This document shows, one piece after another, positions 1 through 64,000 of a stretch of 64,000 bases of DNA. Positions within the stretch are counted from its first letter, which is position 1; each line of letters starts with the position of its first letter. The notes beneath the pieces are model-generated. The model was not told where the DNA came from, did no database searches, and saw only the letters and a list, made by a program, of their open reading frames with translations. This DNA comes from a virus. The position numbers and the translations under genes were made by a program. The DNA lies in IMG/VR virus record IMGVR_UViG_3300020572_000005, positions 1 to 64,000 of that record; one strand, given 5' to 3'.

Positions 1-1070
1 GTGGCACTTACTGCTCCGCCGGTTAATACATTACCACCTGTGATATTGCCAGTAGAACTCACAGTACCACCTGTAGCAACATTGCCAAATGTACCTGTTC
101 CGGTGGCACTTACTGTGCCTGACGTGGCAACATTGCCAGCAACAACCGTATTTGAAAGTGTAATGCCTTCTGCATTTGACGTGATAGTCTGTGTACCAAT
201 GTAGATACTGTTGCCAGACAAATATAAATCTTTCCACAATGCACCAGCAGCACCCAGGTTATAAGTTGCAGTTGTAGTTGGAACCAAGTTGCTGTTGACT
301 GTTCCAGTGACTGTTAAGATGTTGCCAACTGTTACGTTGGCAACCACTGAAACATTGTTGGCCAATGCCACGGTGACACTACTTACGTTGCCAGTAACTG
401 ATGCCACTGCAACAGTGATTTGATCAGTTGTTCCGTCAAAGTCAATTGTGTCGCCACCGTTGACTGCTTCTGTAGTTGTGCCGTCAGAGATGGCAAAAGA
501 TGAGTTGCCCAATGTGCTTAAAACATACGCTTTGGTGGCAGCATCGGTGTTGGCAACCGGATCAGCAACGTTGCTGATCACCACATTACCAAAACTCACA
601 ATAGAGTTGGCTGCCACTGTCAAGTTGGCAATGTTACTTTGACCAGCAACAGTTAATCCAGCAGTTACATTGGCATTTAATGTGGTAAGATTGGCATATG
701 CTGACACTACAATTGTAGTTTCTGTCTCAGGGGTGCTGGTAAATGCTGTTATAAAGGACTGTGCGCTTTCGTCCCAGACAAAAGCAATGTTGTTGGCAGT
801 ACCACGTTGACCAATGAAACCAATGTCCACTGCTGGAGAACCAGTCTGTGTGGAAGCCAGTAAAATAACCGGATCTTCAATGGTGGTAATGTTGGTGTCA
901 ATTGCAGTGGTATTGCCTTGAACAGTCAAGTTTCCTGTGACAGTAAGATTTGACCCGTAGGTCAGATTGTTTGCGATTTTTGCGGCACTGATCGAATAAT
1001 CAACTAGTTTCGAACTGGCAACAATGGTTGCATCTGTAATTTGATTATTCTTAATTCTGGTAACAGCCAT
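1..1070 (-). CDS. Fibre-like virion protein (3' end outside window)
   Basis: An open frame runs from ATG at 1070 to the left edge without a stop (356 codons seen), so the C-terminus is missing. The product is rich in Thr, Val, Asn and Gly, with many short repeats of the type 'T(V)TGN(L/I)TVxGN', as in phage fibres with stacked beta-strands. It contains the segment 'YNLGAAGALWKDLYLSGN', which I associate with trimeric tail-fibre shafts of T4-like aquatic phages. An AAGGAA Shine-Dalgarno lies 7 nt upstream. The start 'MAVTRIKNNQITDATIVASS' resembles a fibre attachment segment. It is the last visible member of a run of minus-strand virion genes. The exact role (long fibre, whisker or decoration) cannot be told from sequence. 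Confidence 0.8.
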   Translation of the reverse strand, partial: MAVTRIKNNQITDATIVASSKLVDYSISAAKIANNLTYGSNLTVTGNLTVQGNTTAIDTNITTIEDPVILLASTQTGSPAVDIGFIGQRGTANNIAFVWDESAQSFITAFTSTPETETTIVVSAYANLTTLNANVTAGLTVAGQSNIANLTVAANSIVSFGNVVISNVADPVANTDAATKAYVLSTLGNSSFAISDGTTTEAVNGGDTIDFDGTTDQITVAVASVTGNVSSVTVALANNVSVVANVTVGNILTVTGTVNSNLVPTTTATYNLGAAGALWKDLYLSGNSIYIGTQTITSNAEGITLSNTVVAGNVATSGTVSATGTGTFGNVATGGTVSSTGNITGGNVLTGGAVSA

Positions 1071-1099
1071 GACATTCCTTGTTTTTAACTTCAAAAATC

Positions 1100-1117
1100 G
1101 CTAACACCCGTGTTAGC
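1100..1117 (-). promoter_or_regulatory. 5'-terminal hairpin of a late transcript
   Basis: A perfect 8-bp inverted repeat (GCTAACAC / GTGTTAGC) with a 2-nt centre. It begins 1 nt after the +1 predicted from the TATAAATT box at 1124-1131. It could protect the 5' end of the mRNA, or be an operator. Confidence 0.5.
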
Positions 1118-1123
1118 AATCTA

Positions 1124-1131
1124 AATTTATA
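1124..1131 (-). promoter_or_regulatory. T4-type late promoter, TATAAATT
   Basis: Seven of eight bases match the T4 late consensus TATAAATA. It lies 53 nt upstream of the fibre gene starting at 1070, and the leader carries a hairpin and an AAGGAA Shine-Dalgarno. The rest of the 203-nt gap between the genes (1071-1273) shows no gene. Confidence 0.5.
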
Positions 1132-1273
1132 TGTTATTTACCAAAGTCGTGGCGATAAACACTGCTCAGTTTAATAAACAGTGTGAAATAAATTTGTTAC
1201 CGGGGAGTTTGTTGTGTTTTTATTTACCAAACTGGTAAAAACATTTAGCAGAATTGCAACATTTTAGTGCAGA

Positions 1274-2593
1274 TCAAGTTGTGATAGTGCTGCCAATAGT
1301 CACTTGTTTCCAGGCACCGCCTGTGTACACTGCCAAACAAGGTGATCCAGCAGCACCGTTGGAAACATAGATCACCTGTCCTGTTGCAACGTTGCCTAGT
1401 CCGTTGGCCTGTGCTACTGTGTATGCAGGCAGTTGTAGACTGTGACCAGCACTGATATTCAATATACTGGTGCTGGTCACTTGTGCCACAGTTGTAGAAT
1501 TTATATCAAAATCAATGTTGCCGCCAGCTGTGGTGTTTACTTCTGCAGTTCCTGCAGAGTTTGTCAAAGCAGTTACTGTGCTAACTGTGGCAATAAATCG
1601 AATCTGTATGATATCAGTTGTCAACGGAACATCGGTGAATGTAATTTGATCAGTTGCCACTGTGTAATCAACGTTGGGTGTTTGATTTATACCGTTAATT
1701 GTGACCAAAATTCCAGTTGCGGTAGCGGCCTGGTCCAGGGTGTATGTTGCAGTTGATCCATCTGGTGTGATAGTTTGATTGGTAATATTTGCTATTGCAC
1801 CGCCGATACTTTCCCAGTCTGATCCAGTGTATATTTCTGTCTGATTCAAGGCGTTGTTGTAGCGTATTGTTCCTTCCACAGCTGGATCTGGACGCTGTGT
1901 GGTGTTACCATATGGAATCGTTATGCCGCCTGTGCCAGATATGGTCACAAGTCCGTTGCCGGTGGCAGTTAGGGTAATGTTTCCATTGGCCAAGTTTGTG
2001 GACACTGTGGTATTGGCCACAGTCAAATTGCCAATTGTTACATTGCCAGGATTGTTGGTAACTCCAAGAGCGCCAACATATTCGTAACCTGAGATATACA
2101 CCACATTTCCTGCAGTCAACACAGTGGGAATTGTTTCGCCAATGAAGTTGAGTACGCCGGCTTGTGTATCAAAGAAATATTCGCCAACTCCGCCAATACC
2201 AGTGGAGAATATCTGTGTGCCGGTGGCTTGAATGTTAGCGGCTGCGGCAGGTCCTACATATACCTTTGGCAACCAAGTGGCTCCAAACTCTTGCGGAATC
2301 CAGTATTCAACATTGCTCAGCCATGTGGGACGTATGCCACCTATGGGTGGCACAGTGGTGTCCGGGTCGCACTGCACAGAATTTGCGTTTATACGAGCAT
2401 TAGCAATGCCAGTGATTGCACCAGCAGAGGAAGTAATTTGGTCAGACTGCATCCATACAATGTCGCCACGTATGAACGCTGGTGATGCTATGCTTTCGTT
2501 TGACGCACTTTTAGTTGTGGCGTTGGCAGTTTTTGCAACACCTTGCAGTTTCTTAAACAGTAGGTCAATGTATTGTGCGACTGAGACTGCCAT
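1274..2593 (-). CDS. Virion structural protein, fibre-like
   Basis: A 439-residue protein. The N-terminal 180 residues look globular ('AQYIDLLFKKLQGVAKTA', 'RGDIVWMQSDQI', 'RPTWLSNVEYWIP'). They are followed by a Thr/Asn/Gly-rich shaft ('GNVTIGNLTVANTTV') and a region with 'NNALNQTEIYTGSDWESIGG', typical of phage fibre knobs. A segment near residue 285 ('ILVTINGINQTPNVDYTV') matches the small beta-module repeated many times in the giant baseplate protein at 45930-60455. The start codon overlaps the stop of the upstream gene (TAATG), implying translational coupling. The family looks like one seen in marine T4-like phages, but I cannot name it. Confidence 0.75.
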   Translation of the reverse strand: MAVSVAQYIDLLFKKLQGVAKTANATTKSASNESIASPAFIRGDIVWMQSDQITSSAGAITGIANARINANSVQCDPDTTVPPIGGIRPTWLSNVEYWIPQEFGATWLPKVYVGPAAAANIQATGTQIFSTGIGGVGEYFFDTQAGVLNFIGETIPTVLTAGNVVYISGYEYVGALGVTNNPGNVTIGNLTVANTTVSTNLANGNITLTATGNGLVTISGTGGITIPYGNTTQRPDPAVEGTIRYNNALNQTEIYTGSDWESIGGAIANITNQTITPDGSTATYTLDQAATATGILVTINGINQTPNVDYTVATDQITFTDVPLTTDIIQIRFIATVSTVTALTNSAGTAEVNTTAGGNIDFDINSTTVAQVTSTSILNISAGHSLQLPAYTVAQANGLGNVATGQVIYVSNGAAGSPCLAVYTGGAWKQVTIGSTITT

Positions 2594-5094
2594 TAGTTAC
2601 TCGCTACGTTTAGTGATAGGCCGGTCACTGACTGACCTGATGTGAGAGCAACTCTCACATAGATTTCGTTTGTTGCTGTGCTGGAACTTGAAACAGTTCC
2701 AAAAGTACAAGTTTTGTTTGTACTTGCTGTGTTTACGTTGGGAACAACTACACCACCCAGGGCGCAACCATCTGACCCGTTACCTGGACTATTAACACCA
2801 GGATAACCAGCGCCGGCATAGGCAGTGGTCATCGCAATCCAGCCATTGGCACCAGAACTGGAATCAATCACTGATCCTGGCAATGCCACCCATATACCAG
2901 CCACATTGCCAGCATAGGTAATGTCAAATTTTGACACATTGGTTCGTATAAATTTGATTGTAAAGTACTGTGTTCCTGTGCGGCCAGCACTTAGGTTAGG
3001 ACCTGCAGGCAAGTATCCTGTTGAATAATTGGTTTGATCATGTTTGAGTACACCTTGTGACCCTGAGCCTACCACAGTGGCATCGTATGTTTCCAGTGTT
3101 GAACTTTGACTGTTAAAGTTTGCTTCGCTGCCTGTGTACGCAGGAGTGTTTCCGGAGCCAGGATTGATGATACGAACAGCATTGCCTGACCCTGTGCCAA
3201 CCCCAGTGACAATAACATTGCCTTCGTCGATGGCAGTGGCAGAGCCTGATTTATACAATGCAATATTGCCCAGAGCTGAGGTCAATGTCAACGTGCCAGT
3301 TGAGTAACTGTTGTTGACACTGATGCTGGGACCAGTTGAACTGCCGCCAAATCCTGTGGTTATGTTTGCAGTGGTTGAGAATGATGCACTTGCAAACGAT
3401 CCAAGAACGTTACTGCCAATGTTGCTGGCGCTGTAGTTAACTGATGCAGGTGCCGCAAAACTTCCGGCGGCTGAACCGGACGCCAAGGTGTTTGATGTTG
3501 GGTATGTGTTGCCACTGACATTGGCCACATTGGCAGAAATTGCAAATTGTGTGGCATTGGTATAGTGCGGAATAGTACTGCTATACAATAAAGTTGGTGA
3601 CCCTGGCGGAGTCATTGTGCCAGCACTGAAACTGGGAGTAGCAGGACTAGAATTGTCATAGTACCAAACAGGTGTGTTGGTATTGCCTGTGGCAGAATCT
3701 GCTATGTAAACTTCGTTCCAACCAGCTGGTGCCGCGGTTCCTGACATAGACGATGAGAACACATACCAGAATCCTGCGGCAATGTTTGCATTGGCGTTGC
3801 GATAGTCAAAGTTATTGGTGATCACCAGGTTGCCGCCGTAGGTGCCATTGGCTGTGGGGCTCGCACCGGCGTTCAAGGTCACATTGCCCACATTGGCACC
3901 ATTGCGAACCGCAGTGATTGTACCGGTATCTCCAGGGCCAACAGTGCTGATAGTGTTGGTAGCATAGGTAGCAACACGCAGAATCGTGGTAACAGTGGCA
4001 CCAGCGGCCACTGCTTTGTTGGCAGCAGGTGTGTTATCTACCTGTGTGATATTGGCCATTCTGTATGTGGCCAAACCAGAAAGTGACAGTGTTTGTCCGC
4101 CCGGAAAATTAGCAGGAGATGGTGGTACCAATTTTCCCAGCACTGTGTTTAGCTGTGTGATACCATCAGTCACTGTGGTAGTGGTGGTTAAAGTAACAGC
4201 ATTACTAACAAGGTTGCCCAATGTGTTGGTACCCATTGGGATAAGATTGCCCACTACGCCAATGTCAGCTGCCGATGACCATGTCAAATTGCCGGAACCG
4301 TTGGTGCTTAATACATAATTTGCAGTGCCGCCTGTGATTGTGATATTGGCATTTGAGCCCAGTGACAATATTCCAGATGCTGCCGATATAGCGTTGCCAG
4401 ATAACGTTACTCCATTGGCAACAAGATTACCAGTGGCGTTGACCGTGCCATCTACGTTTGCACCAGTGCTGGTGACTACAAACACATTGGCAGTGCCTGC
4501 TACACTTGTAGCAACATTAGAATTTGCGTAGACTTTTACATTGCTGTTGCCGTTTTGAATTGATGTGGCATCAATGCCGGTTAATTGACTACCGTTGCCA
4601 ATGAAGAAGTTACCAGTGATATTACCTGTGGCACTCACTGTGCCTGTGACATCTGCACCTGAGCCTGTGACCACAAACACATTGGCCGTGCCGCCCACAC
4701 TTGTGGCCACATTTGCATTGGCATATACTTTTACATTGCTATTGCCATTCTGTATGCTTGTGGCGTCTATGCCGGTTAGTTGACTGCCGTTGCCAATGAA
4801 GAAATTAGCAGTGATGTTGCCGGTAGCACTCATTACACCTGCGGTGTTGACATTTCCGCCTGTGATGTTGCCAACTGCGCTTACAGTACTAGACGAAAAA
4901 AGATTGTTGGCTATCGCATTGCCGACAATATCAAGTGCTTGAACAGGAGTTGCGTTGTTAACACCAACTCTGGAATTTACAACGTCAACAAAGACGACCG
5001 GGGTGTCGGCTACTGTGTCAGAAATTGCCAGATTAGAACCATCTCTTTCGAGAGTGTTCTTCAACATCTGTCCTGCAATTTTGCTAATAGCCAT
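2593..5094 (-). CDS. Large fibre-like virion protein with tandem repeats
   Basis: An 833-residue protein. The N-terminus ('MAISKIAGQMLKNTLERDG') resembles attachment heads of fibres in T4-like aquatic phages. Residues 89-218 are two near-identical 65-residue repeats with 'FFIGNGSQLTGIDATSIQNG'. The middle is low-complexity beta shaft. The C-terminal 150 residues are more complex ('YFTIKFIRTNVSKFDITYAG', 'GYPGVNSPGNGSDGCALGG') and end in an Asn/Ser-rich tail, a plausible receptor-facing tip. A leader with AAGGGA precedes the ATG. The gene is the first of the downstream run of minus-strand fibre genes and is coupled by TAATG to the next one. Confidence 0.8.
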   Translation of the reverse strand: MAISKIAGQMLKNTLERDGSNLAISDTVADTPVVFVDVVNSRVGVNNATPVQALDIVGNAIANNLFSSSTVSAVGNITGGNVNTAGVMSATGNITANFFIGNGSQLTGIDATSIQNGNSNVKVYANANVATSVGGTANVFVVTGSGADVTGTVSATGNITGNFFIGNGSQLTGIDATSIQNGNSNVKVYANSNVATSVAGTANVFVVTSTGANVDGTVNATGNLVANGVTLSGNAISAASGILSLGSNANITITGGTANYVLSTNGSGNLTWSSAADIGVVGNLIPMGTNTLGNLVSNAVTLTTTTTVTDGITQLNTVLGKLVPPSPANFPGGQTLSLSGLATYRMANITQVDNTPAANKAVAAGATVTTILRVATYATNTISTVGPGDTGTITAVRNGANVGNVTLNAGASPTANGTYGGNLVITNNFDYRNANANIAAGFWYVFSSSMSGTAAPAGWNEVYIADSATGNTNTPVWYYDNSSPATPSFSAGTMTPPGSPTLLYSSTIPHYTNATQFAISANVANVSGNTYPTSNTLASGSAAGSFAAPASVNYSASNIGSNVLGSFASASFSTTANITTGFGGSSTGPSISVNNSYSTGTLTLTSALGNIALYKSGSATAIDEGNVIVTGVGTGSGNAVRIINPGSGNTPAYTGSEANFNSQSSTLETYDATVVGSGSQGVLKHDQTNYSTGYLPAGPNLSAGRTGTQYFTIKFIRTNVSKFDITYAGNVAGIWVALPGSVIDSSSGANGWIAMTTAYAGAGYPGVNSPGNGSDGCALGGVVVPNVNTASTNKTCTFGTVSSSSTATNEIYVRVALTSGQSVTGLSLNVASN
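4441..4830 (-). repeat. Two 195-bp in-frame tandem repeats
   Basis: Units at 4636-4830 and 4441-4635 encode two 65-residue copies of the fibre shaft. The copies differ mainly at synonymous and conservative positions, so the duplication is old enough to have diverged but is still recognisable at DNA level. It could mediate fibre-length variation by recombination. Confidence 0.8.
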
Positions 5095-5133
5095 TGATTT
5101 TTTCCCTTATAGGGTATTTAGTTGATGCAACAC

Positions 5134-5532
5134 TCAGGTTGTGCTATGAATCACGTTGACTGGAAGACCCAATGGCGGCGCACTGGTAAATGTGATATCA
5201 AATCCACCGTTAACTGTGTAATTTGTCACTGGTATCTGATACACGCTGCCAATAAACACAATGATCTGTTGTGCTGTTGCTTCCTGTACGGACATGGTGA
5301 ACACTGTGGTAACACCGTTGCCTATAAAATCATCAACTGTGTAAGCAATGGATCCACCAGCGGACAGAGGAGACCATACAGCACCGTTGTAGAATTCAAT
5401 CAATCCTATATCGGTGTTAAATCTAAATTGACCAAACACAGGTGCGTCCGGGCGAGTGGCCGAGCTGCCAGTTGGCATGACCACTGATGTACTGCCAGAT
5501 TCTAGTCGTCGATTTTTGACCCAATTTCCCAT
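5134..5532 (-). CDS. Small virion protein, fibre/knob-like
   Basis: A 132-residue protein. Its first half carries 'RPDAPVFGQFRFNTDIGLIEFYNGAVW', of which 'FRFNTDIGLIEFYNGAVW' resembles the recurring fibre-knob segment 'GxxRyNtdxxxxExYxGxxW'. The second half carries the beta-module 'GVTTVFTMSVQ...IIVFIGSVYQIPVTNYTV', also common in the giant baseplate protein. One nucleotide separates the ATG from the stop of the upstream gene (TAACATG), so the two are probably coupled. It probably belongs to the virion, as a fibre or baseplate attachment piece. Confidence 0.7.
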   Translation of the reverse strand: MGNWVKNRRLESGSTSVVMPTGSSATRPDAPVFGQFRFNTDIGLIEFYNGAVWSPLSAGGSIAYTVDDFIGNGVTTVFTMSVQEATAQQIIVFIGSVYQIPVTNYTVNGGFDITFTSAPPLGLPVNVIHSTT

Positions 5533-5533
5533 G

Positions 5534-5866
5534 TTACACTGCGATCGAACTCACTGTAACAGTGACACAATCAGCAATGTTTGCTTCAACATCAATGAGA
5601 TCGCCGTTGTCTAGTATAAGTCTTTCTGTTGATATAACATAGGTATCACCTATGTTGCCGCTGCCAGCAGTGAGTAAAATCTGATTGTAAATCATATTTT
5701 CAAAAGCAGCTCCAACACTGTCATCACTGTTGATTGCAAATACATTGACAGAAACATCTGTTCCTGTTGTGTTGCACAAATATATTGTGGTGATTGCCTG
5801 TTGTCCAACTGCTTCAAATACTGTGGTTGGTGTGGTTGTTGTTAATCGTGTATTGGTAATTGCCAT
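5534..5866 (-). CDS. Small beta-rich virion protein
   Basis: A 110-residue protein with no recognised domain. The composition is beta-rich ('TTIYLCNTTGTDVSVNVFAI', 'NIGDTYVISTERLILDNGDL'), with the look of small head or tail decoration proteins. The start is fixed by an AAGGA Shine-Dalgarno 8 nt upstream. It sits in the minus-strand structural block and probably shares its late transcript. Function is not assigned. Confidence 0.7.
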   Translation of the reverse strand: MAITNTRLTTTTPTTVFEAVGQQAITTIYLCNTTGTDVSVNVFAINSDDSVGAAFENMIYNQILLTAGSGNIGDTYVISTERLILDNGDLIDVEANIADCVTVTVSSIAV

Positions 5867-5875
5867 TTTGATTCC

Positions 5876-6487
5876 TTAAAGTACAAGACTGTATGCAAGA
5901 GCCTTGCGTTTGCTAATTAATTCGTCGTCAACAGTTGTGCTTCTGACGTACACACCAGTACCGCCAGCGCCTTCGGTGTTGTTGTACAGTGCGGCACTGT
6001 TTGCTGTTGCTGTGGGCGTTGACGCTATGTTGCCCAAGACCAATTGTCCTGTTATGCCCACTTTGGTATTTACAGAATCAAATGTAAATTTGCTATTACC
6101 ACCAAACACGCCAGCATTGTTAAATTGTACAGAGTTAACAGGTGCACCCGGTGTTCCGCCCACAGTGCCGGAAGCAATTGTTACATATGCAGATATTGGT
6201 GCGCCATTGGCGTCAACACTGTCACTGATTTCCCAATCGCCCGACACTGTGTTAAATCGCAAGCCTGCAAAAGTTGTGGTTGTTTTTTGAGCCACCAAGC
6301 CCATACTTTGTATTGCACCGTTGTTGTTGGCTGCAACCGTAATGAATGGGTCAGTGACTTTGAGTTCACTTGAATCAATGTATGTGATGTTGCCAATCAC
6401 ATCCAAGTCAGCGTTGATGGTCAGCAGTCCAAGACCATCTGCTACCGTGATGGTATAGTTGCCGCTGGTATTTTTTACTGTAGCCAT
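5876..6487 (-). CDS. Fibre-like virion protein
   Basis: A 203-residue protein. It contains 'ADLDVIGNITYIDSSELKVTD', a segment closely like one in the first gene of the window ('NLTVQGNTTAIDTNITTIED'), and 'FAGLRFNTVSGDWEISDSVD'. Such strings mark fibre shafts and knobs in T4-like aquatic phages. It ends with 'LISKRKALAYSLVL'. AAGGATC lies 8 nt before the ATG. The upstream gene ends directly at this start (TAAATG). Confidence 0.7.
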   Translation of the reverse strand: MATVKNTSGNYTITVADGLGLLTINADLDVIGNITYIDSSELKVTDPFITVAANNNGAIQSMGLVAQKTTTTFAGLRFNTVSGDWEISDSVDANGAPISAYVTIASGTVGGTPGAPVNSVQFNNAGVFGGNSKFTFDSVNTKVGITGQLVLGNIASTPTATANSAALYNNTEGAGGTGVYVRSTTVDDELISKRKALAYSLVL

Positions 6488-7075
6488 TTAGAGATCCTTT
6501 TGATTATTTATCCGCATTACAAAGGTACTCAAATCCTCGTGAGTTAAGTTTTTAATCCGGTCTAATTCTGGTAATCGTGCTGTGGTGTTGCCGCAGATGC
6601 GAATAAATTCGGTATCAGGGTGGTCTTTGGCCACAGTTGTCAGTTGTTTTACCCAGTTTCCGGTAAAAGTTGGACGTGAATCATTGGGTTTGTAAAACTC
6701 TGTGCCAGCATACATGTTGTTAAACTGGTTGTGTACATTGGGACCCATGTCGAATCCTATCAGGTAGATCCTGCCGTGTTGATCTTTTGCCGCAATGCCC
6801 ACTGCATTTGGACCAGAACTGAATCCGTAATACTCTTTGGGAACAGCCACAGCACCCAGCCCGGGAATGGGTTTTCTTGTGTAGAATCGATGTCGTGCAG
6901 AATAGCCTGTTTCTTGTATCAGCTGGGCAATTGGGCGATCTGTTGCCACAAGAACGTCTGGTGTAAACTCTCGATAAAGAGCGTTACAGCCATATACTTT
7001 TCCCAATGTTTTGATGTGTTCCAACGGCAGGCCGGACCTGCTGACTCCGTTGCCCAACACAAATGCTATAGTCAT
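6488..7075 (-). CDS. Rossmann-like protein of unknown function
   Basis: A 195-residue protein beginning 'MTIAFVLGNGVSRSGLPLE', followed by 'GCNALYREFTPDVLVATD'. This is a beta-strand, glycine loop and helix start. The pattern recalls the DUF115/MptE-like fold found near glycosyl- and nucleotide-modifying enzymes, but I cannot prove a family. A second conserved-looking stretch is 'GRIYLIGFDMG'. It is embedded among virion genes on the same strand. The only Shine-Dalgarno-like bases (GGGGA) are inside the stem of the terminator immediately upstream, so translation may be low or conditional. Confidence 0.65.
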   Translation of the reverse strand: MTIAFVLGNGVSRSGLPLEHIKTLGKVYGCNALYREFTPDVLVATDRPIAQLIQETGYSARHRFYTRKPIPGLGAVAVPKEYYGFSSGPNAVGIAAKDQHGRIYLIGFDMGPNVHNQFNNMYAGTEFYKPNDSRPTFTGNWVKQLTTVAKDHPDTEFIRICGNTTARLPELDRIKNLTHEDLSTFVMRINNQKDL

Positions 7076-7078
7076 AAA

Positions 7079-7106
7079 AAATCCCCACAGTACTTAGTGG
7101 GGATTT
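7079..7106 (-). terminator. Rho-independent terminator overlapping a start region
   Basis: A 10-bp stem (AAATCCCCAC / GTGGGGATTT) with an 8-nt loop. On the minus strand the right arm runs into six T residues that abut the ATG at 7075. It would end the transcript of the 7123-7932 gene, and it hides the GGGGA that could serve as Shine-Dalgarno for the next gene. Confidence 0.75.
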
Positions 7107-7122
7107 GTGAGTTACAACAAAA

Positions 7123-7932
7123 TTAGCTTGTGTAGTTCTCTACAATTGCTAGATCCAATGCACCTGTTGCCAATTGCTCTGAACCGTTTGTGCCCCAGGT
7201 GTCAATTTCAGCACCAGACTTGGCCGTTGTGCCTTCGTCACTGAAGAAGTTGTCAACCAATGTTACGTTGTCAACAACCAGAGTTGGATTCCAAACGTCA
7301 CCGGTGTTGGCTCCGCCGCCTGCACAACCGCCGGCAAAGTTCTGCAAGAACTTGTTGGTCAACTTGCTGACTGTTGTTTCAGTTGAGTCGTTGCTGAAAT
7401 AACTGATGCTCATGTTGCCGGCTGTAGGAGTTACATCATTTTGCAACACACATGTGCCAACTTCTTGCGCTGTGCCGGTGGTGCTGCCTGCAGAGGCTAC
7501 TGTAGGAGTAAAAATAGTACCAATGCCGTAGCCGGCTGGAGCACCCATACTAGCCCATTCAGTGTCACCAACTACAGCAATACGCAAGGCCACACCAACC
7601 ACGGCATCAGCTGGATCAATTGCTGTGGTTGTTGCAACCATAAACTTGCGTGAACCTTTTTGGCGAATAATCAATCCAGGTGTTTGACCACTGTAGCTGT
7701 TGGTAATGTTTACTTCGCACTTGACGATTGGATAAGCTGCGCTGGCAACGGTTGTAGGTTGTACACCGCCAACTACACCAAGATATTCTGTGCCAGTCCA
7801 AGTACTACTTGGATACACCGGTGCTGTTAAACTTGTTAATGCATTGAAACCAATATCAACTCCAGGGTTTGCACCGGTGCTAGAGTTATAACTAGCTTCG
7901 GTAATTTTTTTAATTTTAAGAGGACGTCCCAT
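7123..7932 (-). CDS. Virion structural protein (unassigned)
   Basis: A 269-residue protein beginning 'MGRPLKIKKITEASYNSS', followed by a beta-rich body ('IVKCEVNITNSYSGQTPGLI', 'RQKGSRKFMVATTTAIDPAD') and a C-terminus with a Cys/Gly patch ('FAGGCAGGGANTGDVW'). It has its own late-type promoter (8026-8033), a structured leader, an AAGGAG Shine-Dalgarno and its own terminator. This suggests strong, separately controlled late expression, as for an abundant head or tail protein. I do not recognise a T4 counterpart. A decoration or tail-surface protein is the best guess. Confidence 0.7.
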   Translation of the reverse strand: MGRPLKIKKITEASYNSSTGANPGVDIGFNALTSLTAPVYPSSTWTGTEYLGVVGGVQPTTVASAAYPIVKCEVNITNSYSGQTPGLIIRQKGSRKFMVATTTAIDPADAVVGVALRIAVVGDTEWASMGAPAGYGIGTIFTPTVASAGSTTGTAQEVGTCVLQNDVTPTAGNMSISYFSNDSTETTVSKLTNKFLQNFAGGCAGGGANTGDVWNPTLVVDNVTLVDNFFSDEGTTAKSGAEIDTWGTNGSEQLATGALDLAIVENYTS

Positions 7933-8003
7933 TTTGTTTTCTCCTTAAAGAAGTCCGATGTGGGTTCTAGCCACTACGCGGTAGGGTTTAGTCTTCCGCA
8001 TAA

Positions 8004-8019
8004 AACGCCGTATTGCGTT
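8004..8019 (-). promoter_or_regulatory. 5'-terminal hairpin of the 7932 transcript
   Basis: AACGC / GCGTT with a 6-nt loop, beginning at predicted +2 of the transcript from the CATAAATA box. A second small stem (CTAC-CGC-GTAG) follows before the AAGGAG Shine-Dalgarno. Confidence 0.45.
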
Positions 8020-8025
8020 GACAAG

Positions 8026-8033
8026 TATTTATG
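8026..8033 (-). promoter_or_regulatory. T4-type late promoter, CATAAATA
   Basis: Seven of eight bases match TATAAATA. Predicted +1 is at 8020, giving an 88-nt leader before the ATG at 7932. No gene is seen in 7933-8079. Confidence 0.5.
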
Positions 8034-8066
8034 AGTGATTGATATTTTTGCAGTGTCAAAATAACA

Positions 8067-8074
8067 TGTAAATA
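8067..8074 (+). promoter_or_regulatory. Late-type box TGTAAATA 5 nt before ATG
   Basis: Six of eight bases match TATAAATA. The 5-nt spacer places the expected +1 on the A of the ATG at 8080. No Shine-Dalgarno is visible. Confidence 0.45.
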
Positions 8075-8079
8075 TTGCC

Positions 8080-9240
8080 ATGCAAACCACAGAACAACTT
8101 ATTGCTCAGGGCAATACCTACAGAGAACAACACCTACCAGAACAGGCCCTGCAACAGTACGCTGTAGCGATGGCCACGGACAGAGGCTCATCGGGTGCGT
8201 TCAACAACTACGGCAATGTGCTGAGAGAGATAGGCGATCCTGTGGGCGCTGTTCCGTTTTTACAACGTGCCATACAGTTGGATCCGGCCAATGTCACACA
8301 CCATTTTAATTTGTCAGTGGCCTACTTGCTGGGTGGAGACTATGTGCGTGGATGGCCTGCATATGAAGCACGACACAATTTTGAACATTTGAAAGGTACC
8401 ATTCCCAACTATCCGTGGCCTGTGTGGAACGGTGAAGATTTAACAGGTAAAACAATTTTTATTCGTGGCGAACAAGGCCACGGCGATATTATTCAGTTTG
8501 TGCGGTTCATACAGAACTTAAAAAACATTGGTGGCACAGTCACAGTGCAAGTGACCAACGGATTAATTCCGTTGATACAATCCAGTGAAATTGGCCGCGG
8601 AGTGCGAGTAATTGGTTATGCCGAAAATCCGGGTGATGCGTTTGATTACTGGCTTCCCATAATGAGCCTGCCCGGCAAGTTAAACGTTCGTGTTGACAAC
8701 TTGCCCACTGTGATTCAATACTTAAATCCTGATCCTGCATTGGTTGCGGACTGGCGCAGGAACCTGGGAGTAAAAAATCGGCTACGAGTGGGCTTTGCCT
8801 GGTCAGGCCGACGCGACAGTTGGATCAATCAACACAAGGCCATGCCGTTTGAGACCATGCTGGGCTTGATTCGATCACATGTAGATTACGAATGGTATAA
8901 TTTACAAACTGACTGCACTGCTGAGGAAGAAAAAGAACTAGTTTCAGCAGGAGTACGCTGTTTTCCAGGTGGTGTGAACTCGTTTGCTGACACTGCCGCA
9001 TTGGTTGCAAACCTTGATGTGGTGGTGAGTGTGGACACTGCCACTGCACATCTTGCTGCCGCATTGGGCAAACCCACTTGGATCATGTTAAACAACTATG
9101 CACCTTGCTGGCGCTGGTTGCTGAACAGAGACGACACGCCTTGGTATGCCACTGCAAGATTGTTCCGTCAACCTCAAATGGGTGACTGGGCCACGGTGGT
9201 TGAACGAATCAAGTTACACTTGAAATTGTTTAAGATTTAA
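8080..9240 (+). CDS. TPR protein with GT-B glycosyltransferase-like domain
   Basis: A 386-residue protein. Residues 1-105 are tetratricopeptide repeats ('AFNNYGNVLREIGDPVGA', 'LQRAIQLDPANVTHHFNL'). Residues 110-386 are like the glycosyltransferase family 9/heptosyltransferase fold: 'FIRGEQGHGDIIQFVRF' near 130 is the N-terminal loop, and 'DTATAHLAAALGKPTW' near 325 is the C-terminal donor-site motif. Such TPR-GT fusions are common in Proteobacteria and appear in aquatic phages. It might glycosylate virion or host-surface components. It stands alone on the plus strand between minus-strand structural blocks, a sign of insertion of an accessory gene, and is convergent with the small ORF at 9230-9364. 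Confidence 0.8.
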   Translation: MQTTEQLIAQGNTYREQHLPEQALQQYAVAMATDRGSSGAFNNYGNVLREIGDPVGAVPFLQRAIQLDPANVTHHFNLSVAYLLGGDYVRGWPAYEARHNFEHLKGTIPNYPWPVWNGEDLTGKTIFIRGEQGHGDIIQFVRFIQNLKNIGGTVTVQVTNGLIPLIQSSEIGRGVRVIGYAENPGDAFDYWLPIMSLPGKLNVRVDNLPTVIQYLNPDPALVADWRRNLGVKNRLRVGFAWSGRRDSWINQHKAMPFETMLGLIRSHVDYEWYNLQTDCTAEEEKELVSAGVRCFPGGVNSFADTAALVANLDVVVSVDTATAHLAAALGKPTWIMLNNYAPCWRWLLNRDDTPWYATARLFRQPQMGDWATVVERIKLHLKLFKI

Positions 9241-9364
9241 CAGGTTGCATTTGCACAGGCACAACAGGAGACGCAGGCCTGGGTTGTGGTAATCCCAAGG
9301 TTGTTCCTACTGGACTTGCATGCTTCTCAGGAAATAGGCCTGAATATTTTATTTGGTTGATCAT
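9230..9364 (-). CDS. Small proline-rich protein, 44 aa
   Basis: ATG at 9364, stop at 9230-9232, overlapping the 3' end of the glycosyltransferase gene. The product is Pro-rich ('GLPQPRPASPVVPVQMQP'). It is supported mainly by position: a perfect TATAAATA box lies exactly 5 nt upstream of the ATG, the same geometry as other genes here. There is no Shine-Dalgarno. No homologue is recalled, and chance occurrence cannot be excluded. Confidence 0.4.
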   Translation of the reverse strand: MINQIKYSGLFPEKHASPVGTTLGLPQPRPASPVVPVQMQPVKS

Positions 9365-9369
9365 ACCAA

Positions 9370-9377
9370 TATTTATA
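9370..9377 (-). promoter_or_regulatory. Perfect T4-type late promoter TATAAATA
   Basis: An exact match to the T4 late consensus, just downstream of the gp23 terminator and 5 nt before the ATG at 9364. A transcript from here would start on that ATG and run antisense to the 3' part of the glycosyltransferase gene. Confidence 0.6.
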
Positions 9378-9383
9378 CCCAAT

Positions 9384-9411
9384 AAAAAAGCACTCCGAAG
9401 AGTGCTTTTTT
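9384..9411. terminator. Bidirectional terminator after gp23 and TPR-GT
   Basis: A 12-bp perfect stem AAAAAAGCACTC / GAGTGCTTTTTT with a CGAA loop. It has a T-run on either strand and lies between two convergent genes, so it can end both the head operon (minus) and the glycosyltransferase transcript (plus). Confidence 0.9.
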
Positions 9412-9439
9412 CCTTCCCATCCCTGGGTGGATTCTCTGA

Positions 9440-10636
9440 TTAAGAGAAAGACAAGTTTTGAACAGCAATCTCGCCAACATAGTCAGCGGCGTTACCGAAA
9501 GAACTTGCAGTGTTTGTCAACTCTACGAAGCCATAACGAGTCATAAATGACACGACTGGTTCGAATGTTGATGGGTCAAGAACCACACCACTACTCATTA
9601 ACGGAATATAAGGGCAATAGAATGCGGCAGCATCTGCCTCACTAGTACCTTTGTAGCCAACCAATACGTTAGCAGTGTCGCTAGCATAGGAGTTAACAAA
9701 TACACGCATAGCACCGTTCAATGTACCAACAAACTTGGTGTTTGTAGGTGCTTCGAATGTGCCTTCTGTTGTGCGAGCAAACGCTGAAGTAGTTGCACTT
9801 TGCAACACTGTCAATGCGGCTGGCGAAACAACAGCCCAGTTACCTGCGCCACGACGTGTACGTTGGGCGATCAAGTTAGCTGTACGGTTGATCAACACTG
9901 CCAAAGCAGCGTGTTCGTCACCCACAAACGTAGCAGTACCGGAAACGGTAGCTTGGTTGTATGTGTACTCAACAGCAGCCAATGTGCTCAAACTCAAGAG
10001 AATCTCTTGGTCAATCTCAGCAGTGATCTCTTGTGCAAGAGCTGCCATGATTTCTGCTTCAACGTCAATACCGTGCATGGCTTGTGCGTCTTGTGCAGAT
10101 TCAAATGTCCAACGTGCTTGCAACTTACGTGTCTTGGCTTCAACTGCTTGCTTCAAGATTTGAACGGAAATTTGCTTACCGCCGTTACCTTCAAGCGTTG
10201 CTGTGTTAGCGCCTGTGTAAGTTGATGTTGATGTTGTATCTTTGCCAACTGTAGAGTATGCAGTGGCAATAGTGAATGGACTCAATGCTTCTTGACCAGC
10301 TGTAACACTAGTAGCGGCTGCTGAGTTGTCAGTCAAGTTACCAGCGTAACGCACACGTAGAGTGTGGATCTGACCAACTGGACCTGTCATTGGCTGAACG
10401 CCTACCAACTCGTTAGCAATAACTGTTGGCATTACACGACGGATAACTGGTAGAATCACACGGTTTAATGTAGCGATGTTGCCAGATGCTGTGGAACCAG
10501 CACTTGCGTTTTCTTTCAAGTACTTACGTGTATTCTCAAGAATAACGTTCATACTAGTGCGCTTAGAACCGTTTAGACCTTCGAGCAATGCTTCCTTGGT
10601 CTCGTCCCAGCGACCTTCTAATAATTGTTGTGACAT
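9440..10636 (-). CDS. 23: Major capsid protein, gp23-like
   Basis: A 398-residue protein that forms the capsid hexamers. The diagnostic stretch 'VGVQPMTGPVGQIHTLRVRY' near residue 80 is the gp23 family hallmark. The first ~50 residues would be removed by the gp21 protease, as in T4. It is shorter than T4 gp23 (521 residues), as is usual for aquatic relatives. AGGAG lies 9 nt upstream. Last gene of the head block, followed by a strong terminator. No gp24-type vertex paralogue is seen in the window. Confidence 0.97.
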   Translation of the reverse strand: MSQQLLEGRWDETKEALLEGLNGSKRTSMNVILENTRKYLKENASAGSTASGNIATLNRVILPVIRRVMPTVIANELVGVQPMTGPVGQIHTLRVRYAGNLTDNSAAATSVTAGQEALSPFTIATAYSTVGKDTTSTSTYTGANTATLEGNGGKQISVQILKQAVEAKTRKLQARWTFESAQDAQAMHGIDVEAEIMAALAQEITAEIDQEILLSLSTLAAVEYTYNQATVSGTATFVGDEHAALAVLINRTANLIAQRTRRGAGNWAVVSPAALTVLQSATTSAFARTTEGTFEAPTNTKFVGTLNGAMRVFVNSYASDTANVLVGYKGTSEADAAAFYCPYIPLMSSGVVLDPSTFEPVVSFMTRYGFVELTNTASSFGNAADYVGEIAVQNLSFS

Positions 10637-10654
10637 TTAATGTCTCCTTTTAAA

Positions 10655-11755
10655 TTAATTTAACCCTGCCAAACGCTTGATGTCGATAACATTGCTAGAT
10701 TCAGCACTGTCGTCTTCAATTTGGCTACGGGCAGATTTATCGCCGGTGACTGCTGACACGGATTCTGTAATCACTTTAGAGGCTTTTACAGAGCGGTCGG
10801 TTAGAACAGCCGGTAGATACTTTTCAAATGCGTTTTTCAAACGTGGAGTTTGGACGCTTTCGAGTAAATTACGCATGACATCTTGCTTCTCTTTGTTAAG
10901 AGGAGCCAGCAAATCGGCCAATGTGCTTTCACGCTCATTAGACTCTTTGATCATTCGTATTTCACGCTCTTTTGACTCATTAAGAACTTTTGCATTCCTA
11001 ATAAGTTTGATGGCTTCTGCCAATTTTGCATCTTTGTTTGCAATGGTATCGTGTAATTTACGTACTTCTGCCTTCTCATTGAGATGAGTAGCACCAAATT
11101 CACTTGCATATGCTTCAAAGATACGACGACCAAAATTGTTCTCGCGAGCAACTTTAATGTCTTCTTGTAATTGACTGAGTTCAGCCTTTAGATGACGGCT
11201 AACAGATTGGCTCATTTTCTGTGCAGATTCTGTTACGAAACGTGCTTTCAATGCTTCCAATTGGCCACGTGCTTCACGTACTAGACGAACTTTTGTTTCT
11301 ACAACATCACGTTTGTCAGTTGCGAATTCTTGAATTTCGCGAGCCAATGCATGAACAATAAAGCCTTCCAATTTCTGGAGTCCTTCATTGTGCTGCTTAC
11401 GATCTTTACGCAGTTCGCTAATTTCTTCAGCAAGTTTAGTAACCATAAAGTTGTTGAACTTTGTAGCACTTTCATTCATCTTGCCTTGGAACTTAACGCG
11501 ATCTTCTACCAATTGTGCTTTTTCGGCAGCAACGGCTTGAATTTGCGTAGTGAGACCTTCTGTTACCATACGATCTAGGGCTTCCACCATCACTGTTTTG
11601 TCATGTTCATAACGTTGTGCAAACTCTTCGCGGAGTTCTGCACGAGCCTGTTCACGAGCTTCAACCAGCTTGGCTTCCCAAGCTTCGTTGATCTCCTGGC
11701 GAGTTTCCTCGGTGATCAAGTCGCTATCTAGTAACGGTTTAATAGCATCTAACAT
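10655..11755 (-). CDS. 22: Prohead core scaffold, gp22-like
   Basis: A 366-residue, highly charged and helical protein ('AWEAKLVEAREQARAELREE', 'REAREQ...' type coiled coil). It fits gp22, the main scaffold inside the T4-type prohead, which gp21 degrades during maturation. The N-terminus 'MLDAIKPLLDSDLITEET' is characteristic of the family. The C-terminus is Ser/Asp-rich and ends 'IDIKRLAGLN'. It lies between gp21 and gp23, as in T4. The stop of gp21 is 3 nt from this ATG. Confidence 0.93.
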   Translation of the reverse strand: MLDAIKPLLDSDLITEETRQEINEAWEAKLVEAREQARAELREEFAQRYEHDKTVMVEALDRMVTEGLTTQIQAVAAEKAQLVEDRVKFQGKMNESATKFNNFMVTKLAEEISELRKDRKQHNEGLQKLEGFIVHALAREIQEFATDKRDVVETKVRLVREARGQLEALKARFVTESAQKMSQSVSRHLKAELSQLQEDIKVARENNFGRRIFEAYASEFGATHLNEKAEVRKLHDTIANKDAKLAEAIKLIRNAKVLNESKEREIRMIKESNERESTLADLLAPLNKEKQDVMRNLLESVQTPRLKNAFEKYLPAVLTDRSVKASKVITESVSAVTGDKSARSQIEDDSAESSNVIDIKRLAGLN

Positions 11756-11757
11756 GC

Positions 11758-12405
11758 TTATTCCTCCCTAATTTTAAGATCTTTGATCAGTTTTACTACT
11801 TCACTTTTCAAATATCTTTGTACCTTGTTGTCCGCGCCGGCTTCGCGTGCCACTTCCAATAATCTATGACCGTACTTCATGTTCATGAGGCCTTCATAGA
11901 TTGCTGTGGGATATGCATTTGGAGCACTGGGTTGTGCAACTACATCTACAGTGACGATTTCAAAATCACTGACATGTCCTGTTCTGTCGTCGACGTTTCC
12001 TGACCCACGACTTGAAACACCTAATCTAACACCGCTGTCCAACATGGTTTTAACCAGTTGACCCATTGGCGTTGGTAATATCTTCAATTTTCCATAACCT
12101 ATTGCACCGTCGCACCACATTTTATCAATCATGTGACTCACACGGTCTAGGTTAATTTTAAGATCATCTGGATGATCTACTTCTCCCAATACCGAATTGC
12201 CACTTTTAAGTTGTTCATTAATAGTGCCAACTGCTTTACGAATTTCGTGAGCAGGGTATATTCTTTCATTAGCATTGCGTTTATCACCTTCAATGCAAAT
12301 TCCTTGCATGTAAAGGGTTTTACCAGAACCATCCTGAGCATCCTCACTCAGCAGTTCGACCTGCGCTTGTGAGAATGTCAAGTGTTCTTGTAGGTAACGA
12401 GCCAT
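11758..12405 (-). CDS. 21: Prohead protease, gp21-like
   Basis: A 215-residue serine protease that matures the prohead. 'YMQGICIEGDKRNANERIYP' near residue 32 is the N-terminal family motif. 'GEVDHPDD' near 75 carries the catalytic His, and 'LGVSSRGSG' near 133 the catalytic Ser. These are arranged as in the T4 gp21/herpes assemblin fold. The order core protein-gp21-gp22-gp23 is conserved. A modest AAGAGA precedes the ATG. Confidence 0.95.
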   Translation of the reverse strand: MARYLQEHLTFSQAQVELLSEDAQDGSGKTLYMQGICIEGDKRNANERIYPAHEIRKAVGTINEQLKSGNSVLGEVDHPDDLKINLDRVSHMIDKMWCDGAIGYGKLKILPTPMGQLVKTMLDSGVRLGVSSRGSGNVDDRTGHVSDFEIVTVDVVAQPSAPNAYPTAIYEGLMNMKYGHRLLEVAREAGADNKVQRYLKSEVVKLIKDLKIREE

Positions 12406-12411
12406 AATCTC

Positions 12412-13188
12412 TTATACTGGAGATTTAGTGTTTACGCCTGCAGCCTGTGTTGTCACTGGCTTGGGTGCGGCACCTTGCTTGGGACTGGTTGTCATGCCCA
12501 TATCTTTTACAGATGGAGCAGGACGACCTTGTGCAGTGTCACCAGTCATCTTAACTGGGGAACCTTGCATACCTTTGGCACCTGAGTTCTGTGGCACTAC
12601 ACTTTTGGTGTTGGCACCGTCGTCGCCCATTTTAGCAGGAGCTACTTTGGACAAACTTACAGCTTCCATCATGCCCATTTCTGGCATAATTTCAGATGTG
12701 TCATCCATTTCAATAGCGTCGCCGCCAGCATCCATGTCAAATTCTTGTTCTTCTTCGCCACCTTCGCCGCCCATCATGGCTTCAAATTCAGCCATTAGTT
12801 CGTCCAGCTTGTCTTCTAGGTCAACCACGCGATCTTCAATATCGCCTTCACCTGCATCGTGGTCACCTTCCATGTCCTTTGTCAGATCATCGCCGTCTTT
12901 TTCTGCTTCGTCGTCAAACTCAGCATCCATGTCGTCTTCTTCGTTCATGCCTTTTTCTTCAGTTTCTACGGAACGGATCAAACTGTCGGCAGCGTCGCCG
13001 TCGCCGTCGTTCATTTCCATTGGATCCATGCCTTCGTCAACTTCTTCAGTGGCTAGTTCTTCTTCTTCCATTAGACTTTCGTAGATTTCGCGTGATTTCT
13101 CAACAACGATATCATGAAAAAGTTCTTTAGCTTTTGCTTCTTCATCGTTAATTACGAATTCAATTAACTGTTCAAATTTTGATGTCAT
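12412..13188 (-). CDS. Acidic prohead core protein, gp68-position
   Basis: A 258-residue protein. The N-terminus ('KFEQLIEFVINDEEAKAKEL') resembles the short helical start of T4 gp67/gp68-type core proteins. Residues ~40-165 are extremely Asp/Glu-rich. The C-terminal third is Pro/Lys/Thr-rich and positively charged, so the molecule is strongly bipolar. By position (portal, small gene, this gene, gp21) it corresponds to T4 gene 68. It probably acts inside the prohead. GGAGG precedes the ATG, and a late-type box with a hairpin leader lies upstream. Confidence 0.75.
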   Translation of the reverse strand: MTSKFEQLIEFVINDEEAKAKELFHDIVVEKSREIYESLMEEEELATEEVDEGMDPMEMNDGDGDAADSLIRSVETEEKGMNEEDDMDAEFDDEAEKDGDDLTKDMEGDHDAGEGDIEDRVVDLEDKLDELMAEFEAMMGGEGGEEEQEFDMDAGGDAIEMDDTSEIMPEMGMMEAVSLSKVAPAKMGDDGANTKSVVPQNSGAKGMQGSPVKMTGDTAQGRPAPSVKDMGMTTSPKQGAAPKPVTTQAAGVNTKSPV

Positions 13189-13217
13189 ATTGTTTCCTCC
13201 AAAAGGTTATGGCTCAT

Positions 13218-13245
13218 GTTTACTACTTACACAAAAGCAGTAAAC
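13218..13245 (-). promoter_or_regulatory. 5'-terminal hairpin of the core-protein transcript
   Basis: GTTTACT / AGTAAAC, 7 bp with a 14-nt loop, starting at predicted +2 from the box at 13252-13259. Confidence 0.5.
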
Positions 13246-13251
13246 TGAGCA

Positions 13252-13259
13252 TATTTAGA
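13252..13259 (-). promoter_or_regulatory. Late-type promoter TCTAAATA
   Basis: Six of eight bases match TATAAATA. Predicted +1 is at 13246. The leader has a hairpin and a GGAGG Shine-Dalgarno. The 108-nt gap between genes (13189-13296) holds no other feature. Confidence 0.45.
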
Positions 13260-13296
13260 CGCCAAAACTGGTAGTTTTGACTAATTTATGACAGGG

Positions 13297-13518
13297 TCAA
13301 AGGCCAGGAGGGGCGGCCGGGGGAGCATACTGCTTGCGAATATCTTTGAGTTTCTCTTTGTATTCATAAGTTCGTACATCGTTCATCTGACGTAGCTTGC
13401 TCAATTGTCGTAGTGTCAAACGAGTTTTACGCAGTTGATTCTTTTGAGGCTGACTGTTGTCTTGAGCAACATCTTGGTAGCCTTCAGGTTCACGTTGGTA
13501 AAGTTCGTTTAGTATCAT
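13297..13518 (-). CDS. Small basic prohead protein, gp67-position
   Basis: A 73-residue protein, basic and helical in the middle ('LRKTRLTLRQLSKLRQMND'), with a Pro-rich end ('YAPPAAPPGL'). It sits between portal and the acidic core protein, where T4 has gene 67. Similar small proteins occur at this place in T4-like aquatic phages. No Shine-Dalgarno is visible. A CATAAATA box lies 5 nt before the ATG and overlaps the portal stop codon. Confidence 0.7.
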   Translation of the reverse strand: MILNELYQREPEGYQDVAQDNSQPQKNQLRKTRLTLRQLSKLRQMNDVRTYEYKEKLKDIRKQYAPPAAPPGL

Positions 13519-13523
13519 ACAGG

Positions 13524-13531
13524 TATTTATG
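13524..13531 (-). promoter_or_regulatory. Late-type box CATAAATA 5 nt before ATG
   Basis: Seven of eight bases match the T4 late consensus. The box contains the TAA stop of the portal gene (13527-13529). Expected +1 coincides with the A of the ATG at 13518. Confidence 0.45.
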
Positions 13532-15362
13532 ATGTTGGCGGTGGTGGAACTGCTGTGGGTGCTGTTCCTGCACCTGCTGGTGCACCTGGCAAGGCACCTG
13601 CATCGGGTGCGCCTGCAGGTGGCATAGCAGCCAGTTCTTCACCAGTGTTGATATCTGCTTCCATACCTGCTGGAGTAATACCAATGCTACGTAGGTCTTG
13701 TCCTTGTGTAGTACTTAACTCAGGCTGATCACGTTCTTCACGCCAGAGTTTTTCGTTTTCCACAATCTCTTCTTGACTCAATCCCAAGTAACGTTCCATC
13801 AAGAAACGCTTGCTCATGTAGGGCAATTGCTCTAGTGCACCAAATGTGCTCACACGACTGGTGTCCATTTCTGCTTGACGGTAACTGGCAAAGTTCTGTG
13901 GTGGACCTAGTACAATATCAAAAATGCTGTTGTCGATGTTAAAACCACGCCATTTCATGAACATCTTGAATTCATCATCAAGTTTTTGCATGATTAAACG
14001 CTGTAAACGTTCGCAATACTGGTTGAATCTGTACTCTTGTATCAGTGCTGTGCCTACTTTTCCGTCATTCATTGCACGGTCCGAGTCGTCAGGACCGGTG
14101 GGCAAATAGCTTGATGGCACACGCAGGCCACGGGCCATTTTGTTGTTAAAGTACTTTAAATCGTCAATTTCGCCCAGCCCTGTGCCGCCAGGTAAGGTGT
14201 CTACACTGCTGCCACGTCCGTCTGCTGTTTGTGGGAAAAAGTAATCTTCGTTGATGCTAAGTGGATTGTAAGACGCATCCATCAAGTTTGCACCACCACC
14301 ATTCACAGTGGGAATTCTACGCTGGTGCATTTCGTTTTTAACACGTTCCACAAAGGCCATGGCCATGTGGCTGGGCATGTTGCCCACGTCAATTTTAAAC
14401 ACTCTACGTTCTGGAGCACGGCTCACACGATAGATCAGCACAGAGTCTTCCAGAAGTTCTTTTTGTTTGTAAACTTTGAAAATGTTTTCTAAGATACTTT
14501 GTCCAAATGGCCAGAAGTAATCCAAGCCTTCATTCAAACTCAAATGCACCACGTGCTTGGCATCAATACAGGTTTCATTCATGGCCTGGGCAAATCTACT
14601 GTTGCCCACAGTGCCGCCAGCACCACCACCTGATCCGCCATTGGGACTTGAGTAGTTGGTTTGTCCTGTACTACCTGTTGAACGACTCACATAGTAGTCG
14701 CTGGTGGTTTTTTGTGCAATACTTAGATTTTGAAAGTTGGGATTGATGTCACGGATAATGTACTGTTCTGGACGCTTGCCTTCTGATTCGTTCACAATCA
14801 CACGACTGACTTTGACCATGTCAACCCAGTACATTTCAAATGTTTCTGGGTCACGCACAAACAACTGATCGCCATACTTGATGGTGTTACGGAACAGTTT
14901 GAACATGCGCTGATCCAACTTGTTCAGTTTGGTCCATTGCTGTAACTGCTTTTTAATGATTTCTACTTCGTGATCAGTGGGAGTATCTTTGAATGTGATA
15001 TCAAAGGGTGTGTTGTTATCTTCGTTGTTCTGTGTGCTGAATTCTGCAATGATGTCCAAACAGGCATTGACTTCACTGTCAAGATCCATGTTTTCATACT
15101 GATTATAACGTTCAATACGATTGGGGTGTCCAGAATAAACTTCAGGCAGACGGCTGGCATAGTTACGAAATGCAAAATCATTGCCTGTTCCGGCGTTGCC
15201 AGTGTAGCCATTTTGGCGATCGTATCCCGGCAGACCAGCCTGATTACGCCCAGAGATAGGACTCAGTTGGCCATTGGCGTCACCTGCGGCCACTTTGAAA
15301 TACTTGAGCCAGCCTCTTTTGCGACCTGGGCCAGATTCGCTACCAACTGTTGATTCAGCCAT
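13527..15362 (-). CDS. 20: Portal vertex protein, gp20-like
   Basis: A 611-residue protein that forms the dodecameric DNA gate of the head. Family landmarks: 'RAPERRVFKIDVGNMPSHMA' near residue 315, 'FFPQTADGRGSSVDTLPGG' near 375, and 'RVPSSYLPTG' near 415. These are the regions targeted by classic T4-type g20 diversity surveys. N- and C-terminal ends are low-complexity (Gly/Asn and Pro/Ala). The start overlaps the end of the GIY-YIG endonuclease by 8 nt, so translation of the portal may now depend on that inserted gene. Confidence 0.97.
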   Translation of the reverse strand: MAESTVGSESGPGRKRGWLKYFKVAAGDANGQLSPISGRNQAGLPGYDRQNGYTGNAGTGNDFAFRNYASRLPEVYSGHPNRIERYNQYENMDLDSEVNACLDIIAEFSTQNNEDNNTPFDITFKDTPTDHEVEIIKKQLQQWTKLNKLDQRMFKLFRNTIKYGDQLFVRDPETFEMYWVDMVKVSRVIVNESEGKRPEQYIIRDINPNFQNLSIAQKTTSDYYVSRSTGSTGQTNYSSPNGGSGGGAGGTVGNSRFAQAMNETCIDAKHVVHLSLNEGLDYFWPFGQSILENIFKVYKQKELLEDSVLIYRVSRAPERRVFKIDVGNMPSHMAMAFVERVKNEMHQRRIPTVNGGGANLMDASYNPLSINEDYFFPQTADGRGSSVDTLPGGTGLGEIDDLKYFNNKMARGLRVPSSYLPTGPDDSDRAMNDGKVGTALIQEYRFNQYCERLQRLIMQKLDDEFKMFMKWRGFNIDNSIFDIVLGPPQNFASYRQAEMDTSRVSTFGALEQLPYMSKRFLMERYLGLSQEEIVENEKLWREERDQPELSTTQGQDLRSIGITPAGMEADINTGEELAAMPPAGAPDAGALPGAPAGAGTAPTAVPPPPTS

Positions 15363-15843
15363 TTAATTGTTCCTTTAATCTGCGCTCAGCATTATTACGT
15401 TTTAGTGTTTCAGAAATTTTTGCAGCCCTAATAGGATCGTACGGACGACCAATATTAGCCTGTCTTATTTTTTCAATCACTTCGGGAGGACGCGGTTTCA
15501 TTAACTTGGCACGTTGTTCTGGTGTGCGAGTTTTACCACGATTACCTTCACTGATTTTACGACGGGTTTCTTCTGAATGTGTCCATCCTGTATGGCACGC
15601 CCATTGGTTAATTTTAATATTGTCCAATAGACCACCGTCTAACTTACGACCGTATTTTGTGATTAACTCTTTTTCCAGTTGTTTTGCTTCTTCGTTTGTA
15701 AGGTTATCTTTAACAATAATCCTACGTTCTAGAGGTGGTAATGTTGTTTTGCTATGTTCTCGATGGATGCGACGACCAGACCCTTTACCTATATAATAAG
15801 GTGTGCCTGACTCTGTTATGTACTGATATACGTAGAAATCCAT
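15355..15843 (-). CDS. GIY-YIG homing endonuclease with NUMOD3-like tail
   Basis: A 162-residue protein from ATG at 15843. A GIY-YIG start is seen in 'YVYQYITESGTPYYIGKGSG'. 'LERRIIVKDNLTNEEAKQLE' carries the usual catalytic-helix region with a downstream Glu. The second half has DNA-binding modules of the NUMOD3 type ('HSEETRRKISEGNRGK', 'RAAKISETLKRN'). It is free-standing: no intron or intein signals were found. It is wedged between tape measure and portal. A longer start at 15873 would overlap the tape measure and is less likely, since the GGTAAATA box lies directly before 15843. Confidence 0.88.
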   Translation of the reverse strand: MDFYVYQYITESGTPYYIGKGSGRRIHREHSKTTLPPLERRIIVKDNLTNEEAKQLEKELITKYGRKLDGGLLDNIKINQWACHTGWTHSEETRRKISEGNRGKTRTPEQRAKLMKPRPPEVIEKIRQANIGRPYDPIRAAKISETLKRNNAERRLKEQLNG

Positions 15844-15850
15844 AGTTTTA

Positions 15851-15858
15851 TATTTACC
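15851..15858 (-). promoter_or_regulatory. Late-type box GGTAAATA 7 nt before ATG
   Basis: Six of eight bases match TATAAATA. It would serve the endonuclease and the portal downstream, with +1 about two nucleotides before the ATG. Confidence 0.4.
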
Positions 15859-15862
15859 GTGA

Positions 15863-18211
15863 TCACTGTGCATACTTCAATATTTGCTCTGACACACCCA
15901 CTTGAGTTTGCATTATGCGTACCATTTGGTCCAGTCTATCCAGTTGTGCTGTCATCATACTCATTTGTTCTTCATTGCCAACCATTTGCACAGGTATTGT
16001 CTTGCCATCCGGCAATGGAACCACTGCTTCGGACTGCCCGGCTTCACCTGCTAGCACTGTTGATCCGCCGGGCAACGGAGGAACTATGCCACCGTTGGCA
16101 GCTTGAAAATGCACAGGATCTTGAGGTACTTTCTGCGTTAACCCGTATTTTGCAAGAGCAGACACAGCCGCTGGATCTTGATAATTTTGAATATCAACTG
16201 CTTCACCTCGTTCATGTAAACTTCGTCCCGGTTTACCAATAGGCATGCCGCTGGCAGTTCTACCAGTTCTACCAGCAGCCACTGATTCATCCCATATTCT
16301 TTGTTGGTCTGCAGGGTCTCGCTTGGCACTGTTGATCTGCAACATACCACCGGTTAATTTGTTATACTCAGTTGCGGCAGAAATGACAGAATTTTTAAAT
16401 GTTTCGTTTAGCCCTTCAAAATTTTGTTGGCTACCAGATTTAGCAGTAAATTTTAATATTTTTGTTAAGTCAACTTTTTCAGCCGCTGATGCAGAGCCAG
16501 ATCCTTCAGGTGGTTGAGGACTAGGTTTTGCTGGAGTTGCTCCGCCTGCACTTCCACCTGCACTTGCCGCTGGCTTGGCTGCCGCTGGCTTGGCTGCCGC
16601 TGGCGCCCCGCCTGCACCCCCACCACCGCCCGAAGCAGCAGGTGCTTGTTTGCCACCACCGCCAAAGAGTCCGCTCAAGAAGCCGCCAACCCCACCACCA
16701 CCGCTTCCACCACCTGCAGTAGGCGAAGCGCCTGGCCTTGCTGCGGCCTGCGCGGCGGCACCAGGTTCATCACGTTTTTTAGTTGTGACTCCTGCCGCAT
16801 TAGCCAGTTTGGTCATGGCTTCAATGGTTGCATCAGTGGCGTTGGCAAGTCCTTTCATTCCAGTTGTCACAGGAGTTATACCAGCATTGATTAAATCTTG
16901 TAGTTTATCACGTGATGCACGATTGGCATCCTGCAGATCTGTCATGTTCTGTGTGGTCTTGTCTGTCACCACTTGCGCTTTTTTAGCTGCCGCTTCACGT
17001 TCTTCAATGGTGCCAGTTTCCATCATGGCTTTAATTTTTTGCTGTTCTTGTATGCTCAAGAATGTGTCGTTGTTGGCACCTATTTTAGCAAGTTGTGTAG
17101 CTGAGCCGTTTAGATTTTTTGTTACGTCTGCCTGTGCGGCTGCCATGAATTCAGCCTGCGTAAACGTTTCTTTTCCTGCAACTGCAGCCGCGTTTGGCAT
17201 GGTCAACAACAATTTCTGCGCTTCTGGAGTGTTCAAACTGCCTGACAAGATATTCAAGAAACCTTTGCGAGTTTCCGGAGCCATTTTGTCCAGCATAATC
17301 TGTGTGGATTCGGTCTGTTTGAGTTGTTCAGCAGCCGCTTTGTCGCCCATGGCAGCACGTTGTTCTAACTCTAGTTTGTAGCCAGCATAGCGTTCTTCAG
17401 CCATTGCACTTTCGCGTGACTGTTCTTGTTCTTGTCTATTCTTACCGGTAATTTTTGCTAATAGATCTGTTTCTCTAATATAATTGGCAGCTGCCACCGC
17501 TTGTTCATCTGCGGACATTTTTTGTCGAGCACCCGACAGCATTTGTAGCTTTGTGTAACTAGCAATGCCTTTATTGACCTCATCAACACTGATACCCATG
17601 TCCCGGAACTGTCGCCCCATACCACTCTGTTGTATAGACGATGACACAGCAGCCATTTGGCCAAGACCTTGACTCACCGTGCCACCAAAATTGGCCAGTG
17701 TTGTTGAATTTTCTTTAACAATGCTGACAAACTTATCAAGTTCGTCAGTGCCGTAGTTCATGCGTTTTAAATTATCATAAACGCCTTGCATGCCGTCGGC
17801 TGCTGTGGCACCCATTTCGGACATTTTTTGATAATTGCTGTATAGTAAATCTGCCTGTTTGTTTACAGCCTGTGTGTACTCGCTTGCACCTTTGACCAGT
17901 GTTTTAAGTGCACCACCCACATAAGGAATAAGTCCTAGTAGATCGCCTAATGCATCTGCTACTCCGCCAATGGATTTATTAAATACTGATGCACCAATTT
18001 CACCTTCAGCCAGTTGTTTAGTTAACCCCAGTGCAGAAGTTCCCAGTTGTCCAAGTCCTTTGCTCAGACTAGCAGTAAATCCTTTGATACCAACGGACAT
18101 GTCCATCAGGGCCATTTTGGTTTCAATAGAAACAGCGCCAAGGCGCTTTATCTCGTCCGCCGCTCGCGCTTCGATTTCTGCTTTTTCTTCAGGGGTGTAC
18201 ATACTTGCCAT
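15863..18211 (-). CDS. Tail tape measure protein with M15 peptidase domain
   Basis: A 782-residue protein. Residues 1-470 are helical, with a hydrophobic stretch near 90 ('LLGLIPYVGGALKTL'), as in tape measures. Residues ~478-600 are an Ala/Gly/Pro linker. Residues ~620-705 are an M15 (VanY-like) peptidase: 'SLHERGEAVDI' fits SxHxxGxAxD, and the later 'PVHFQ' gives the third zinc ligand. The end 'VLAGEAGQSEAVVPL' is a C-terminal motif typical of tape measures. It would span the tail tube and, on ejection, cut peptide cross-links. It lies head-to-head with the gp26-like tail chaperone gene. The gp5-like spike in this phage has no lysozyme domain, so this may be the main cell-wall-cutting module. 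Confidence 0.88.
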   Translation of the reverse strand: MASMYTPEEKAEIEARAADEIKRLGAVSIETKMALMDMSVGIKGFTASLSKGLGQLGTSALGLTKQLAEGEIGASVFNKSIGGVADALGDLLGLIPYVGGALKTLVKGASEYTQAVNKQADLLYSNYQKMSEMGATAADGMQGVYDNLKRMNYGTDELDKFVSIVKENSTTLANFGGTVSQGLGQMAAVSSSIQQSGMGRQFRDMGISVDEVNKGIASYTKLQMLSGARQKMSADEQAVAAANYIRETDLLAKITGKNRQEQEQSRESAMAEERYAGYKLELEQRAAMGDKAAAEQLKQTESTQIMLDKMAPETRKGFLNILSGSLNTPEAQKLLLTMPNAAAVAGKETFTQAEFMAAAQADVTKNLNGSATQLAKIGANNDTFLSIQEQQKIKAMMETGTIEEREAAAKKAQVVTDKTTQNMTDLQDANRASRDKLQDLINAGITPVTTGMKGLANATDATIEAMTKLANAAGVTTKKRDEPGAAAQAAARPGASPTAGGGSGGGGVGGFLSGLFGGGGKQAPAASGGGGGAGGAPAAAKPAAAKPAASAGGSAGGATPAKPSPQPPEGSGSASAAEKVDLTKILKFTAKSGSQQNFEGLNETFKNSVISAATEYNKLTGGMLQINSAKRDPADQQRIWDESVAAGRTGRTASGMPIGKPGRSLHERGEAVDIQNYQDPAAVSALAKYGLTQKVPQDPVHFQAANGGIVPPLPGGSTVLAGEAGQSEAVVPLPDGKTIPVQMVGNEEQMSMMTAQLDRLDQMVRIMQTQVGVSEQILKYAQ

Positions 18212-18216
18212 AACTA

Positions 18217-18224
18217 TATTTACC
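18217..18224 (-). promoter_or_regulatory. Late-type box GGTAAATA 5 nt before ATG
   Basis: Six of eight bases match TATAAATA. The 5-nt spacer puts +1 on the A of the tape-measure ATG at 18211. The 25-nt intergenic gap to the divergent gp26-like gene leaves little room for other signals. Confidence 0.45.
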
Positions 18225-18236
18225 TAGGAAAAAATC

Positions 18237-19073
18237 ATGTCAAATAACCCATTAACACAATATTTTAGACAGCCGGCTGTGTATGTTAAATTGCCCAGTG
18301 GCGGAAAATATTATTCTGAAGGCGCAATTGTAATGCCAGCCAATCAAGAACTTCCGGTTTATCCAATGACTGCAATTGATGAAATTACCTACAGAACACC
18401 TGACGCACTGTTCAACGGCAACGCAGTGGTCAATGTTATCAAAAGTTGTATTCCTGCTATCCGGGATCCATGGAGCATTCCTGCCATGGATGTTGACACT
18501 ATTTTGGTTGCAATACGCATGGCCAGTTACGGAACCACAATGGAAATTTCAACCACTTGTCCACATTGTAAAAATGAAGCAGACTACGGAATTGATTTAC
18601 GTACCATGCTGGAAAATATGCGAGCACCTGATTATTCAAAACCTGTAATTGATGGTGATCTTGAAGTGTATTTCAAACCAATGTCCTACCGAAATCTTAA
18701 CGAAAATAACCAGCGTCAGTTTGAAGAACAAAAAATACTACAAATTTTACCAGGCACTGAGATGCCTGATGACCAACGAATGTCTGCGCTCAGTACAGCA
18801 TTGATGAAAATTACAGAGATTACAGTCAGTGCGCTGGCACAAAGTATTGCGGCAGTTAAAACTCCGGCTGCATTGGTCAGTGAACCGGAATACATTGAAG
18901 ACATGCTAAAAAATTGTGATCGACGTCTGTTCAGTAAAATTAGAGATCACATCATTGAAACAAAACTGGCAGCAGAGATGCAGCCATTAAAAATTGTGTG
19001 CGGCGAGTGTACCAAAGACTACTTGCAGGCCATTACCTTGGATATGACAAGTTTTTTCGCGGACGCCTCCTAG
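18237..19073 (+). CDS. 26: Baseplate hub assembly / tail chaperone, gp26-like
   Basis: A 278-residue protein of the T4 baseplate family. 'YGTTMEISTTCPHCKNEADY' near residue 100 and a second Cys pair 'VCGECTKDY' near 255 could bind zinc. T4 gp26 is needed for hub assembly but is not a clear virion component, so it is thought to act as an assembly factor. It has an AGGAAAAA Shine-Dalgarno. The last codons contain a T TTT TTC slippery heptamer, from which a -1 shift leads into a further 76 codons. The gene faces the tape measure, its likely client. Confidence 0.85.
   Translation: MSNNPLTQYFRQPAVYVKLPSGGKYYSEGAIVMPANQELPVYPMTAIDEITYRTPDALFNGNAVVNVIKSCIPAIRDPWSIPAMDVDTILVAIRMASYGTTMEISTTCPHCKNEADYGIDLRTMLENMRAPDYSKPVIDGDLEVYFKPMSYRNLNENNQRQFEEQKILQILPGTEMPDDQRMSALSTALMKITEITVSALAQSIAAVKTPAALVSEPEYIEDMLKNCDRRLFSKIRDHIIETKLAAEMQPLKIVCGECTKDYLQAITLDMTSFFADAS
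19052..19058 (+). promoter_or_regulatory. Probable -1 ribosomal frameshift site T TTT TTC
   Basis: The heptamer fits X XXY YYZ in the gp26 frame (codons AGT TTT TTC), five codons before the gp26 stop. Slippage by -1 continues with CGC GGA CGC into the open frame ending at 19288. This would give a 350-residue product. Confidence 0.6.
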
Positions 19074-19288
19074 TACTGGACTCTGACCAAATTTCCAAAT
19101 GGGTCGACCAATTAGACAAAGAGGCCAAAGCAATAAAATCAGAAGCGTTAAAAATGGTGTGGTACATGCGAGGCGGATTGTCTTACGAGGCTGCACTGAA
19201 TCTCAGTTTTGAGGAACGCAATGCTGTTTCTGAAATTATCAAAGACAATTTAGAGACCACTAAAAAGAGCGGGCTCCCGTTTTTTTAG
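19058..19288 (+). CDS. -1 frame extension of gp26-like chaperone
   Basis: An open frame of 76 codons in the -1 frame relative to gp26: 'RGRLLVLDSDQISKWVDQLD...', ending 'ETTKKSGLPFF'. It includes 'MVWYMRGGLSYEAALNLSFE', which I recall from small proteins next to gp26 in T4-like aquatic phages. There is no ATG at its start. The first is at 19154, inside the conserved part. A GTG at 18998 has no Shine-Dalgarno and would read a shadow of gp26. Expression by frameshifting, as for lambda gpG-gpGT, explains the arrangement best. A separate protein made by re-initiation is the alternative. Confidence 0.65.
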   Translation, partial: RGRLLVLDSDQISKWVDQLDKEAKAIKSEALKMVWYMRGGLSYEAALNLSFEERNAVSEIIKDNLETTKKSGLPFF

Positions 19289-19303
19289 AAAAAAGGTAAA
19301 TCT

Positions 19304-19311
19304 GATAAATA
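19304..19311 (+). promoter_or_regulatory. Late-type box GATAAATA 5 nt before ATG
   Basis: Seven of eight bases match TATAAATA. A 5-nt spacer leads to the endonuclease ATG at 19317. No Shine-Dalgarno is near. Confidence 0.45.
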
Positions 19312-19316
19312 TTAGT

Positions 19317-19937
19317 ATGAAAAATTACTACGTTTACAAATATCTAAGAGAGGACGGTACTCCTTATTATGTGGGCAAGGGCAAAGGAAACAGAGCATAT
19401 CTAAACGGTCGTTCTACACCTAAGCCACCTCAACTCGACCGGATCCATCTTATCAAAGAAAATTTAACCGAGGAAGAGGCATTTGCACTAGAGTGTAAGT
19501 TGATTGCAGAGTATGGCCGTAAGGATCTAGGAACCGGCGTATTGCGTAACCTCACAGATGGTGGTGAGGGCGTATCTGGTAGAATAGCCAACCCCGAGTC
19601 TATCAAAAAACGTGTGGTTAAAAATACAGGTAAAAAACGCACACTAGAGCAAAAGAAACGCATGAGCCAGTCCCAGTTGGTTAGAAAACAAAAATCAAAA
19701 GAAGAACAGCAAGTGATATCAGAAAAAATATCTGCGAATCGCAAAGGTAAAGGTACCGCTCCTAAATCCAAAGAGCATAAAGATAAATTATCTCAACTCA
19801 ATAAAGGAAAGTCTCCTGGCAAGAGATCCGAAGAAACCAAACAAAAAATGCGCAAGCCAAAATCAGAAGCACACCGCAAAGCTATATCAGATGGACGCAA
19901 AGCAAAATATGCTGCTCTTAAGGCACAACAATGCTGA
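19317..19937 (+). CDS. GIY-YIG homing endonuclease with NUMOD3 repeats
   Basis: A 206-residue protein. The GIY-YIG start 'YVYKYLREDGTPYYVGKGKG' is at residues 4-23. 'EENLTEEEAFALECKLIAEY'-type catalytic region lies near 45-65. Lys/Ser-rich repeats of NUMOD3 type follow ('SKEHKDKLSQLNKGKSPGK', 'SEAHRKAISDGRKAKY'). It is a paralogue of the endonuclease beside the portal gene. It lies just after the tail chaperone and overlaps the next gene by 7 nt. No intron boundaries are seen, so it is a free-standing, Seg-like mobile gene. Confidence 0.9.
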   Translation: MKNYYVYKYLREDGTPYYVGKGKGNRAYLNGRSTPKPPQLDRIHLIKENLTEEEAFALECKLIAEYGRKDLGTGVLRNLTDGGEGVSGRIANPESIKKRVVKNTGKKRTLEQKKRMSQSQLVRKQKSKEEQQVISEKISANRKGKGTAPKSKEHKDKLSQLNKGKSPGKRSEETKQKMRKPKSEAHRKAISDGRKAKYAALKAQQC

Positions 19938-20437
19938 ACATAGATCAAGTCAAACAAGATATTGAACAGTGGATTGTGAACTTTGTAGAAGTTCCACATC
20001 CTGCACTGGGCGGCTTTCCGCCCTGTCCTTACGCACGGTCAGCACGATTGAAACGCAGTTACGAAGTGTTTGTTGGATCAGACCCATACTTCGATCTCAA
20101 GAACAGAGCCAGGTACGGCATGGGCAACAAGGAAGTAATTATCTATGCGTATGATCCTACAGAATGGCCACGTGAACTGTTTGCATCTAGCTTGGATCAG
20201 GCCAATCAAGAATTTCTATTAGATGCAGATATGTTGGTGTTGGAAGATCACCCTGCTGACCCAGAAATAGTCAACGGCGTTTCAATGAATCAAGGCACCT
20301 ATGCACTAGCACTGGCACAAAGTCTTGGCGATCTCAACACCAAAGCACAGCAAATGGCGTCAAACGGTTTTTACGATGCGTGGCCCGAGGACTATCTCAC
20401 AGCACTGTTCCAGCACAGGAAAGATCCCAGACTATGA
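19931..20437 (+). CDS. Conserved-looking protein, function unknown
   Basis: A 168-residue protein, not recognised. The N-terminus has 'QWIVNFVEVPHPALGGFPPC' and 'PYARSARL', a Pro/Cys motif that could bind metal or a cofactor. The middle is 'NKEVIIYAYDPTEWPRELF' and 'LDADMLVLEDHPADPEIVNG'. The C-terminus ends in an 'FQHRKDPRL' tail. It begins inside the end of the endonuclease gene and overlaps the next gene by ATGA, so 19931-21990 is a coupled four-gene accessory set. The look is of an enzyme rather than a virion part. Confidence 0.65.
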   Translation: MLNIDQVKQDIEQWIVNFVEVPHPALGGFPPCPYARSARLKRSYEVFVGSDPYFDLKNRARYGMGNKEVIIYAYDPTEWPRELFASSLDQANQEFLLDADMLVLEDHPADPEIVNGVSMNQGTYALALAQSLGDLNTKAQQMASNGFYDAWPEDYLTALFQHRKDPRL

Positions 20438-20865
20438 CTTACCAGTTTGCACGTATCAATCTAGAAAAAACAACATATCAACCCCGAGTAGATTGGTTCT
20501 ACATTACCGAACCCAACATTGCTGAACTGCAAGATATCTACCGAACCTATTGCATCTACAAGCACTTTAGCAGTGTGATGCCGTTGTTTGACAGCCAGTT
20601 CACAGAGCCTGGAATGGAGCTCATTGGCTACAGAGACAGCAACGAATTAGTAGCGTTTTCCATGATGAAACGTTACGACGACAAGAATTTATTAGCCGCA
20701 CAATTTGCTTGGAACTATCGTCAACCCCGACTGCGTTTGGGAATTTCAAGTTTACAAACAGAGTGTGCAATTTACAGAGAGCGAGGATTTGAGTACTTGT
20801 ACTTGGATCAAGCGCATTTGTACAAACAAGACCTTGAAGGTTTTGAAATACTAGGACCACTATAA
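20434..20865 (+). CDS. GNAT-like acetyltransferase (tentative)
   Basis: A 143-residue protein from ATG at 20434, overlapping the previous stop (ATGA). 'YTYRTYCIYKHFSSV'-type helix, 'ELIGYRDSNELVAFSMMKRY' as the central strand pair and 'RLGISSLQTECAIYRERGFE' as a helix before a beta-strand recall the acyl-CoA-binding core of GNAT enzymes. The typical R/QxxGxG/A loop is not clear, so the call is tentative. The target is unknown. An upstream extension to 20380 would overlap the previous gene and has no Shine-Dalgarno. Confidence 0.55.
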   Translation: MTYQFARINLEKTTYQPRVDWFYITEPNIAELQDIYRTYCIYKHFSSVMPLFDSQFTEPGMELIGYRDSNELVAFSMMKRYDDKNLLAAQFAWNYRQPRLRLGISSLQTECAIYRERGFEYLYLDQAHLYKQDLEGFEILGPL

Positions 20866-20866
20866 C

Positions 20867-21205
20867 ATGGCAGATTTATACACAATTTGGGCAGACAAAG
20901 AAGGCGACATCTCAGACTTGGATTGGGTTAACGGAATGAAAAGTTTCTTTGATCATTTGAAATTTGAAGGTAAAATGGAAGACTATCGTATTACTCGTTG
21001 TAAAATGGGTTTCCGTAGCATTGCTGACATGCCCGAATGGATGATACTAATGGAGTTCCGAGACATGGCTCAAATGGATGAAGCATTTCGACGTGTTGCA
21101 CCACTTGAAGGAGAGCTAGAAGCCAAACACAAGTCATTCAATCAATTTGTGTCGGGAACAATACAACATGCATTGTTTCGTGATTGGCCAGATACGTTTG
21201 TATGA
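20867..21205 (+). CDS. Small protein resembling DUF6614
   Basis: A 112-residue protein. 'LYTIWADKEGDISDLDWVNG', 'EDYRITRCKMGFRSI', 'DMAQMDEAFRRVA' and the end 'HALFRDWPDTF' fit my memory of DUF6614, a short alpha+beta family of Proteobacteria that looks like a ferredoxin-fold dimer. Not verified. One nucleotide separates it from the previous stop (TAACATG), and ATGA links it to the next gene, so it is translated with its neighbours. Confidence 0.6.
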   Translation: MADLYTIWADKEGDISDLDWVNGMKSFFDHLKFEGKMEDYRITRCKMGFRSIADMPEWMILMEFRDMAQMDEAFRRVAPLEGELEAKHKSFNQFVSGTIQHALFRDWPDTFV

Positions 21206-21990
21206 ATAAGAGGTACACTGTATTTTCTGGATGTTCGTATACAGCTGGGACAGGCTTTGAATTGGAAAAAAACGAACCAACGCTCTGGGTAAATCAACTA
21301 TATGATAAGTGTTTTTCGCACACTACAAAACTTAACCTTGGCCAGGGCGGTAGATCAAACGCAGGAATTTTTCAAGACACCATGCAAGCACTGGTAAGCT
21401 ATTCAGTTGACTATGCCATTGTTGAATGGACTAATACACCTAGGTACGAGCTAGAGTTAGGGTTTGAATTGTATTCCACTCGTCAGGTGTTTATGCCAAG
21501 AACTCATTGTCCATCAGTCAACACTCATAGTATTAATTATTCTAGTGACTATCTTAATAAGATACGAGATAGATTTACTACGTTAGCACATGACTGTTAT
21601 GAAATATTAAATTTAGTTAATTATGTGAACACTATACTCAAAGTTAGTAAACTTACAAATACACAAGTATTTTTTGTCAATGGCATGTGCTTGTGGGATC
21701 AAGATTTTTTTGCAAAAAAACTCAATTGTCTACCAGATCAATATACCAAATATACACAACAATTATTAAATTCAAACACCAGAAATGATGAGGAAGTTTT
21801 TAAACTCTATCACAAAATGCACAATAACTTTGATAATGAAGGCACAATCAATCAATCGCATTGGTTAAATCTATATAACAGTATGCGTAGTCAACGAATT
21901 GATGTAAATCAAGACAACATACATCCTGGTATTCAATCTAACAATCTGTACGCTGAACAATTTTCTAATACATTAAAACAACTACTTTAA
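21202..21990 (+). CDS. SGNH-hydrolase-like protein
   Basis: A 262-residue protein from ATG at 21202 (ATGA overlap). The N-terminal 'YTVFSGCSYTAGTGFELE' places a GCS in the block I position of SGNH/GDSL hydrolases (usual GDS). 'LNLGQGGRSNAGI' fits the block with Gly. The C-terminal 'DNIHPGIQSNNLYAEQF' has the D-x-x-H of block V. The nucleophile Ser and the Asp/His pair are therefore present. It could be an esterase acting on surface polysaccharide. A second, more divergent member lies at 29555-30307. A hairpin follows the stop. Confidence 0.7.
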   Translation: MNKRYTVFSGCSYTAGTGFELEKNEPTLWVNQLYDKCFSHTTKLNLGQGGRSNAGIFQDTMQALVSYSVDYAIVEWTNTPRYELELGFELYSTRQVFMPRTHCPSVNTHSINYSSDYLNKIRDRFTTLAHDCYEILNLVNYVNTILKVSKLTNTQVFFVNGMCLWDQDFFAKKLNCLPDQYTKYTQQLLNSNTRNDEEVFKLYHKMHNNFDNEGTINQSHWLNLYNSMRSQRIDVNQDNIHPGIQSNNLYAEQFSNTLKQLL

Positions 21991-22009
21991 GAACTTCTTG
22001 CGAAGTTCT
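21990..22009 (+). terminator. Hairpin after SGNH gene, weak terminator
   Basis: AGAACTTC / GAAGTTCT, 8 bp with a TTGC loop, immediately after the stop codon. It is not followed by a T-run on either strand, so termination would be weak. RNA stabilisation is also possible. Confidence 0.45.
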
Positions 22010-22397
22010 ATTGATTTCGCTTTGCTCATCAATGTTTTTTTAATTTCTTTTTTTAGCTATTATCTAGATTACGTGGTCATAGTTCACCGTATGCACGGTG
22101 AACAAAAAACGCCATTATCTGAGTATAGCAGTCATCTATCGTAATGAGATTGTAGTTTCCTACGCGGAGGCGGTTGACCGGTACCCCCTACTCAAGCTTC
22201 ACATATCAACGGAACCCTAGTAACCCGATATAGATCCAAGTCCTATAAGCTGGGGTTGTATCTTTTTCACATAGCCCCGACCATTTGTTGCCTTAAGTTA
22301 GCAATTGCCTTTGACGTCCAAGTCTGAATTGGGTATCCCACCAATCCTCAATGGAGTTGAGCCACGTCGCCCAACACAGTGTCGTAATCGTTGCCTG
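22010..22397. other. Gene-free, hairpin-rich region; structured RNA candidate
   Basis: No convincing coding frame on either strand. Hairpins are dense: GTTCACCGT/ACGGTGAAC at 22082-22103; GTAG/CTAC at 22152-22163; GGAGG-CGGT-TG-ACCG-GTA-CCCCC around 22166-22188; a GGGGTTGTAT/ATAGCCCC pair around 22252-22278; TTGC/GCAA around 22288-22306; TTGGG/CCCAA with inner CTCAA/TTGAG around 22329-22375. Base composition looks less AT-rich than the flanks. Read on the minus strand it would end in TTTTTT (22105-22110), a possible terminator. It lies directly after the nuclease gene at 22398-22826. A structured non-coding RNA, a remnant of a mobile intron, or a decayed gene are all possible. Confidence 0.5.
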
Positions 22398-22826
22398 TTA
22401 AATTTTGTTTATAATGTGTGAGCCATGCACACGAACTTGAATATGGCCGTTGTAATAATCTCGTGATTCTAATACTTGTCTACTGAATTGTTCTCTTGCT
22501 TCGATGTAACTACATTCCGATTTGGAGTTGCAATAGTAAAGTATTTCTCTGGTAAAGTTTTCAGTGCCTAGTTTTTCGATGTCCGAAGTCAATTCTGGGC
22601 TTGACCCATAGTACTCTCTCCAGTCTGAGTCGACCTTTGATCGTATCTTTTTCTTCTTCTTGATGCCGTTCTTTTGTTTTACAGTTTTGTAAGTTGTTTT
22701 GCTAAATTTTGCTAATTTTTTGCCTATGTACTTGCGACCAGTAAGATTATTTGTAATCAAGTAAACAAATCCAACACACTCTTCGGGCAACGTCTCAATT
22801 GGGGTATCTTGATATAGCCATGCCAT
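22398..22826 (-). CDS. GIY-YIG-type nuclease of T4-like phages
   Basis: A 142-residue protein. 'VGFVYLITNNLTGRKYIGKK' is a GIY-YIG start. 'SDWREYYGSSPELTSDIEKL' and 'REILYYCNSKSECSYIEARE' follow, with the expected Arg and Glu. A basic Lys-rich stretch lies between. I know this short family from T4-like phages as putative endonucleases. The ATG at 22826 is chosen; a TTG at 22874 would add 16 residues and overlap the upstream gene. Last gene of the gp55 operon, followed by the structured gene-free region. Confidence 0.75.
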   Translation of the reverse strand: MAWLYQDTPIETLPEECVGFVYLITNNLTGRKYIGKKLAKFSKTTYKTVKQKNGIKKKKKIRSKVDSDWREYYGSSPELTSDIEKLGTENFTREILYYCNSKSECSYIEAREQFSRQVLESRDYYNGHIQVRVHGSHIINKI

Positions 22827-22857
22827 GTGTTGTATGCGATTTATCCTTGCTCTGTAG

Positions 22858-24564
22858 TTATGCCTTATGATCAAAGTTCACGTAAAAAGTTGCCTCTTCT
22901 ATCACAGTGTTTGAACTGACTGCGGTAGCGTAGCGTATAAAGTTGCTGATGTCGTTTAAATTAACGCCGTTACCGGTCCAATTGGCACGGCTACGACTAA
23001 GTTCTGTGTCTAGTCTATCCAATGTAATAAGTGTTGTTTTAAATGGTACAATGTTTTGTTTAAATGCCTGTGTGCCTTGACGACTTGCATGTTCTAATGC
23101 TGCCTTGCTAATTCTATATGTTTCAAAACGAGGTTCTGGAGCAACAACACTTTTGCTGCCTGTGCTGCCAATGTTAATGATATGCCCAGTTTTTCCTGCT
23201 GTTTTCCACGCATCATACACAGCCATGTATATTTGTGATTGTGCAAAGTTGGCCCAGTCTTCTTGTGGAGGACCGTCGAATGCATTATTAACAAACACAT
23301 CAAAGTCTAAACTTATTTCTGCAATTTCTTTGGCATGCTTTGTAATGTCGTAACCTTGAGCACGGCTAATACTAGTTCCGCCAAAGGTCTGTGTCAATTG
23401 TAGCCCTAGTCCACGATTGCCGCCAGTGATTAAGAATGTTTTTGTCATTTTAGTTTGATCCCATACTTTTTGAAACTGCTTGCCGCAGGTCATTGCACAC
23501 TCAAACAGTCGTTCGGGAAATGTATTATACTTCCAACTGTTTACAAGGTCTACCCAAAAAGAGTTGGCAAACACTTGTTCTAGTGAACGATGATGTATGT
23601 TTAAGTTGTCAGCACCGTGGCGGTTGACAAATTCTTGAACTTGATTCTTTCCATCCACTGTGCTCAAATCATTACTGCACGGCAGCACCGATTGATCACG
23701 GAACCTGGCATCACTTAGATTGTGATTTAACATGTTGCACGGCAATACCAATCCTGCGGCATTGATAGCAACTTTGTTGCCTTTTAGTGAGTCACAACAA
23801 ATTTCTGTGCGGGCAAAATATTCTTTGATATCTGGGTATTGTTTTTTTAAATCTGGCAGTATGTTAATGCTTTTGTTTTTGTACTGCGGCAGAGCAGTGG
23901 GTTTTATAACATACTCTGTTTGTCCTTGCCGATTTTGTACGGGCCACTCAGAAAATTCTTCCATACTGGTGTGATTCAAGAACCTACCAGTGGCACGATG
24001 TTTAAAATCTTTGAACCCCAGCTGGATGCTTAACTCTCGCGCCTGATCAACTTGATGCTGGTTATGCTCAAATATGATGTAGTTCCATACTGCACGTCCA
24101 CCTGCGTTAATGTATGCAGTGGCATTGCTGATAATCTTGTCAAAGTCTGTGTTGCGTCTATACAAGTGGTTGGTATCAGCAAGACCGTCGATGTTAAAGT
24201 CTACTTGACCGTAACCGCCAACAATCTTGGCCATCTCAGTCCAGTATTCTGCATTGTGTGCTCCACCATTGGTGTGTACGTATAACCAAAGCGTAGGGCA
24301 CTTGTGTCTGAAGTTGCGCAAGATGTCCAGGAAGTCTGGATGCATGATAGGATCGCCATAACTGCCACAGAAGAATACCTGACGTAATCTATTGCACAGT
24401 TCTTCTGGGAACGCTGTATCTATCACTGATCTAGAAAGATGCTCCAGCGTGAGATATGGGTTAACTCCTGACCCGTTGTTGTTGCGAGGGCACTGAGGAC
24501 AAGCGGCATTACAATATGTTGTAATCTCTATCTGATATTCGTCTATTAAATTATAATCAAACAT
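22858..24564 (-). CDS. Radical SAM protein fused to short-chain dehydrogenase
   Basis: A 568-residue two-domain protein. Residues 1-372 are radical SAM: Cys18, Cys22 and Cys25 in 'CNAACPQC' bind the 4Fe-4S cluster, and extra Cys near 260-280 and 355-365 ('EICCDSLKG', 'VLPCNML', 'CAMTCGKQ') fit a SPASM-like auxiliary cluster region. Residues 373-568 are SDR: 'TFLITGGNRGLGLQL' is the NAD(P) loop TGxxxGxG, 'NIGSTGS' has the Ser, and 'TYRISK' the YxxxK pair. The SDR part begins with a Met (nt 23448) but has no Shine-Dalgarno, so a true fusion is likely. It would couple radical chemistry to a redox step on an unknown substrate. Confidence 0.88.
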   Translation of the reverse strand: MFDYNLIDEYQIEITTYCNAACPQCPRNNNGSGVNPYLTLEHLSRSVIDTAFPEELCNRLRQVFFCGSYGDPIMHPDFLDILRNFRHKCPTLWLYVHTNGGAHNAEYWTEMAKIVGGYGQVDFNIDGLADTNHLYRRNTDFDKIISNATAYINAGGRAVWNYIIFEHNQHQVDQARELSIQLGFKDFKHRATGRFLNHTSMEEFSEWPVQNRQGQTEYVIKPTALPQYKNKSINILPDLKKQYPDIKEYFARTEICCDSLKGNKVAINAAGLVLPCNMLNHNLSDARFRDQSVLPCSNDLSTVDGKNQVQEFVNRHGADNLNIHHRSLEQVFANSFWVDLVNSWKYNTFPERLFECAMTCGKQFQKVWDQTKMTKTFLITGGNRGLGLQLTQTFGGTSISRAQGYDITKHAKEIAEISLDFDVFVNNAFDGPPQEDWANFAQSQIYMAVYDAWKTAGKTGHIINIGSTGSKSVVAPEPRFETYRISKAALEHASRQGTQAFKQNIVPFKTTLITLDRLDTELSRSRANWTGNGVNLNDISNFIRYATAVSSNTVIEEATFYVNFDHKA

Positions 24565-25087
24565 TTAATTTAAAAAAATCTTTTATTTCTTGCAACACGT
24601 GATCGCTTGTGGAAAACATCGTGTCTTCAAGATGCATGCCACTGGGATTCTGTTGTTTTATAATCCATAACAGTTCCGGAGATTCAAAATTTAACTTCCA
24701 TACGCCGTTATGTCCAAGATAATGATTGGGGCAAATAAATTCTGGAAGATCTAGTCCTTGAACACGGCAACTTGCAAGATAACTGGATTCATACTCGGGG
24801 TAGAACTTGCCCAAGTGTGTAAGTTTGCAATAATCAATTTGGTCTAGATCAATTTGATCAAAACAAATCTTTTTAATAAACACATGATGATCTTGATCTA
24901 CTGTGGTCCAATCTGTTTTTTTGTTGTAGTGATGAATAGCAAGACAATGTGGTCCGTCTATGATATCGATATTAAAATTGAAATGTTTATTTATGTTGCC
25001 TTGATGTAAACATACATCATCTACAAAAATTTTTACGTCTGGAATAGAAAAAAAATTGTTGTAATCAAAGTCTATGGATAGTTGCAT
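24557..25087 (-). CDS. Unknown protein within the radical SAM cluster
   Basis: A 176-residue protein from ATG at 25087, with GGGAGG just upstream and a TAATG overlap with the preceding gene. The first half is beta-rich ('FSIPDVKIFVDDVCLHQGNI', 'FNIDIIDGPHCLAIHHYN'), like a small jelly-roll or carbohydrate-binding sandwich. The second half has 'GHNGVWKLNFESPELLWIIK'. It lies between two radical SAM genes, overlapping both, so it is likely a partner or the substrate carrier of the pathway. No family recognised. Confidence 0.65.
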   Translation of the reverse strand: MQLSIDFDYNNFFSIPDVKIFVDDVCLHQGNINKHFNFNIDIIDGPHCLAIHHYNKKTDWTTVDQDHHVFIKKICFDQIDLDQIDYCKLTHLGKFYPEYESSYLASCRVQGLDLPEFICPNHYLGHNGVWKLNFESPELLWIIKQQNPSGMHLEDTMFSTSDHVLQEIKDFFKLNV

Positions 25088-26586
25088 TATCCCTCCCACA
25101 CTTCGATATTTTCTTTGTACTTGTCGATGATAATTTTTAAATGATCATCCCCTTTCCACAAAGGATAACCTAGTTTAACCACGTGCTCTTGAAGTATTAC
25201 TCGTCTGCGCACACGCTCTTTATAGTCTAATTCAGGTGTTTCGGTGCACATCCAGTTAATACTTTGCGGACGTTGTTCTTTAAGACCTACTAAATTGTAT
25301 TTCTCATAGTTGTTGTAAATTTCAGTTCCGGGCTCAATTGTGGCAGTGGTGCCTAAGTTAATTCCAATTATACTACCAGATGCTACAAAACGTTGCCATT
25401 TGGTTAACATGTTTAATGTATTGTCAAAATCTTCCAGGGTCTCTCCAGGCAGACCAGAAATTAACATAAAGTAAAACTTCATTTTGTATTTGGTCAGTTG
25501 TTCAAGATTGAACTCTAAATCCAAATTGGTAAACCCCTTGCGCATTTTTTTACGTAATCTATCACTGCCAGTTTCTACGCCAGTGACCAAGGTATTTCCT
25601 CCTGCCCTCCAAAACTTATGAAATTTGTTTTCGTCAAATTGCCGCATTGACCTAATGATCCAATACCCACTGATCGAAAAATATCTATCTGGCAGATTTT
25701 TTTGTTTGTAGTACTTGAGGATGGTATCTAAAAATTCATCAAAGTCTTGTAAATCTCCGTTGATTAAATCATCATGAAAATAAAAATGTTGTACTTTGTA
25801 ACGTTCGTAGTAATGTATCATTTCCTGCCCTAGCAGAGACCCCTGTCGTGCCCGGTAGGACCCGTGCTCGGAACTCATCTCACAAAAAATACAACTCCGT
25901 ACACAACCTCGGCAGCTTTCTATTGGTAATACTCCCCCGAGATATCCATTTTGATATGATTCGATGTCTAAATCACTATAGTCTGCAAACGGAATCAAGT
26001 TTGCATCCGTTAGCGGCGTTGGACTTGAGTTATTCAGACCCGGAAGGTTACGTTCACCTGCTAAAAATTTCGGAAACGTATTTTCAGTCTCACCCTTGAG
26101 ATAATAGTCAATTAGACCTGCTGACAGCAAAGATTCGGCATATGTAGCAACTGGGGCCCAATGCGAACTCATATTTTGACTTCTGACTAATCCTTGCCCA
26201 CCTACTATGATTGTACCATTATACACTGGACGTATTTTGTTTAACAAATCTGAAACAAATCTCTGACATTGCCAACTGAAAACGCTAATACACAATACCG
26301 TAGGGCGGTGTTTCAGTACGGTATTGACCCATTGGTCAATCCAGGTTTGATAAACTATAGAAGTCTCGGGCGATAATATTTTATCAAACAACACAAAATA
26401 ATCATCAATTTCTTTAGCAGCTTGCCCGTGAGTTTTTACAAAGTTAATAAAAAAATCTTTGTTGATATCCAACACACGGCTAGTTTTGCCAGTTTGATTA
26501 CATAAAGATTTGAGAATGCCTGGCGCAGATTGTGGACGAACCGGCGCGATCCTTGGGACACTTAGAATTATTACATCATATATCAT
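25087..26586 (-). CDS. B12-binding-type radical SAM protein
   Basis: A 499-residue protein from ATG at 26586 (ATGA overlap). The first ~200 residues look like a cobalamin-binding-like Rossmann region ('IILSVPRIAPVRPQSAPGIL', 'TIIVGGQGLVRS'), though the usual DxHxxG is not seen. 'CRGCVRSCIFCE' near residue 230 contains CxxxCxxC for the 4Fe-4S cluster. 'LISGLPGETLEDFDNTLNML' near 385 is typical of the B12-radical SAM class. Members methylate or rearrange natural products, lipids or nucleic acids. The substrate here is unknown. Confidence 0.88.
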   Translation of the reverse strand: MIYDVIILSVPRIAPVRPQSAPGILKSLCNQTGKTSRVLDINKDFFINFVKTHGQAAKEIDDYFVLFDKILSPETSIVYQTWIDQWVNTVLKHRPTVLCISVFSWQCQRFVSDLLNKIRPVYNGTIIVGGQGLVRSQNMSSHWAPVATYAESLLSAGLIDYYLKGETENTFPKFLAGERNLPGLNNSSPTPLTDANLIPFADYSDLDIESYQNGYLGGVLPIESCRGCVRSCIFCEMSSEHGSYRARQGSLLGQEMIHYYERYKVQHFYFHDDLINGDLQDFDEFLDTILKYYKQKNLPDRYFSISGYWIIRSMRQFDENKFHKFWRAGGNTLVTGVETGSDRLRKKMRKGFTNLDLEFNLEQLTKYKMKFYFMLISGLPGETLEDFDNTLNMLTKWQRFVASGSIIGINLGTTATIEPGTEIYNNYEKYNLVGLKEQRPQSINWMCTETPELDYKERVRRRVILQEHVVKLGYPLWKGDDHLKIIIDKYKENIEVWEG

Positions 26587-27503
26587 TTTAGTTGTTCTTC
26601 TATTTTCCATTGCTTGCTAAAACTTGTTCCGTTTGTGTCTTGACTACATGTTGAACGACAAATTCTATGCGGGGATTTGTGCCAACTTGGCACTAATTTT
26701 TGATTCCAATCGGTGAGCAAGTATTTTGCTTGACTATCTAATGTAAACACTTCAGCACCAAACCAACAACATGGCAATAAACTACCATCGGCTGCGACGT
26801 AAACACTCTGCTCATTGAGAGCATGGCAACTAATCTGTGTATTTAACGTACTAACGTTGGGTAAGTTATATCCGTTTGGTGGATTCAAAAACTCAACTGG
26901 AGTACTTTGGAATCGCTTACTGACTTTGGCTCTAAACCAATTAAATCCCATGCTCTGGGCCAGATGTTGAGCAGCGTCTACTTGATGCTGATTGTGCTCG
27001 TATACTAACATATCCCAGTGCGCTGATCCACCAGCGTCAATAAACGCCTGTGCATTCTCTATAATTTTAGACCAGTGAGTATTACGTCTGTAGATATTAT
27101 TAGTGTCTTCCAGTCCATCTATACTAAAAACAACATAGTCATATGTTTGATTAAAAAGTTGTGCTAGTTCTCGCCACCATGCAGGAGTGCGAATACTACC
27201 ATTGGTATTCATGCCTAATACGATTGTTGGGTTGTGCTGTCTAAAATATTTGTAAATTTCAACAATATCTTGTGCCGCTGCTGGTTCACCAAAGTTGCCA
27301 CACATGAACATTTTTTCCAATGTAGGAATGTGCTCAACTGGCCATAATTGATGTATGTTTTCTAATCTAATCTCACTACGATGAATTGAATCCTGATAGA
27401 ATGCAGAATTCTCGCGACCGCATTGAGGGCAACTGGCATTACACACGGTAGTAGGTTCAATGTGCAACACACGAACTTGTTCTAGATCAAACTGTTTCAA
27501 CAT
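26583..27503 (-). CDS. Radical SAM protein with SPASM-like C-terminus
   Basis: A 306-residue protein from ATG at 27503, which overlaps the end of gp46 by 17 nt. Cys21, Cys25 and Cys28 in 'CNASCPQC' bind the cluster. 'MCGNFGEP' and 'FSIDGLEDTNNIYRRNT' match the related protein at 22858-24564 closely, so the two are paralogues. The C-terminal Cys set ('LLPCCWFG', 'ICRSTCSQD') suggests an auxiliary cluster. It is the first of three radical SAM genes in the operon. Confidence 0.88.
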   Translation of the reverse strand: MLKQFDLEQVRVLHIEPTTVCNASCPQCGRENSAFYQDSIHRSEIRLENIHQLWPVEHIPTLEKMFMCGNFGEPAAAQDIVEIYKYFRQHNPTIVLGMNTNGSIRTPAWWRELAQLFNQTYDYVVFSIDGLEDTNNIYRRNTHWSKIIENAQAFIDAGGSAHWDMLVYEHNQHQVDAAQHLAQSMGFNWFRAKVSKRFQSTPVEFLNPPNGYNLPNVSTLNTQISCHALNEQSVYVAADGSLLPCCWFGAEVFTLDSQAKYLLTDWNQKLVPSWHKSPHRICRSTCSQDTNGTSFSKQWKIEEQLK

Positions 27504-29568
27504 CTGTATTATAACTGGTAAACCCGTTTTCTTTAACAACTTTGAGAATGTTCTCTACACGACCAGCAAGTTCGTCTCTATGCGATACCAGCCATATACT
27601 CTTGCAACGTTCTCGGCTCATTTTCTTAAGCAATGCCAGGGCATTTTCCACACCTTGTGTGTCTAGGCCGTTGTCAATCAGCTCGTCAATGAACAACAAG
27701 TTGATTGGTGAGTACAAACTTTCCCATACATCACGGAACGCCCAACTCATTGATAGGATCAATCGGTTACGTTCACCACGCGATAAGTTATCAAAGTCTA
27801 GTTCACGACCCAGTTCTTCAATCATCACACTCAAATCGTTTTGGAACTTCACAGTATGTGGCAACCCAATACGATCCAAGTAGTGTGTGAGTCGTGCGTT
27901 CAGATAACTCAAGTTTTGATCAATAATCTTCTTGCGTACAAAACTATCTTTACTTGTTAATAGTTTGAGCAAGAAGTCTTGATGTTCTTGTAGTCTTGTG
28001 AGATCGTTAAGTGTATCGTAGCTGACAGTTTGCAGGGCTTGTTGTTGCATTTCTGTAATCTGTTCAGTGTAAGGATCCCGTTCTTCGCCTTTGGTAGCAA
28101 TTTGTGTCAGTAACGTGTTCATACGACTGCGGTGATCAACAGCCTGTGCTTCTGTATCGTAGTGTGTGATAGGTTGTGTGCCAACTTCTACCGGTGTGTG
28201 CTCTGCCAGTTGTTCGGCATAAGGATCTATTTCCGCATGTTTTGCATCAATCTTGTGCTGAATGTTTTCTAGTTCACTTGAGTGACGAATAGCTTCTGTT
28301 TCTGTTTGGTAGTGTGTGGTAGGTTTAGTGCCCAACACACCCAGTGCTTGCAATGCATCTGTATTTTCCATCCATTGACTATTAGTACTCAAAGCCTGCA
28401 GTGCGGCTTCTTGTAGGGCTTTCTCTTTTGTTGCCAACACCGTTTCGTGCGTGGCGTCGTGGAAGTCTTGACCACATGCATAACACTTGTGATTTTTTAG
28501 TTCTTCAATTTCAATTTTGAGTTTATCAACGGCTTTTTGTTCTTTTGCCTCATCGGCAACGCACCTAGCAATCAGTTTTTCAAGATCCACAATGTCCTTG
28601 GCTTGTTGTGTATAAGCGGCCAAGTTCACATGTGCTTGTAGTTCTGCTGTGATATCAATATGACTGAGATTGTTATAAGTTAGTTCCAACTCGCCAATGT
28701 CTTTGTGTTGTTTTTGTCGCCAAGCAGTTTGTCGACCAACAAGTGCAGTATACGCATCTTGTTGTTGTTTCCTTGTGGTCCACACAGATAGATCTTTGTG
28801 AGCCAGCAGTTCCACTTCAATGTCAATTTTTGCTAGATCATCATACTGGGCAACTAGATATGCCACATCACTGTCGTACTTTTTCTGCCAAAGCACTTGC
28901 CTGCGTTTCAAACTTTCAATCTGTTCTTCAATGCGCTTGTTGGCTTCTTGCTCAGCACGGATACGAAATTCTTCTTGTGAGATGCTGTCTTTGGTCTGCC
29001 GGTTGAGTTCTTTGATAGCGTCTGCACGTTCTGAAAGCAAGGTAATACCCAACAACTGCTCGATGATGTTGCGTTGGTCATTGGCTTTTAAACTCAAGAA
29101 CGGTTCGGTATAGGTATTCAATGCCAGCACATGTTTGAACATGTCGTGACTCATGTTCATCACACGTTCGATGGCATCTTGAGTTTCTCGACTGTCGCCT
29201 TGCGCTTCGTCGGTGACCACTTGTGCTTCATTGTTGACATAGAATCGCAACACATTTGGTTTTCGTCCACGTTCAATCTTGTACTCCTGTCCGTTGACCA
29301 CAAAGTCTAAACTGACCAACATGCCTTTGCCATTGGTCTTGTTTACAAGATTGTCCTTGCGAATATTACTTAATGCGTTGCCATACAAGGCATAACTCAA
29401 GGCATTGATGATTGTGGTTTTGCCAGTACCATTGCGTGATCCGTCACCGCCCAGGTCTAGATTTTCTCCCAACACCAAGGTAAGGTCGTTGCGATCAAAC
29501 CCAATGCCTTGTGTGGCATTGCCCACACTCATAAAGTTTTTAACAGTTAAATTTTTAAATTTTATCAT
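27487..29568 (-). CDS. 46: Recombination endonuclease subunit, gp46-like
   Basis: A 693-residue SbcC/Rad50-type ATPase. Walker A 'GSRNGTGKTT' is at 43-52, the zinc hook 'CYACG' near 361 sits between two long coiled coils, the ABC signature 'LSRGERNRL' is near 594, and Walker B 'LLFIDELIDNGLD' near 625. With gp47 it forms the nuclease that resects DNA ends for recombination-dependent replication. The start overlaps the upstream gene by 14 nt. In T4, genes 46 and 47 are close; here two accessory genes separate them. Confidence 0.96.
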   Translation of the reverse strand: MIKFKNLTVKNFMSVGNATQGIGFDRNDLTLVLGENLDLGGDGSRNGTGKTTIINALSYALYGNALSNIRKDNLVNKTNGKGMLVSLDFVVNGQEYKIERGRKPNVLRFYVNNEAQVVTDEAQGDSRETQDAIERVMNMSHDMFKHVLALNTYTEPFLSLKANDQRNIIEQLLGITLLSERADAIKELNRQTKDSISQEEFRIRAEQEANKRIEEQIESLKRRQVLWQKKYDSDVAYLVAQYDDLAKIDIEVELLAHKDLSVWTTRKQQQDAYTALVGRQTAWRQKQHKDIGELELTYNNLSHIDITAELQAHVNLAAYTQQAKDIVDLEKLIARCVADEAKEQKAVDKLKIEIEELKNHKCYACGQDFHDATHETVLATKEKALQEAALQALSTNSQWMENTDALQALGVLGTKPTTHYQTETEAIRHSSELENIQHKIDAKHAEIDPYAEQLAEHTPVEVGTQPITHYDTEAQAVDHRSRMNTLLTQIATKGEERDPYTEQITEMQQQALQTVSYDTLNDLTRLQEHQDFLLKLLTSKDSFVRKKIIDQNLSYLNARLTHYLDRIGLPHTVKFQNDLSVMIEELGRELDFDNLSRGERNRLILSMSWAFRDVWESLYSPINLLFIDELIDNGLDTQGVENALALLKKMSRERCKSIWLVSHRDELAGRVENILKVVKENGFTSYNTDVETV

Positions 29569-30307
29569 TCCGTGTCTTTATTGCTTCTTGATAATGACGA
29601 TACAGCATGTTTTCTACTGCATCAATTTCTCTACTGTTACGCCAAGTCAACTCGATACTGGGCATAACATACTGTTTGATAAAATCAAACGCTACCAACG
29701 GCGTAGGTTGTACAATACCTAAATCTAAATCAGAATATTTACTTTTACGTTTAAAGTCACTCATGCCCTTTAACGGCTCGTGACAAATCCAATTTGCATC
29801 AATTTCAAGATATTCGCTATTGTCGACAAGCATAAATCGATAATCAATGCTGTGCTGTTCAAGTAGTAGTTTAGCATACTCAACATAATGTTGCGACCTT
29901 AGTTGGTGTTGATCAACCGAAATATATTGATGATGATATTTCTGTACCTCATCGGTAGTGGATGCACTACTGATCCAGAACTTATATTTACCGCAACTGA
30001 CTACATTATCTTTATACATAGGATCACTGGCAATAACGTCGTTCCAGAATACTGGATTGTTATGAGCAAGAACTAAATCTAATCTATTTGGCTGAGCCCA
30101 TTGTATTATTACCACATCGGCAGAATTGATATTTTGCTTTAGTTGATTAACAATAAACTCGTTTCCGGCACCATATCTGCTGTAGTTGTTGAGCTCTAGT
30201 TCCTTGGTCATCAACTTGATGATTTCGGGCCATTTCCAATATTTTGGATACCAGCCAGGAACAGCAATACTATCCCCATACCCATCTGCTAATGTCAATA
30301 ATCTCAT
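29555..30307 (-). CDS. Divergent SGNH-like protein
   Basis: A 250-residue protein. The N-terminus 'LTLADGYGDSIAVPGWYPKY' has the position of the SGNH nucleophile loop, with DGYGDS. 'NYSRYGAGNEFIVNQL' has the Gly/Asn block and 'ADVVIIQWAQPNRLD' the following strand. The C-terminal DxxH is not evident. It is similar in plan to the protein at 21202-21990. It sits between gp47 and gp46 on the same transcript, overlapping both neighbours by a few bases. Its role is unknown; surface-glycan or lipid hydrolysis is a guess. Confidence 0.6.
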   Translation of the reverse strand: MRLLTLADGYGDSIAVPGWYPKYWKWPEIIKLMTKELELNNYSRYGAGNEFIVNQLKQNINSADVVIIQWAQPNRLDLVLAHNNPVFWNDVIASDPMYKDNVVSCGKYKFWISSASTTDEVQKYHHQYISVDQHQLRSQHYVEYAKLLLEQHSIDYRFMLVDNSEYLEIDANWICHEPLKGMSDFKRKSKYSDLDLGIVQPTPLVAFDFIKQYVMPSIELTWRNSREIDAVENMLYRHYQEAIKTRNDKI

Positions 30308-31104
30308 GCAATTATATTCTGAATTTGGTCTGTATTGGTAAAAAAGTCAGCAAAATCGTTGTGTGGTATTTCAATGTTGTACTTTAACCAAATGTAGTAA
30401 TATACTACGGCTTGAGTCCAGATATCTGTAATATCTGTTAGATCTTTGGATTGTTTAGCCAACACGTAAGATAGTACTGTATTTGCAGTTACCACGGGAT
30501 CAATGTATTTGGCATTTGCCTTGCGCCACTCTGCCCACAAATTATGAAAATCGCCTGTTTTTACAATAGAGTTTAATATAGTATGGCATTCTTCGTAGTC
30601 AACATATAATTCTGCTACATCAAGAGAATTTTCATCTGATTCGCGCCATGCAGATCGTAGTGGATGATCACGCAGATATAAAAAATATTTTTCTCGATGT
30701 GCCCATGGCTCGTCAGTGTTCCACCCATCAATGGGCAACTGTTTTTTAATGCTACTCCTCATGGCTTTTTCAATCATGGTACGAGCAACCACTGGCCAAC
30801 TGTATTTACAATAACAAATTTTGATAGTGACTGCACCCGGAAACTCAGATTTAAACAGATCTGATTCATTATCAATTCCGTTGTCAACTAGAACACAGTA
30901 ATTTTTATCATCAAGGAATTCTATTCCTCCGGGCCAACAATCCTTGGTATATTTAGGAGCAATTAGATCTAGACTATGACTATCGCCAGTTGAAGAAAAT
31001 CCCAATGATTTTTTTGGTCTCATAAAGTTGTTGCCATGCAATGTTAACACTGCATTAACAAAGTGACCAAATCCTCCGCTAGGATACCAAACACAATAGA
31101 TCAT
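30304..31104 (-). CDS. Unknown protein, 'YPSGGFGHF' family
   Basis: A 266-residue protein starting 'MIYCVWYPSGGFGHFVNAVL', a Gly-rich loop after a beta-strand that recalls nucleotide- or sulfate-donor binding in sulfotransferase-like proteins. 'YFLYLRDHPLRSAWRESDEN' lies near residue 140. I recall similar proteins in aquatic phages but no tested function. It is linked by overlapping ends to gp47 upstream and the SGNH-like gene downstream. Accessory cargo of the replication operon. Confidence 0.6.
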   Translation of the reverse strand: MIYCVWYPSGGFGHFVNAVLTLHGNNFMRPKKSLGFSSTGDSHSLDLIAPKYTKDCWPGGIEFLDDKNYCVLVDNGIDNESDLFKSEFPGAVTIKICYCKYSWPVVARTMIEKAMRSSIKKQLPIDGWNTDEPWAHREKYFLYLRDHPLRSAWRESDENSLDVAELYVDYEECHTILNSIVKTGDFHNLWAEWRKANAKYIDPVVTANTVLSYVLAKQSKDLTDITDIWTQAVVYYYIWLKYNIEIPHNDFADFFTNTDQIQNIIA

Positions 31105-32117
31105 AGATTTTGATAGATCTTTAACAACAATTTTGGATCGTAAAATTCACTCTCAATATTTGTAAGTTGATCGGTAACAATTTGATCAACAGATTCAAAC
31201 TTTACTTCTCCAGGTGCCATGTCTGTGTCGACACCAGAATTTTTATTTGGGATTAGAGCCATTTCTCTCAATTGATATTCTTTAATATAGGTTTCTTTGA
31301 TGAAGTTGGCTTCTTCATAACTGATCTCAATGTCTAACTGCACTCGAACATGCATGTCTTTTGCTAGCACAATGGCAGCATTGTCGATAACCGAGCTCAG
31401 GCCTAGCACACGATAGCGTGGCTGCGCAGGCCAAGCATGATACACAGGATCCTGTCCCCACTCTAACACTGTCATGCCACGTTCGTCGTCTCCGGCATCA
31501 GCATAGTTGTGTGGAAAGCAGTTGCCAATGTAGGTAATGTTCTTTTTGGTCTGACGTTTGTGAAAGTGTCCGGTAAACACATGTTCAAAGTTGTTGAAGT
31601 CTTCTCTGCGGATCTCTCCGTGATCTGGCATCTCTACCATGGCATTCATCATGTATCCAGGCAGTTCAAAGTGCCCGAACATGTATTTGCCTGTTAGTTT
31701 TGGAATACGTTTATGGTCGTCGCCACACAGCCAAGGAGCAATGACCACATCACCAATGGTGGTCCAATCATTGCATATTTCAATATTGGGGAGATGCTTG
31801 GCCCATTCCACACTTTGTATATCTCGTTTGTCGCGATAGTACAGGTCGTGATTGCCAGGAATAAAATAAACACGTTCAAAGTTGTCATTCATGTGCTCCA
31901 GTGCTTGCAAACTGTAGTTTAGGGTGACAATGTTTAGGCTTGATCGATTGTTGTGCCAGTCGCCCAAGAACAAACAGGTTTCGCAACCTTCTTCTTTTGC
32001 TTTGGCAGTGGCCCACTTGACAAAAGCCAAACAGTCTTCGTTGTGCAGGGTGCTGTTTGACTTGAGTCCAAAGTGAATGTCGGTAAAGATTGCGGCTTTT
32101 TTAAATAGATTGGACAT
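31101..32117 (-). CDS. 47: Recombination endonuclease, gp47-like
   Basis: A 338-residue SbcD/Mre11-type phosphoesterase. Metal-binding motifs are in order: 'FTDIHFG' near residue 12, 'FLGDWHNNR' near 50, 'IPGNHDLYY' near 88, 'GHFEL' near 145 and 'GHFHKR' near 180. It is the nuclease partner of gp46. ATG at 32117 is preferred over a TTG 21 nt upstream. No good Shine-Dalgarno is seen; translation may follow from gp55 upstream. The 70-nt gap to gp55 holds a weak TTGTTT-17-TACAAT promoter candidate. Confidence 0.96.
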   Translation of the reverse strand: MSNLFKKAAIFTDIHFGLKSNSTLHNEDCLAFVKWATAKAKEEGCETCLFLGDWHNNRSSLNIVTLNYSLQALEHMNDNFERVYFIPGNHDLYYRDKRDIQSVEWAKHLPNIEICNDWTTIGDVVIAPWLCGDDHKRIPKLTGKYMFGHFELPGYMMNAMVEMPDHGEIRREDFNNFEHVFTGHFHKRQTKKNITYIGNCFPHNYADAGDDERGMTVLEWGQDPVYHAWPAQPRYRVLGLSSVIDNAAIVLAKDMHVRVQLDIEISYEEANFIKETYIKEYQLREMALIPNKNSGVDTDMAPGEVKFESVDQIVTDQLTNIESEFYDPKLLLKIYQNL

Positions 32118-32187
32118 AGTTATATAAGGTAATACCAACTATTATTGTACTACCTGTGTTGCTGAGAAACAACCGTTATGGCAAGAT

Positions 32188-33180
32188 TCAAACGGTATTG
32201 GCTGGGTTCGGGTCGGTCTCTGCCGCAGGCTTGTCAACAATGTAAGTGGTGATAGTGACTGGACCACTCAAGGCGGCCATACTGGGCTTGGAAGCATTTT
32301 GTCGTGTCCAACTAGGGCTCAGTCCATTGATTTCTAAAATGTCATCACGAATGTTTTGACTTTTCTTTTCTAAATTAAGGATGCGAGTAAAGCTGTTAGT
32401 GATAGCGGCAGTATAATACGCAAAAGGGTTCTGCGATTTTGATTCATCAAACTGGAGTCCGATTTGACTGAGTTGTAGCAAGGCCTGTCCTCGCATTTCT
32501 TCGTTGTAGGTGTATCCACGCCAATTACTCCTTGTAGCATATCTTTCGCACAGTTTCATAAACATGTGCGCCAACTTACGTGTCATGTCGCCGTGATCCT
32601 TGCTGAAGCAGCCGGTTTCTAAATCGCCCCGCCAATGACTACGGCCCACACAGAATCGTTCTTTGTTTTCGTCTAAGCGCCAGTGTTCAAATGGAGGAAA
32701 GTTCAGTCGCTGTCGCACCGGGTTCAACACCACGTCATCCAGCAGTTCGTCCAGGGAATCGTCAATGGGTTCGTCTTCAAACTCCAGCAGATCCTCAATT
32801 TTTTGTTTTTTCTTTTGTGCAGATTTTGGAATCTTTTTCTCGGCCATTGGGATATGATCCCAGCAACTGATACGGAACACTAGGTCTGTATTGGGAATTT
32901 TAACAGGGTCCACAATGGTGCCTTCGCGCTTGAGTCGATCAGCACGATTGCGTCTAGCTTCGGCTATGGTGCGTTGGTTAATTTTGTCCAAACTGGGCAA
33001 AATAATGTCGTACTGGCTGTCTACCGCAGGATCTACGTAGTAGCAGTAGGTGTTTTTACTGGCATGTATCTCTTTGAGAATGTCTCTGTTGTTGAGATAG
33101 TTTACTTTTGGTGCAGTGGGGGTTGATGATATTGATTTTGACGGATCCAGGGTGGATGCCGTTCGTTTAGATGTTGCCAC
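32188..33180 (-). CDS. 55: Late-transcription sigma factor, gp55-like
   Basis: A 330-residue protein. The C-terminal half has the gp55 core: 'KLCERYATRSNWRGYTYNEE', 'QIGLQFDESKSQNPFAYYTA' and 'SFTRILNLEKKSQNIRDDIL'. In T4, gp55 directs host RNA polymerase to TATAAATA. The protein is longer than T4 gp55 (185 residues), with an N-terminal part ending in acidic low-complexity ('DEPIDDSLDELLDD'). It starts at GTG with GAGGAG 9 nt upstream, and has a near-consensus sigma70 promoter. gp33 and gp45, the T4 partners, are not in this window. Confidence 0.92.
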   Translation of the reverse strand: MATSKRTASTLDPSKSISSTPTAPKVNYLNNRDILKEIHASKNTYCYYVDPAVDSQYDIILPSLDKINQRTIAEARRNRADRLKREGTIVDPVKIPNTDLVFRISCWDHIPMAEKKIPKSAQKKKQKIEDLLEFEDEPIDDSLDELLDDVVLNPVRQRLNFPPFEHWRLDENKERFCVGRSHWRGDLETGCFSKDHGDMTRKLAHMFMKLCERYATRSNWRGYTYNEEMRGQALLQLSQIGLQFDESKSQNPFAYYTAAITNSFTRILNLEKKSQNIRDDILEINGLSPSWTRQNASKPSMAALSGPVTITTYIVDKPAAETDPNPANTV

Positions 33181-33206
33181 AGGCAGTGTCTCCTCGTAAT
33201 GTATTT

Positions 33207-33234
33207 ATTATAACACTTTTTACTGCGTTGTCAA
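33207..33234 (-). promoter_or_regulatory. Near-consensus sigma70 promoter for gp55 operon
   Basis: TTGACA (33229-33234) and TATAAT (33207-33212), 16-bp spacer, both boxes perfect. It would drive gp55, gp47, gp46, the radical SAM cluster and the terminal nuclease as an early or middle operon. Confidence 0.85.
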
Positions 33235-33266
33235 CCTTTATCATTATGTGGCCAGTTTATTTCTGC

Positions 33267-33274
33267 GATAAATA
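33267..33274 (+). promoter_or_regulatory. T4-type late promoter GATAAATA
   Basis: Seven of eight bases match. It lies 17 nt before the ATG at 33292, with AGGA in between, so a short leader is made. It starts the 30-kb baseplate block. Confidence 0.55.
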
Positions 33275-33291
33275 TTGTATAGGAAAAAGAT

Positions 33292-35295
33292 ATGGCAACT
33301 ACCCCAGGTTACGATCCAAAAAAGGCAGCACTGTTTAATCAACTCCGTCAGGGAGGCGCGAGTGAAGATGCCGCTGCCGCCCAAGCAGGAATCACTGACG
33401 CTCCCTTCGGCACCTATGCTGTTGGCGATAACGGCCAAATGGGAGCCGCTGTAGCCGGCGCCGGCAAAGTGGCTGGTGTTGATTTTGTAGCACCAACTGC
33501 GGCCGAAACTGCTGAAAGTGCTAGATTTAACCAAGGCTTGCAATCACCGGCTAATTTTGAACAGGTTGATTATGCTCTAGAAGCCAAAAATCCACCAAGC
33601 AAAGTAACCCCAATCAACTACACCACTGACAGTACAGAAACTGTGAGCGGTGGTGGTTCTACCAATACCGTTTCCGGTGCTCCGCAACCTACTCCTGCAA
33701 GCCGATCATTGCAGCCAGCCATTAATGCCAAACAAGCTGAACTTGAACAATTTACCCGAGACAATCCCAGCGACTTTGCTAGAAAAAAAGCAGGTAATCC
33801 GCCTCTCAGTCCTGAAGAAAACCAACAACGAACAGAAAAACTTGCCGCCCTGAAGGCCGAAAAGGAAGCTCTTGTACGCAAACAAGAAAATGCCGAAGCA
33901 CCCGGCACACCCACAGTCACCACAGTTCCAAACACAACCACTACAACTACCACAACCACCTCAGGAACTACCGCAGTAGATACTGCTGTGCAGTCGCCAG
34001 GTGGATCAGACCCTGTTATAAATCAACAAACTGACACAGCCCTGGGAGTCACAGTTGGCGCCTCTAATGTTCAGACAGCTCCAGTTGCAGTTGGAGATGA
34101 AGCACTGCAAGCCACAGAAGATGCACAGGCAGCGGCCTTGGCCGAACAAGAAGGCCGCGCATTTGCACCAGCACCAGTGTCAGGTGACGAAGCAATAGAT
34201 GCAGCTAACGAAGCCGAGTTAGCACAACTGCGTGAAGCAGAAGGTGCGGCAATTTTTGCACCTAATCCTGTGTTGGGCTCAGGTGATGAAGCAATAGATG
34301 CAGCCAACGAAGCTGAACTGGCACAGATACGTGAAGCAGAAGGTGCGGCAATTTTTGCACCAGACCCGTTGCCAGCGGCAACTCCTTCCCCAGATTTTGC
34401 CGCCAACCCCGATGAAGAAGCCGAACGTGACAATCTCAATGCTGCCATAAAACAAGGCACCTTGGACAAGGCACGGGCACAGAATACCATTGCTAACCAG
34501 CGCAGAAATCCCAACAACGGTGATTGGCGTGTGAAACTAAGACTGGCACCCGGTGCTGATTATTTGTACAACGCCCCTGAACCTGGAATATTAAATCCTT
34601 TAAAAGGAACAGGGATAATATTTCCTTATACACCCACTATTAGCACTTCGTACAAAGCCACCTATTCAAGTTATGACCTCACACATTCAAACTACAAAGG
34701 CTACTACTATCAAAGCAGTTCAGTTGAGCCCGTTACACTGAGTTGCCCATTTACAGCACAAAGCACAGTGGAAGCTGAGTACTTGTTGGCAGTGATACAC
34801 TTTTTCAAATCAGTGACAAAAATGTTCTATGGTCAAGATCCTCAACGTGGCACACCGCCGCCCCTGGTGTATCTCACCGGCCTGGGTGAATTTCAATTCA
34901 ATGAGCATCCCTGTGTGGTGCAGTCGTTTACTTACGACCTGCCTGTGGATGTGGACTATATACGTGCTCGAAGTCCCAACGTCAACAACAGTAACATGCT
35001 TAACAAACGTCAAAGTGGCAATCCCACAGGTCCAGGTACAACCTTTGGTGGCGGCATACTAGGAAATGTCTTAGGTGGAGCCATCAATCGCTTGGCCAAT
35101 GCCGGATTACCCAAAGGCGGAATGAGCAAACCACCTGCGCCTGCATCATTTGGTCAAAATACTCCAACCTATGTGCCGACCAAAATGACCATAGCCATAT
35201 CACTGCTGCCGGTTCAAAGCCGCAAGCAACAAAGCCAGCAGTTCAGCCTAAGACAATATGCCAATGGTGACCTACTCAAAGGAGGATTCTGGTAA
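33292..35295 (+). CDS. Baseplate tube-cap protein (gp48-like) with N-terminal extension
   Basis: A 667-residue protein. Residues ~405-667 are conserved: 'WRVKLRLAPGADYLYNAPEP', 'GIIFPYTPTISTSYKATYSS', 'AVIHFFKSVTKMFYGQD' and 'FNEHPCVVQSFTYDLP'. I recall this family in T4-like aquatic phages at the baseplate tube junction (gp48/gp54 role). The N-terminal ~400 residues are an Ala/Thr/Pro/Glu-rich extension with tandem repeats, not seen in T4. Its 3' end couples to gp53 by TAATG. The gp48 label is less sure than the baseplate role. Confidence 0.7.
   Translation: MATTPGYDPKKAALFNQLRQGGASEDAAAAQAGITDAPFGTYAVGDNGQMGAAVAGAGKVAGVDFVAPTAAETAESARFNQGLQSPANFEQVDYALEAKNPPSKVTPINYTTDSTETVSGGGSTNTVSGAPQPTPASRSLQPAINAKQAELEQFTRDNPSDFARKKAGNPPLSPEENQQRTEKLAALKAEKEALVRKQENAEAPGTPTVTTVPNTTTTTTTTTSGTTAVDTAVQSPGGSDPVINQQTDTALGVTVGASNVQTAPVAVGDEALQATEDAQAAALAEQEGRAFAPAPVSGDEAIDAANEAELAQLREAEGAAIFAPNPVLGSGDEAIDAANEAELAQIREAEGAAIFAPDPLPAATPSPDFAANPDEEAERDNLNAAIKQGTLDKARAQNTIANQRRNPNNGDWRVKLRLAPGADYLYNAPEPGILNPLKGTGIIFPYTPTISTSYKATYSSYDLTHSNYKGYYYQSSSVEPVTLSCPFTAQSTVEAEYLLAVIHFFKSVTKMFYGQDPQRGTPPPLVYLTGLGEFQFNEHPCVVQSFTYDLPVDVDYIRARSPNVNNSNMLNKRQSGNPTGPGTTFGGGILGNVLGGAINRLANAGLPKGGMSKPPAPASFGQNTPTYVPTKMTIAISLLPVQSRKQQSQQFSLRQYANGDLLKGGFW
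34180..34377 (+). repeat. Two 99-bp in-frame tandem repeats
   Basis: Units start at 34180 and 34279 and encode 33 residues each, with 'SGDEAIDAANEAELAQ' and 'REAEGAAIFAP'. A more diverged third copy precedes them ('VGDEALQATEDAQAAALAEQ'). Helical, acidic. Confidence 0.85.
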
Positions 35296-35594
35296 TGGCA
35301 ACTTATAATGCAACCAGTCCGTACTATACCACAGGATACAGTCAGTTCTTTTTGGATGCCATGGTCAATAGACCAATACCCAGCCAGAGCGATGACTTGC
35401 CATTCACAATCAATCAAACATATCAGTATCGTCCAGACCTGTTGGCATTTGACCTGTACGACAATGGCGGACTGTGGTGGGTGTTTTATCAACGCAATCC
35501 CAACACACTGACAAAACCACCTTTGGATTTTAAAATCAATACGTTTATCTACGTGCCCAAGTTGAGCACACTGCGTTCAGTACTGGGGTTTTAA
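35295..35594 (+). CDS. 53: Baseplate wedge protein, gp53-like
   Basis: A 99-residue protein. 'YRPDLLAFDLYDNGGLWWVF' with following 'QRNPNTLTKPPLDF' is the gp53/LysM-like signature of T4-type wedge proteins. It is shorter than T4 gp53 (196 residues) but typical of aquatic relatives. Start overlaps the stop of the upstream gene (TAATG). It joins wedges around the hub. Confidence 0.88.
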   Translation: MATYNATSPYYTTGYSQFFLDAMVNRPIPSQSDDLPFTINQTYQYRPDLLAFDLYDNGGLWWVFYQRNPNTLTKPPLDFKINTFIYVPKLSTLRSVLGF

Positions 35595-35597
35595 ACG

Positions 35598-37058
35598 ATG
35601 GCAACAGTAGCAGAATTAGATGCACGTTGGGAAGCACAATATCAGATAGTGCTGGCATTGCGGCGAGAACTCACTGCTGCTCAAGCAGCCGTTGCACAAT
35701 CTGCTGCCTATCAAAATGGCACAGAAGCCGAACGAGTGGCATTGGGTCAAGTTGGCGCAGTAGAAGCGGCCAGACTGGCGTTTAACGCAGAAAATCAAAA
35801 ACTTACTGCATTAAAAAAAGAACTTGATGCTGCCGTGGCTGCTGAAGCCGCTGAAAAAGAAGCAACCACATCGCCAACAACATCTGCGGCCACTGATGTT
35901 GCCAACAGTGCCGCTGGTGCTACACAGAATCCTGCACCGGCTCCGGCCAGTGCCGGACGACTCACAACTACTGAAGCTGCCACCTTGGCACAGAATACAG
36001 AAACAGGAACCAACCCTCCTGTAAAGACTCTAACAGAAACACAGAGTGTTCCGCCAGCCAACACCGGTAACGAGACTGAAGGACGGCCAGGCGGAGCACC
36101 GGGTGTGGGCGCCAAGGGCGAAGATGGATCAACCGCGGCAAACACCAAACAAATTATAGCGGCCACACAGGCCAACCAATCAGCATTTGCCCCAAGAGAT
36201 AATGTATTGGATCAATACGCCAGTTATACCTACAACATTGGGTGGTATCTACTGACACCTGAACAATACACTGCTTTGCAAAAAACCAGTAAAATAACAA
36301 TAAGTCAATATAATTTATTGATTCAAAGTGGAGGTGCACCGTCAACTGTTGAAGGAGTACAACCTGAATTAACAACCGGCGGCGCAGTGGCCGGAGTTTC
36401 GCAGTCTGCTGGTCGCAACCCATTCTTTGGCCTAGATTACTATTTTGATAACTTGGAAATAAAAAGTGTTATCACTGGCAAAGGAAGCAACAGCGCACAC
36501 AATGCCGCAGAACTGAGTTTTACAGTGACTGAAACTGCAGCCATAACACTGATTGACAATCTCTGGAAAGCAGTGAAGGGCGCATACAAAGATTCCAAGA
36601 TACCATATTCGGCCGCAATATATGCACTGGTCATACGATTTTACGGCTACGACGAAAATGGAAAAATTGTTCAAGCCAGCGACTCTGACAACAAAAATGC
36701 TGTTGTTGAAAAAATCATACCGTTCAAGTTGGCTGACATTGACTTTACAGTGTCTAACAAGTTGATTGAGTATCACGTTAAAGGAGTTGCTGTTCCATAC
36801 ACAGTGGGATTTGGAACAAACTTAGGCGTGATCAAATCAAATATTGAAATTTCAGGTGCCACTGTAAAAGATTTATTAACCAAAGGAGTTGTAGTGGCCG
36901 AAGTATCACCAGCCGACGGAAGAAAACCAACTCCAACGCCTGCCAAGCCAGCCGCCCCAGCTGCCGCATCAACCACAACACCTCAGACTCTGGTGATCAC
37001 TGGCGAGGCTGGTCAAGATGTAGGTGCTGGAACTCTTGGCGATTACGTAGGAGCATAA
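35598..37058 (+). CDS. Baseplate hub-region protein with low-complexity arm
   Basis: A 486-residue protein. Residues 1-95 are a coiled-coil-like Ala/Glu helix ('LALRRELTAAQAAVAQSAAY'). Residues 95-195 are a Thr/Pro/Ala linker. Residues ~200-450 form the conserved body ('DQYASYTYNIGWYLLTPEQY', 'FGLDYYFDNLEIKSVITGKG', 'HNAAELSFTVTE'). The end is Pro/Ala-rich. The family is known to me only as a structural protein of T4-like aquatic phages. By location between gp53 and gp5 it is a hub candidate, possibly replacing T4 gp27. Confidence 0.65.
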   Translation: MATVAELDARWEAQYQIVLALRRELTAAQAAVAQSAAYQNGTEAERVALGQVGAVEAARLAFNAENQKLTALKKELDAAVAAEAAEKEATTSPTTSAATDVANSAAGATQNPAPAPASAGRLTTTEAATLAQNTETGTNPPVKTLTETQSVPPANTGNETEGRPGGAPGVGAKGEDGSTAANTKQIIAATQANQSAFAPRDNVLDQYASYTYNIGWYLLTPEQYTALQKTSKITISQYNLLIQSGGAPSTVEGVQPELTTGGAVAGVSQSAGRNPFFGLDYYFDNLEIKSVITGKGSNSAHNAAELSFTVTETAAITLIDNLWKAVKGAYKDSKIPYSAAIYALVIRFYGYDENGKIVQASDSDNKNAVVEKIIPFKLADIDFTVSNKLIEYHVKGVAVPYTVGFGTNLGVIKSNIEISGATVKDLLTKGVVVAEVSPADGRKPTPTPAKPAAPAAASTTTPQTLVITGEAGQDVGAGTLGDYVGA

Positions 37059-37059
37059 C

Positions 37060-38742
37060 ATGGCAACACAAGCAAGCGTACGAAGTATTGATAATGCCAT
37101 AGATGCCAGCACTCCAGCCGCGGCAGCACCGCCCAAGGCCAACGCGGCTCCTAGCGTCAGCAAAAATATTGCAGTTGGCCTAATAGAAGCACTAAACAAC
37201 ACAGAAGCCGAGTTGGTAAAAAAAGGTGTGTGGGAAGTAGCGAACAAGTATAGCGTAGAATTTGCCCCAGCTGCACTTGGCGACGCCCGTGTTACCAAAG
37301 GTGGAAAGCCCAACAAAGCCAAAGTTCCAATGCAACAGGCAAAAAATCCTGCAGACAAAGTGAACCCTGCAAGCAACTCTGCTGATTACGATGTTAGAAC
37401 ATTTGACTTTCGTGCTGGCACACCAGTTGTGGTTATCCTCAATGAAATATTAAAAAACAGCACGTACATTGCTGATCAGGCAGCGTATATCAACGATGAA
37501 GTCACTACTGAAGTAAAACCTCAAAAACCCCTGGGTGACCTGGTGTGGTATAAAATTTCCGTGCGAACCACACCAATAACTCCGTTTGATACCAAGCGCA
37601 ATGATTTCGCTTATGATATCACCTATGTAATTTCTGCATATCCCATAAACAGTATGCAAAGTGAATATTTTCCCAAAAGCAAAATCCGTGGACGCCACAA
37701 AAGTTACAAATACTGGTTCACTGGACAGAACACACAGGTTCTTAAATTTGAACAAAAGTTTAATAAGTTATATGCTACAACTTTCACCAATCCAAAAATC
37801 TTAACAGATACCAGGATACAAAACAACAGAGAATCACCACCACGAGAATTTCAGGCAGCAGTGGCTGGCAGCAGTAATCAAGGTGCTGAAGGTCAGGCCA
37901 ACGCAGTGGGTGCATCAGCCGCTGATTACCTGTACAGCAAAACAGACATTGCCAACTGTGAGTTAACTATTGTTGGCGATCCGGCCTGGCTACAACAGGG
38001 CGAAGCTGCCACAGGAATCAGTTCAACAAATTATAATTTTAATCCGTTCAATGCTGACGGCTCAATTAACTTTGACGCTCAAGAAATTATTTTTGACCTA
38101 CAATGGAATCCAGGTGTAGATTATGATTTGACAGGCACTGGATTGGCAAACCCCAATGTTTCTAGCGCACCACAGGCCATTTATACATACAAAGCATCAC
38201 ACTGTGTTAGCAAATTCAGCAGAGGTAAATTTGAACAAAATCTCAAAGGCGTGTTCATTGATCTATTAGATCCAGCCGGTGCTGCCAAAGCCGCAACAGC
38301 GGCAGCAAAAGTAGAACGAGCCGATGTGGCCGAAAGTGTGTTTGATCCTGGGGTTCGTCCGGCAGCATTGGAAAATGCAATCGCCACACCAGCACTGCCT
38401 GATCAAGCAGAACAAGCAGAACGTAATTACGCTGCCACAGTTCTTGCTAATACTCCAACTGAAACATTAACCAATCCTCCACAAACAGTTAACCCAACAC
38501 CAGAGCAGGTTGAGTCAACTACTGCGTATCAAAATGCACTGGCTGCAGGTGCAACACCAGAAGAGGCAGCGGTTGTATCACAACAAAGTCTAGGTGCCAA
38601 CACAACATCACTTGAATCAACTGCCGCGTATCAAAATGCACTGGCCGCAGGTGCAACACCAGAAGAGGCACTGATTGTAGCACAACAAAGCATTGGGCCA
38701 GCCGGGACTGCTCCAATCCAACAAATTAATAGAGAAACATAA
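37060..38742 (+). CDS. Baseplate hub-region protein with C-terminal repeats
   Basis: A 560-residue protein. Residues ~40-430 are the folded part ('VGLIEALNNTEAELVKKGVW', 'YFPKSKIRGRHKSYKYWFTG', 'FDLQWNPGVDYDL'). The N-terminus and residues 430-560 are Ala/Pro/Thr-rich, the latter with two 34-residue repeats carrying 'TAYQNALAAGATPEEA'. It starts 1 nt after the upstream stop (TAACATG) and couples to gp5 by TAATG. It may be a hub or gp27-like protein. No T4 protein is clearly matched. Confidence 0.65.
   Translation: MATQASVRSIDNAIDASTPAAAAPPKANAAPSVSKNIAVGLIEALNNTEAELVKKGVWEVANKYSVEFAPAALGDARVTKGGKPNKAKVPMQQAKNPADKVNPASNSADYDVRTFDFRAGTPVVVILNEILKNSTYIADQAAYINDEVTTEVKPQKPLGDLVWYKISVRTTPITPFDTKRNDFAYDITYVISAYPINSMQSEYFPKSKIRGRHKSYKYWFTGQNTQVLKFEQKFNKLYATTFTNPKILTDTRIQNNRESPPREFQAAVAGSSNQGAEGQANAVGASAADYLYSKTDIANCELTIVGDPAWLQQGEAATGISSTNYNFNPFNADGSINFDAQEIIFDLQWNPGVDYDLTGTGLANPNVSSAPQAIYTYKASHCVSKFSRGKFEQNLKGVFIDLLDPAGAAKAATAAAKVERADVAESVFDPGVRPAALENAIATPALPDQAEQAERNYAATVLANTPTETLTNPPQTVNPTPEQVESTTAYQNALAAGATPEEAAVVSQQSLGANTTSLESTAAYQNALAAGATPEEALIVAQQSIGPAGTAPIQQINRET
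38512..38703 (+). repeat. 102-bp in-frame tandem repeat
   Basis: Units start at 38512 and 38614, the second slightly shorter. They encode helical 'AYQNALAAGATPEEA' segments. The motif 'AAYQN' also occurs in the neighbouring protein at 35598. Confidence 0.85.
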
Positions 38743-40271
38743 TGTCAGATAATATTATTAGAAATGGTGGCACTGCCCAAAACTACAAACTTGATCGTGG
38801 CGGCACGCCAGCAGACTTTGGACCATTTGTTGGCGTAGTAAAAAATAATGTTGATCCTACTAGACAAGGTCGACTACAAGTCTACATTGAGCAGTTTGCT
38901 GGACCAGACCCAGAAGATAAAACACTATGGCGTACAGTGAGTTATTGTCCAGGGTTTTATGGATCTACTCCACCGAGCCCTGGCAAAAAAGGCGACACCA
39001 CCAGCGTTGGTGGATACCTTGACGGTAATCCACAAAGTTACGGCATGTGGTTCACTCCACCTGATGTTGGAGTCAGTGTACTGGTAGTGTTTGCTGGCGG
39101 CGACCCAAGTCTGGGATATTACATAGGTTGTATTCCCAACGCAGGCATAACGCATATGGTTCCTGCAATTGGATCAAGCAAGGCGTTTGACCTGCAAAAC
39201 AGTGATCAAAAAAGCTATTACAATGGCGCCACAGTGTTGCCGGTAACTGAAATCAATCCAAACAATTCTAAAATTGATGATAACCCACAGTTCTTTAACC
39301 AGCCAAAACCAGTACACAGTTTTCTAGCCGCAGAAATGTTCCAGCAAGGAACACTTGGCGATACACAACGTGGACCTATTGGATCAACCAGTCAGCGAGA
39401 AAGTCCCAGTGCTGTGTTTGGAGTAAGCACTCCAGGCCGCCCAGTATACCAAGGCGGCCTAACCGAATCTGACATTAAAAAACGTATTGCTGCCGGGTCG
39501 ATTGCTGCCGCTGATGTCAACGTGATTGGCCGCAAAGGCGGACACAGCATTGTGCTTGACGATGGCAACTTGGAAGGCGACGATCAACTGGTGCGAATTC
39601 GCACTGCTGGTGGACATCAAATCACCATGAGTGATGACGGCAACTTCTTTTACATCATACATGCCAATGGCCAAGCGTGGTTAGAATTTGGACAAGAAGG
39701 CACAGTTGATGTGTATGCCACAAACTCAGTTAATGTCCGCACTCAAGGCACAATTAATCTACACGCAGACAAAGATATCAACATGTTTGCCGGCGGCACA
39801 ATCAACATGAAAAGTATGACAGGCACAACGTTAGAAAGTGAACGAACAATAACCTTGGCCAGCAACAATGAAATGACTCTTTACAGCAAGGCCCGTATTG
39901 GTGTACGTGCCGACGGCAGTCTCGCCGTGGTCAGCAACAATGGATCTTGGAACGCAGGTGGTGCAATGGTATTGCGAGCCGGTGGAATTGATCTCAATGG
40001 CGGATCGGCTGAAAATGTAGAACCTCCTGTTAAATTAGAAAAACGCATAATGCCCGACACTGAATTCAACAATGCAACAGGTTGGCAAATATCGGCCACA
40101 GGATTAGAAAGCATTGTGACACGAGCTCCTACACACGAACCATGGCCATTCCACAATCAAGGTGTAGAAGTCGAAGTTGCCATGGAGGAAGGACAGCCGA
40201 CTACTCCGCCAAACACTCCACCATTGCCATCAGGTTGGGCAGGAACAGTAACAGGTGCGTCAAATGGCTAA
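38742..40271 (+). CDS. 5: Baseplate central spike, gp5/VgrG-like, without lysozyme
   Basis: A 509-residue protein. The N-terminal ~120 residues are an OB-fold ('FGPFVGVVKNNVDPTRQGRL', 'WFTPPDVGVSVLVVFAGGDP'). The C-terminal half is a triple-stranded beta-prism of the gp5/VgrG type ('INLHADKDINMFAGGTINMK'). The lysozyme domain that T4 gp5 carries between these parts is absent. It ends with 'PTHEPWPFHNQG' and a Pro-rich tail. It forms the cell-puncturing spike. Overlaps the next gene by 8 nt. Confidence 0.9.
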   Translation: MSDNIIRNGGTAQNYKLDRGGTPADFGPFVGVVKNNVDPTRQGRLQVYIEQFAGPDPEDKTLWRTVSYCPGFYGSTPPSPGKKGDTTSVGGYLDGNPQSYGMWFTPPDVGVSVLVVFAGGDPSLGYYIGCIPNAGITHMVPAIGSSKAFDLQNSDQKSYYNGATVLPVTEINPNNSKIDDNPQFFNQPKPVHSFLAAEMFQQGTLGDTQRGPIGSTSQRESPSAVFGVSTPGRPVYQGGLTESDIKKRIAAGSIAAADVNVIGRKGGHSIVLDDGNLEGDDQLVRIRTAGGHQITMSDDGNFFYIIHANGQAWLEFGQEGTVDVYATNSVNVRTQGTINLHADKDINMFAGGTINMKSMTGTTLESERTITLASNNEMTLYSKARIGVRADGSLAVVSNNGSWNAGGAMVLRAGGIDLNGGSAENVEPPVKLEKRIMPDTEFNNATGWQISATGLESIVTRAPTHEPWPFHNQGVEVEVAMEEGQPTTPPNTPPLPSGWAGTVTGASNG

Positions 40272-40794
40272 GTTTACATTTGCATTGCCAAACGGCCAAT
40301 TTTTTACACTGGACGGCCCTGCAGGTGCTACACAAGCGCAAGCAGAAAAAATATATCTTGAACAGTTGGCTGCCGGTGCATTTATTGGGCTGAGATCAGG
40401 CGACCAGTTACAGCCAATTGAAACAACACTAATACAATTTACTCAATCTCGTCTTGATCGCGGCACAGCAGGTGTTCCAGATACGCCGTTGTTGGCAATT
40501 TATAATGGTGGCGTAATATCTTCGTTGCCTGTTCTTGCCAATGTGCCCATTAACAACGGCATCACAGTGGCAGACTATGTGGATCAATCAACTGTGACAG
40601 AAGGAATTGGCCCTCTTTCAACATCGCAAGTACAGGCAGTGATGGCAGCCGTTGCAGCCAGTGTGTGTCAACCTGCTGATGTAGTAACCGACGAACTAGG
40701 TGTTGGCAAGTATGGACTAAGTGCGCAACAGTTAGAAGACGCTGGGTATTTAAAATGCGGCACCACTGCTAGATTTTTAGGACAACAACAATGA
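40264..40794 (+). CDS. Baseplate-region protein, first half of a split pair
   Basis: A 176-residue protein from ATG at 40264. 'MAKFTFALPNGQFFTLDGPA' begins a small domain with 'GATQAQAEKIYLEQLAAGAF'. The end 'KYGLSAQQLEDAGYLKCGTT' is the kind of sequence that in other phages, as I recall, continues directly into 'VLKSPSVWTGKDG', which is here the start of the next protein. The two genes overlap by ATGA. They look like one ancestral protein split in two. Confidence 0.65.
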   Translation: MAKFTFALPNGQFFTLDGPAGATQAQAEKIYLEQLAAGAFIGLRSGDQLQPIETTLIQFTQSRLDRGTAGVPDTPLLAIYNGGVISSLPVLANVPINNGITVADYVDQSTVTEGIGPLSTSQVQAVMAAVAASVCQPADVVTDELGVGKYGLSAQQLEDAGYLKCGTTARFLGQQQ

Positions 40795-42059
40795 TTGGAT
40801 TAACTGATGTATTGAAAAGTCCCAGCGTATGGACCGGCAAAGATGGAGTTGCCGGTGTTGTAGATTTGTTGAAAAATCCTCCACTACAAGATAAAATACA
40901 GTTTGGATTAATGAAGTCTAGTTTTGACACCTTGGTTAAAACTGGAGAAATTGTAACTCCTGGTACAGATTTAAAAGCACCAACTGGCTTGTTATACAAT
41001 GCGGCTGCAAATGCCGGAAAAAGTTTGATATCTCCCACTGCTGGTCTAGTAGAAGTTCCTAAAGAACTAGGTAGTCTAGCTTCTGGCAGTTTATCTAGTT
41101 TAACCGGCGGATTGGCCAATGCGTTAAAAGGAGCAGGAGTTGACTTGGCAACAGGAAAAATTCCTGCAGTAGAATCAGCATTTGCGTCAAACGGGATTTC
41201 TGGAGCCGTTGGAGCATTGTCTGGAGCATTATCAGGTGTCACCGGAGCTCTTGGCAGCACAGCCAGTAGTATCACTAGTAACTTAGGCAGCGTGTCGACA
41301 TTGGCCAACAACGGAACAGCACAACTTGGTGGACTATTGGCCAATGCCAGTAAATATGGAGTTGGCACAGCAGTTGAATGGGCTAAAACTACATCTGGAG
41401 CCACTGGTGCGATAGCAGGAATATCTGGCGCACTATCGGGTGTAACCAATGTATTGCCTGGAGACATTGGTGGAGCAATTAAAAGTGCCACAGGCGCATT
41501 ATCCGGCGCACTCGGTGGTGCCGCCGGAGCATTAACTGGCGCCGCCAGTAAATTAACATCTGGGTTAACATCTAAAATGGATTCGTTGGCCAAACAAGGA
41601 GAGTTTGCAGTTAACTTCAGCGACACTAAATTGCCGGCGGCAGTGACTGGTATTGTTCCGGCCGCCGGATTTAAAGGAACCATTGATAGATCTACACTAA
41701 ATGCGGCAACTGCTAAATTAATTGGCAGTGATAAAATATCATTGCCTGACTTTAGCCCGCAAGCACTTGACACATCTGCACTGACTGCTGCCGCAAGCAA
41801 GGCCAAAGGATTACTGGCAGGTGGATTAGATGCAGGTGGATTGCTGGCCAGGGCGTCCGGTGCTGGCGGGTTAGGCAGTATAACAGCGTCAATAAACGGT
41901 GCTGTAAGCAGTGCTACATCTGCATTGAGCAGTGTAACAGGCAGTGCAGTGAGCGGTGCGTTGGGTAAATTACCCTATGCAGGAACAGATTCAAACACAT
42001 TACTAAGACTAGGACAATCGCCTGATCCATTGGCAGCAATCAAAGCTAGATTAGGGTAA
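40791..42059 (+). CDS. Gly/Ala-rich baseplate-region protein, second half of a split pair
   Basis: A 422-residue protein. The first ~60 residues ('VLKSPSVWTGKDGVAGVVDL') are globular. Most of the rest is Gly/Ala/Ser-rich with regular small-residue periodicity ('SGALSGVTGALGSTASSITS'), compatible with a flexible or membrane-active segment. No gp29-like sequence. It lies between the gp5 spike and gp25, so it may sit inside the hub or tube lumen. The stop codon is part of the late-type box for gp25. Confidence 0.65.
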   Translation: MIGLTDVLKSPSVWTGKDGVAGVVDLLKNPPLQDKIQFGLMKSSFDTLVKTGEIVTPGTDLKAPTGLLYNAAANAGKSLISPTAGLVEVPKELGSLASGSLSSLTGGLANALKGAGVDLATGKIPAVESAFASNGISGAVGALSGALSGVTGALGSTASSITSNLGSVSTLANNGTAQLGGLLANASKYGVGTAVEWAKTTSGATGAIAGISGALSGVTNVLPGDIGGAIKSATGALSGALGGAAGALTGAASKLTSGLTSKMDSLAKQGEFAVNFSDTKLPAAVTGIVPAAGFKGTIDRSTLNAATAKLIGSDKISLPDFSPQALDTSALTAAASKAKGLLAGGLDAGGLLARASGAGGLGSITASINGAVSSATSALSSVTGSAVSGALGKLPYAGTDSNTLLRLGQSPDPLAAIKARLG

Positions 42060-42062
42060 ATA
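42055..42062 (+). promoter_or_regulatory. Late-type box GGTAAATA 5 nt before gp25
   Basis: Six of eight bases match TATAAATA. It overlaps the upstream stop codon. +1 would fall on the A of the ATG at 42068, and no Shine-Dalgarno is present. Confidence 0.45.
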
Positions 42063-42067
42063 TTACT

Positions 42068-42442
42068 ATGACAACATTTGTAGGATTTAACACAATCAAC
42101 CAGCCAAAGAAGTTTACACTAGTAGACTTTGAATTGATCAAGCGTGACTTGTTGAATGCATTTAACATACAGCAAGGGCAACTGGTTGGACGTCCTGGTT
42201 ACGGCACAGTGATCTGGAGTTACCTGTTTGAAAATCAAACACAAGATACTGAGCGAGCAATCCTGGCAGAAATACAACGTGTGGCCGGACTAGATCCAAG
42301 AATCTATATTGAATCTGCTGAACTATTCCCACAGGACAACGGCATACTCATACAACTTGCAGTAAACACAGTGCCTGGTCAAACAACACAGTTCTTGTCA
42401 TTGTTTTTTGATCAGCAAAATCAAACTGCGGGCTACGTGTAA
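42068..42442 (+). CDS. 25: Baseplate wedge protein, gp25-like
   Basis: A 124-residue protein of the gp25/T6SS TssE (lysozyme-like fold) family. 'VDFELIKRDLLNAFNIQQGQ' and 'GRPGYGTVIWSYLFENQ' are the family landmarks, and the Glu in the helix 'LFENQTQDTERAIL' is conserved. It connects the wedge to the sheath. It precedes gp6 as in many T4-like phages. Confidence 0.95.
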   Translation: MTTFVGFNTINQPKKFTLVDFELIKRDLLNAFNIQQGQLVGRPGYGTVIWSYLFENQTQDTERAILAEIQRVAGLDPRIYIESAELFPQDNGILIQLAVNTVPGQTTQFLSLFFDQQNQTAGYV

Positions 42443-42468
42443 ACATAAACTGGGTGGTTTATTTTCGC

Positions 42469-42476
42469 CATAAATA
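42469..42476 (+). promoter_or_regulatory. T4-type late promoter CATAAATA for gp6
   Basis: Seven of eight bases match. It lies 19 nt before the ATG at 42496, leaving a short leader with a weak AAGATGGA. Confidence 0.5.
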
Positions 42477-42495
42477 ATCTACAAGATGGATTATT

Positions 42496-45400
42496 ATGGC
42501 AAAAACTACTAGACAAACTGCGGTATTTGGTGTTGAAGATTGGAAACGGATCTATCAAACCTACCAAGAAGCCAACTTCCAAAGCTATGACTTTGAAACT
42601 CTTCGCAAGAGTTTTGTTGATTACATACGACTGTACTACCCAGAAACATTCAACGACTACATTGAAAGCAGTGAATTTATTGCTCTACTAGATGTGATGG
42701 CATTTATGGGTCAGGCATTGGCCTTTCGTACTGATCTTAACACACGTGAAAATTATCTAGACACTGCTGAACGTCGTGACAGTGTGGTTAAACTTGCTAA
42801 CCTGGTCAGCTACACTCCCAAGCGTAATACAGAAGCATCCGGATACCTCAAAGTATTTTCAATTCAGACCACAGAAAACATTGTGGACTACAACGGCATT
42901 AACCTGAGCAACATCACTGTTAACTGGGCCGATCCAACCAACTTTGACTGGCAAGAACAGTTTACTGCTATCTTGAATTCCGCACTGGTCAACACACAAC
43001 GTTACGGCCGTCCTGGCAACAGAACCACCATCAACGGAATTCGCACAGACGAATACACCGTTAACTTGTTGCCAGGTTTCTTGCCAGTGATCCCCTACAG
43101 TTCTGTTGTTGACGGCGTCAACATGCCATTTGAAGCTGTCAGTGCCACAGCCAGTGGCCTTGGTTATGTATACGAACCTAGCCCACGTCCTAATGGACAA
43201 TTCAATGTGTTGTTCCGTAATGACCAGTTGGGCTTTGCTTCACCCAACACAGGATTCTTCTTCTTGTTCAAGCAAGGTGTACTACAGAATCAAGATTTTA
43301 ACTTGCCAGAACGCATTGCCAATCGTGCAGTGAACATCAACATTGAAGGCGTTAATAATACTGACCGTTGGTTGTATCAATTGGATAACGTAGGTACCAT
43401 TAGCCGAGAGTGGGAGTTTGTTGAAAGCGTGTACACTGCCGCAGCCGAACAACTCACAACACTGCGTCCAATATACTCAGTTACTAGTAGAGCCAATGAT
43501 CAGATCACCATGAACTTTGGTGATGGTGTGTTCTCTGAAATTCCTGTTGGCACTTTCCGTGCGTATGTTCGTGCATCAAATGGATTGCAGTACATTATCA
43601 ATCCAGAAGAGATGCAAAATGTTCTATTGAGCATCAGTTATGTCAGCCGCAGAGGACAACTGGAAACACTTACAATGACATGTGGTATTACTGAACCAGT
43701 GAGCAATGCTCTTGCTCGTGAAACCATTGCTGAGATCAAACAACGAGCGCCTGCTCGTTACTACACACAAAATCGCATGGTCAACGGCGAGGACTACAAT
43801 AACTTTCCGTTCACTCAGTACAATTCAATTATCAAAAGCAAAGCATTGAACCGTGCTTCAATTGGCACAAGTCGATATCTTGATCTAGTTGACAACACTG
43901 GAAAATATTCAAGTACCAACACATTCTCCAGTGATGGTGCTCTGTACGAGTACAATGCGTTGCCAACTTTTTTGTTCACTTGGTTGACCACAAACGAAAT
44001 CAGTGATGTTATTACCAATCAAATTGAAGTCAACTTGGCCAACAGTCCTGCCAAACAATTTTACTATGCTAACTTCCCTCGTCCATCGTTGATACCACTG
44101 GCAGTGACCTGGAACGAAAGCACAACATTGGCTAATGAAACCACAGGTTATTTTAAAAATTCTGCAGGAAACCCAGTGTCAGTTGGACAATATGCCAGCA
44201 ACAACATGCAATATGTCCAAGTTGGTAGTTTGATCAAGTTTGTTCCTCCGTCAGGATATTACTTTGATGCCAATAATAAACTAGTGCTAGGCACACCAAC
44301 TCGAGCAGATGAAAAGTTGATAATCTGGGCGGCAGCAACGGCAATATACAATGACGGAACAAATCAAGGACTTGGCAACTTTAGCAATGGTCTTGGTCCA
44401 GTGGTTCTCAATAATTTTGTGCCCACTGGCTCGGTATGCAGTCAAGTTATTCCGTTGTTTGTTACAGATTTGGGAACAGATGTTCGTAATGATGCTGCCG
44501 CACAAATTGAATTGTATCGCAATTTTGGCCTGGGTTATAATAACCTGACCAAGACCTGGTATTTAATTACTTCAAACAATCTTGCAATTGACGCCACCTG
44601 GAGTCAAGCATACGCAGGCAACACATCCGGCACAAACTTAGACGCCAGTTGGTTCTTGCAATTTGTAACTGATGGCGAATCATATACAGTTACAAGTCGT
44701 GCGCTGAACTATTACTTTGGATCAGTTCTACAAACACGCTTTTTCTTCTACGGTGACGAACAAATTTATGATAGTCGCACAGGAACTACTATTCGCGACT
44801 TTGTCAAAGTATTAAAAACAAACAGCAAGCCAGATTCAAACTTGCCACTGGAAAGCGATATTTCAATGCGTATCATTGACCAGCCAGTTCAACCAGACGG
44901 CTATGTTGATGACTATCAAGTGTTGGTTTCATGGCAAGACAACGACGCTGACGGCGTGCCAGATGATCCAGACTTTTTCAACACCATTGTTGCACCCAAT
45001 GTAAATCCCACAACTAAAAATGTGTTCTTTCAACAAATTGTTGACTTTGACAATCTAGAACGTTATGTGTTGGTAGAGCCTGGAGTTATAAATTCTCAGT
45101 ATGCCACACTAGATGACATTGAAGTGGTAAAGGCACAGTACATAGTCGGACAGGTGTTTTATGCATATGGTGTTTACAATACCACAACACTGGTGTACAC
45201 AACACCACCGGCATTTTACATCTTGTCATTGACTGCCACCGGCACTACTGAACTGGTGACCACAACTGATTACATAACTCGCATTGGCCGCCAAGACTTG
45301 TTTTTCCAATACAGACACAACAGTTCATTGACCAATCGCATTGATCCAGGATCAACCAACATCATTGATGTCTACGTGGTCACACAGGCATACTACACTG

Positions 45401-45930
45401 CATATAGAAATTACATTGTAGACTCAACGGGAACAGTTCCAGAGCCAGAACCACCATCTCTGGACACACTGACCACCGAGTATGCAGGACTACAAGACTA
45501 CAAAATGATTTCTGACAATATGATCATTAACTCAGTTGACTTTAAGCCGTTGTTTGGCATCAAGGCAGCACCAGAGTTACGTGCAACTATCAAAGTTATT
45601 CGTGCCAGTGGATCCACTGCATCAGTCAGCGAAATAAAGAGTTTGGTAGTGTCCTTCATCAATAGTTATTTTGCAATTGAAAATTGGAATTTTGGTGATA
45701 CGTTCTATTTCTCAGAACTATCTGGATACCTGCACCAGAACATTGGCGATGTAGTGAGTTCTGTTGTGTTAGTTCCAATAAGTCCGCAAAAGAGTTTTGG
45801 CGACTTGTATGAAATACGGTCAGCACCAAATCAGATTTTTGTTAACGCAGCCACAGTGGCAGACATTCAAGTAATTGAAGCACTGACCAGCACAAATCTT
45901 AAAACTGCCCCTGGCAGCGGAGTAATTTAA
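42496..45930 (+). CDS. 6: Baseplate wedge protein, gp6-like
   Basis: A 1144-residue protein, about twice T4 gp6 (660). The N-terminal region with 'YDFETLRKSFVDYIRLYYPE', 'SSEFIALLDVMAFMGQALAF' and 'RTDLNTRENYLDTAERRDSV' is the gp6/Mu gp47/J-type wedge hallmark. The C-terminal part 'FGIKAAPELRATIKVIRASG' followed by 'FGDTFYFSELSGYLHQ' is also family-typical. The middle is an insertion region rich in Asn/Thr. gp6 dimers form the inner iris of the baseplate. TAATG links it to the giant gene. Confidence 0.94.
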   Translation: MAKTTRQTAVFGVEDWKRIYQTYQEANFQSYDFETLRKSFVDYIRLYYPETFNDYIESSEFIALLDVMAFMGQALAFRTDLNTRENYLDTAERRDSVVKLANLVSYTPKRNTEASGYLKVFSIQTTENIVDYNGINLSNITVNWADPTNFDWQEQFTAILNSALVNTQRYGRPGNRTTINGIRTDEYTVNLLPGFLPVIPYSSVVDGVNMPFEAVSATASGLGYVYEPSPRPNGQFNVLFRNDQLGFASPNTGFFFLFKQGVLQNQDFNLPERIANRAVNINIEGVNNTDRWLYQLDNVGTISREWEFVESVYTAAAEQLTTLRPIYSVTSRANDQITMNFGDGVFSEIPVGTFRAYVRASNGLQYIINPEEMQNVLLSISYVSRRGQLETLTMTCGITEPVSNALARETIAEIKQRAPARYYTQNRMVNGEDYNNFPFTQYNSIIKSKALNRASIGTSRYLDLVDNTGKYSSTNTFSSDGALYEYNALPTFLFTWLTTNEISDVITNQIEVNLANSPAKQFYYANFPRPSLIPLAVTWNESTTLANETTGYFKNSAGNPVSVGQYASNNMQYVQVGSLIKFVPPSGYYFDANNKLVLGTPTRADEKLIIWAAATAIYNDGTNQGLGNFSNGLGPVVLNNFVPTGSVCSQVIPLFVTDLGTDVRNDAAAQIELYRNFGLGYNNLTKTWYLITSNNLAIDATWSQAYAGNTSGTNLDASWFLQFVTDGESYTVTSRALNYYFGSVLQTRFFFYGDEQIYDSRTGTTIRDFVKVLKTNSKPDSNLPLESDISMRIIDQPVQPDGYVDDYQVLVSWQDNDADGVPDDPDFFNTIVAPNVNPTTKNVFFQQIVDFDNLERYVLVEPGVINSQYATLDDIEVVKAQYIVGQVFYAYGVYNTTTLVYTTPPAFYILSLTATGTTELVTTTDYITRIGRQDLFFQYRHNSSLTNRIDPGSTNIIDVYVVTQAYYTAYRNYIVDSTGTVPEPEPPSLDTLTTEYAGLQDYKMISDNMIINSVDFKPLFGIKAAPELRATIKVIRASGSTASVSEIKSLVVSFINSYFAIENWNFGDTFYFSELSGYLHQNIGDVVSSVVLVPISPQKSFGDLYEIRSAPNQIFVNAATVADIQVIEALTSTNLKTAPGSGVI

Positions 45931-48900
45931 TGGCAAAAGTGAGAACAGTAGATTTTCTACCAGAGATATTTCAGACATCTACCAACAAGCAATTTTTGGC
46001 TGCTACCCTGGACCAATTGGTTCAAGAGCCGCAGTTTAAAAAGACACAGGGATATGTTGGACGTCGCGTAGGGCCAGGCGTAAATGCCGACGACAAATAT
46101 GTTGTTGAACCTACTCGATCTCGCACAGATTATCAATTAGAACCGGGTGTTGTATTCAGAAAAACTGATTCCACAGTGATCAAGGACGCAGTCACGTATC
46201 CCGGCATCACTGATGCTCTAGGCACACAAGGTGCGTTTGTTGATCAAAGCGAAAGACTCTACACCAGCGAATACTATACCTGGGATCCGCAGATTAACTG
46301 GGACAAGTTTGTAAACTACAGCCAATACTATTGGTTACCTGATGGTCCGTTGTCAGTTGATGTAGGTGGCACAGCAGTTCCGCTCACTGCAGACTACACT
46401 GTCACAAGAGAAAATGGCGTATACACATTTTCAAACTATACCGGCAGCAATCCTACAATTACATTATTGCGCAACGGCAACTACACATTCACTGTGGCAC
46501 AGAATGCAACAGAAACTGTAAACTATCGTGTCACGGCAGCCACAACATCAGCATACATTATTGATTACTTGCCAAATCCACCACTGACACTTGTGCGTGG
46601 AAACACCTATGTGTTCAATTTAAATCTTGGTGTAGTATCGCCATTCTGGATTAAAACCTCTCCGTCACAGGGCCGTATTGATCAATACAACACTGGTGTA
46701 AGTCGCAACGGTGCAAACACCGGCAACATTACATTTACTGTGCCACAAGACGCACCTGACACCTTGTACTACGCAAGTGAAACACAGTTTAACATGCAAG
46801 GCGTGTTGACAATTGTTGACGGAACTCCGGGCACAGGTCCGGGTTTTTGGATTCAGGCAGAACCAGGGGTCGAAGGTGTACTGCCTTATGCACCTAACAT
46901 TTCTAGTAGAGATGTGCTGGGCGTAACCAACAACGGTGAAGATCTTGGAGTAGTGACATTCAATGTTCCTGAGTCTACTGCACAGAGTTTTTACTATGGG
47001 TTGACCAGCATTGGCTCTGTCGACCTGGCCACAAATTTATTATTTGATCAAATTAACAATGTTTTCTTATCTGAATTTTTTGCAGCCAACCCAACGGGCA
47101 TTGATGGTACTACAAATTTAAATGGTCGAACATTGGTATTTCTCAACACAACTACGGGCGATGATGGATGGGAAGTTGTCAGTCCATTTGATCCATTGCC
47201 TGCATCTGGAATTGGAACCGGTAGCTATGACAGCACAGCATTTGCACAGGCAATTCCACTTACTCAGCCTGACCGTTACAGTGTATGGCAAATAACATAC
47301 GTAACATCATCTGGTGGCCAGCAGTACATTCAATTAAATCCAGTATTGCCAGTGGCTGAGTTGGAAAAGTTTACTATTGCCTTTGGTAATCAGTATTCAA
47401 ATACTGGTTGGTATAAAGATGCATCTGGGTACTTTGAAGAAATTCCGTTGTTGACAGCAATCAAAGATACATTGTATTATCAAGACGGAACAGACCCTGG
47501 AATTTTTGGGCAAATTCGGTTGCTTGATCAAACCAACGCAACCACAACATATATCAACGATATTATTGGAAAGCCCAACTATACCAGTTCAAATGGTGTG
47601 GTGTTTACTAATGGACTCAAAGTTCAATTTCGTGGCAGCACAATACCAGCCGAATACGAAAACCAAGAATACTATGTTGAAGGTGTAGGCACAGCAATTA
47701 AATTACTACCTGTTGGTGATTTTATCACTCCAGAGCCATATACTCAAAATGCACTTATTCCGTTTGATAGTTTAAGATACGATGAGGGAAACTATGATGC
47801 TTCTTTGAATGCGCCACTAATTCCAGAGTATCTTACAATTGGTCGTGCTAGTCCTGATTTAAATCCCTGGACACGTAGTAATCGTTGGTTCCACATTGAT
47901 GTTATCAATGCATCTGCCACTTATAACAACACAACACCAATTTTAAGCAACTCTCAAAGTGCTAAACGTCCTATTATAGAATTTAATGCAGGAACACGCC
48001 TGTACGATTTTGGAACCCAAGGAAAACTGCCGGTTAATATTGTTGACTTTACTATCACAGATGCGCTGAGCACCATTAACGGATCACTGGGCTACGGCAT
48101 TGACGGATACGAATTTGTCAACGGTACCCGTGTTATTTTTGCAGCTGATACTGACTCTGAAGTTAGAAATAAAATTTACGTTGTAAATTTCATTACGCCT
48201 GACACTGTGCCGCCATTGATTGCACAACCTATTATTGATCTAGTTCCTGCTGACGACTCCACAGTACTGGTTGATCAAACCGTAGTCACACTTAGCGGAT
48301 TAACAACACAAGGAACAAGTTATTATTACGATGGTATCACTTGGTTAAGAGCACAACAAAAGACAGCTACAAATCAAGCGCCATTGTTTAACGTGTATGA
48401 TTCTGCTGGAATTAGTTTCAGTGACCGTGCCAAGTACCCTAGCTCTACATTTGCTGGCAGTAAGTTGTTCAGTTATGCCACTGGACAGGGCGCCGTGGAT
48501 ACTGTGCTGGGATTGCCACTGCGTTACCTAAGTATAAACAACATTGGTGACATTGTATTTGATAATAATTTTTATACAGACCAATTTACCTATGCCATAC
48601 AAAATACTGCGCAGACTATTAATATAAGTGACGGGTACTCGTATCAATATGTTGATCGAGTTATATATGAACGCGAACTTGGCTGGCAAGTGGCAGCAAC
48701 TCCAAGTTTAATTCGTCAACAATTTCAGTTTGCGTACGACGGATCCCCATTACGATTCAATATCAATATACCTGAGAATACCGTTGTTCCTGCAATACAA
48801 CTGTATGTGGCCAACAAATATATCTTGCCTGCAGAATATACAGTAACAAGAACGGCTGCTACAACCACAATCATATTGAACAATATCTATACGCCAGGAT

Positions 48901-51900
48901 CAATCATTGAGGTTCAAGTCTTAAGCAATGATCTAAGCGACAATGGATTTTATCAAGTGCCAATTAATTTGGCAAACAATCCCTTCAACGTTAACAGTCC
49001 TTACTTTACGCTGGGAACCATAAGAACACATTACGAAAGTATTGCTAGAAATCTAATTGACTTTACCGGTGACATTAACGGTCCAAACAACACACGCGAC
49101 CTGGGCAACATTGGTCGTTACGGTACAACCATACTGGAACAGAGTGCGCCATTGACCCTGGCTGGCTTCTTTATGAGAAGCAGTGAATACAATATCTTTA
49201 AGTCGTTGGAGTTCAACGATAGAGAGTATACCAAGTTTAAAAATAGACTGTTAGAAAATGCCATTCGCAACGAATGGGGTAATTTAACAACAAGCGAAAT
49301 TCTTGATTCTGTGGTTACTGATTTAAATATTGGTAAAACTAACATAAACAGTTTCTATTACAGCGATATGTTGCCCAGTGGCAATGTTTATACAGACACT
49401 GTTTACACAGTGACACCGATCACAGTTGGCATATTTGACACACTACAAACACACTCGTTTACTTCTGCAAACTTCTTAGGCTTATTGGTATACCTAAACG
49501 ATACACTGCTGACACTAAACTATGACTACACAGTGGCCACAGATGGCCCAACACTTACTGTTACTGTTCCACTCACAGTTGGCGATGTGGTCACCATTCG
49601 TGAATATGCAGACACCGCAGGAAATTATGTTCCCAATACTCCTACCAAGATGGGCCTGTATCAGGCATTTAAACCTGAAGTGTTCTTGGATGAAAACTAT
49701 GTAAACCCAACTGTTGTTATCCGTGGCCATGATGGCAGTATTACCACAGCATTTGGTGACATGCGCGATGATATCTTATTGGAGTTTGAACGTAGAATTT
49801 TCAACAACTTAAAGACTGAAGGCAATCCAGTACCAATACCACCTGAAGAAGTGATTCCTGGTTATTTCCGCACAACAGATTATACTCAGGCCGAGATTAC
49901 AACTATTCTAGGTGAAAGTTTCTTGACCTGGGTAGGGCAAAACAAACTGGATTACAAAACACAGCAGTACATTGCCAACAATCCGTTTACCTACAATTAT
50001 AGCCAAGCCGGCGATAAAGAAAAAGATTTGCCGTTGCTGGGAGCCTGGCGCGGCATCAGTAGATATTTCTATGATACACTAAGTCCCAACTACACTCCGT
50101 GGGAAATGCTGGGCTTTAGCCAACAGCCCGCATGGTGGGAAACACGCTATGGTCCTGCGCCATACACACAGGATAACTTGGTGTTATGGGACGACATACA
50201 AGCTGGTATCGTTGCTGATCCAGACGGATATTATATTAAACCTGACTTCGTAAGACCAAACTTATCAACCTACTTCATACCCACCGGCACAGAAGGCCAA
50301 CTACTGTCTCCATTGGACAGTGTGGTTGGGCAGTATGATCCTAATGCATTCCGCAAGAGCTGGGTAGTCGGCGATGGCGGCCCTGTAGAGGCTGCATGGT
50401 GGACCTCCAGTAGTTACCCATTTGCTGTGATGCGCCTGTTGGCACTAACACGCCCGGCAAAATTCTTTAGTTTGTTTGCGGACCGAGACCTTTACAAGTA
50501 CAGCACAGAATTTGAACAGTATCTGTACAATGGGCGATATCGCTTAGATGCCAATGGCGTTGAGGTGTATGGTGGCAACGTTGATATATCAACAGGTGTT
50601 GTTACTCCTGTTAGCAAGGCCAGTTACATCAACTGGATTGTTGATTACAATCAACAGCTGGGTATTAACTCAACACAGGCATTGGAAGAAGCACTGGCAA
50701 ATCTTGACGTGCGACTGTGCTGGAGAACTGGAAGTTTCACAGATAAAGAATATCTTAAAATATACACAGAACGTTCTAGCCCTAACAGTTTGAATTCAAG
50801 TTTGCTGTTGCCCGACGAAAGTTACGACTTGATGTTGTACAAAAACTCACCGTTTGCCAGTGTGGCATACAGTGCAGTGATCGTTCAACTGACCGATGCA
50901 GGATATGCAGTATTTGGCTACAGCACAACTGATCCTTACTTTGACATTTATGCAAGCCGCACCAGCGGCGAGTTACAAACTATCAGCGCCGGCGGCAGTA
51001 CAGTGCGTGTTCCACGACAATACACAAACGATATTGTGCAAGTTCCATACGGATTTGTGTTTACCAACCAATCAAGTGTGGTTGATTTCTTGTTGAGTTA
51101 TGGACAATACTTGACCACGCAAGGTCTAGTGTTTGACACACGAGAAAACGGTTACACACTTGACTGGAAACAAATGGCCAGTGAGTTTCTTTATTGGGCA
51201 AACCAAGGCTGGGCTGTTGACAGTTTAATTAATTTAAATCCGGCAGCACTGCAATTGACTGCAGAAAGACCCGGAGCAGTGGTTGACAGCATCAGTGTTC
51301 AAAATCCAGAAAACATGTTGTTGGATCAAAACCGTACACCGTTTGATGCTAGAAATTTGGTAATTGAACGATTGGAAAACAGATTCACAATAAATGGCAC
51401 AAACAACCAGGCAATTTCTTATGTTAAATTACAATTTGTTAGCTATGAAGACATTGTAATACTCAACAACGTTAGTATTTTTGCAGACTTAATTTATAAT
51501 CCCCCAACCGGCGCACGACAGACTCGTGTTTATGTTAGTGCTATCACAACCACTGAGTGGAACGGAACATTAAATGCACAGGGCTTTGTGCTCAACCGAG
51601 ACAATGTCAAAGAGTGGGCTCCGAATATCAAGTATGCTAAGGGCGAAATTGTTCTGTACAAAAACCTCTATTGGTCTGCACAAGATATTATTCAACCCAA
51701 GCGAGAATTTGCCTATTCTGACTGGGTCAAGAGCGATTATACCAAGATACAAAAAGGCCTTTTGCCCAACATCGCAAACAAAGCAGATCAGTTAGAGAAC
51801 AGTTATAACACACAAACTGCAAACCTAGAAGCTGACAACGATCTACTGAGCTTTGGATTAATTGGATTCCAACCAAGAGACTATATGGTTGCATTGAATC

Positions 51901-54900
51901 TTGACGATACCAGTCAAGTCAACTTGTATCAACAATTCATTGGCACCAAAGGAACAATATTAAGTGCAGAAATATTCACCGGTGCTAATCTTGCCAAAGA
52001 AATTGCTGACTATCAAATTTACGAAAACTGGGCTGTACTACGCGGCACATATGGAGCAAACGCAAATCGCAGCTATGTTGAGTTGAGATTAAACGAAGCA
52101 CTGTTACAAAGTGACCCAGCCACTGTGCAGATAATTGAGCCAGGCGAATCAAGTTTGGCAAATCAAACTGTGCTGTTAAATGACGTATGGCGCGAAAGTT
52201 ATAAATTAACTTCTCCAGACTTTTTAACAACTACCACAACTCAGATCACTGACACAGCATTGCCAAGCGCAGGCTATGTCAACATCAACGACGTTGATAT
52301 AACAGTATTCTCCTTGGATGATCCAAGCACTATTGCCGCAAACTTAGACACCATCGGTAACGGCACTAAAATATGGGTGGCCAAAACCAACAGCTACGAT
52401 TGGAATATATATCGTGCTACTCAAGTGCCAGGTAGAATTACTCGTGTGACCGACAACCTTGATGGCACTAGTTTAGTAGCATTTACTCAAGTACATAAAT
52501 TATCTCTAGGCGATATCCTAATTGTTCGATTCTTCAACGACGCCTTTAACGGCGTATATCGAGTACTGACTACCCCTACCCCAACCACGCTCACTGTGGC
52601 CTACACATTCCCAAATGGCAATCAAACTACCATAACTGGATCAGGGATAGGATTTTATCTTGACACCATGCGTGTCGCCCAGGCCAGTGACATTGGCACA
52701 TTGTCCTTTGCCAACGACTTGATTCCAGGTGCAATGGCCTGGGTTGATAACAACGGTTCTGGACTATGGGAAGTACTTGAAAAACAAAATGTTTTTGCCG
52801 CCGGCTATGCACTTGAGCCAAGCAATCTAGTGCTTGACAGTGGGTATGGCACAAGTATTGCCCAAGCATACGAAAATATTGCAGCATTGGTTGGCGCACC
52901 ATTGTACGATGGTGGTGTTGGTGCAATTTACCCATACCTGCGTGGCCAGGGTAATTTATATGAAGCAAGTCCATTAATGCAACTAGGAACTGCTGACACA
53001 GTGGGATATGGCAGTGCATTGGCAATTGGTTACCAAGACTGGGCCATTGTGGGTGCCCCTCAAAGTTATAGTGGCGTCGGTTATGTAGCGATACTCTACC
53101 GAGCACCTGCAAGTAATACATTCTTGCAAACGCAACTGTTGATTGCACCTGATTACCTAGCAAGTGCCGGCAGTTTTGGTTCGTCAGTGGCCATCAGCCG
53201 AGATGAACGTTGGGCGTATGTTGGCGCTCCTGCACAAGATGCAGTGTATGCATATGGTCGCGTTGATTTAGAAATTCAAGAAGTAACGTATATCGGCGAT
53301 AGCGTTACTACATCATTTAATTACAGCAATAATTTAGTGTTTGATCTAGCACACCCAGCACAGATCACTGTATTGCTTAATAACTCTATACAGCAGTACG
53401 GAGTTGACTACGATCTAAGCGCGACCTCGGTAATATTTAACACTGCTCCGCTTCAAGATTTACCAATTGTGATAACACGAAATATGTTATCACAATTGGA
53501 TGCCGAAACATATTATAATGTTGAACAAGACTCAACAGACGGTTCCGGTATACTTGCAACATTTACAGTTGAGAGAGTTCGCGGAGACTATGAAGTTACA
53601 ATTACCGGTCCAGGCGTATTCTACCAAATTGGAGACACACTTACCATTGACGCGGCCACCATTGGCGGAGGCACGTCGCCTGCAAATGATTTAGTCATTA
53701 CTATAACTGCTATTGAAGGCAGCGGAGCAATCACTGGATTTACATATTCTGGTTCAGGCGTTTCAAACACATCTGTATTTGATTTAAGTACAACGCTGTA
53801 CACTGCTACAAATCTTAATTCTTTCAGTGTTCGTGTCAACGGCGTACTACAACGTCCTTATATTGATTATACATTTGCAGGAACTACATTAACTTTTGTT
53901 ACATTACCAGCGGCTGGCACCAAAATTGAGGTTGAAACTGGTTCATATTTTGCATACGTTGAAACTATGACTGGTCCGGCAGGTTCTGGATTTGGAACAA
54001 GTGTAGCAACAGCAACAGATGGACAGCAAATAGTAATTGGTGCGCCAACAGATGTAAACAATGCGTTGATCAATGGCAGCACATATGTGTACGATCGCAG
54101 TGTCGCAAGATATCAAGTTGGTGTTGGTGAAACAGCAGTGACAACTTTCGCACTGCCCGCTGGGTTCAACACTCCAGTATCTGTGACGCTCAATAATGCG
54201 TTCTTAACTGATGCTGATCAAATCTTGGGCGGACAATTTACAGTGTCTGGCAGTGATGTAATATTAGAAGATAATGTAACATTGGCAGTGGGCGACATAA
54301 TTGAAGTTGAAAGCAATATTTTCCAGTTGGTGCAGAAGATTACAATTAACAAGCCATTTGATCAAGCAAGTTTTGGCAGTTCGGTTGACCTGTGCTCAAA
54401 TAATTGCAGTATCTATGTTGGTGCACCAACTGATGGCACAGTGTTACCAGGTGCTGGCAGTGTACAACGCAGTGTAAATCAATCTCGTGTGTACGGAGTA
54501 ATATCATCTCTAATTCCAAATCCTGTGTTGACAGGTGGCGATACACTGCGTATTGACAACTATGAAATCGTAATTCCCAACAGCCCCAACAACACTGTAG
54601 CCGGGGTTGTTGACGCCATTAACACTGCCAACGAAGGTGTTGGCATTCCCAATGTACGAGCTTCTGCTCCGGGCGATTTATTCTTTGTAGGCGACGGGGT
54701 TGTAAAAACATATGACATTGGTGTAACTTACTCACAATACACCACTTACAATCCGTTGGTATATGTTGACACTGTAGTGCAAATTCTCAATGTTGACTAT
54801 ACGTACAACAACAGCACTGGTATTATTAGTTTTATTACTGCTCCTGCTGAACAATCTAGCATACGTGTGGTGCAAGGAATATTGACACTGAATGTTATAA

Positions 54901-57900
54901 ATTTAGCGGCTGTGTTATCAAACACACGTTTGACTGTGTTGCCTGGTGTAGTTGGCACAGCGTTTGCTGACTTTGGATTTGTAGATTATGTTTACACACA
55001 GACCATAACAAGTCCTGCACCCACCATTGATGCATATTTTGGCGATGAAGTGGTCATTGACACAACCGCAACAACCCTAGTAGTTGGTGCGCCAAGAGGC
55101 AACTTGTACCAACCAGTTACATTTGACAACAACACAACTTATTTTGACGACCGCAGTACAGTGTTCTCAACAGTGGTTGTGCAAAGTGGTGTAACATACA
55201 CATTTGATTATCTACCAAGCGCAACTGACTCTGCCACCAACCCGGGCCAGTTTGTATTTGGCCAGCAAATGTACGACGACAGCATTATTGAACTAGACCA
55301 GTACGGCACTGCTATCAGTTATGTAACAGGCAGATTGTTGATTGGATCACCTGGAAGTGATTTTGGAGACAGTAGCAATGCCAACTATGGCCGTGTTAGT
55401 GTGTTTGAAAATGCCGACAGAACCCCTGCCTGGACAGTGAAACACATACAACAACCAGTGGTTGATATTGCGTTGTTAAATTCTGTTTATCTGTATGACA
55501 AGCTAGAATCTACTATTACGTCGTATTTGGATTTTATTGATCCGTTGCAAGGCAAAATTCTTGGTGTTGCAAGAGAAAACATTGATTACATTGGCGCAGT
55601 GGATCCTGCCAATTACAACATTGGACCTATTCGCAACGTTGGCAATCCCTGGGCCGCTGCAAGAATTGGAGAAATTTGGTGGGACACTAATTCAGTGCGC
55701 TTTATTGATCCCAACCAAGATGATATTGTGTATGCAAGTCGCCGATGGAGTCAAATATTCCCTGGCAGTAGCGTGGACATTTATCAATGGATTGAAAGTG
55801 ATGTAACGCCTGCCAACTACGCAGGACCAGGTACTCCACTGAGTGTGTTAAGTTACACAGCCCGCTCTGAACTCAACACTGATAATATTTTTGCAACTCG
55901 TTATTATTTCTGGGTGCGTAATATCTCCACAGTGGTGACCACAGCAAACAAAAAGTTAAGCATAAATGCCATTGCCAATTACATAGCAAATCCACGTGCC
56001 AGTGGAATCGCCTACCTGGCACCGCTGAATGCAAGCACTGTTGCAATTTATAATGTGATTGGTTTAATCAGTGCCCAAGATACAATTTTGCACGTTGAGT
56101 ATGATCGTATCAAGAACGATGACAATGTACACCAAGAATATGAGTTGATTGCAGATGGTGTTGCTGACAGTTTCTTAAGTGCTAGCCTTTATTTAAAATT
56201 ACAAGATAGTTTGAGTGGCATCAACGCCATTGGTTCACAGGTGCCTGATCCCAGTTTAAGTCCTGCAGAACGTTACGGTGTTGAGTTTAGACCTCGACAA
56301 AGCATGTTTGTTGATCGATTTGCAGCATTGAAAAATTATTTTGGATATGCCAATCGAATACTGGCAAATTATCCAATATCTGAAACAAAAAGTTTCACAC
56401 TGCTGAACAGCAAAGACCCTGAGCCAACTACAATTCAGGTCTACTATGCTGGAACATTCAACACAGGTAACACTTACACAATTTCCTATGTGGGCACCAC
56501 TGATTTTACTGCAATCGGTGCAGCCAGTAACACAATTGGGGTTTCGTTTGTGGCCACCGGTTCAGGCGAAGGCTCGGGCACTGCTACATTTGTCAATTGG
56601 AACTTGCGTGTTGCTGACTTGACAGAATTAGGTTATCAAAATTTATCAATTGTTCCTATTGGTTACCGATACTTGGTAACCGCAGACTCCAGTAACTTTG
56701 GTTTCTGGACCATATATGATGTTACTGCTGGACCGCTTGTTGGATCTAAAGAACTCAGACTTGTTCGTGTGCAAAATTATGATACCAGCCGCTATTGGAG
56801 TTATATCAACTGGTATACGCCGGGTTACAACAGCACACTAAATCCTGTTGCAACTGTTAAAAATTATGCAGAACTCGCCGAGATAACATTCAACACTGCC
56901 CCAGTTGGTGCAAGTGTCAAGGTAACAAATGCGCCTGCGGGTAAATTTGAAATTTATCAGCGTACACTGACAAGTTGGGACCGTGTGGGACTTGAAGACG
57001 GAACCATTGAGCTCAGTGCAGAATTATGGAACTACGCACTTGGCAACTTTGGATTTGACGTTGAAGTGTTTGATGCACAGTATTTTGACCAAGAACCAGT
57101 GATTGAAACACGTAAGATTGTTCAGGCAATTAATCAACAACTGTTTATCGACGAATTGGCAATCAATCGCAACCGTTCGTTGATATTGATGTTTGAGTTT
57201 ATCATGAGTGAGTTTTCTGCTCCTGCTTGGTTATTAAAAACCAGCCTGATTGATGTTAACCACCGAATTCGTTCACTGATTCCGTATCAAGCATATCGTC
57301 AAGACAATCAAGACTTTGTGTTAAATTACATTCAAGAAGTCAAGCCGTACCACACACAAATTCGTGAGTTTAATTTGCAGTACATCGGAGATGATGAGTA
57401 TCCAGGCGCAGTAACTGACTTTGACAATCCTGCGTTCTTTGATGAGACCTTGACTGTGCCTCAATTCATTGCACCGGTACTGTTGCCATACACACAGTCA
57501 ACAGCAAATAGCCCAACCAATCCTGATGCAGATACTGCATCAAACGCTGAGATATGGACAGAAACTCCTTGGACAAACTGGTATAATAACTACACGTTAA
57601 CAGTTCAATCAGTTGTTATCACCAACACTGGTTCGGGGTATACTGTTGCGCCAACAATTACCGTCACTGGCGATGCCACTACGCCTGCAGAAATGACTGC
57701 TGTTGTTAACAGTGCAGGACAGGTAGTAAGCATTGACATTGTGAATTATGGCAGCGGATATATTACCACCCCAATCATAACTTTTGTAGGCGGCAACGGA
57801 TCAGGTGCCGCAGCCGCAGTTGTCATGGGCAACGACTTGGTTCGTCAGATAAAAACCACAATGAAATATGATAGATATCAGTATGTGTCTACCATTCAAG

Positions 57901-60455
57901 AATGGCAACCAAATGTAAATTATGACGATGGCACACAAGTTAGATATGTGGACCGTGTGTGGCAAGCAAACAGTCCAGACAGCACAGGTGTACAAACTGC
58001 TACATTTGATCCTCTAGACTGGATACTGGTAAATGCTGGCACATTGTCCGGCGTTGACCGTACTATGGGTTTCTACACTCCTACTGTTAATCAACCCGGA
58101 TTGAGTTTGCCATTGCTGATTGACGGAGTTGAATATCCAGGCGTTCAGGTATTTGGTGTTGGTTACGATCAATATCCCGGATTTGACGTGGCACCGTATG
58201 ACTCAACACCGTTTGACAACTTGACATATGGTCCAGAAGGTCGTCCAACATTTGATCAGACCATACTGGATACTATTTTTGAAAGTCCCTACACAGATCC
58301 TTACCTGGGAACACGGCCCACCAGTATCAACATTGAAGGCGGTGAATACATTGATGTGTTCAGCAGTTATGCGCCAGAAGAACTGGTGCCTGGCAGTGAA
58401 TTTGATACTCTTGATATACGTGTTTACACCACACCTGGGGCTGATTGGGCACGTGATGGGCACGGCTTCCGCGCAGAAGTGCGCAAGTTTACTGTTACGT
58501 CTAGCGGCCAAACTTTAAGTTTTGCCGACATTGCTCCTGTCCCTGCAACAATGTTAGTTGTAAATCAAACAACAGGACTTGACTTGATCATTGGCACAGA
58601 TTACACAGCAAACTGGGCAGAACAAACTATCACGTTGGATTCCGGTGTGGTAGTTGGCAGCGAAATAGTAATCACAATGTATTCAATTGGTGGCGGCAAT
58701 CAACTGTTCAAACAGTCATTTAATGGCGCAGAAGTTGGTAGTTCAGTTGTTGTACCAGTGAAATACTCGTTGATTACTCAATTTGTAATTTTTGCCAATG
58801 GTGTGTTGACCACAGACTATACATTTGTGCCTTACAGCACCACCAGCACCGAAGTGGTGTTTACCACACCGTACACCATCAACGATTACTTGATGATCAG
58901 TGCCATTGGACCAACAACAATTGACGACACCGAAATTGACTACAGTTGGTCCGTGCCTGTCACACAGTATATTACAGGGGTGTCAGGTGTGTTAGAGTAC
59001 GACTTGACCAACAGCATGGAGTACACTAACCCAGACAATTTAGTTGTTACTTTTAACGGTATCCGTGCTAGAACGTCTGCAGGCATTGAATACCTGGCTG
59101 ATGGCACAACAGACTACCTGTTACCAACACGACTGGGTTTTTCACAATCACTTATTGCAGACAACGAAGTTCGCGTGTATGTAAATAATATTCCGCAAGT
59201 GTTGGGCGTAGACTTCACAGTTGAGCCTTATGATCCTATCACTCCACGTGCAGTGATGTTTACTACACCATTGACATTGGGTGAAAAGATTTTAATTTGT
59301 GTCACAACAAACACACAAGTGTCAGTTGTTGGCACCCAATTATTATTCAATACATATACTGGAATGATACCATCCAATGGAGATATCATTGCAGTAACAA
59401 GTTGGAATGATACTCGTCAACAAGACATACTAACACAAGTTTACGTTGGTCCAGTAACTGGATCTGCATTATTTGCGGAGCCCTACGACACTACTGATTA
59501 TGATGTTGGACTTGTAACTGACGCAGCCGGATCTTATGACTATTCAGCAGTGCAAAGTGTCACACGCAATGATTTATATCTGAATAGAACAATTCTCAAT
59601 CCTGATCGCCTGTGGGTGACACTGAATGGTCTTCAGATATTTGTCAACGATGGATTTACCATTGTCAACAACACAATAGTATTGGCCAATGGCTATGTTA
59701 TGTCCGCCACAGACGTTGTGATGATCACTGAGTTTACCAACAGCGTTGCGCCCGAAGCTATGGCATTCCGTATATTCCAAGACATGCGTGGGGTCCAGGC
59801 CACGTACCGTATCACACCTGCTACAACAACGTATCTGGTCCAACCACTCAGCACCACCGACGACGTCATATATGTACACAATGCGGCTGCACTGAATCAA
59901 CCAAATTTGGCAGCAAATATATGGGGATTACTGACTATCAATGGTGAACGTATCATGTACCGTAACCGTGACACTGCGGCCAACACAGTGAGTGGACTGC
60001 GACGCGGCACTGCTGGTACAGGCGTTGCTAGTCATGCAGTTGACACGGATGTGTATAATATCAGTCGTGGCAACTTGTTGCCACCTCAGTTCCAAGATTA
60101 CCTTGTAAGTAATCTTGACAACGACATTTTGTTGTATCCAATACTGGGCAACGGAACAAATACTGTATTTGTGGCCGAGCATGTAGATGTGTCTAATTTG
60201 GATGACAGTACCACCATAGAAGAAGCAGTGGAAGTTTACGTGGGCGGTATACGACAATACGGCGGATATGCTGTGATAGATCCAGGCCCAATGTGTACAG
60301 TAGAATTTGATACAGCGCCACCAGAAGGTGTACAAGTTACTATTTTGGTACGCAGAGGCGTATCTTGGTATGCACCTGGAATCAATACACCAAGTAATGG
60401 TGTGGCATTGCAAGATACTGAAACACAGGCCGCAAGGTTTTTACGTGGTGAATAA
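45930..60455 (+). CDS. Giant mosaic baseplate wedge protein, gp7-type
   Basis: A 4841-residue protein, nearly five times T4 gp7. The N-terminus ('RTVDFLPEIFQTSTNKQFL', then 'RTDYQLEPGV') marks the gp7-type family of aquatic T4-like phages. Modules in order: residues ~190-360, two cupredoxin-like repeats ('PLTLVRGNTYVFNLNLGV', 'GFWIQAEPGVEG'); ~1150-1850, the conserved wedge part; ~2355-3150, six FG-GAP-like repeats ('FGSSVAISRDERWAYVGAP') alternating with a beta-module ('VLLNNSIQQYGVDYDL'); ~3520-3555, a 'GTTDFTAIGAA' module; ~3900-3970, two 'GSGY' repeats; then more beta-modules. Near the end lies 'TINGERIMYRNRDT'. No frameshift is seen. It probably absorbs the roles of T4 gp7, gp8 and perhaps gp10 at the baseplate rim. 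Confidence 0.9.
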   Translation: MAKVRTVDFLPEIFQTSTNKQFLAATLDQLVQEPQFKKTQGYVGRRVGPGVNADDKYVVEPTRSRTDYQLEPGVVFRKTDSTVIKDAVTYPGITDALGTQGAFVDQSERLYTSEYYTWDPQINWDKFVNYSQYYWLPDGPLSVDVGGTAVPLTADYTVTRENGVYTFSNYTGSNPTITLLRNGNYTFTVAQNATETVNYRVTAATTSAYIIDYLPNPPLTLVRGNTYVFNLNLGVVSPFWIKTSPSQGRIDQYNTGVSRNGANTGNITFTVPQDAPDTLYYASETQFNMQGVLTIVDGTPGTGPGFWIQAEPGVEGVLPYAPNISSRDVLGVTNNGEDLGVVTFNVPESTAQSFYYGLTSIGSVDLATNLLFDQINNVFLSEFFAANPTGIDGTTNLNGRTLVFLNTTTGDDGWEVVSPFDPLPASGIGTGSYDSTAFAQAIPLTQPDRYSVWQITYVTSSGGQQYIQLNPVLPVAELEKFTIAFGNQYSNTGWYKDASGYFEEIPLLTAIKDTLYYQDGTDPGIFGQIRLLDQTNATTTYINDIIGKPNYTSSNGVVFTNGLKVQFRGSTIPAEYENQEYYVEGVGTAIKLLPVGDFITPEPYTQNALIPFDSLRYDEGNYDASLNAPLIPEYLTIGRASPDLNPWTRSNRWFHIDVINASATYNNTTPILSNSQSAKRPIIEFNAGTRLYDFGTQGKLPVNIVDFTITDALSTINGSLGYGIDGYEFVNGTRVIFAADTDSEVRNKIYVVNFITPDTVPPLIAQPIIDLVPADDSTVLVDQTVVTLSGLTTQGTSYYYDGITWLRAQQKTATNQAPLFNVYDSAGISFSDRAKYPSSTFAGSKLFSYATGQGAVDTVLGLPLRYLSINNIGDIVFDNNFYTDQFTYAIQNTAQTINISDGYSYQYVDRVIYERELGWQVAATPSLIRQQFQFAYDGSPLRFNINIPENTVVPAIQLYVANKYILPAEYTVTRTAATTTIILNNIYTPGSIIEVQVLSNDLSDNGFYQVPINLANNPFNVNSPYFTLGTIRTHYESIARNLIDFTGDINGPNNTRDLGNIGRYGTTILEQSAPLTLAGFFMRSSEYNIFKSLEFNDREYTKFKNRLLENAIRNEWGNLTTSEILDSVVTDLNIGKTNINSFYYSDMLPSGNVYTDTVYTVTPITVGIFDTLQTHSFTSANFLGLLVYLNDTLLTLNYDYTVATDGPTLTVTVPLTVGDVVTIREYADTAGNYVPNTPTKMGLYQAFKPEVFLDENYVNPTVVIRGHDGSITTAFGDMRDDILLEFERRIFNNLKTEGNPVPIPPEEVIPGYFRTTDYTQAEITTILGESFLTWVGQNKLDYKTQQYIANNPFTYNYSQAGDKEKDLPLLGAWRGISRYFYDTLSPNYTPWEMLGFSQQPAWWETRYGPAPYTQDNLVLWDDIQAGIVADPDGYYIKPDFVRPNLSTYFIPTGTEGQLLSPLDSVVGQYDPNAFRKSWVVGDGGPVEAAWWTSSSYPFAVMRLLALTRPAKFFSLFADRDLYKYSTEFEQYLYNGRYRLDANGVEVYGGNVDISTGVVTPVSKASYINWIVDYNQQLGINSTQALEEALANLDVRLCWRTGSFTDKEYLKIYTERSSPNSLNSSLLLPDESYDLMLYKNSPFASVAYSAVIVQLTDAGYAVFGYSTTDPYFDIYASRTSGELQTISAGGSTVRVPRQYTNDIVQVPYGFVFTNQSSVVDFLLSYGQYLTTQGLVFDTRENGYTLDWKQMASEFLYWANQGWAVDSLINLNPAALQLTAERPGAVVDSISVQNPENMLLDQNRTPFDARNLVIERLENRFTINGTNNQAISYVKLQFVSYEDIVILNNVSIFADLIYNPPTGARQTRVYVSAITTTEWNGTLNAQGFVLNRDNVKEWAPNIKYAKGEIVLYKNLYWSAQDIIQPKREFAYSDWVKSDYTKIQKGLLPNIANKADQLENSYNTQTANLEADNDLLSFGLIGFQPRDYMVALNLDDTSQVNLYQQFIGTKGTILSAEIFTGANLAKEIADYQIYENWAVLRGTYGANANRSYVELRLNEALLQSDPATVQIIEPGESSLANQTVLLNDVWRESYKLTSPDFLTTTTTQITDTALPSAGYVNINDVDITVFSLDDPSTIAANLDTIGNGTKIWVAKTNSYDWNIYRATQVPGRITRVTDNLDGTSLVAFTQVHKLSLGDILIVRFFNDAFNGVYRVLTTPTPTTLTVAYTFPNGNQTTITGSGIGFYLDTMRVAQASDIGTLSFANDLIPGAMAWVDNNGSGLWEVLEKQNVFAAGYALEPSNLVLDSGYGTSIAQAYENIAALVGAPLYDGGVGAIYPYLRGQGNLYEASPLMQLGTADTVGYGSALAIGYQDWAIVGAPQSYSGVGYVAILYRAPASNTFLQTQLLIAPDYLASAGSFGSSVAISRDERWAYVGAPAQDAVYAYGRVDLEIQEVTYIGDSVTTSFNYSNNLVFDLAHPAQITVLLNNSIQQYGVDYDLSATSVIFNTAPLQDLPIVITRNMLSQLDAETYYNVEQDSTDGSGILATFTVERVRGDYEVTITGPGVFYQIGDTLTIDAATIGGGTSPANDLVITITAIEGSGAITGFTYSGSGVSNTSVFDLSTTLYTATNLNSFSVRVNGVLQRPYIDYTFAGTTLTFVTLPAAGTKIEVETGSYFAYVETMTGPAGSGFGTSVATATDGQQIVIGAPTDVNNALINGSTYVYDRSVARYQVGVGETAVTTFALPAGFNTPVSVTLNNAFLTDADQILGGQFTVSGSDVILEDNVTLAVGDIIEVESNIFQLVQKITINKPFDQASFGSSVDLCSNNCSIYVGAPTDGTVLPGAGSVQRSVNQSRVYGVISSLIPNPVLTGGDTLRIDNYEIVIPNSPNNTVAGVVDAINTANEGVGIPNVRASAPGDLFFVGDGVVKTYDIGVTYSQYTTYNPLVYVDTVVQILNVDYTYNNSTGIISFITAPAEQSSIRVVQGILTLNVINLAAVLSNTRLTVLPGVVGTAFADFGFVDYVYTQTITSPAPTIDAYFGDEVVIDTTATTLVVGAPRGNLYQPVTFDNNTTYFDDRSTVFSTVVVQSGVTYTFDYLPSATDSATNPGQFVFGQQMYDDSIIELDQYGTAISYVTGRLLIGSPGSDFGDSSNANYGRVSVFENADRTPAWTVKHIQQPVVDIALLNSVYLYDKLESTITSYLDFIDPLQGKILGVARENIDYIGAVDPANYNIGPIRNVGNPWAAARIGEIWWDTNSVRFIDPNQDDIVYASRRWSQIFPGSSVDIYQWIESDVTPANYAGPGTPLSVLSYTARSELNTDNIFATRYYFWVRNISTVVTTANKKLSINAIANYIANPRASGIAYLAPLNASTVAIYNVIGLISAQDTILHVEYDRIKNDDNVHQEYELIADGVADSFLSASLYLKLQDSLSGINAIGSQVPDPSLSPAERYGVEFRPRQSMFVDRFAALKNYFGYANRILANYPISETKSFTLLNSKDPEPTTIQVYYAGTFNTGNTYTISYVGTTDFTAIGAASNTIGVSFVATGSGEGSGTATFVNWNLRVADLTELGYQNLSIVPIGYRYLVTADSSNFGFWTIYDVTAGPLVGSKELRLVRVQNYDTSRYWSYINWYTPGYNSTLNPVATVKNYAELAEITFNTAPVGASVKVTNAPAGKFEIYQRTLTSWDRVGLEDGTIELSAELWNYALGNFGFDVEVFDAQYFDQEPVIETRKIVQAINQQLFIDELAINRNRSLILMFEFIMSEFSAPAWLLKTSLIDVNHRIRSLIPYQAYRQDNQDFVLNYIQEVKPYHTQIREFNLQYIGDDEYPGAVTDFDNPAFFDETLTVPQFIAPVLLPYTQSTANSPTNPDADTASNAEIWTETPWTNWYNNYTLTVQSVVITNTGSGYTVAPTITVTGDATTPAEMTAVVNSAGQVVSIDIVNYGSGYITTPIITFVGGNGSGAAAAVVMGNDLVRQIKTTMKYDRYQYVSTIQEWQPNVNYDDGTQVRYVDRVWQANSPDSTGVQTATFDPLDWILVNAGTLSGVDRTMGFYTPTVNQPGLSLPLLIDGVEYPGVQVFGVGYDQYPGFDVAPYDSTPFDNLTYGPEGRPTFDQTILDTIFESPYTDPYLGTRPTSINIEGGEYIDVFSSYAPEELVPGSEFDTLDIRVYTTPGADWARDGHGFRAEVRKFTVTSSGQTLSFADIAPVPATMLVVNQTTGLDLIIGTDYTANWAEQTITLDSGVVVGSEIVITMYSIGGGNQLFKQSFNGAEVGSSVVVPVKYSLITQFVIFANGVLTTDYTFVPYSTTSTEVVFTTPYTINDYLMISAIGPTTIDDTEIDYSWSVPVTQYITGVSGVLEYDLTNSMEYTNPDNLVVTFNGIRARTSAGIEYLADGTTDYLLPTRLGFSQSLIADNEVRVYVNNIPQVLGVDFTVEPYDPITPRAVMFTTPLTLGEKILICVTTNTQVSVVGTQLLFNTYTGMIPSNGDIIAVTSWNDTRQQDILTQVYVGPVTGSALFAEPYDTTDYDVGLVTDAAGSYDYSAVQSVTRNDLYLNRTILNPDRLWVTLNGLQIFVNDGFTIVNNTIVLANGYVMSATDVVMITEFTNSVAPEAMAFRIFQDMRGVQATYRITPATTTYLVQPLSTTDDVIYVHNAAALNQPNLAANIWGLLTINGERIMYRNRDTAANTVSGLRRGTAGTGVASHAVDTDVYNISRGNLLPPQFQDYLVSNLDNDILLYPILGNGTNTVFVAEHVDVSNLDDSTTIEEAVEVYVGGIRQYGGYAVIDPGPMCTVEFDTAPPEGVQVTILVRRGVSWYAPGINTPSNGVALQDTETQAARFLRGE

Positions 60456-60459
60456 TCAA

Positions 60460-60467
60460 GGTAAATA
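60460..60467 (+). promoter_or_regulatory. Late-type box GGTAAATA 4 nt before ATG
   Basis: Six of eight bases match. The spacing is 4 nt to the ATG at 60472. An AAGG overlapping the box is a poorly placed Shine-Dalgarno alternative. Confidence 0.35.
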
Positions 60468-60471
60468 AAGC

Positions 60472-60609
60472 ATGAATCAAAGTACACAACCTCAACAGCC
60501 AGTGGCACCGGCTAAGAAACCCAATGAAACAGGATCGATTTCTGTTGAAGGGCATATTCGTATTTTTGACCCAAAAACCAAGGAAGTCATAGTGGAGAAG
60601 CGAGCATGA
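60472..60609 (+). CDS. 45-aa protein related to the start of the next gene
   Basis: ATG at 60472, stop TGA at 60607-60609, overlapping the ATG at 60606 (ATGA). The last 24 residues ('ISVEGHIRIFDPKTKEVIVE', then KRA) align with residues 9-30 of the next protein ('AKIEGFVKIHDPVTGKVLVD'), so it is a short paralogue or partial duplicate. The N-terminus is Gln/Pro-rich. It probably accompanies the neighbouring structural protein. Confidence 0.7.
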   Translation: MNQSTQPQQPVAPAKKPNETGSISVEGHIRIFDPKTKEVIVEKRA

Positions 60610-61226
60610 TAATTCAGCCCGGCCTGGCCAAAATTGAAGGATTTGTAAAAATCCATGACCCTGTTACCGGCAAAGTATTGGTAGACAAAAAGAACGCAAT
60701 TCATTACGAAAATATATCCTATGCCATGGCTCAAACGCTGAGCAATCGCACTAGTGCTCAGGGCGGCGGCTGGATATATTCCATGGCGTTTGGCAACGGT
60801 GGATCCAGTGTAGACCCCACAGGTATTATCACCTATTTGCCCCCTAACACAACAGGACAAAATGCCACATTGTATAATGAAACTTATGCCAAAGTGGTAG
60901 ATGATAATTCTGCAGCCAACACTGACAGTGCCAATAACAAAATGACAGTGTTGCACACATCTGGTAAAGTTTACACAGATATTTTAGTAACATGCCTGTT
61001 GGACTACGGCGAACCACCCGGTCAACAAGCATTTGATAACAGTACAAACTTCAACGGTGAGTACGTGTTTGACGAACTAGGACTTAAAACATGGAACGGA
61101 GCGGCAGATAATTTGCGTCTTATCACCCATGTAATATTTCATCCGGTACAAAAGAGTTTGAACAGACAGATACAGATTGATTATACAATTCGTATCCAGA
61201 CGCTGACAAACCTTAGTGCGGCATAA
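60606..61226 (+). CDS. Baseplate/fibre-attachment structural protein
   Basis: A 206-residue protein. 'IEGFVKIHDPVTGKVLVDKK' then 'NAIHYENISYAMAQTLSN', 'YSMAFGNGGSSVD' and 'EYVFDELGLKTW' belong to a family I know from T4-like aquatic phages, always near baseplate and fibre genes. No T4 homologue is recalled. It is coupled to the 45-aa gene upstream and followed by a perfect late promoter. Confidence 0.7.
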   Translation: MIIQPGLAKIEGFVKIHDPVTGKVLVDKKNAIHYENISYAMAQTLSNRTSAQGGGWIYSMAFGNGGSSVDPTGIITYLPPNTTGQNATLYNETYAKVVDDNSAANTDSANNKMTVLHTSGKVYTDILVTCLLDYGEPPGQQAFDNSTNFNGEYVFDELGLKTWNGAADNLRLITHVIFHPVQKSLNRQIQIDYTIRIQTLTNLSAA

Positions 61227-61246
61227 ATATAGATATATAATTGCAT

Positions 61247-61254
61247 TATAAATA
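61247..61254 (+). promoter_or_regulatory. Perfect T4-type late promoter TATAAATA
   Basis: An exact match, 22 nt before the ATG at 61277. Predicted +1 is A61260, and a CGGAG Shine-Dalgarno lies in the leader. The best conventional late promoter in the window. Confidence 0.75.
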
Positions 61255-61276
61255 CAATTAACGGAGTAAGATACAA

Positions 61277-62560
61277 ATGGCATATACAATCAATCTAACT
61301 GACGGTACCTTATTTGCTACTATTGCAGATGGTACCATTAACACTTCTAGTAACATGGTACTAGTTGGTAAAAATTACGCAGGTTACGGTGAATTTTTAG
61401 ACGAGAACTTTATCCACTTGTTGGAAAATGCGTCTAACACAACTGCCCCAACTGCGCCGTTGACTGGTCAACTTTGGTGGGACAAAGCCAATGGATTGAT
61501 GAAAGTATACAATGGTTCTGCGTTCAAAGTTGTTTCGGCCGCAACTGCATCATCCACTGCACCAACTGGCAACGTGCAAGGTGATCTGTGGTACGACACA
61601 GTAAATGCACAGTTAAAAGTATGGACAGGCACAGCCTGGTTGTTGGTTGGTCCGCAGTTTACAGCAGGCACAGGCACAACAGGTGCTATTGTTGGCACAA
61701 TCACTGACAATACTTCTGTTAGTCACGTGGTAATTGAATTGTATGTGAACAACAGCATTGTGGGAATTGTCAGTAAAGATGCCGCATTTACTCCACAAGT
61801 ACCTCTTACAGGATTTACAACAGTACGCCCGGGTATTACATTAAGCACACTGGTAGGAGCGCAGGTTCCGTTGTTCCAAGGCACAGCAACAGATTCACAA
61901 TTGCTCGACGGTATTGACTCAACTGGTTTCTTGCTAAGAAATCAAAATCAAACTACAACAGGCACGTTCGGTGTGTTAAACAACACTGGACTCACAGTTG
62001 GTGTAAATCAAGATTTCCGTATTGGTGTCACTGGAACAGCGGCAACAATTTATAATCAAACTACCAATGGTAACATTGCATTTAATGTCAACATTGCAGG
62101 TACACCAACACAGGTAATGTTGATCAATGGTGCAACTGGTATTGTGTCAGGTGCAAACGGCATCTATGCCAACTACGCCGACGTTGCTGAACGCTTTGCT
62201 GCTGATGAAGTGTTGACAGCAGGAACAGTGGTTGAACTAGGCGGCTCCAACGAAATTACCAGAGTTACCGACGAATTAAGCGAAAGTGTGTTCGGAGTCA
62301 TAAGTACACGAGCAGCCTATTTAATGAATGCCGTTGCTGGAACTGACGAAACTCACCCCCCTGTTGCGATGACAGGTCGCGTTCCGGTTAACACCATCGG
62401 TGTTGTACGCAAAGGAGATAGGCTAGTATCTGCAGGCAATGGACTTGCTCGAGCTGCCCAACCAGGCGAAGCTACAGCGTTTAATGTTATTGGCAGATCC
62501 TTAGACAACAAAGCATCCACTGAGCAAGGCACAGTAGAAGCAATTGTTAAGATTAATTAA
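61277..62560 (+). CDS. Fibre protein with self-processing-type C-terminus
   Basis: A 427-residue protein. N-terminal attachment part 'FLDENFIHLLENASNTTAPT' with 'GQLWWDKANGLMKVYNGSAF' and a second copy 'GDLWYDTVNAQLKVWTGTAW'. The centre holds a short shaft. From ~300, 'GIYANYADVAERFAADEVLT' and 'PVAMTGRVPVNTIGVVRKGD' match the intramolecular chaperone/Peptidase_G2 type of C-terminus, which trims or trimerises fibres. Common in aquatic T4-like phages. Confidence 0.78.
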   Translation: MAYTINLTDGTLFATIADGTINTSSNMVLVGKNYAGYGEFLDENFIHLLENASNTTAPTAPLTGQLWWDKANGLMKVYNGSAFKVVSAATASSTAPTGNVQGDLWYDTVNAQLKVWTGTAWLLVGPQFTAGTGTTGAIVGTITDNTSVSHVVIELYVNNSIVGIVSKDAAFTPQVPLTGFTTVRPGITLSTLVGAQVPLFQGTATDSQLLDGIDSTGFLLRNQNQTTTGTFGVLNNTGLTVGVNQDFRIGVTGTAATIYNQTTNGNIAFNVNIAGTPTQVMLINGATGIVSGANGIYANYADVAERFAADEVLTAGTVVELGGSNEITRVTDELSESVFGVISTRAAYLMNAVAGTDETHPPVAMTGRVPVNTIGVVRKGDRLVSAGNGLARAAQPGEATAFNVIGRSLDNKASTEQGTVEAIVKIN

Positions 62561-62571
62561 TAGGATAAAAA

Positions 62572-63567
62572 ATGACATATACCGCAGGAAGTCTAATAGT
62601 AGCCACAGACTACAACGGATTCGTTAGCACCAACGGAGCAAACGTAAACGGAATTTGGTCCACTGGCGCTGCCACAGCCGGATACGGCGAAACAGCACTG
62701 AGCACAGTGAGCACTGGAGCCACTATTTCGGCCACTGAGTGGTCCACATTGAATAGTAAAGTTTCAGCAATGGCCAGCCATCAAGGCACTACCATCACCA
62801 GCAGAACAAACCCTGTTGTTGGTGACACCATTGCAATTTTAGCCAACATGAACACTGACATCACAAACATTACTTCTGCACGTGGTAATGCCGCTGCTAG
62901 TGGCGCACAAACAACTACATTCTCTGGTACTACCAGCAAAACATCTAACACAGGTTCTGGATCTACTGCTTGGACAATTACTTTTACTCACACTATAACC
63001 TGGGCCAGTGCCAATGCTGCTCGTTATTTCTTCAACGCTGGCGGCCGTATCAAGTGGGAAACAAGCAAGACTTCAACAGGTAACTTGGCTGATGCTGAAT
63101 GGAATGACTTGGCCAACACACTGGTTGGTGACATCTATATCACAGCCGGCAGTGTACTAAGCCCGCAAACAATTGCTGCCACCAGTTATACCGGCACTAC
63201 AAAGGTAGGCGGAACTGGTACACCGGTTACATTAACTACCTCAACTGGCTGGTATAATTTACTAACATCGGACACACTAATTTATAAACAATTTGCAGAT
63301 ACTGCTCCGTACACAGGACAGTTTATTGCAGTAAATGCCAAAACAGCAGGTTCTGGAACACAACTAGTATTGACCACAACCTGGGTTGATCCAGGCGGTT
63401 CTGGCACAGGTTCCAGCGACGTGATTACAGGCGGAACTGCAACTACATCACCATTCTCAGCATTTGGCACAGCACCTGCCACAGTGGTCACACTGTTTGT
63501 TCCAAGCTCAACTTACTTGACCAGCGCCGCTTGGGGAACACCAACTATTGCAGCCGCAGTTGCTTGA
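62572..63567 (+). CDS. Fibre-like structural protein
   Basis: A 331-residue Thr/Ser/Gly-rich protein. 'GSLIVATDYNGFVSTNGANV' at the start and 'ARYFFNAGGRIKWETSKTST' near residue 145 are typical of a tail-fibre family of aquatic phages. An AGGA Shine-Dalgarno lies 8 nt upstream. Last gene of the structural block, followed by a strong terminator. Confidence 0.75.
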   Translation: MTYTAGSLIVATDYNGFVSTNGANVNGIWSTGAATAGYGETALSTVSTGATISATEWSTLNSKVSAMASHQGTTITSRTNPVVGDTIAILANMNTDITNITSARGNAAASGAQTTTFSGTTSKTSNTGSGSTAWTITFTHTITWASANAARYFFNAGGRIKWETSKTSTGNLADAEWNDLANTLVGDIYITAGSVLSPQTIAATSYTGTTKVGGTGTPVTLTTSTGWYNLLTSDTLIYKQFADTAPYTGQFIAVNAKTAGSGTQLVLTTTWVDPGGSGTGSSDVITGGTATTSPFSAFGTAPATVVTLFVPSSTYLTSAAWGTPTIAAAVA

Positions 63568-63588
63568 TTGAACTGTAGCGGTTTACCA

Positions 63589-63608
63589 AAAGGGCCTCCG
63601 GGCCCTTT
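63589..63608 (+). terminator. Rho-independent terminator of the baseplate/fibre block
   Basis: AAAGGGCC / GGCCCTTT with a TCCG loop, then TTTACTTTTAT. It ends the plus-strand structural transcript. Confidence 0.85.
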
Positions 63609-63628
63609 ACTTTTATCTACATTTCCTG

Positions 63629-63636
63629 TATAATAA
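63629..63636 (+). promoter_or_regulatory. TATAAT-type box 5 nt before ATG
   Basis: TATAATAA, with a possible -35 TTTACT 17 nt upstream. It could be a sigma70 promoter or a degenerate late box. Either reading puts +1 at or next to the ATG at 63642. Confidence 0.45.
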
Positions 63637-63641
63637 ACAAT

Positions 63642-63950
63642 ATGAATACTGAACAATTGATTGCACACGGTCGTGCCCGTTTTGATCACGTGGCCGCCCG
63701 ACGACTGCTAAAAGAAAAATATCAAGCCCGAATGTTATTTGCTTATGCTGGTGGTATGTGGTGTGCCGGCCCGGAATTACATAATATGATATTCACTAGT
63801 GGCCGCATAGGTGAAATTGTACTGCCAGACTTGTACGAAAACCCAGTTAAAATTGATTCAAAAGAATTAATGACATTGAGTCAACAACGTTGGCAAGAAC
63901 AGATGAATGCCTGGTTGATCGAATACGAAGAACTTAACAAACAAAGATGA
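63642..63950 (+). CDS. Small conserved-looking protein, unknown
   Basis: A 102-residue protein. 'DHVAARRLLKEKYQARMLFA' and 'AGGMWCAGPELHNMIFTSGR' are its notable parts, and the C-terminus is a helix ('RWQEQMNAWLIEYEELNK'). I recall similar small proteins in aquatic phages but no function. No Shine-Dalgarno. It overlaps the next gene by ATGA, so the two are coupled. Starts a new operon after the structural block. Confidence 0.65.
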   Translation: MNTEQLIAHGRARFDHVAARRLLKEKYQARMLFAYAGGMWCAGPELHNMIFTSGRIGEIVLPDLYENPVKIDSKELMTLSQQRWQEQMNAWLIEYEELNKQR

Positions 63951-64000
63951 CCACTGGCGCACTAATATTTGCATTTAACAACGAGCAAACTGATTATCTT
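63947..64000 (+). CDS. Start of a possible glycosyltransferase-like gene (partial)
   Basis: ATG at 63947, running off the right edge. Only 18 residues are seen ('TTGALIFAFNNEQTDYL'). This start resembles a family of putative glycosyltransferases in aquatic phages, but 18 residues cannot settle it. Confidence 0.4.
   Translation, partial: MTTGALIFAFNNEQTDYL

Follow-up and report, generated by a model that had tools for sequence, protein, structure and literature searches.

The gene starting at position 1070 of an uncultured T4-like phage is preceded by a stem-loop, and comparison of related leaders shows that its pairing is conserved as RNA, at a near-fixed distance from a predicted late promoter. 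The anatomy modelled for this leader, a transcript beginning at about 1129, followed by the hairpin and then by an open ribosome-binding stretch, is very probably correct. With slightly less than even confidence, the conserved stem-loop is read here as an ordinary structural element of the 5' untranslated leader of a late message, one that raises yield; its function taken separately, the raising of message yield, is a tentative proposal.

The window, the whole 64-kb stretch of DNA analysed, is the first part of a 114,198-base virus record, and its source is a distant, uncultured T4-like phage without a match in a DNA search against named phages. The phage group is widely found, since 599 of 600 matched stretches in a capsid-protein scan, among the matches listed, belong to relatives. 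The product of the gene at 1070 would be a repetitive, structural-type, tail-fibre-like protein, judging from its composition and neighbours; it gave no match in Pfam, one weak match to an entry of unknown function in PHROGs, and two matches in a protein search, both to unannotated records. A check for the late factors gp55, gp33 and gp45, covering 20 ORFs of L003-L005, which are part of the ORFs of the record, returned no sigma-factor or clamp match in PHROGs. Elsewhere in the window, a 15 bp perfect inverted repeat lies at 53463-53499, within an ORF of 4841 residues. The features bearing on the leader and its setting are as follows.

1..1070, minus strand: gene downstream of the hairpin leader, start at 1070, truncated by the end of the record
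1076..1080, minus strand: AAGGA, likely ribosome-binding site from a reading of the sequence, outside the hairpin
1095..1122, minus strand: leader hairpin (+8 to +35), 12 bp stem counting G-U pairs, loop CGGG, perfect core at 1100-1117
1124..1131, minus strand: TATAAATT, the box of the sequence-only reading, probably not a promoter
1135..1142, minus strand: GGTAAATA, late-type promoter box, invariant in 16/16 distinct leaders, predicted +1 at the 6th base after it, about 1129
1160..1183, minus strand: CACTG...CAGTG inverted repeat, flanked by the upstream gene on one side and the promoter on the other
1221..1228, minus strand: second GGTAAATA box, 86 nt further upstream
9440-10636: gp23-type capsid gene
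13527-15362: portal gene

To collect relatives, viral contigs were queried with residues 1-157 of the 1070 product, and the best 80 loci of 316 were used. The close set consists of the 24 top-listed loci (L086-L109) minus L097, whose upstream region is cut off, leaving 23 loci with a leader that collapse to 16 distinct leaders, one of them identical to that of the window. Further copies of close-set leaders are found in L134 and L162, and the leaders of the remaining 54 loci were sorted by eye, copies included.

This comparison changes the promoter reading. The sequence-only reading had taken TATAAATT as the box and placed +1 at 1118, with the stem beginning 1 nt after it. Among the distinct leaders, TATAAATT is intact in 3/16 and GGTAAATA in 16/16, and a second upstream box is present in 7/16 relatives, as GGTAAATA in five and GATAAATA in two. 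In a set of 1829 distinct start contexts, a spacing of exactly 5 nt between TAAATA and ATG occurs 50 times and one of 4 nt 21 times; TAAGTA takes the 5-nt position 8 times, and TAAATT is never found there (0 occurrences, compared with an average of 1.8 at other offsets). The +1 was defined as the 6th base after TAAATA, calibrated by the leaderless starts together with the -13/-6 geometry of T4 late promoters. The distance from this predicted +1 to ATG peaks sharply at 0, with 86 of 564 unique promoter-start pairs from 261 sequences, falling to 5 pairs at distance 1 and 13 at distance 2, with a broad peak at about 12-30. Because GGTAAATA is invariant and TAAATT has no start peak, the likely +1 moves from 1118 to about 1129, a start that carries the TAAATA core at -11 to -6 as T4-type late promoters do. 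A late-type promoter upstream of 1070 is thus borne out, in the form of GGTAAATA; TATAAATT was rejected as the promoter and that call is probably wrong, and with it goes the claim of a stem 1 nt after +1, which depended on a box that the relatives do not back.

Two further observations concern the region upstream. A CACGA or CACGG motif, separated by a short spacer from GGTAAATA, makes up an arrangement (window 1135-1151, minus strand) that extends beyond the usual late promoter and occurs in close relatives, and also in a number of distant loci, among them L114, L116, L130, L139 and L146. Both arms of the CACTG...CAGTG repeat at 1160-1183 are present in 13/16 aligned close relatives, and this repeat possibly marks the 3' end of the upstream transcript.

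The perfect inverted repeat described by the sequence-only reading exists, as GCTAACAC-GG-GTGTTAGC at 1100-1117 on the minus strand, in front of the ATG at 1070; counting G-U pairs makes the stem longer than was stated, and 24 nt separate the end of the hairpin from the ATG. Taken alone, the repeat is mildly unusual. Perfect stems of such length number 21 in the 64-kb window, of which 6 are intergenic. Folded from 1129, the leader reaches a z of -2.29 against dinucleotide shuffles (6/200 equally good), and folded from 1118 a z of -1.64 (13/200 equally good). Compared with Rfam, the 1070 leader matches no family at the gathering threshold, freshwater-2 (RF02980) included.

Conservation is what carries the hairpin beyond chance. 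Each of the 16 distinct leaders folds into a hairpin with 8-14 bp in its stem; the loop centre lies between +21 and +24.5, and the stem ends on its 3' side 24-33 nt before ATG. The stem sequence varies greatly, and its position relative to the promoter is near-constant. The loop is partly conserved, reading CGGG, UGGU, UGGG, AUGGG and similar, with GG in 11/16. The compensatory changes that the sequence-only reading proposed to look for in relatives were found, and in the six rows of group B they exceed shuffled controls: 98.1% of cells are paired and 4/9 pairs are changed on both sides, with paired cells, both-side changes and covariation score each matched in 8/500 shuffles, and the number of further pair types matched in 125/500. 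When the partner is shifted by 1-3 columns, the paired share drops to 9-65%. Group A, also of six rows and including the leader of the window, is 90.1% paired, with 3/12 pairs changed on both sides and 27-52% paired in the slid versions; it fails the shuffle control, its covariation being reached by 99/500 and its percent paired by 171/500, so group A alone is no proof. In one alignment, a bulged base of L095 was left unplaced by MAFFT, and an alignment with L096 and L099 out of register was excluded from counting. When 91 sources were searched with a covariance model built on the group A hairpin, the 12 strong hits were the six training sequences, their copies and the window, and the group B orthologs were missed; since the model recovers its own training set and copies, it says little about copies elsewhere. 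An exact-pattern scan of viral contigs hit 18 contigs, all already among the relatives from the protein search.

These comparisons bear directly on several other explanations. A chance hairpin in an AT-rich leader is very unlikely: a perfect stem of at least 8 bp does arise in 3.65% of 2000 mononucleotide shuffles of 1071-1273, and group A covariation does not beat its shuffles, but a stem at a near-fixed position in every distinct leader, with compensatory changes in group B, argues against it. A DNA palindrome bound by a transcription regulator would suit the perfect 8 bp symmetry of the window copy, yet this symmetry is lost in relatives, where G-U accounts for 38/163 stem pairs over the 16 leaders and one U-G pair is fixed in 6/6 rows of group B. 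Because frequent G-U keeps RNA pairing and breaks DNA symmetry, selection would act on the sense-strand RNA, and the DNA operator was rejected on its G-U content as highly improbable. The same low standing falls to an intrinsic terminator or attenuator. The stem of the window is followed by GATTTTTG, as such a signal would have it, but a pattern scan of 950-1400 found none at the hairpin, its sole hit lying at 950-965 on the plus strand, and in none of the six group B relatives is the stem followed by a run of U; this candidate was rejected as well.

The sequence-only reading had placed the stem at the very 5' end of the transcript, where it would block 5'-end-dependent decay; the enzymes concerned would be RppH and 5'-tethered RNase E. 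Both enzymes depend on single-stranded 5' ends, and purified B. subtilis RppH requires two unpaired bases and prefers three or more (PMC3997798). If +1 were 1118, the first 2-4 bases would be paired with probability near 1, but that start rests on the poorly conserved TATAAATT and on TAAATT, which has no start-signal peak. From about 1129, the main stem of the window starts at +8, and in 9/15 other leaders it starts at +12 to +14; over all 16 the range is +8 to +14, with 7-13 bases preceding it and weak outer pairs from +2 to +5 in nine, so that the stem does not lie within the first few bases of the predicted 5' end. From the GGTAAATA start, the probability that +1 to +3 are unpaired is 0.39-0.99 in 14/16 leaders (five at 0.39-0.60). 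Among the controls, boxes within genes have a mean of 0.58 and short leaders one of 0.73; four of the 14, at 0.39-0.43, fall below both means. The two remaining leaders, L107 and L108, have a value of 0.06 and thus favour blocking, their first three bases being paired at 0.94 even from this start. Because the main stem begins at +8 to +14, blocking of the 5' end is not predicted by the anatomy for most leaders; the conserved hairpin does not appear, in these folds, to cap the 5' end in most of them, and a block to 5'-end-dependent decay is not well supported for the 1070 gene. As an explanation of the conserved hairpin it is unlikely. An operator, in which a phage or host protein would bind the loop and regulate translation by analogy with T4 gp43 on its own mRNA, is given the same low probability. 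In operators of the gp43 type, the hairpin overlaps or adjoins the ribosome-binding site. The 1070 hairpin, ending 24-33 nt before ATG, does not overlap it, GG is absent from 5/16 loops, and a structural-type gene is not an obvious autoregulator, against which stand the partly conserved loop on a variable stem and the precedent of a hairpin operator in T4 gene 43 mRNA (PMC3014915).

The favoured reading, an ordinary leader structure that raises yield, would work as follows. The late mRNA would start at about 1129 from the GGTAAATA box, and its leader would comprise 7-13 unpaired or weakly paired bases, the hairpin, and an open ribosome-binding stretch of 24-33 nt. The stem may shield the leader from endonuclease entry and keep the ribosome-binding stretch free, rather than serving mainly as a 5'-end cap.

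Among the 54 more distant loci, 35 have short leaders of 13-28 nt without a comparable hairpin, 12 have leaders of a UAGCC type, 2 have other hairpins, and 5 have no TAAATA within 130 nt; the hairpin is therefore optional for the gene at large, 35/54 loci being free of it. The UAGCC leaders (L112, L114, L121, L125, L132, L138, L146-L149, L153 and L157; just before base 3001) represent a second leader type of the same gene, with a stem from +1 to +3 and, in some, a second hairpin. In the 8 of 12 loci scanned against Rfam, no match was found at the leader, the hit in L132 being a separate freshwater-2 element. For 14 UAGCC leaders, the probability that +1 to +3 are unpaired is 0.00-0.29.

The sequence-only reading had also pointed to the same layout upstream of 7932 and 13188, where the following features were identified.

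7930..8020, minus strand: freshwater-2 RNA (RF02980), leader of gene 7123-7932, 68.9 bits against a gathering threshold of 49.9
8026..8033, minus strand: CATAAATA, late promoter box, with RF02980 position 1 at the 6th base after it
13218..13245, minus strand: hairpin from +2 after TCTAAATA (TAAATA box, 13252-13259), upstream of gene 12412-13188
13224-13231, minus strand: nearer TGTAAGTA box, overlapping the 3' arm of the 13218-13245 hairpin

At 7932 the similar arrangement holds, the leader being a freshwater-2 RNA above its gathering threshold and beginning at a predicted late +1. The product of the 7932 gene belongs to no known family and gave no match in a protein search of named phages, and a full-text literature search for freshwater-2 found nothing relevant. 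The element was present in 13/13 chosen loci, mostly picked for relatives of 7932, and in 3/19 in another scan. Over 16 loci and the window, RF02980 position 1 falls exactly at the calibrated +1 in 11/17 and within one base in 15/17, a count that rests on Rfam hits and not on leaders picked by pattern; of the remaining two, L084 lacks a box and the other begins 4 bases after the +1. An alignment of 14 rows shows 98.6% of the cells of helix 1 paired, with a switch between G-C and A-U (8:6); helix 2 is 100% paired and has one position that takes three pair types, the third helix being out of register and left out of pair use. Paired cells and covariation exceed all 500 shuffles, and the pairs changed on both sides, one in each helix, number 2, below the shuffle mean. 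The probability that +1 to +3 are unpaired is 0.00-0.21 in 17 freshwater-2 leaders, and that for +1 to +2 ranges from 0.05 to 0.29 in 15 leaders, with 0.78 and 0.90 in the other two, although these leaders were chosen by a 5'-stem pattern near +1 and the pairing there is partly selection. On these modelled values, the 5'-block mechanism would suit freshwater-2 and the UAGCC leaders better than the 1070 leader, and it is a fair hypothesis for 7932.

The case of 13188 is ambiguous. A hairpin does follow a TAAATA box there, as claimed, but among 55 of 58 relatives (3 are cut off), the far box, giving a leader length of 53-75, occurs in 5/55 and a nearer TAAATA or TAAGTA in 54/55, the last of the 55 having its box slightly nearer still.

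Whether such stems are a common device was examined in 47 clusters whose leaders measure 38-130 nt and have a good box, scoring a first stem starting from +1 to +3 with dG of -4 or lower. A 5'-terminal stem was found in 13/47 leader clusters, compared with 18/94 and 73/351 boxes inside genes, 6/47 upstream windows, and 20 shuffles that gave 8.2 +/- 3.2 of 47 and 13 at most. Moving the start of the window 3, 6, 9 or 12 bases later gave 11-12/47 clusters, which indicates that +1 is not special; the rule that late transcripts begin with a stem was rejected, and a genome-wide habit is not established. Leaders are nevertheless more structured than other sequence, with a first stem of -4 or lower in 32/47 leader clusters against 15/47 upstream and 47/94 inside genes, and 26% of 90 leader clusters have a cluster-median z below -2, compared with 18% upstream and 11% of 150 coding controls. 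A further stem was seen at record position 105380 (minus strand; L005), where ACTAAATA is followed by a strong stem from +1, UCGACAG...CUGUUGA. Taken as a whole, the sequence-only interpretation is supported in its promoter type, its conserved leader hairpin and the 7932 site, and is not supported in its TATAAATT box.

Many late genes of this phage group look leaderless by their sequence. ATG lies exactly at the predicted late +1 of 7 of 38 TAAATA boxes outside ORFs.

8067, plus strand: leaderless-looking start, window
13524, minus strand: leaderless-looking start, window
18217, minus strand: leaderless-looking start, window
19304, plus strand: leaderless-looking start, window
42055, plus strand: leaderless-looking start, window
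93871, minus strand: leaderless-looking start, record
111901, minus strand: leaderless-looking start, record

A broader and doubtful reading is that late messages are sorted by their 5' ends into leaderless ones, ones with a bare leader of about 12-30 nt, and ones with a long structured leader that would set lifetime or yield, the structured class comprising a few structural-type genes with freshwater-2, the UAGCC type or the 1070 hairpin. If this sorting were true, freshwater-2 would form the 5' end of a late message of the phage rather than a riboswitch of the host.

These results provide a concrete predicted 5' end for late transcripts of a widely found, uncultured phage group, along with a corrected promoter reading, and they tie an Rfam element, freshwater-2, to the predicted first bases of a phage mRNA. 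If structured leaders set message lifetime, they would constitute a layer of late-gene control that does not appear in the available portion of a review of T4 (PMC3014915).

Several known systems resemble this leader in part. The T4 gene 43 operator (PMC3014915) is likewise a short hairpin upstream of a phage gene, but the 1070 hairpin is clear of the ribosome-binding site and has no known binding protein. The 5'-terminal mRNA-stabilising stem-loops of the ompA and papA type, named in titles in the reference list of PMC3997798, likewise have a stem-loop in the leader that precedes an open ribosome-binding site, whereas the main stem at 1070 lies at +8 to +14 and not within the first few bases. 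The T4 late promoter, TATAAATA at -13 to -6, and the variant of Aeromonas phage Aeh1, CTAAATA, as given in PMC1524935, have the TAAATA core and the -6/+1 spacing in common with the promoters described here, in which the two bases before TAAATA are instead most often CA, GA, AC, GG, TA, GC or AA. Finally, the 1070 hairpin does not match RF02980 at the gathering threshold, but it shares with freshwater-2, in the same phage, the placement of a structured leader directly after a TAAATA late promoter.
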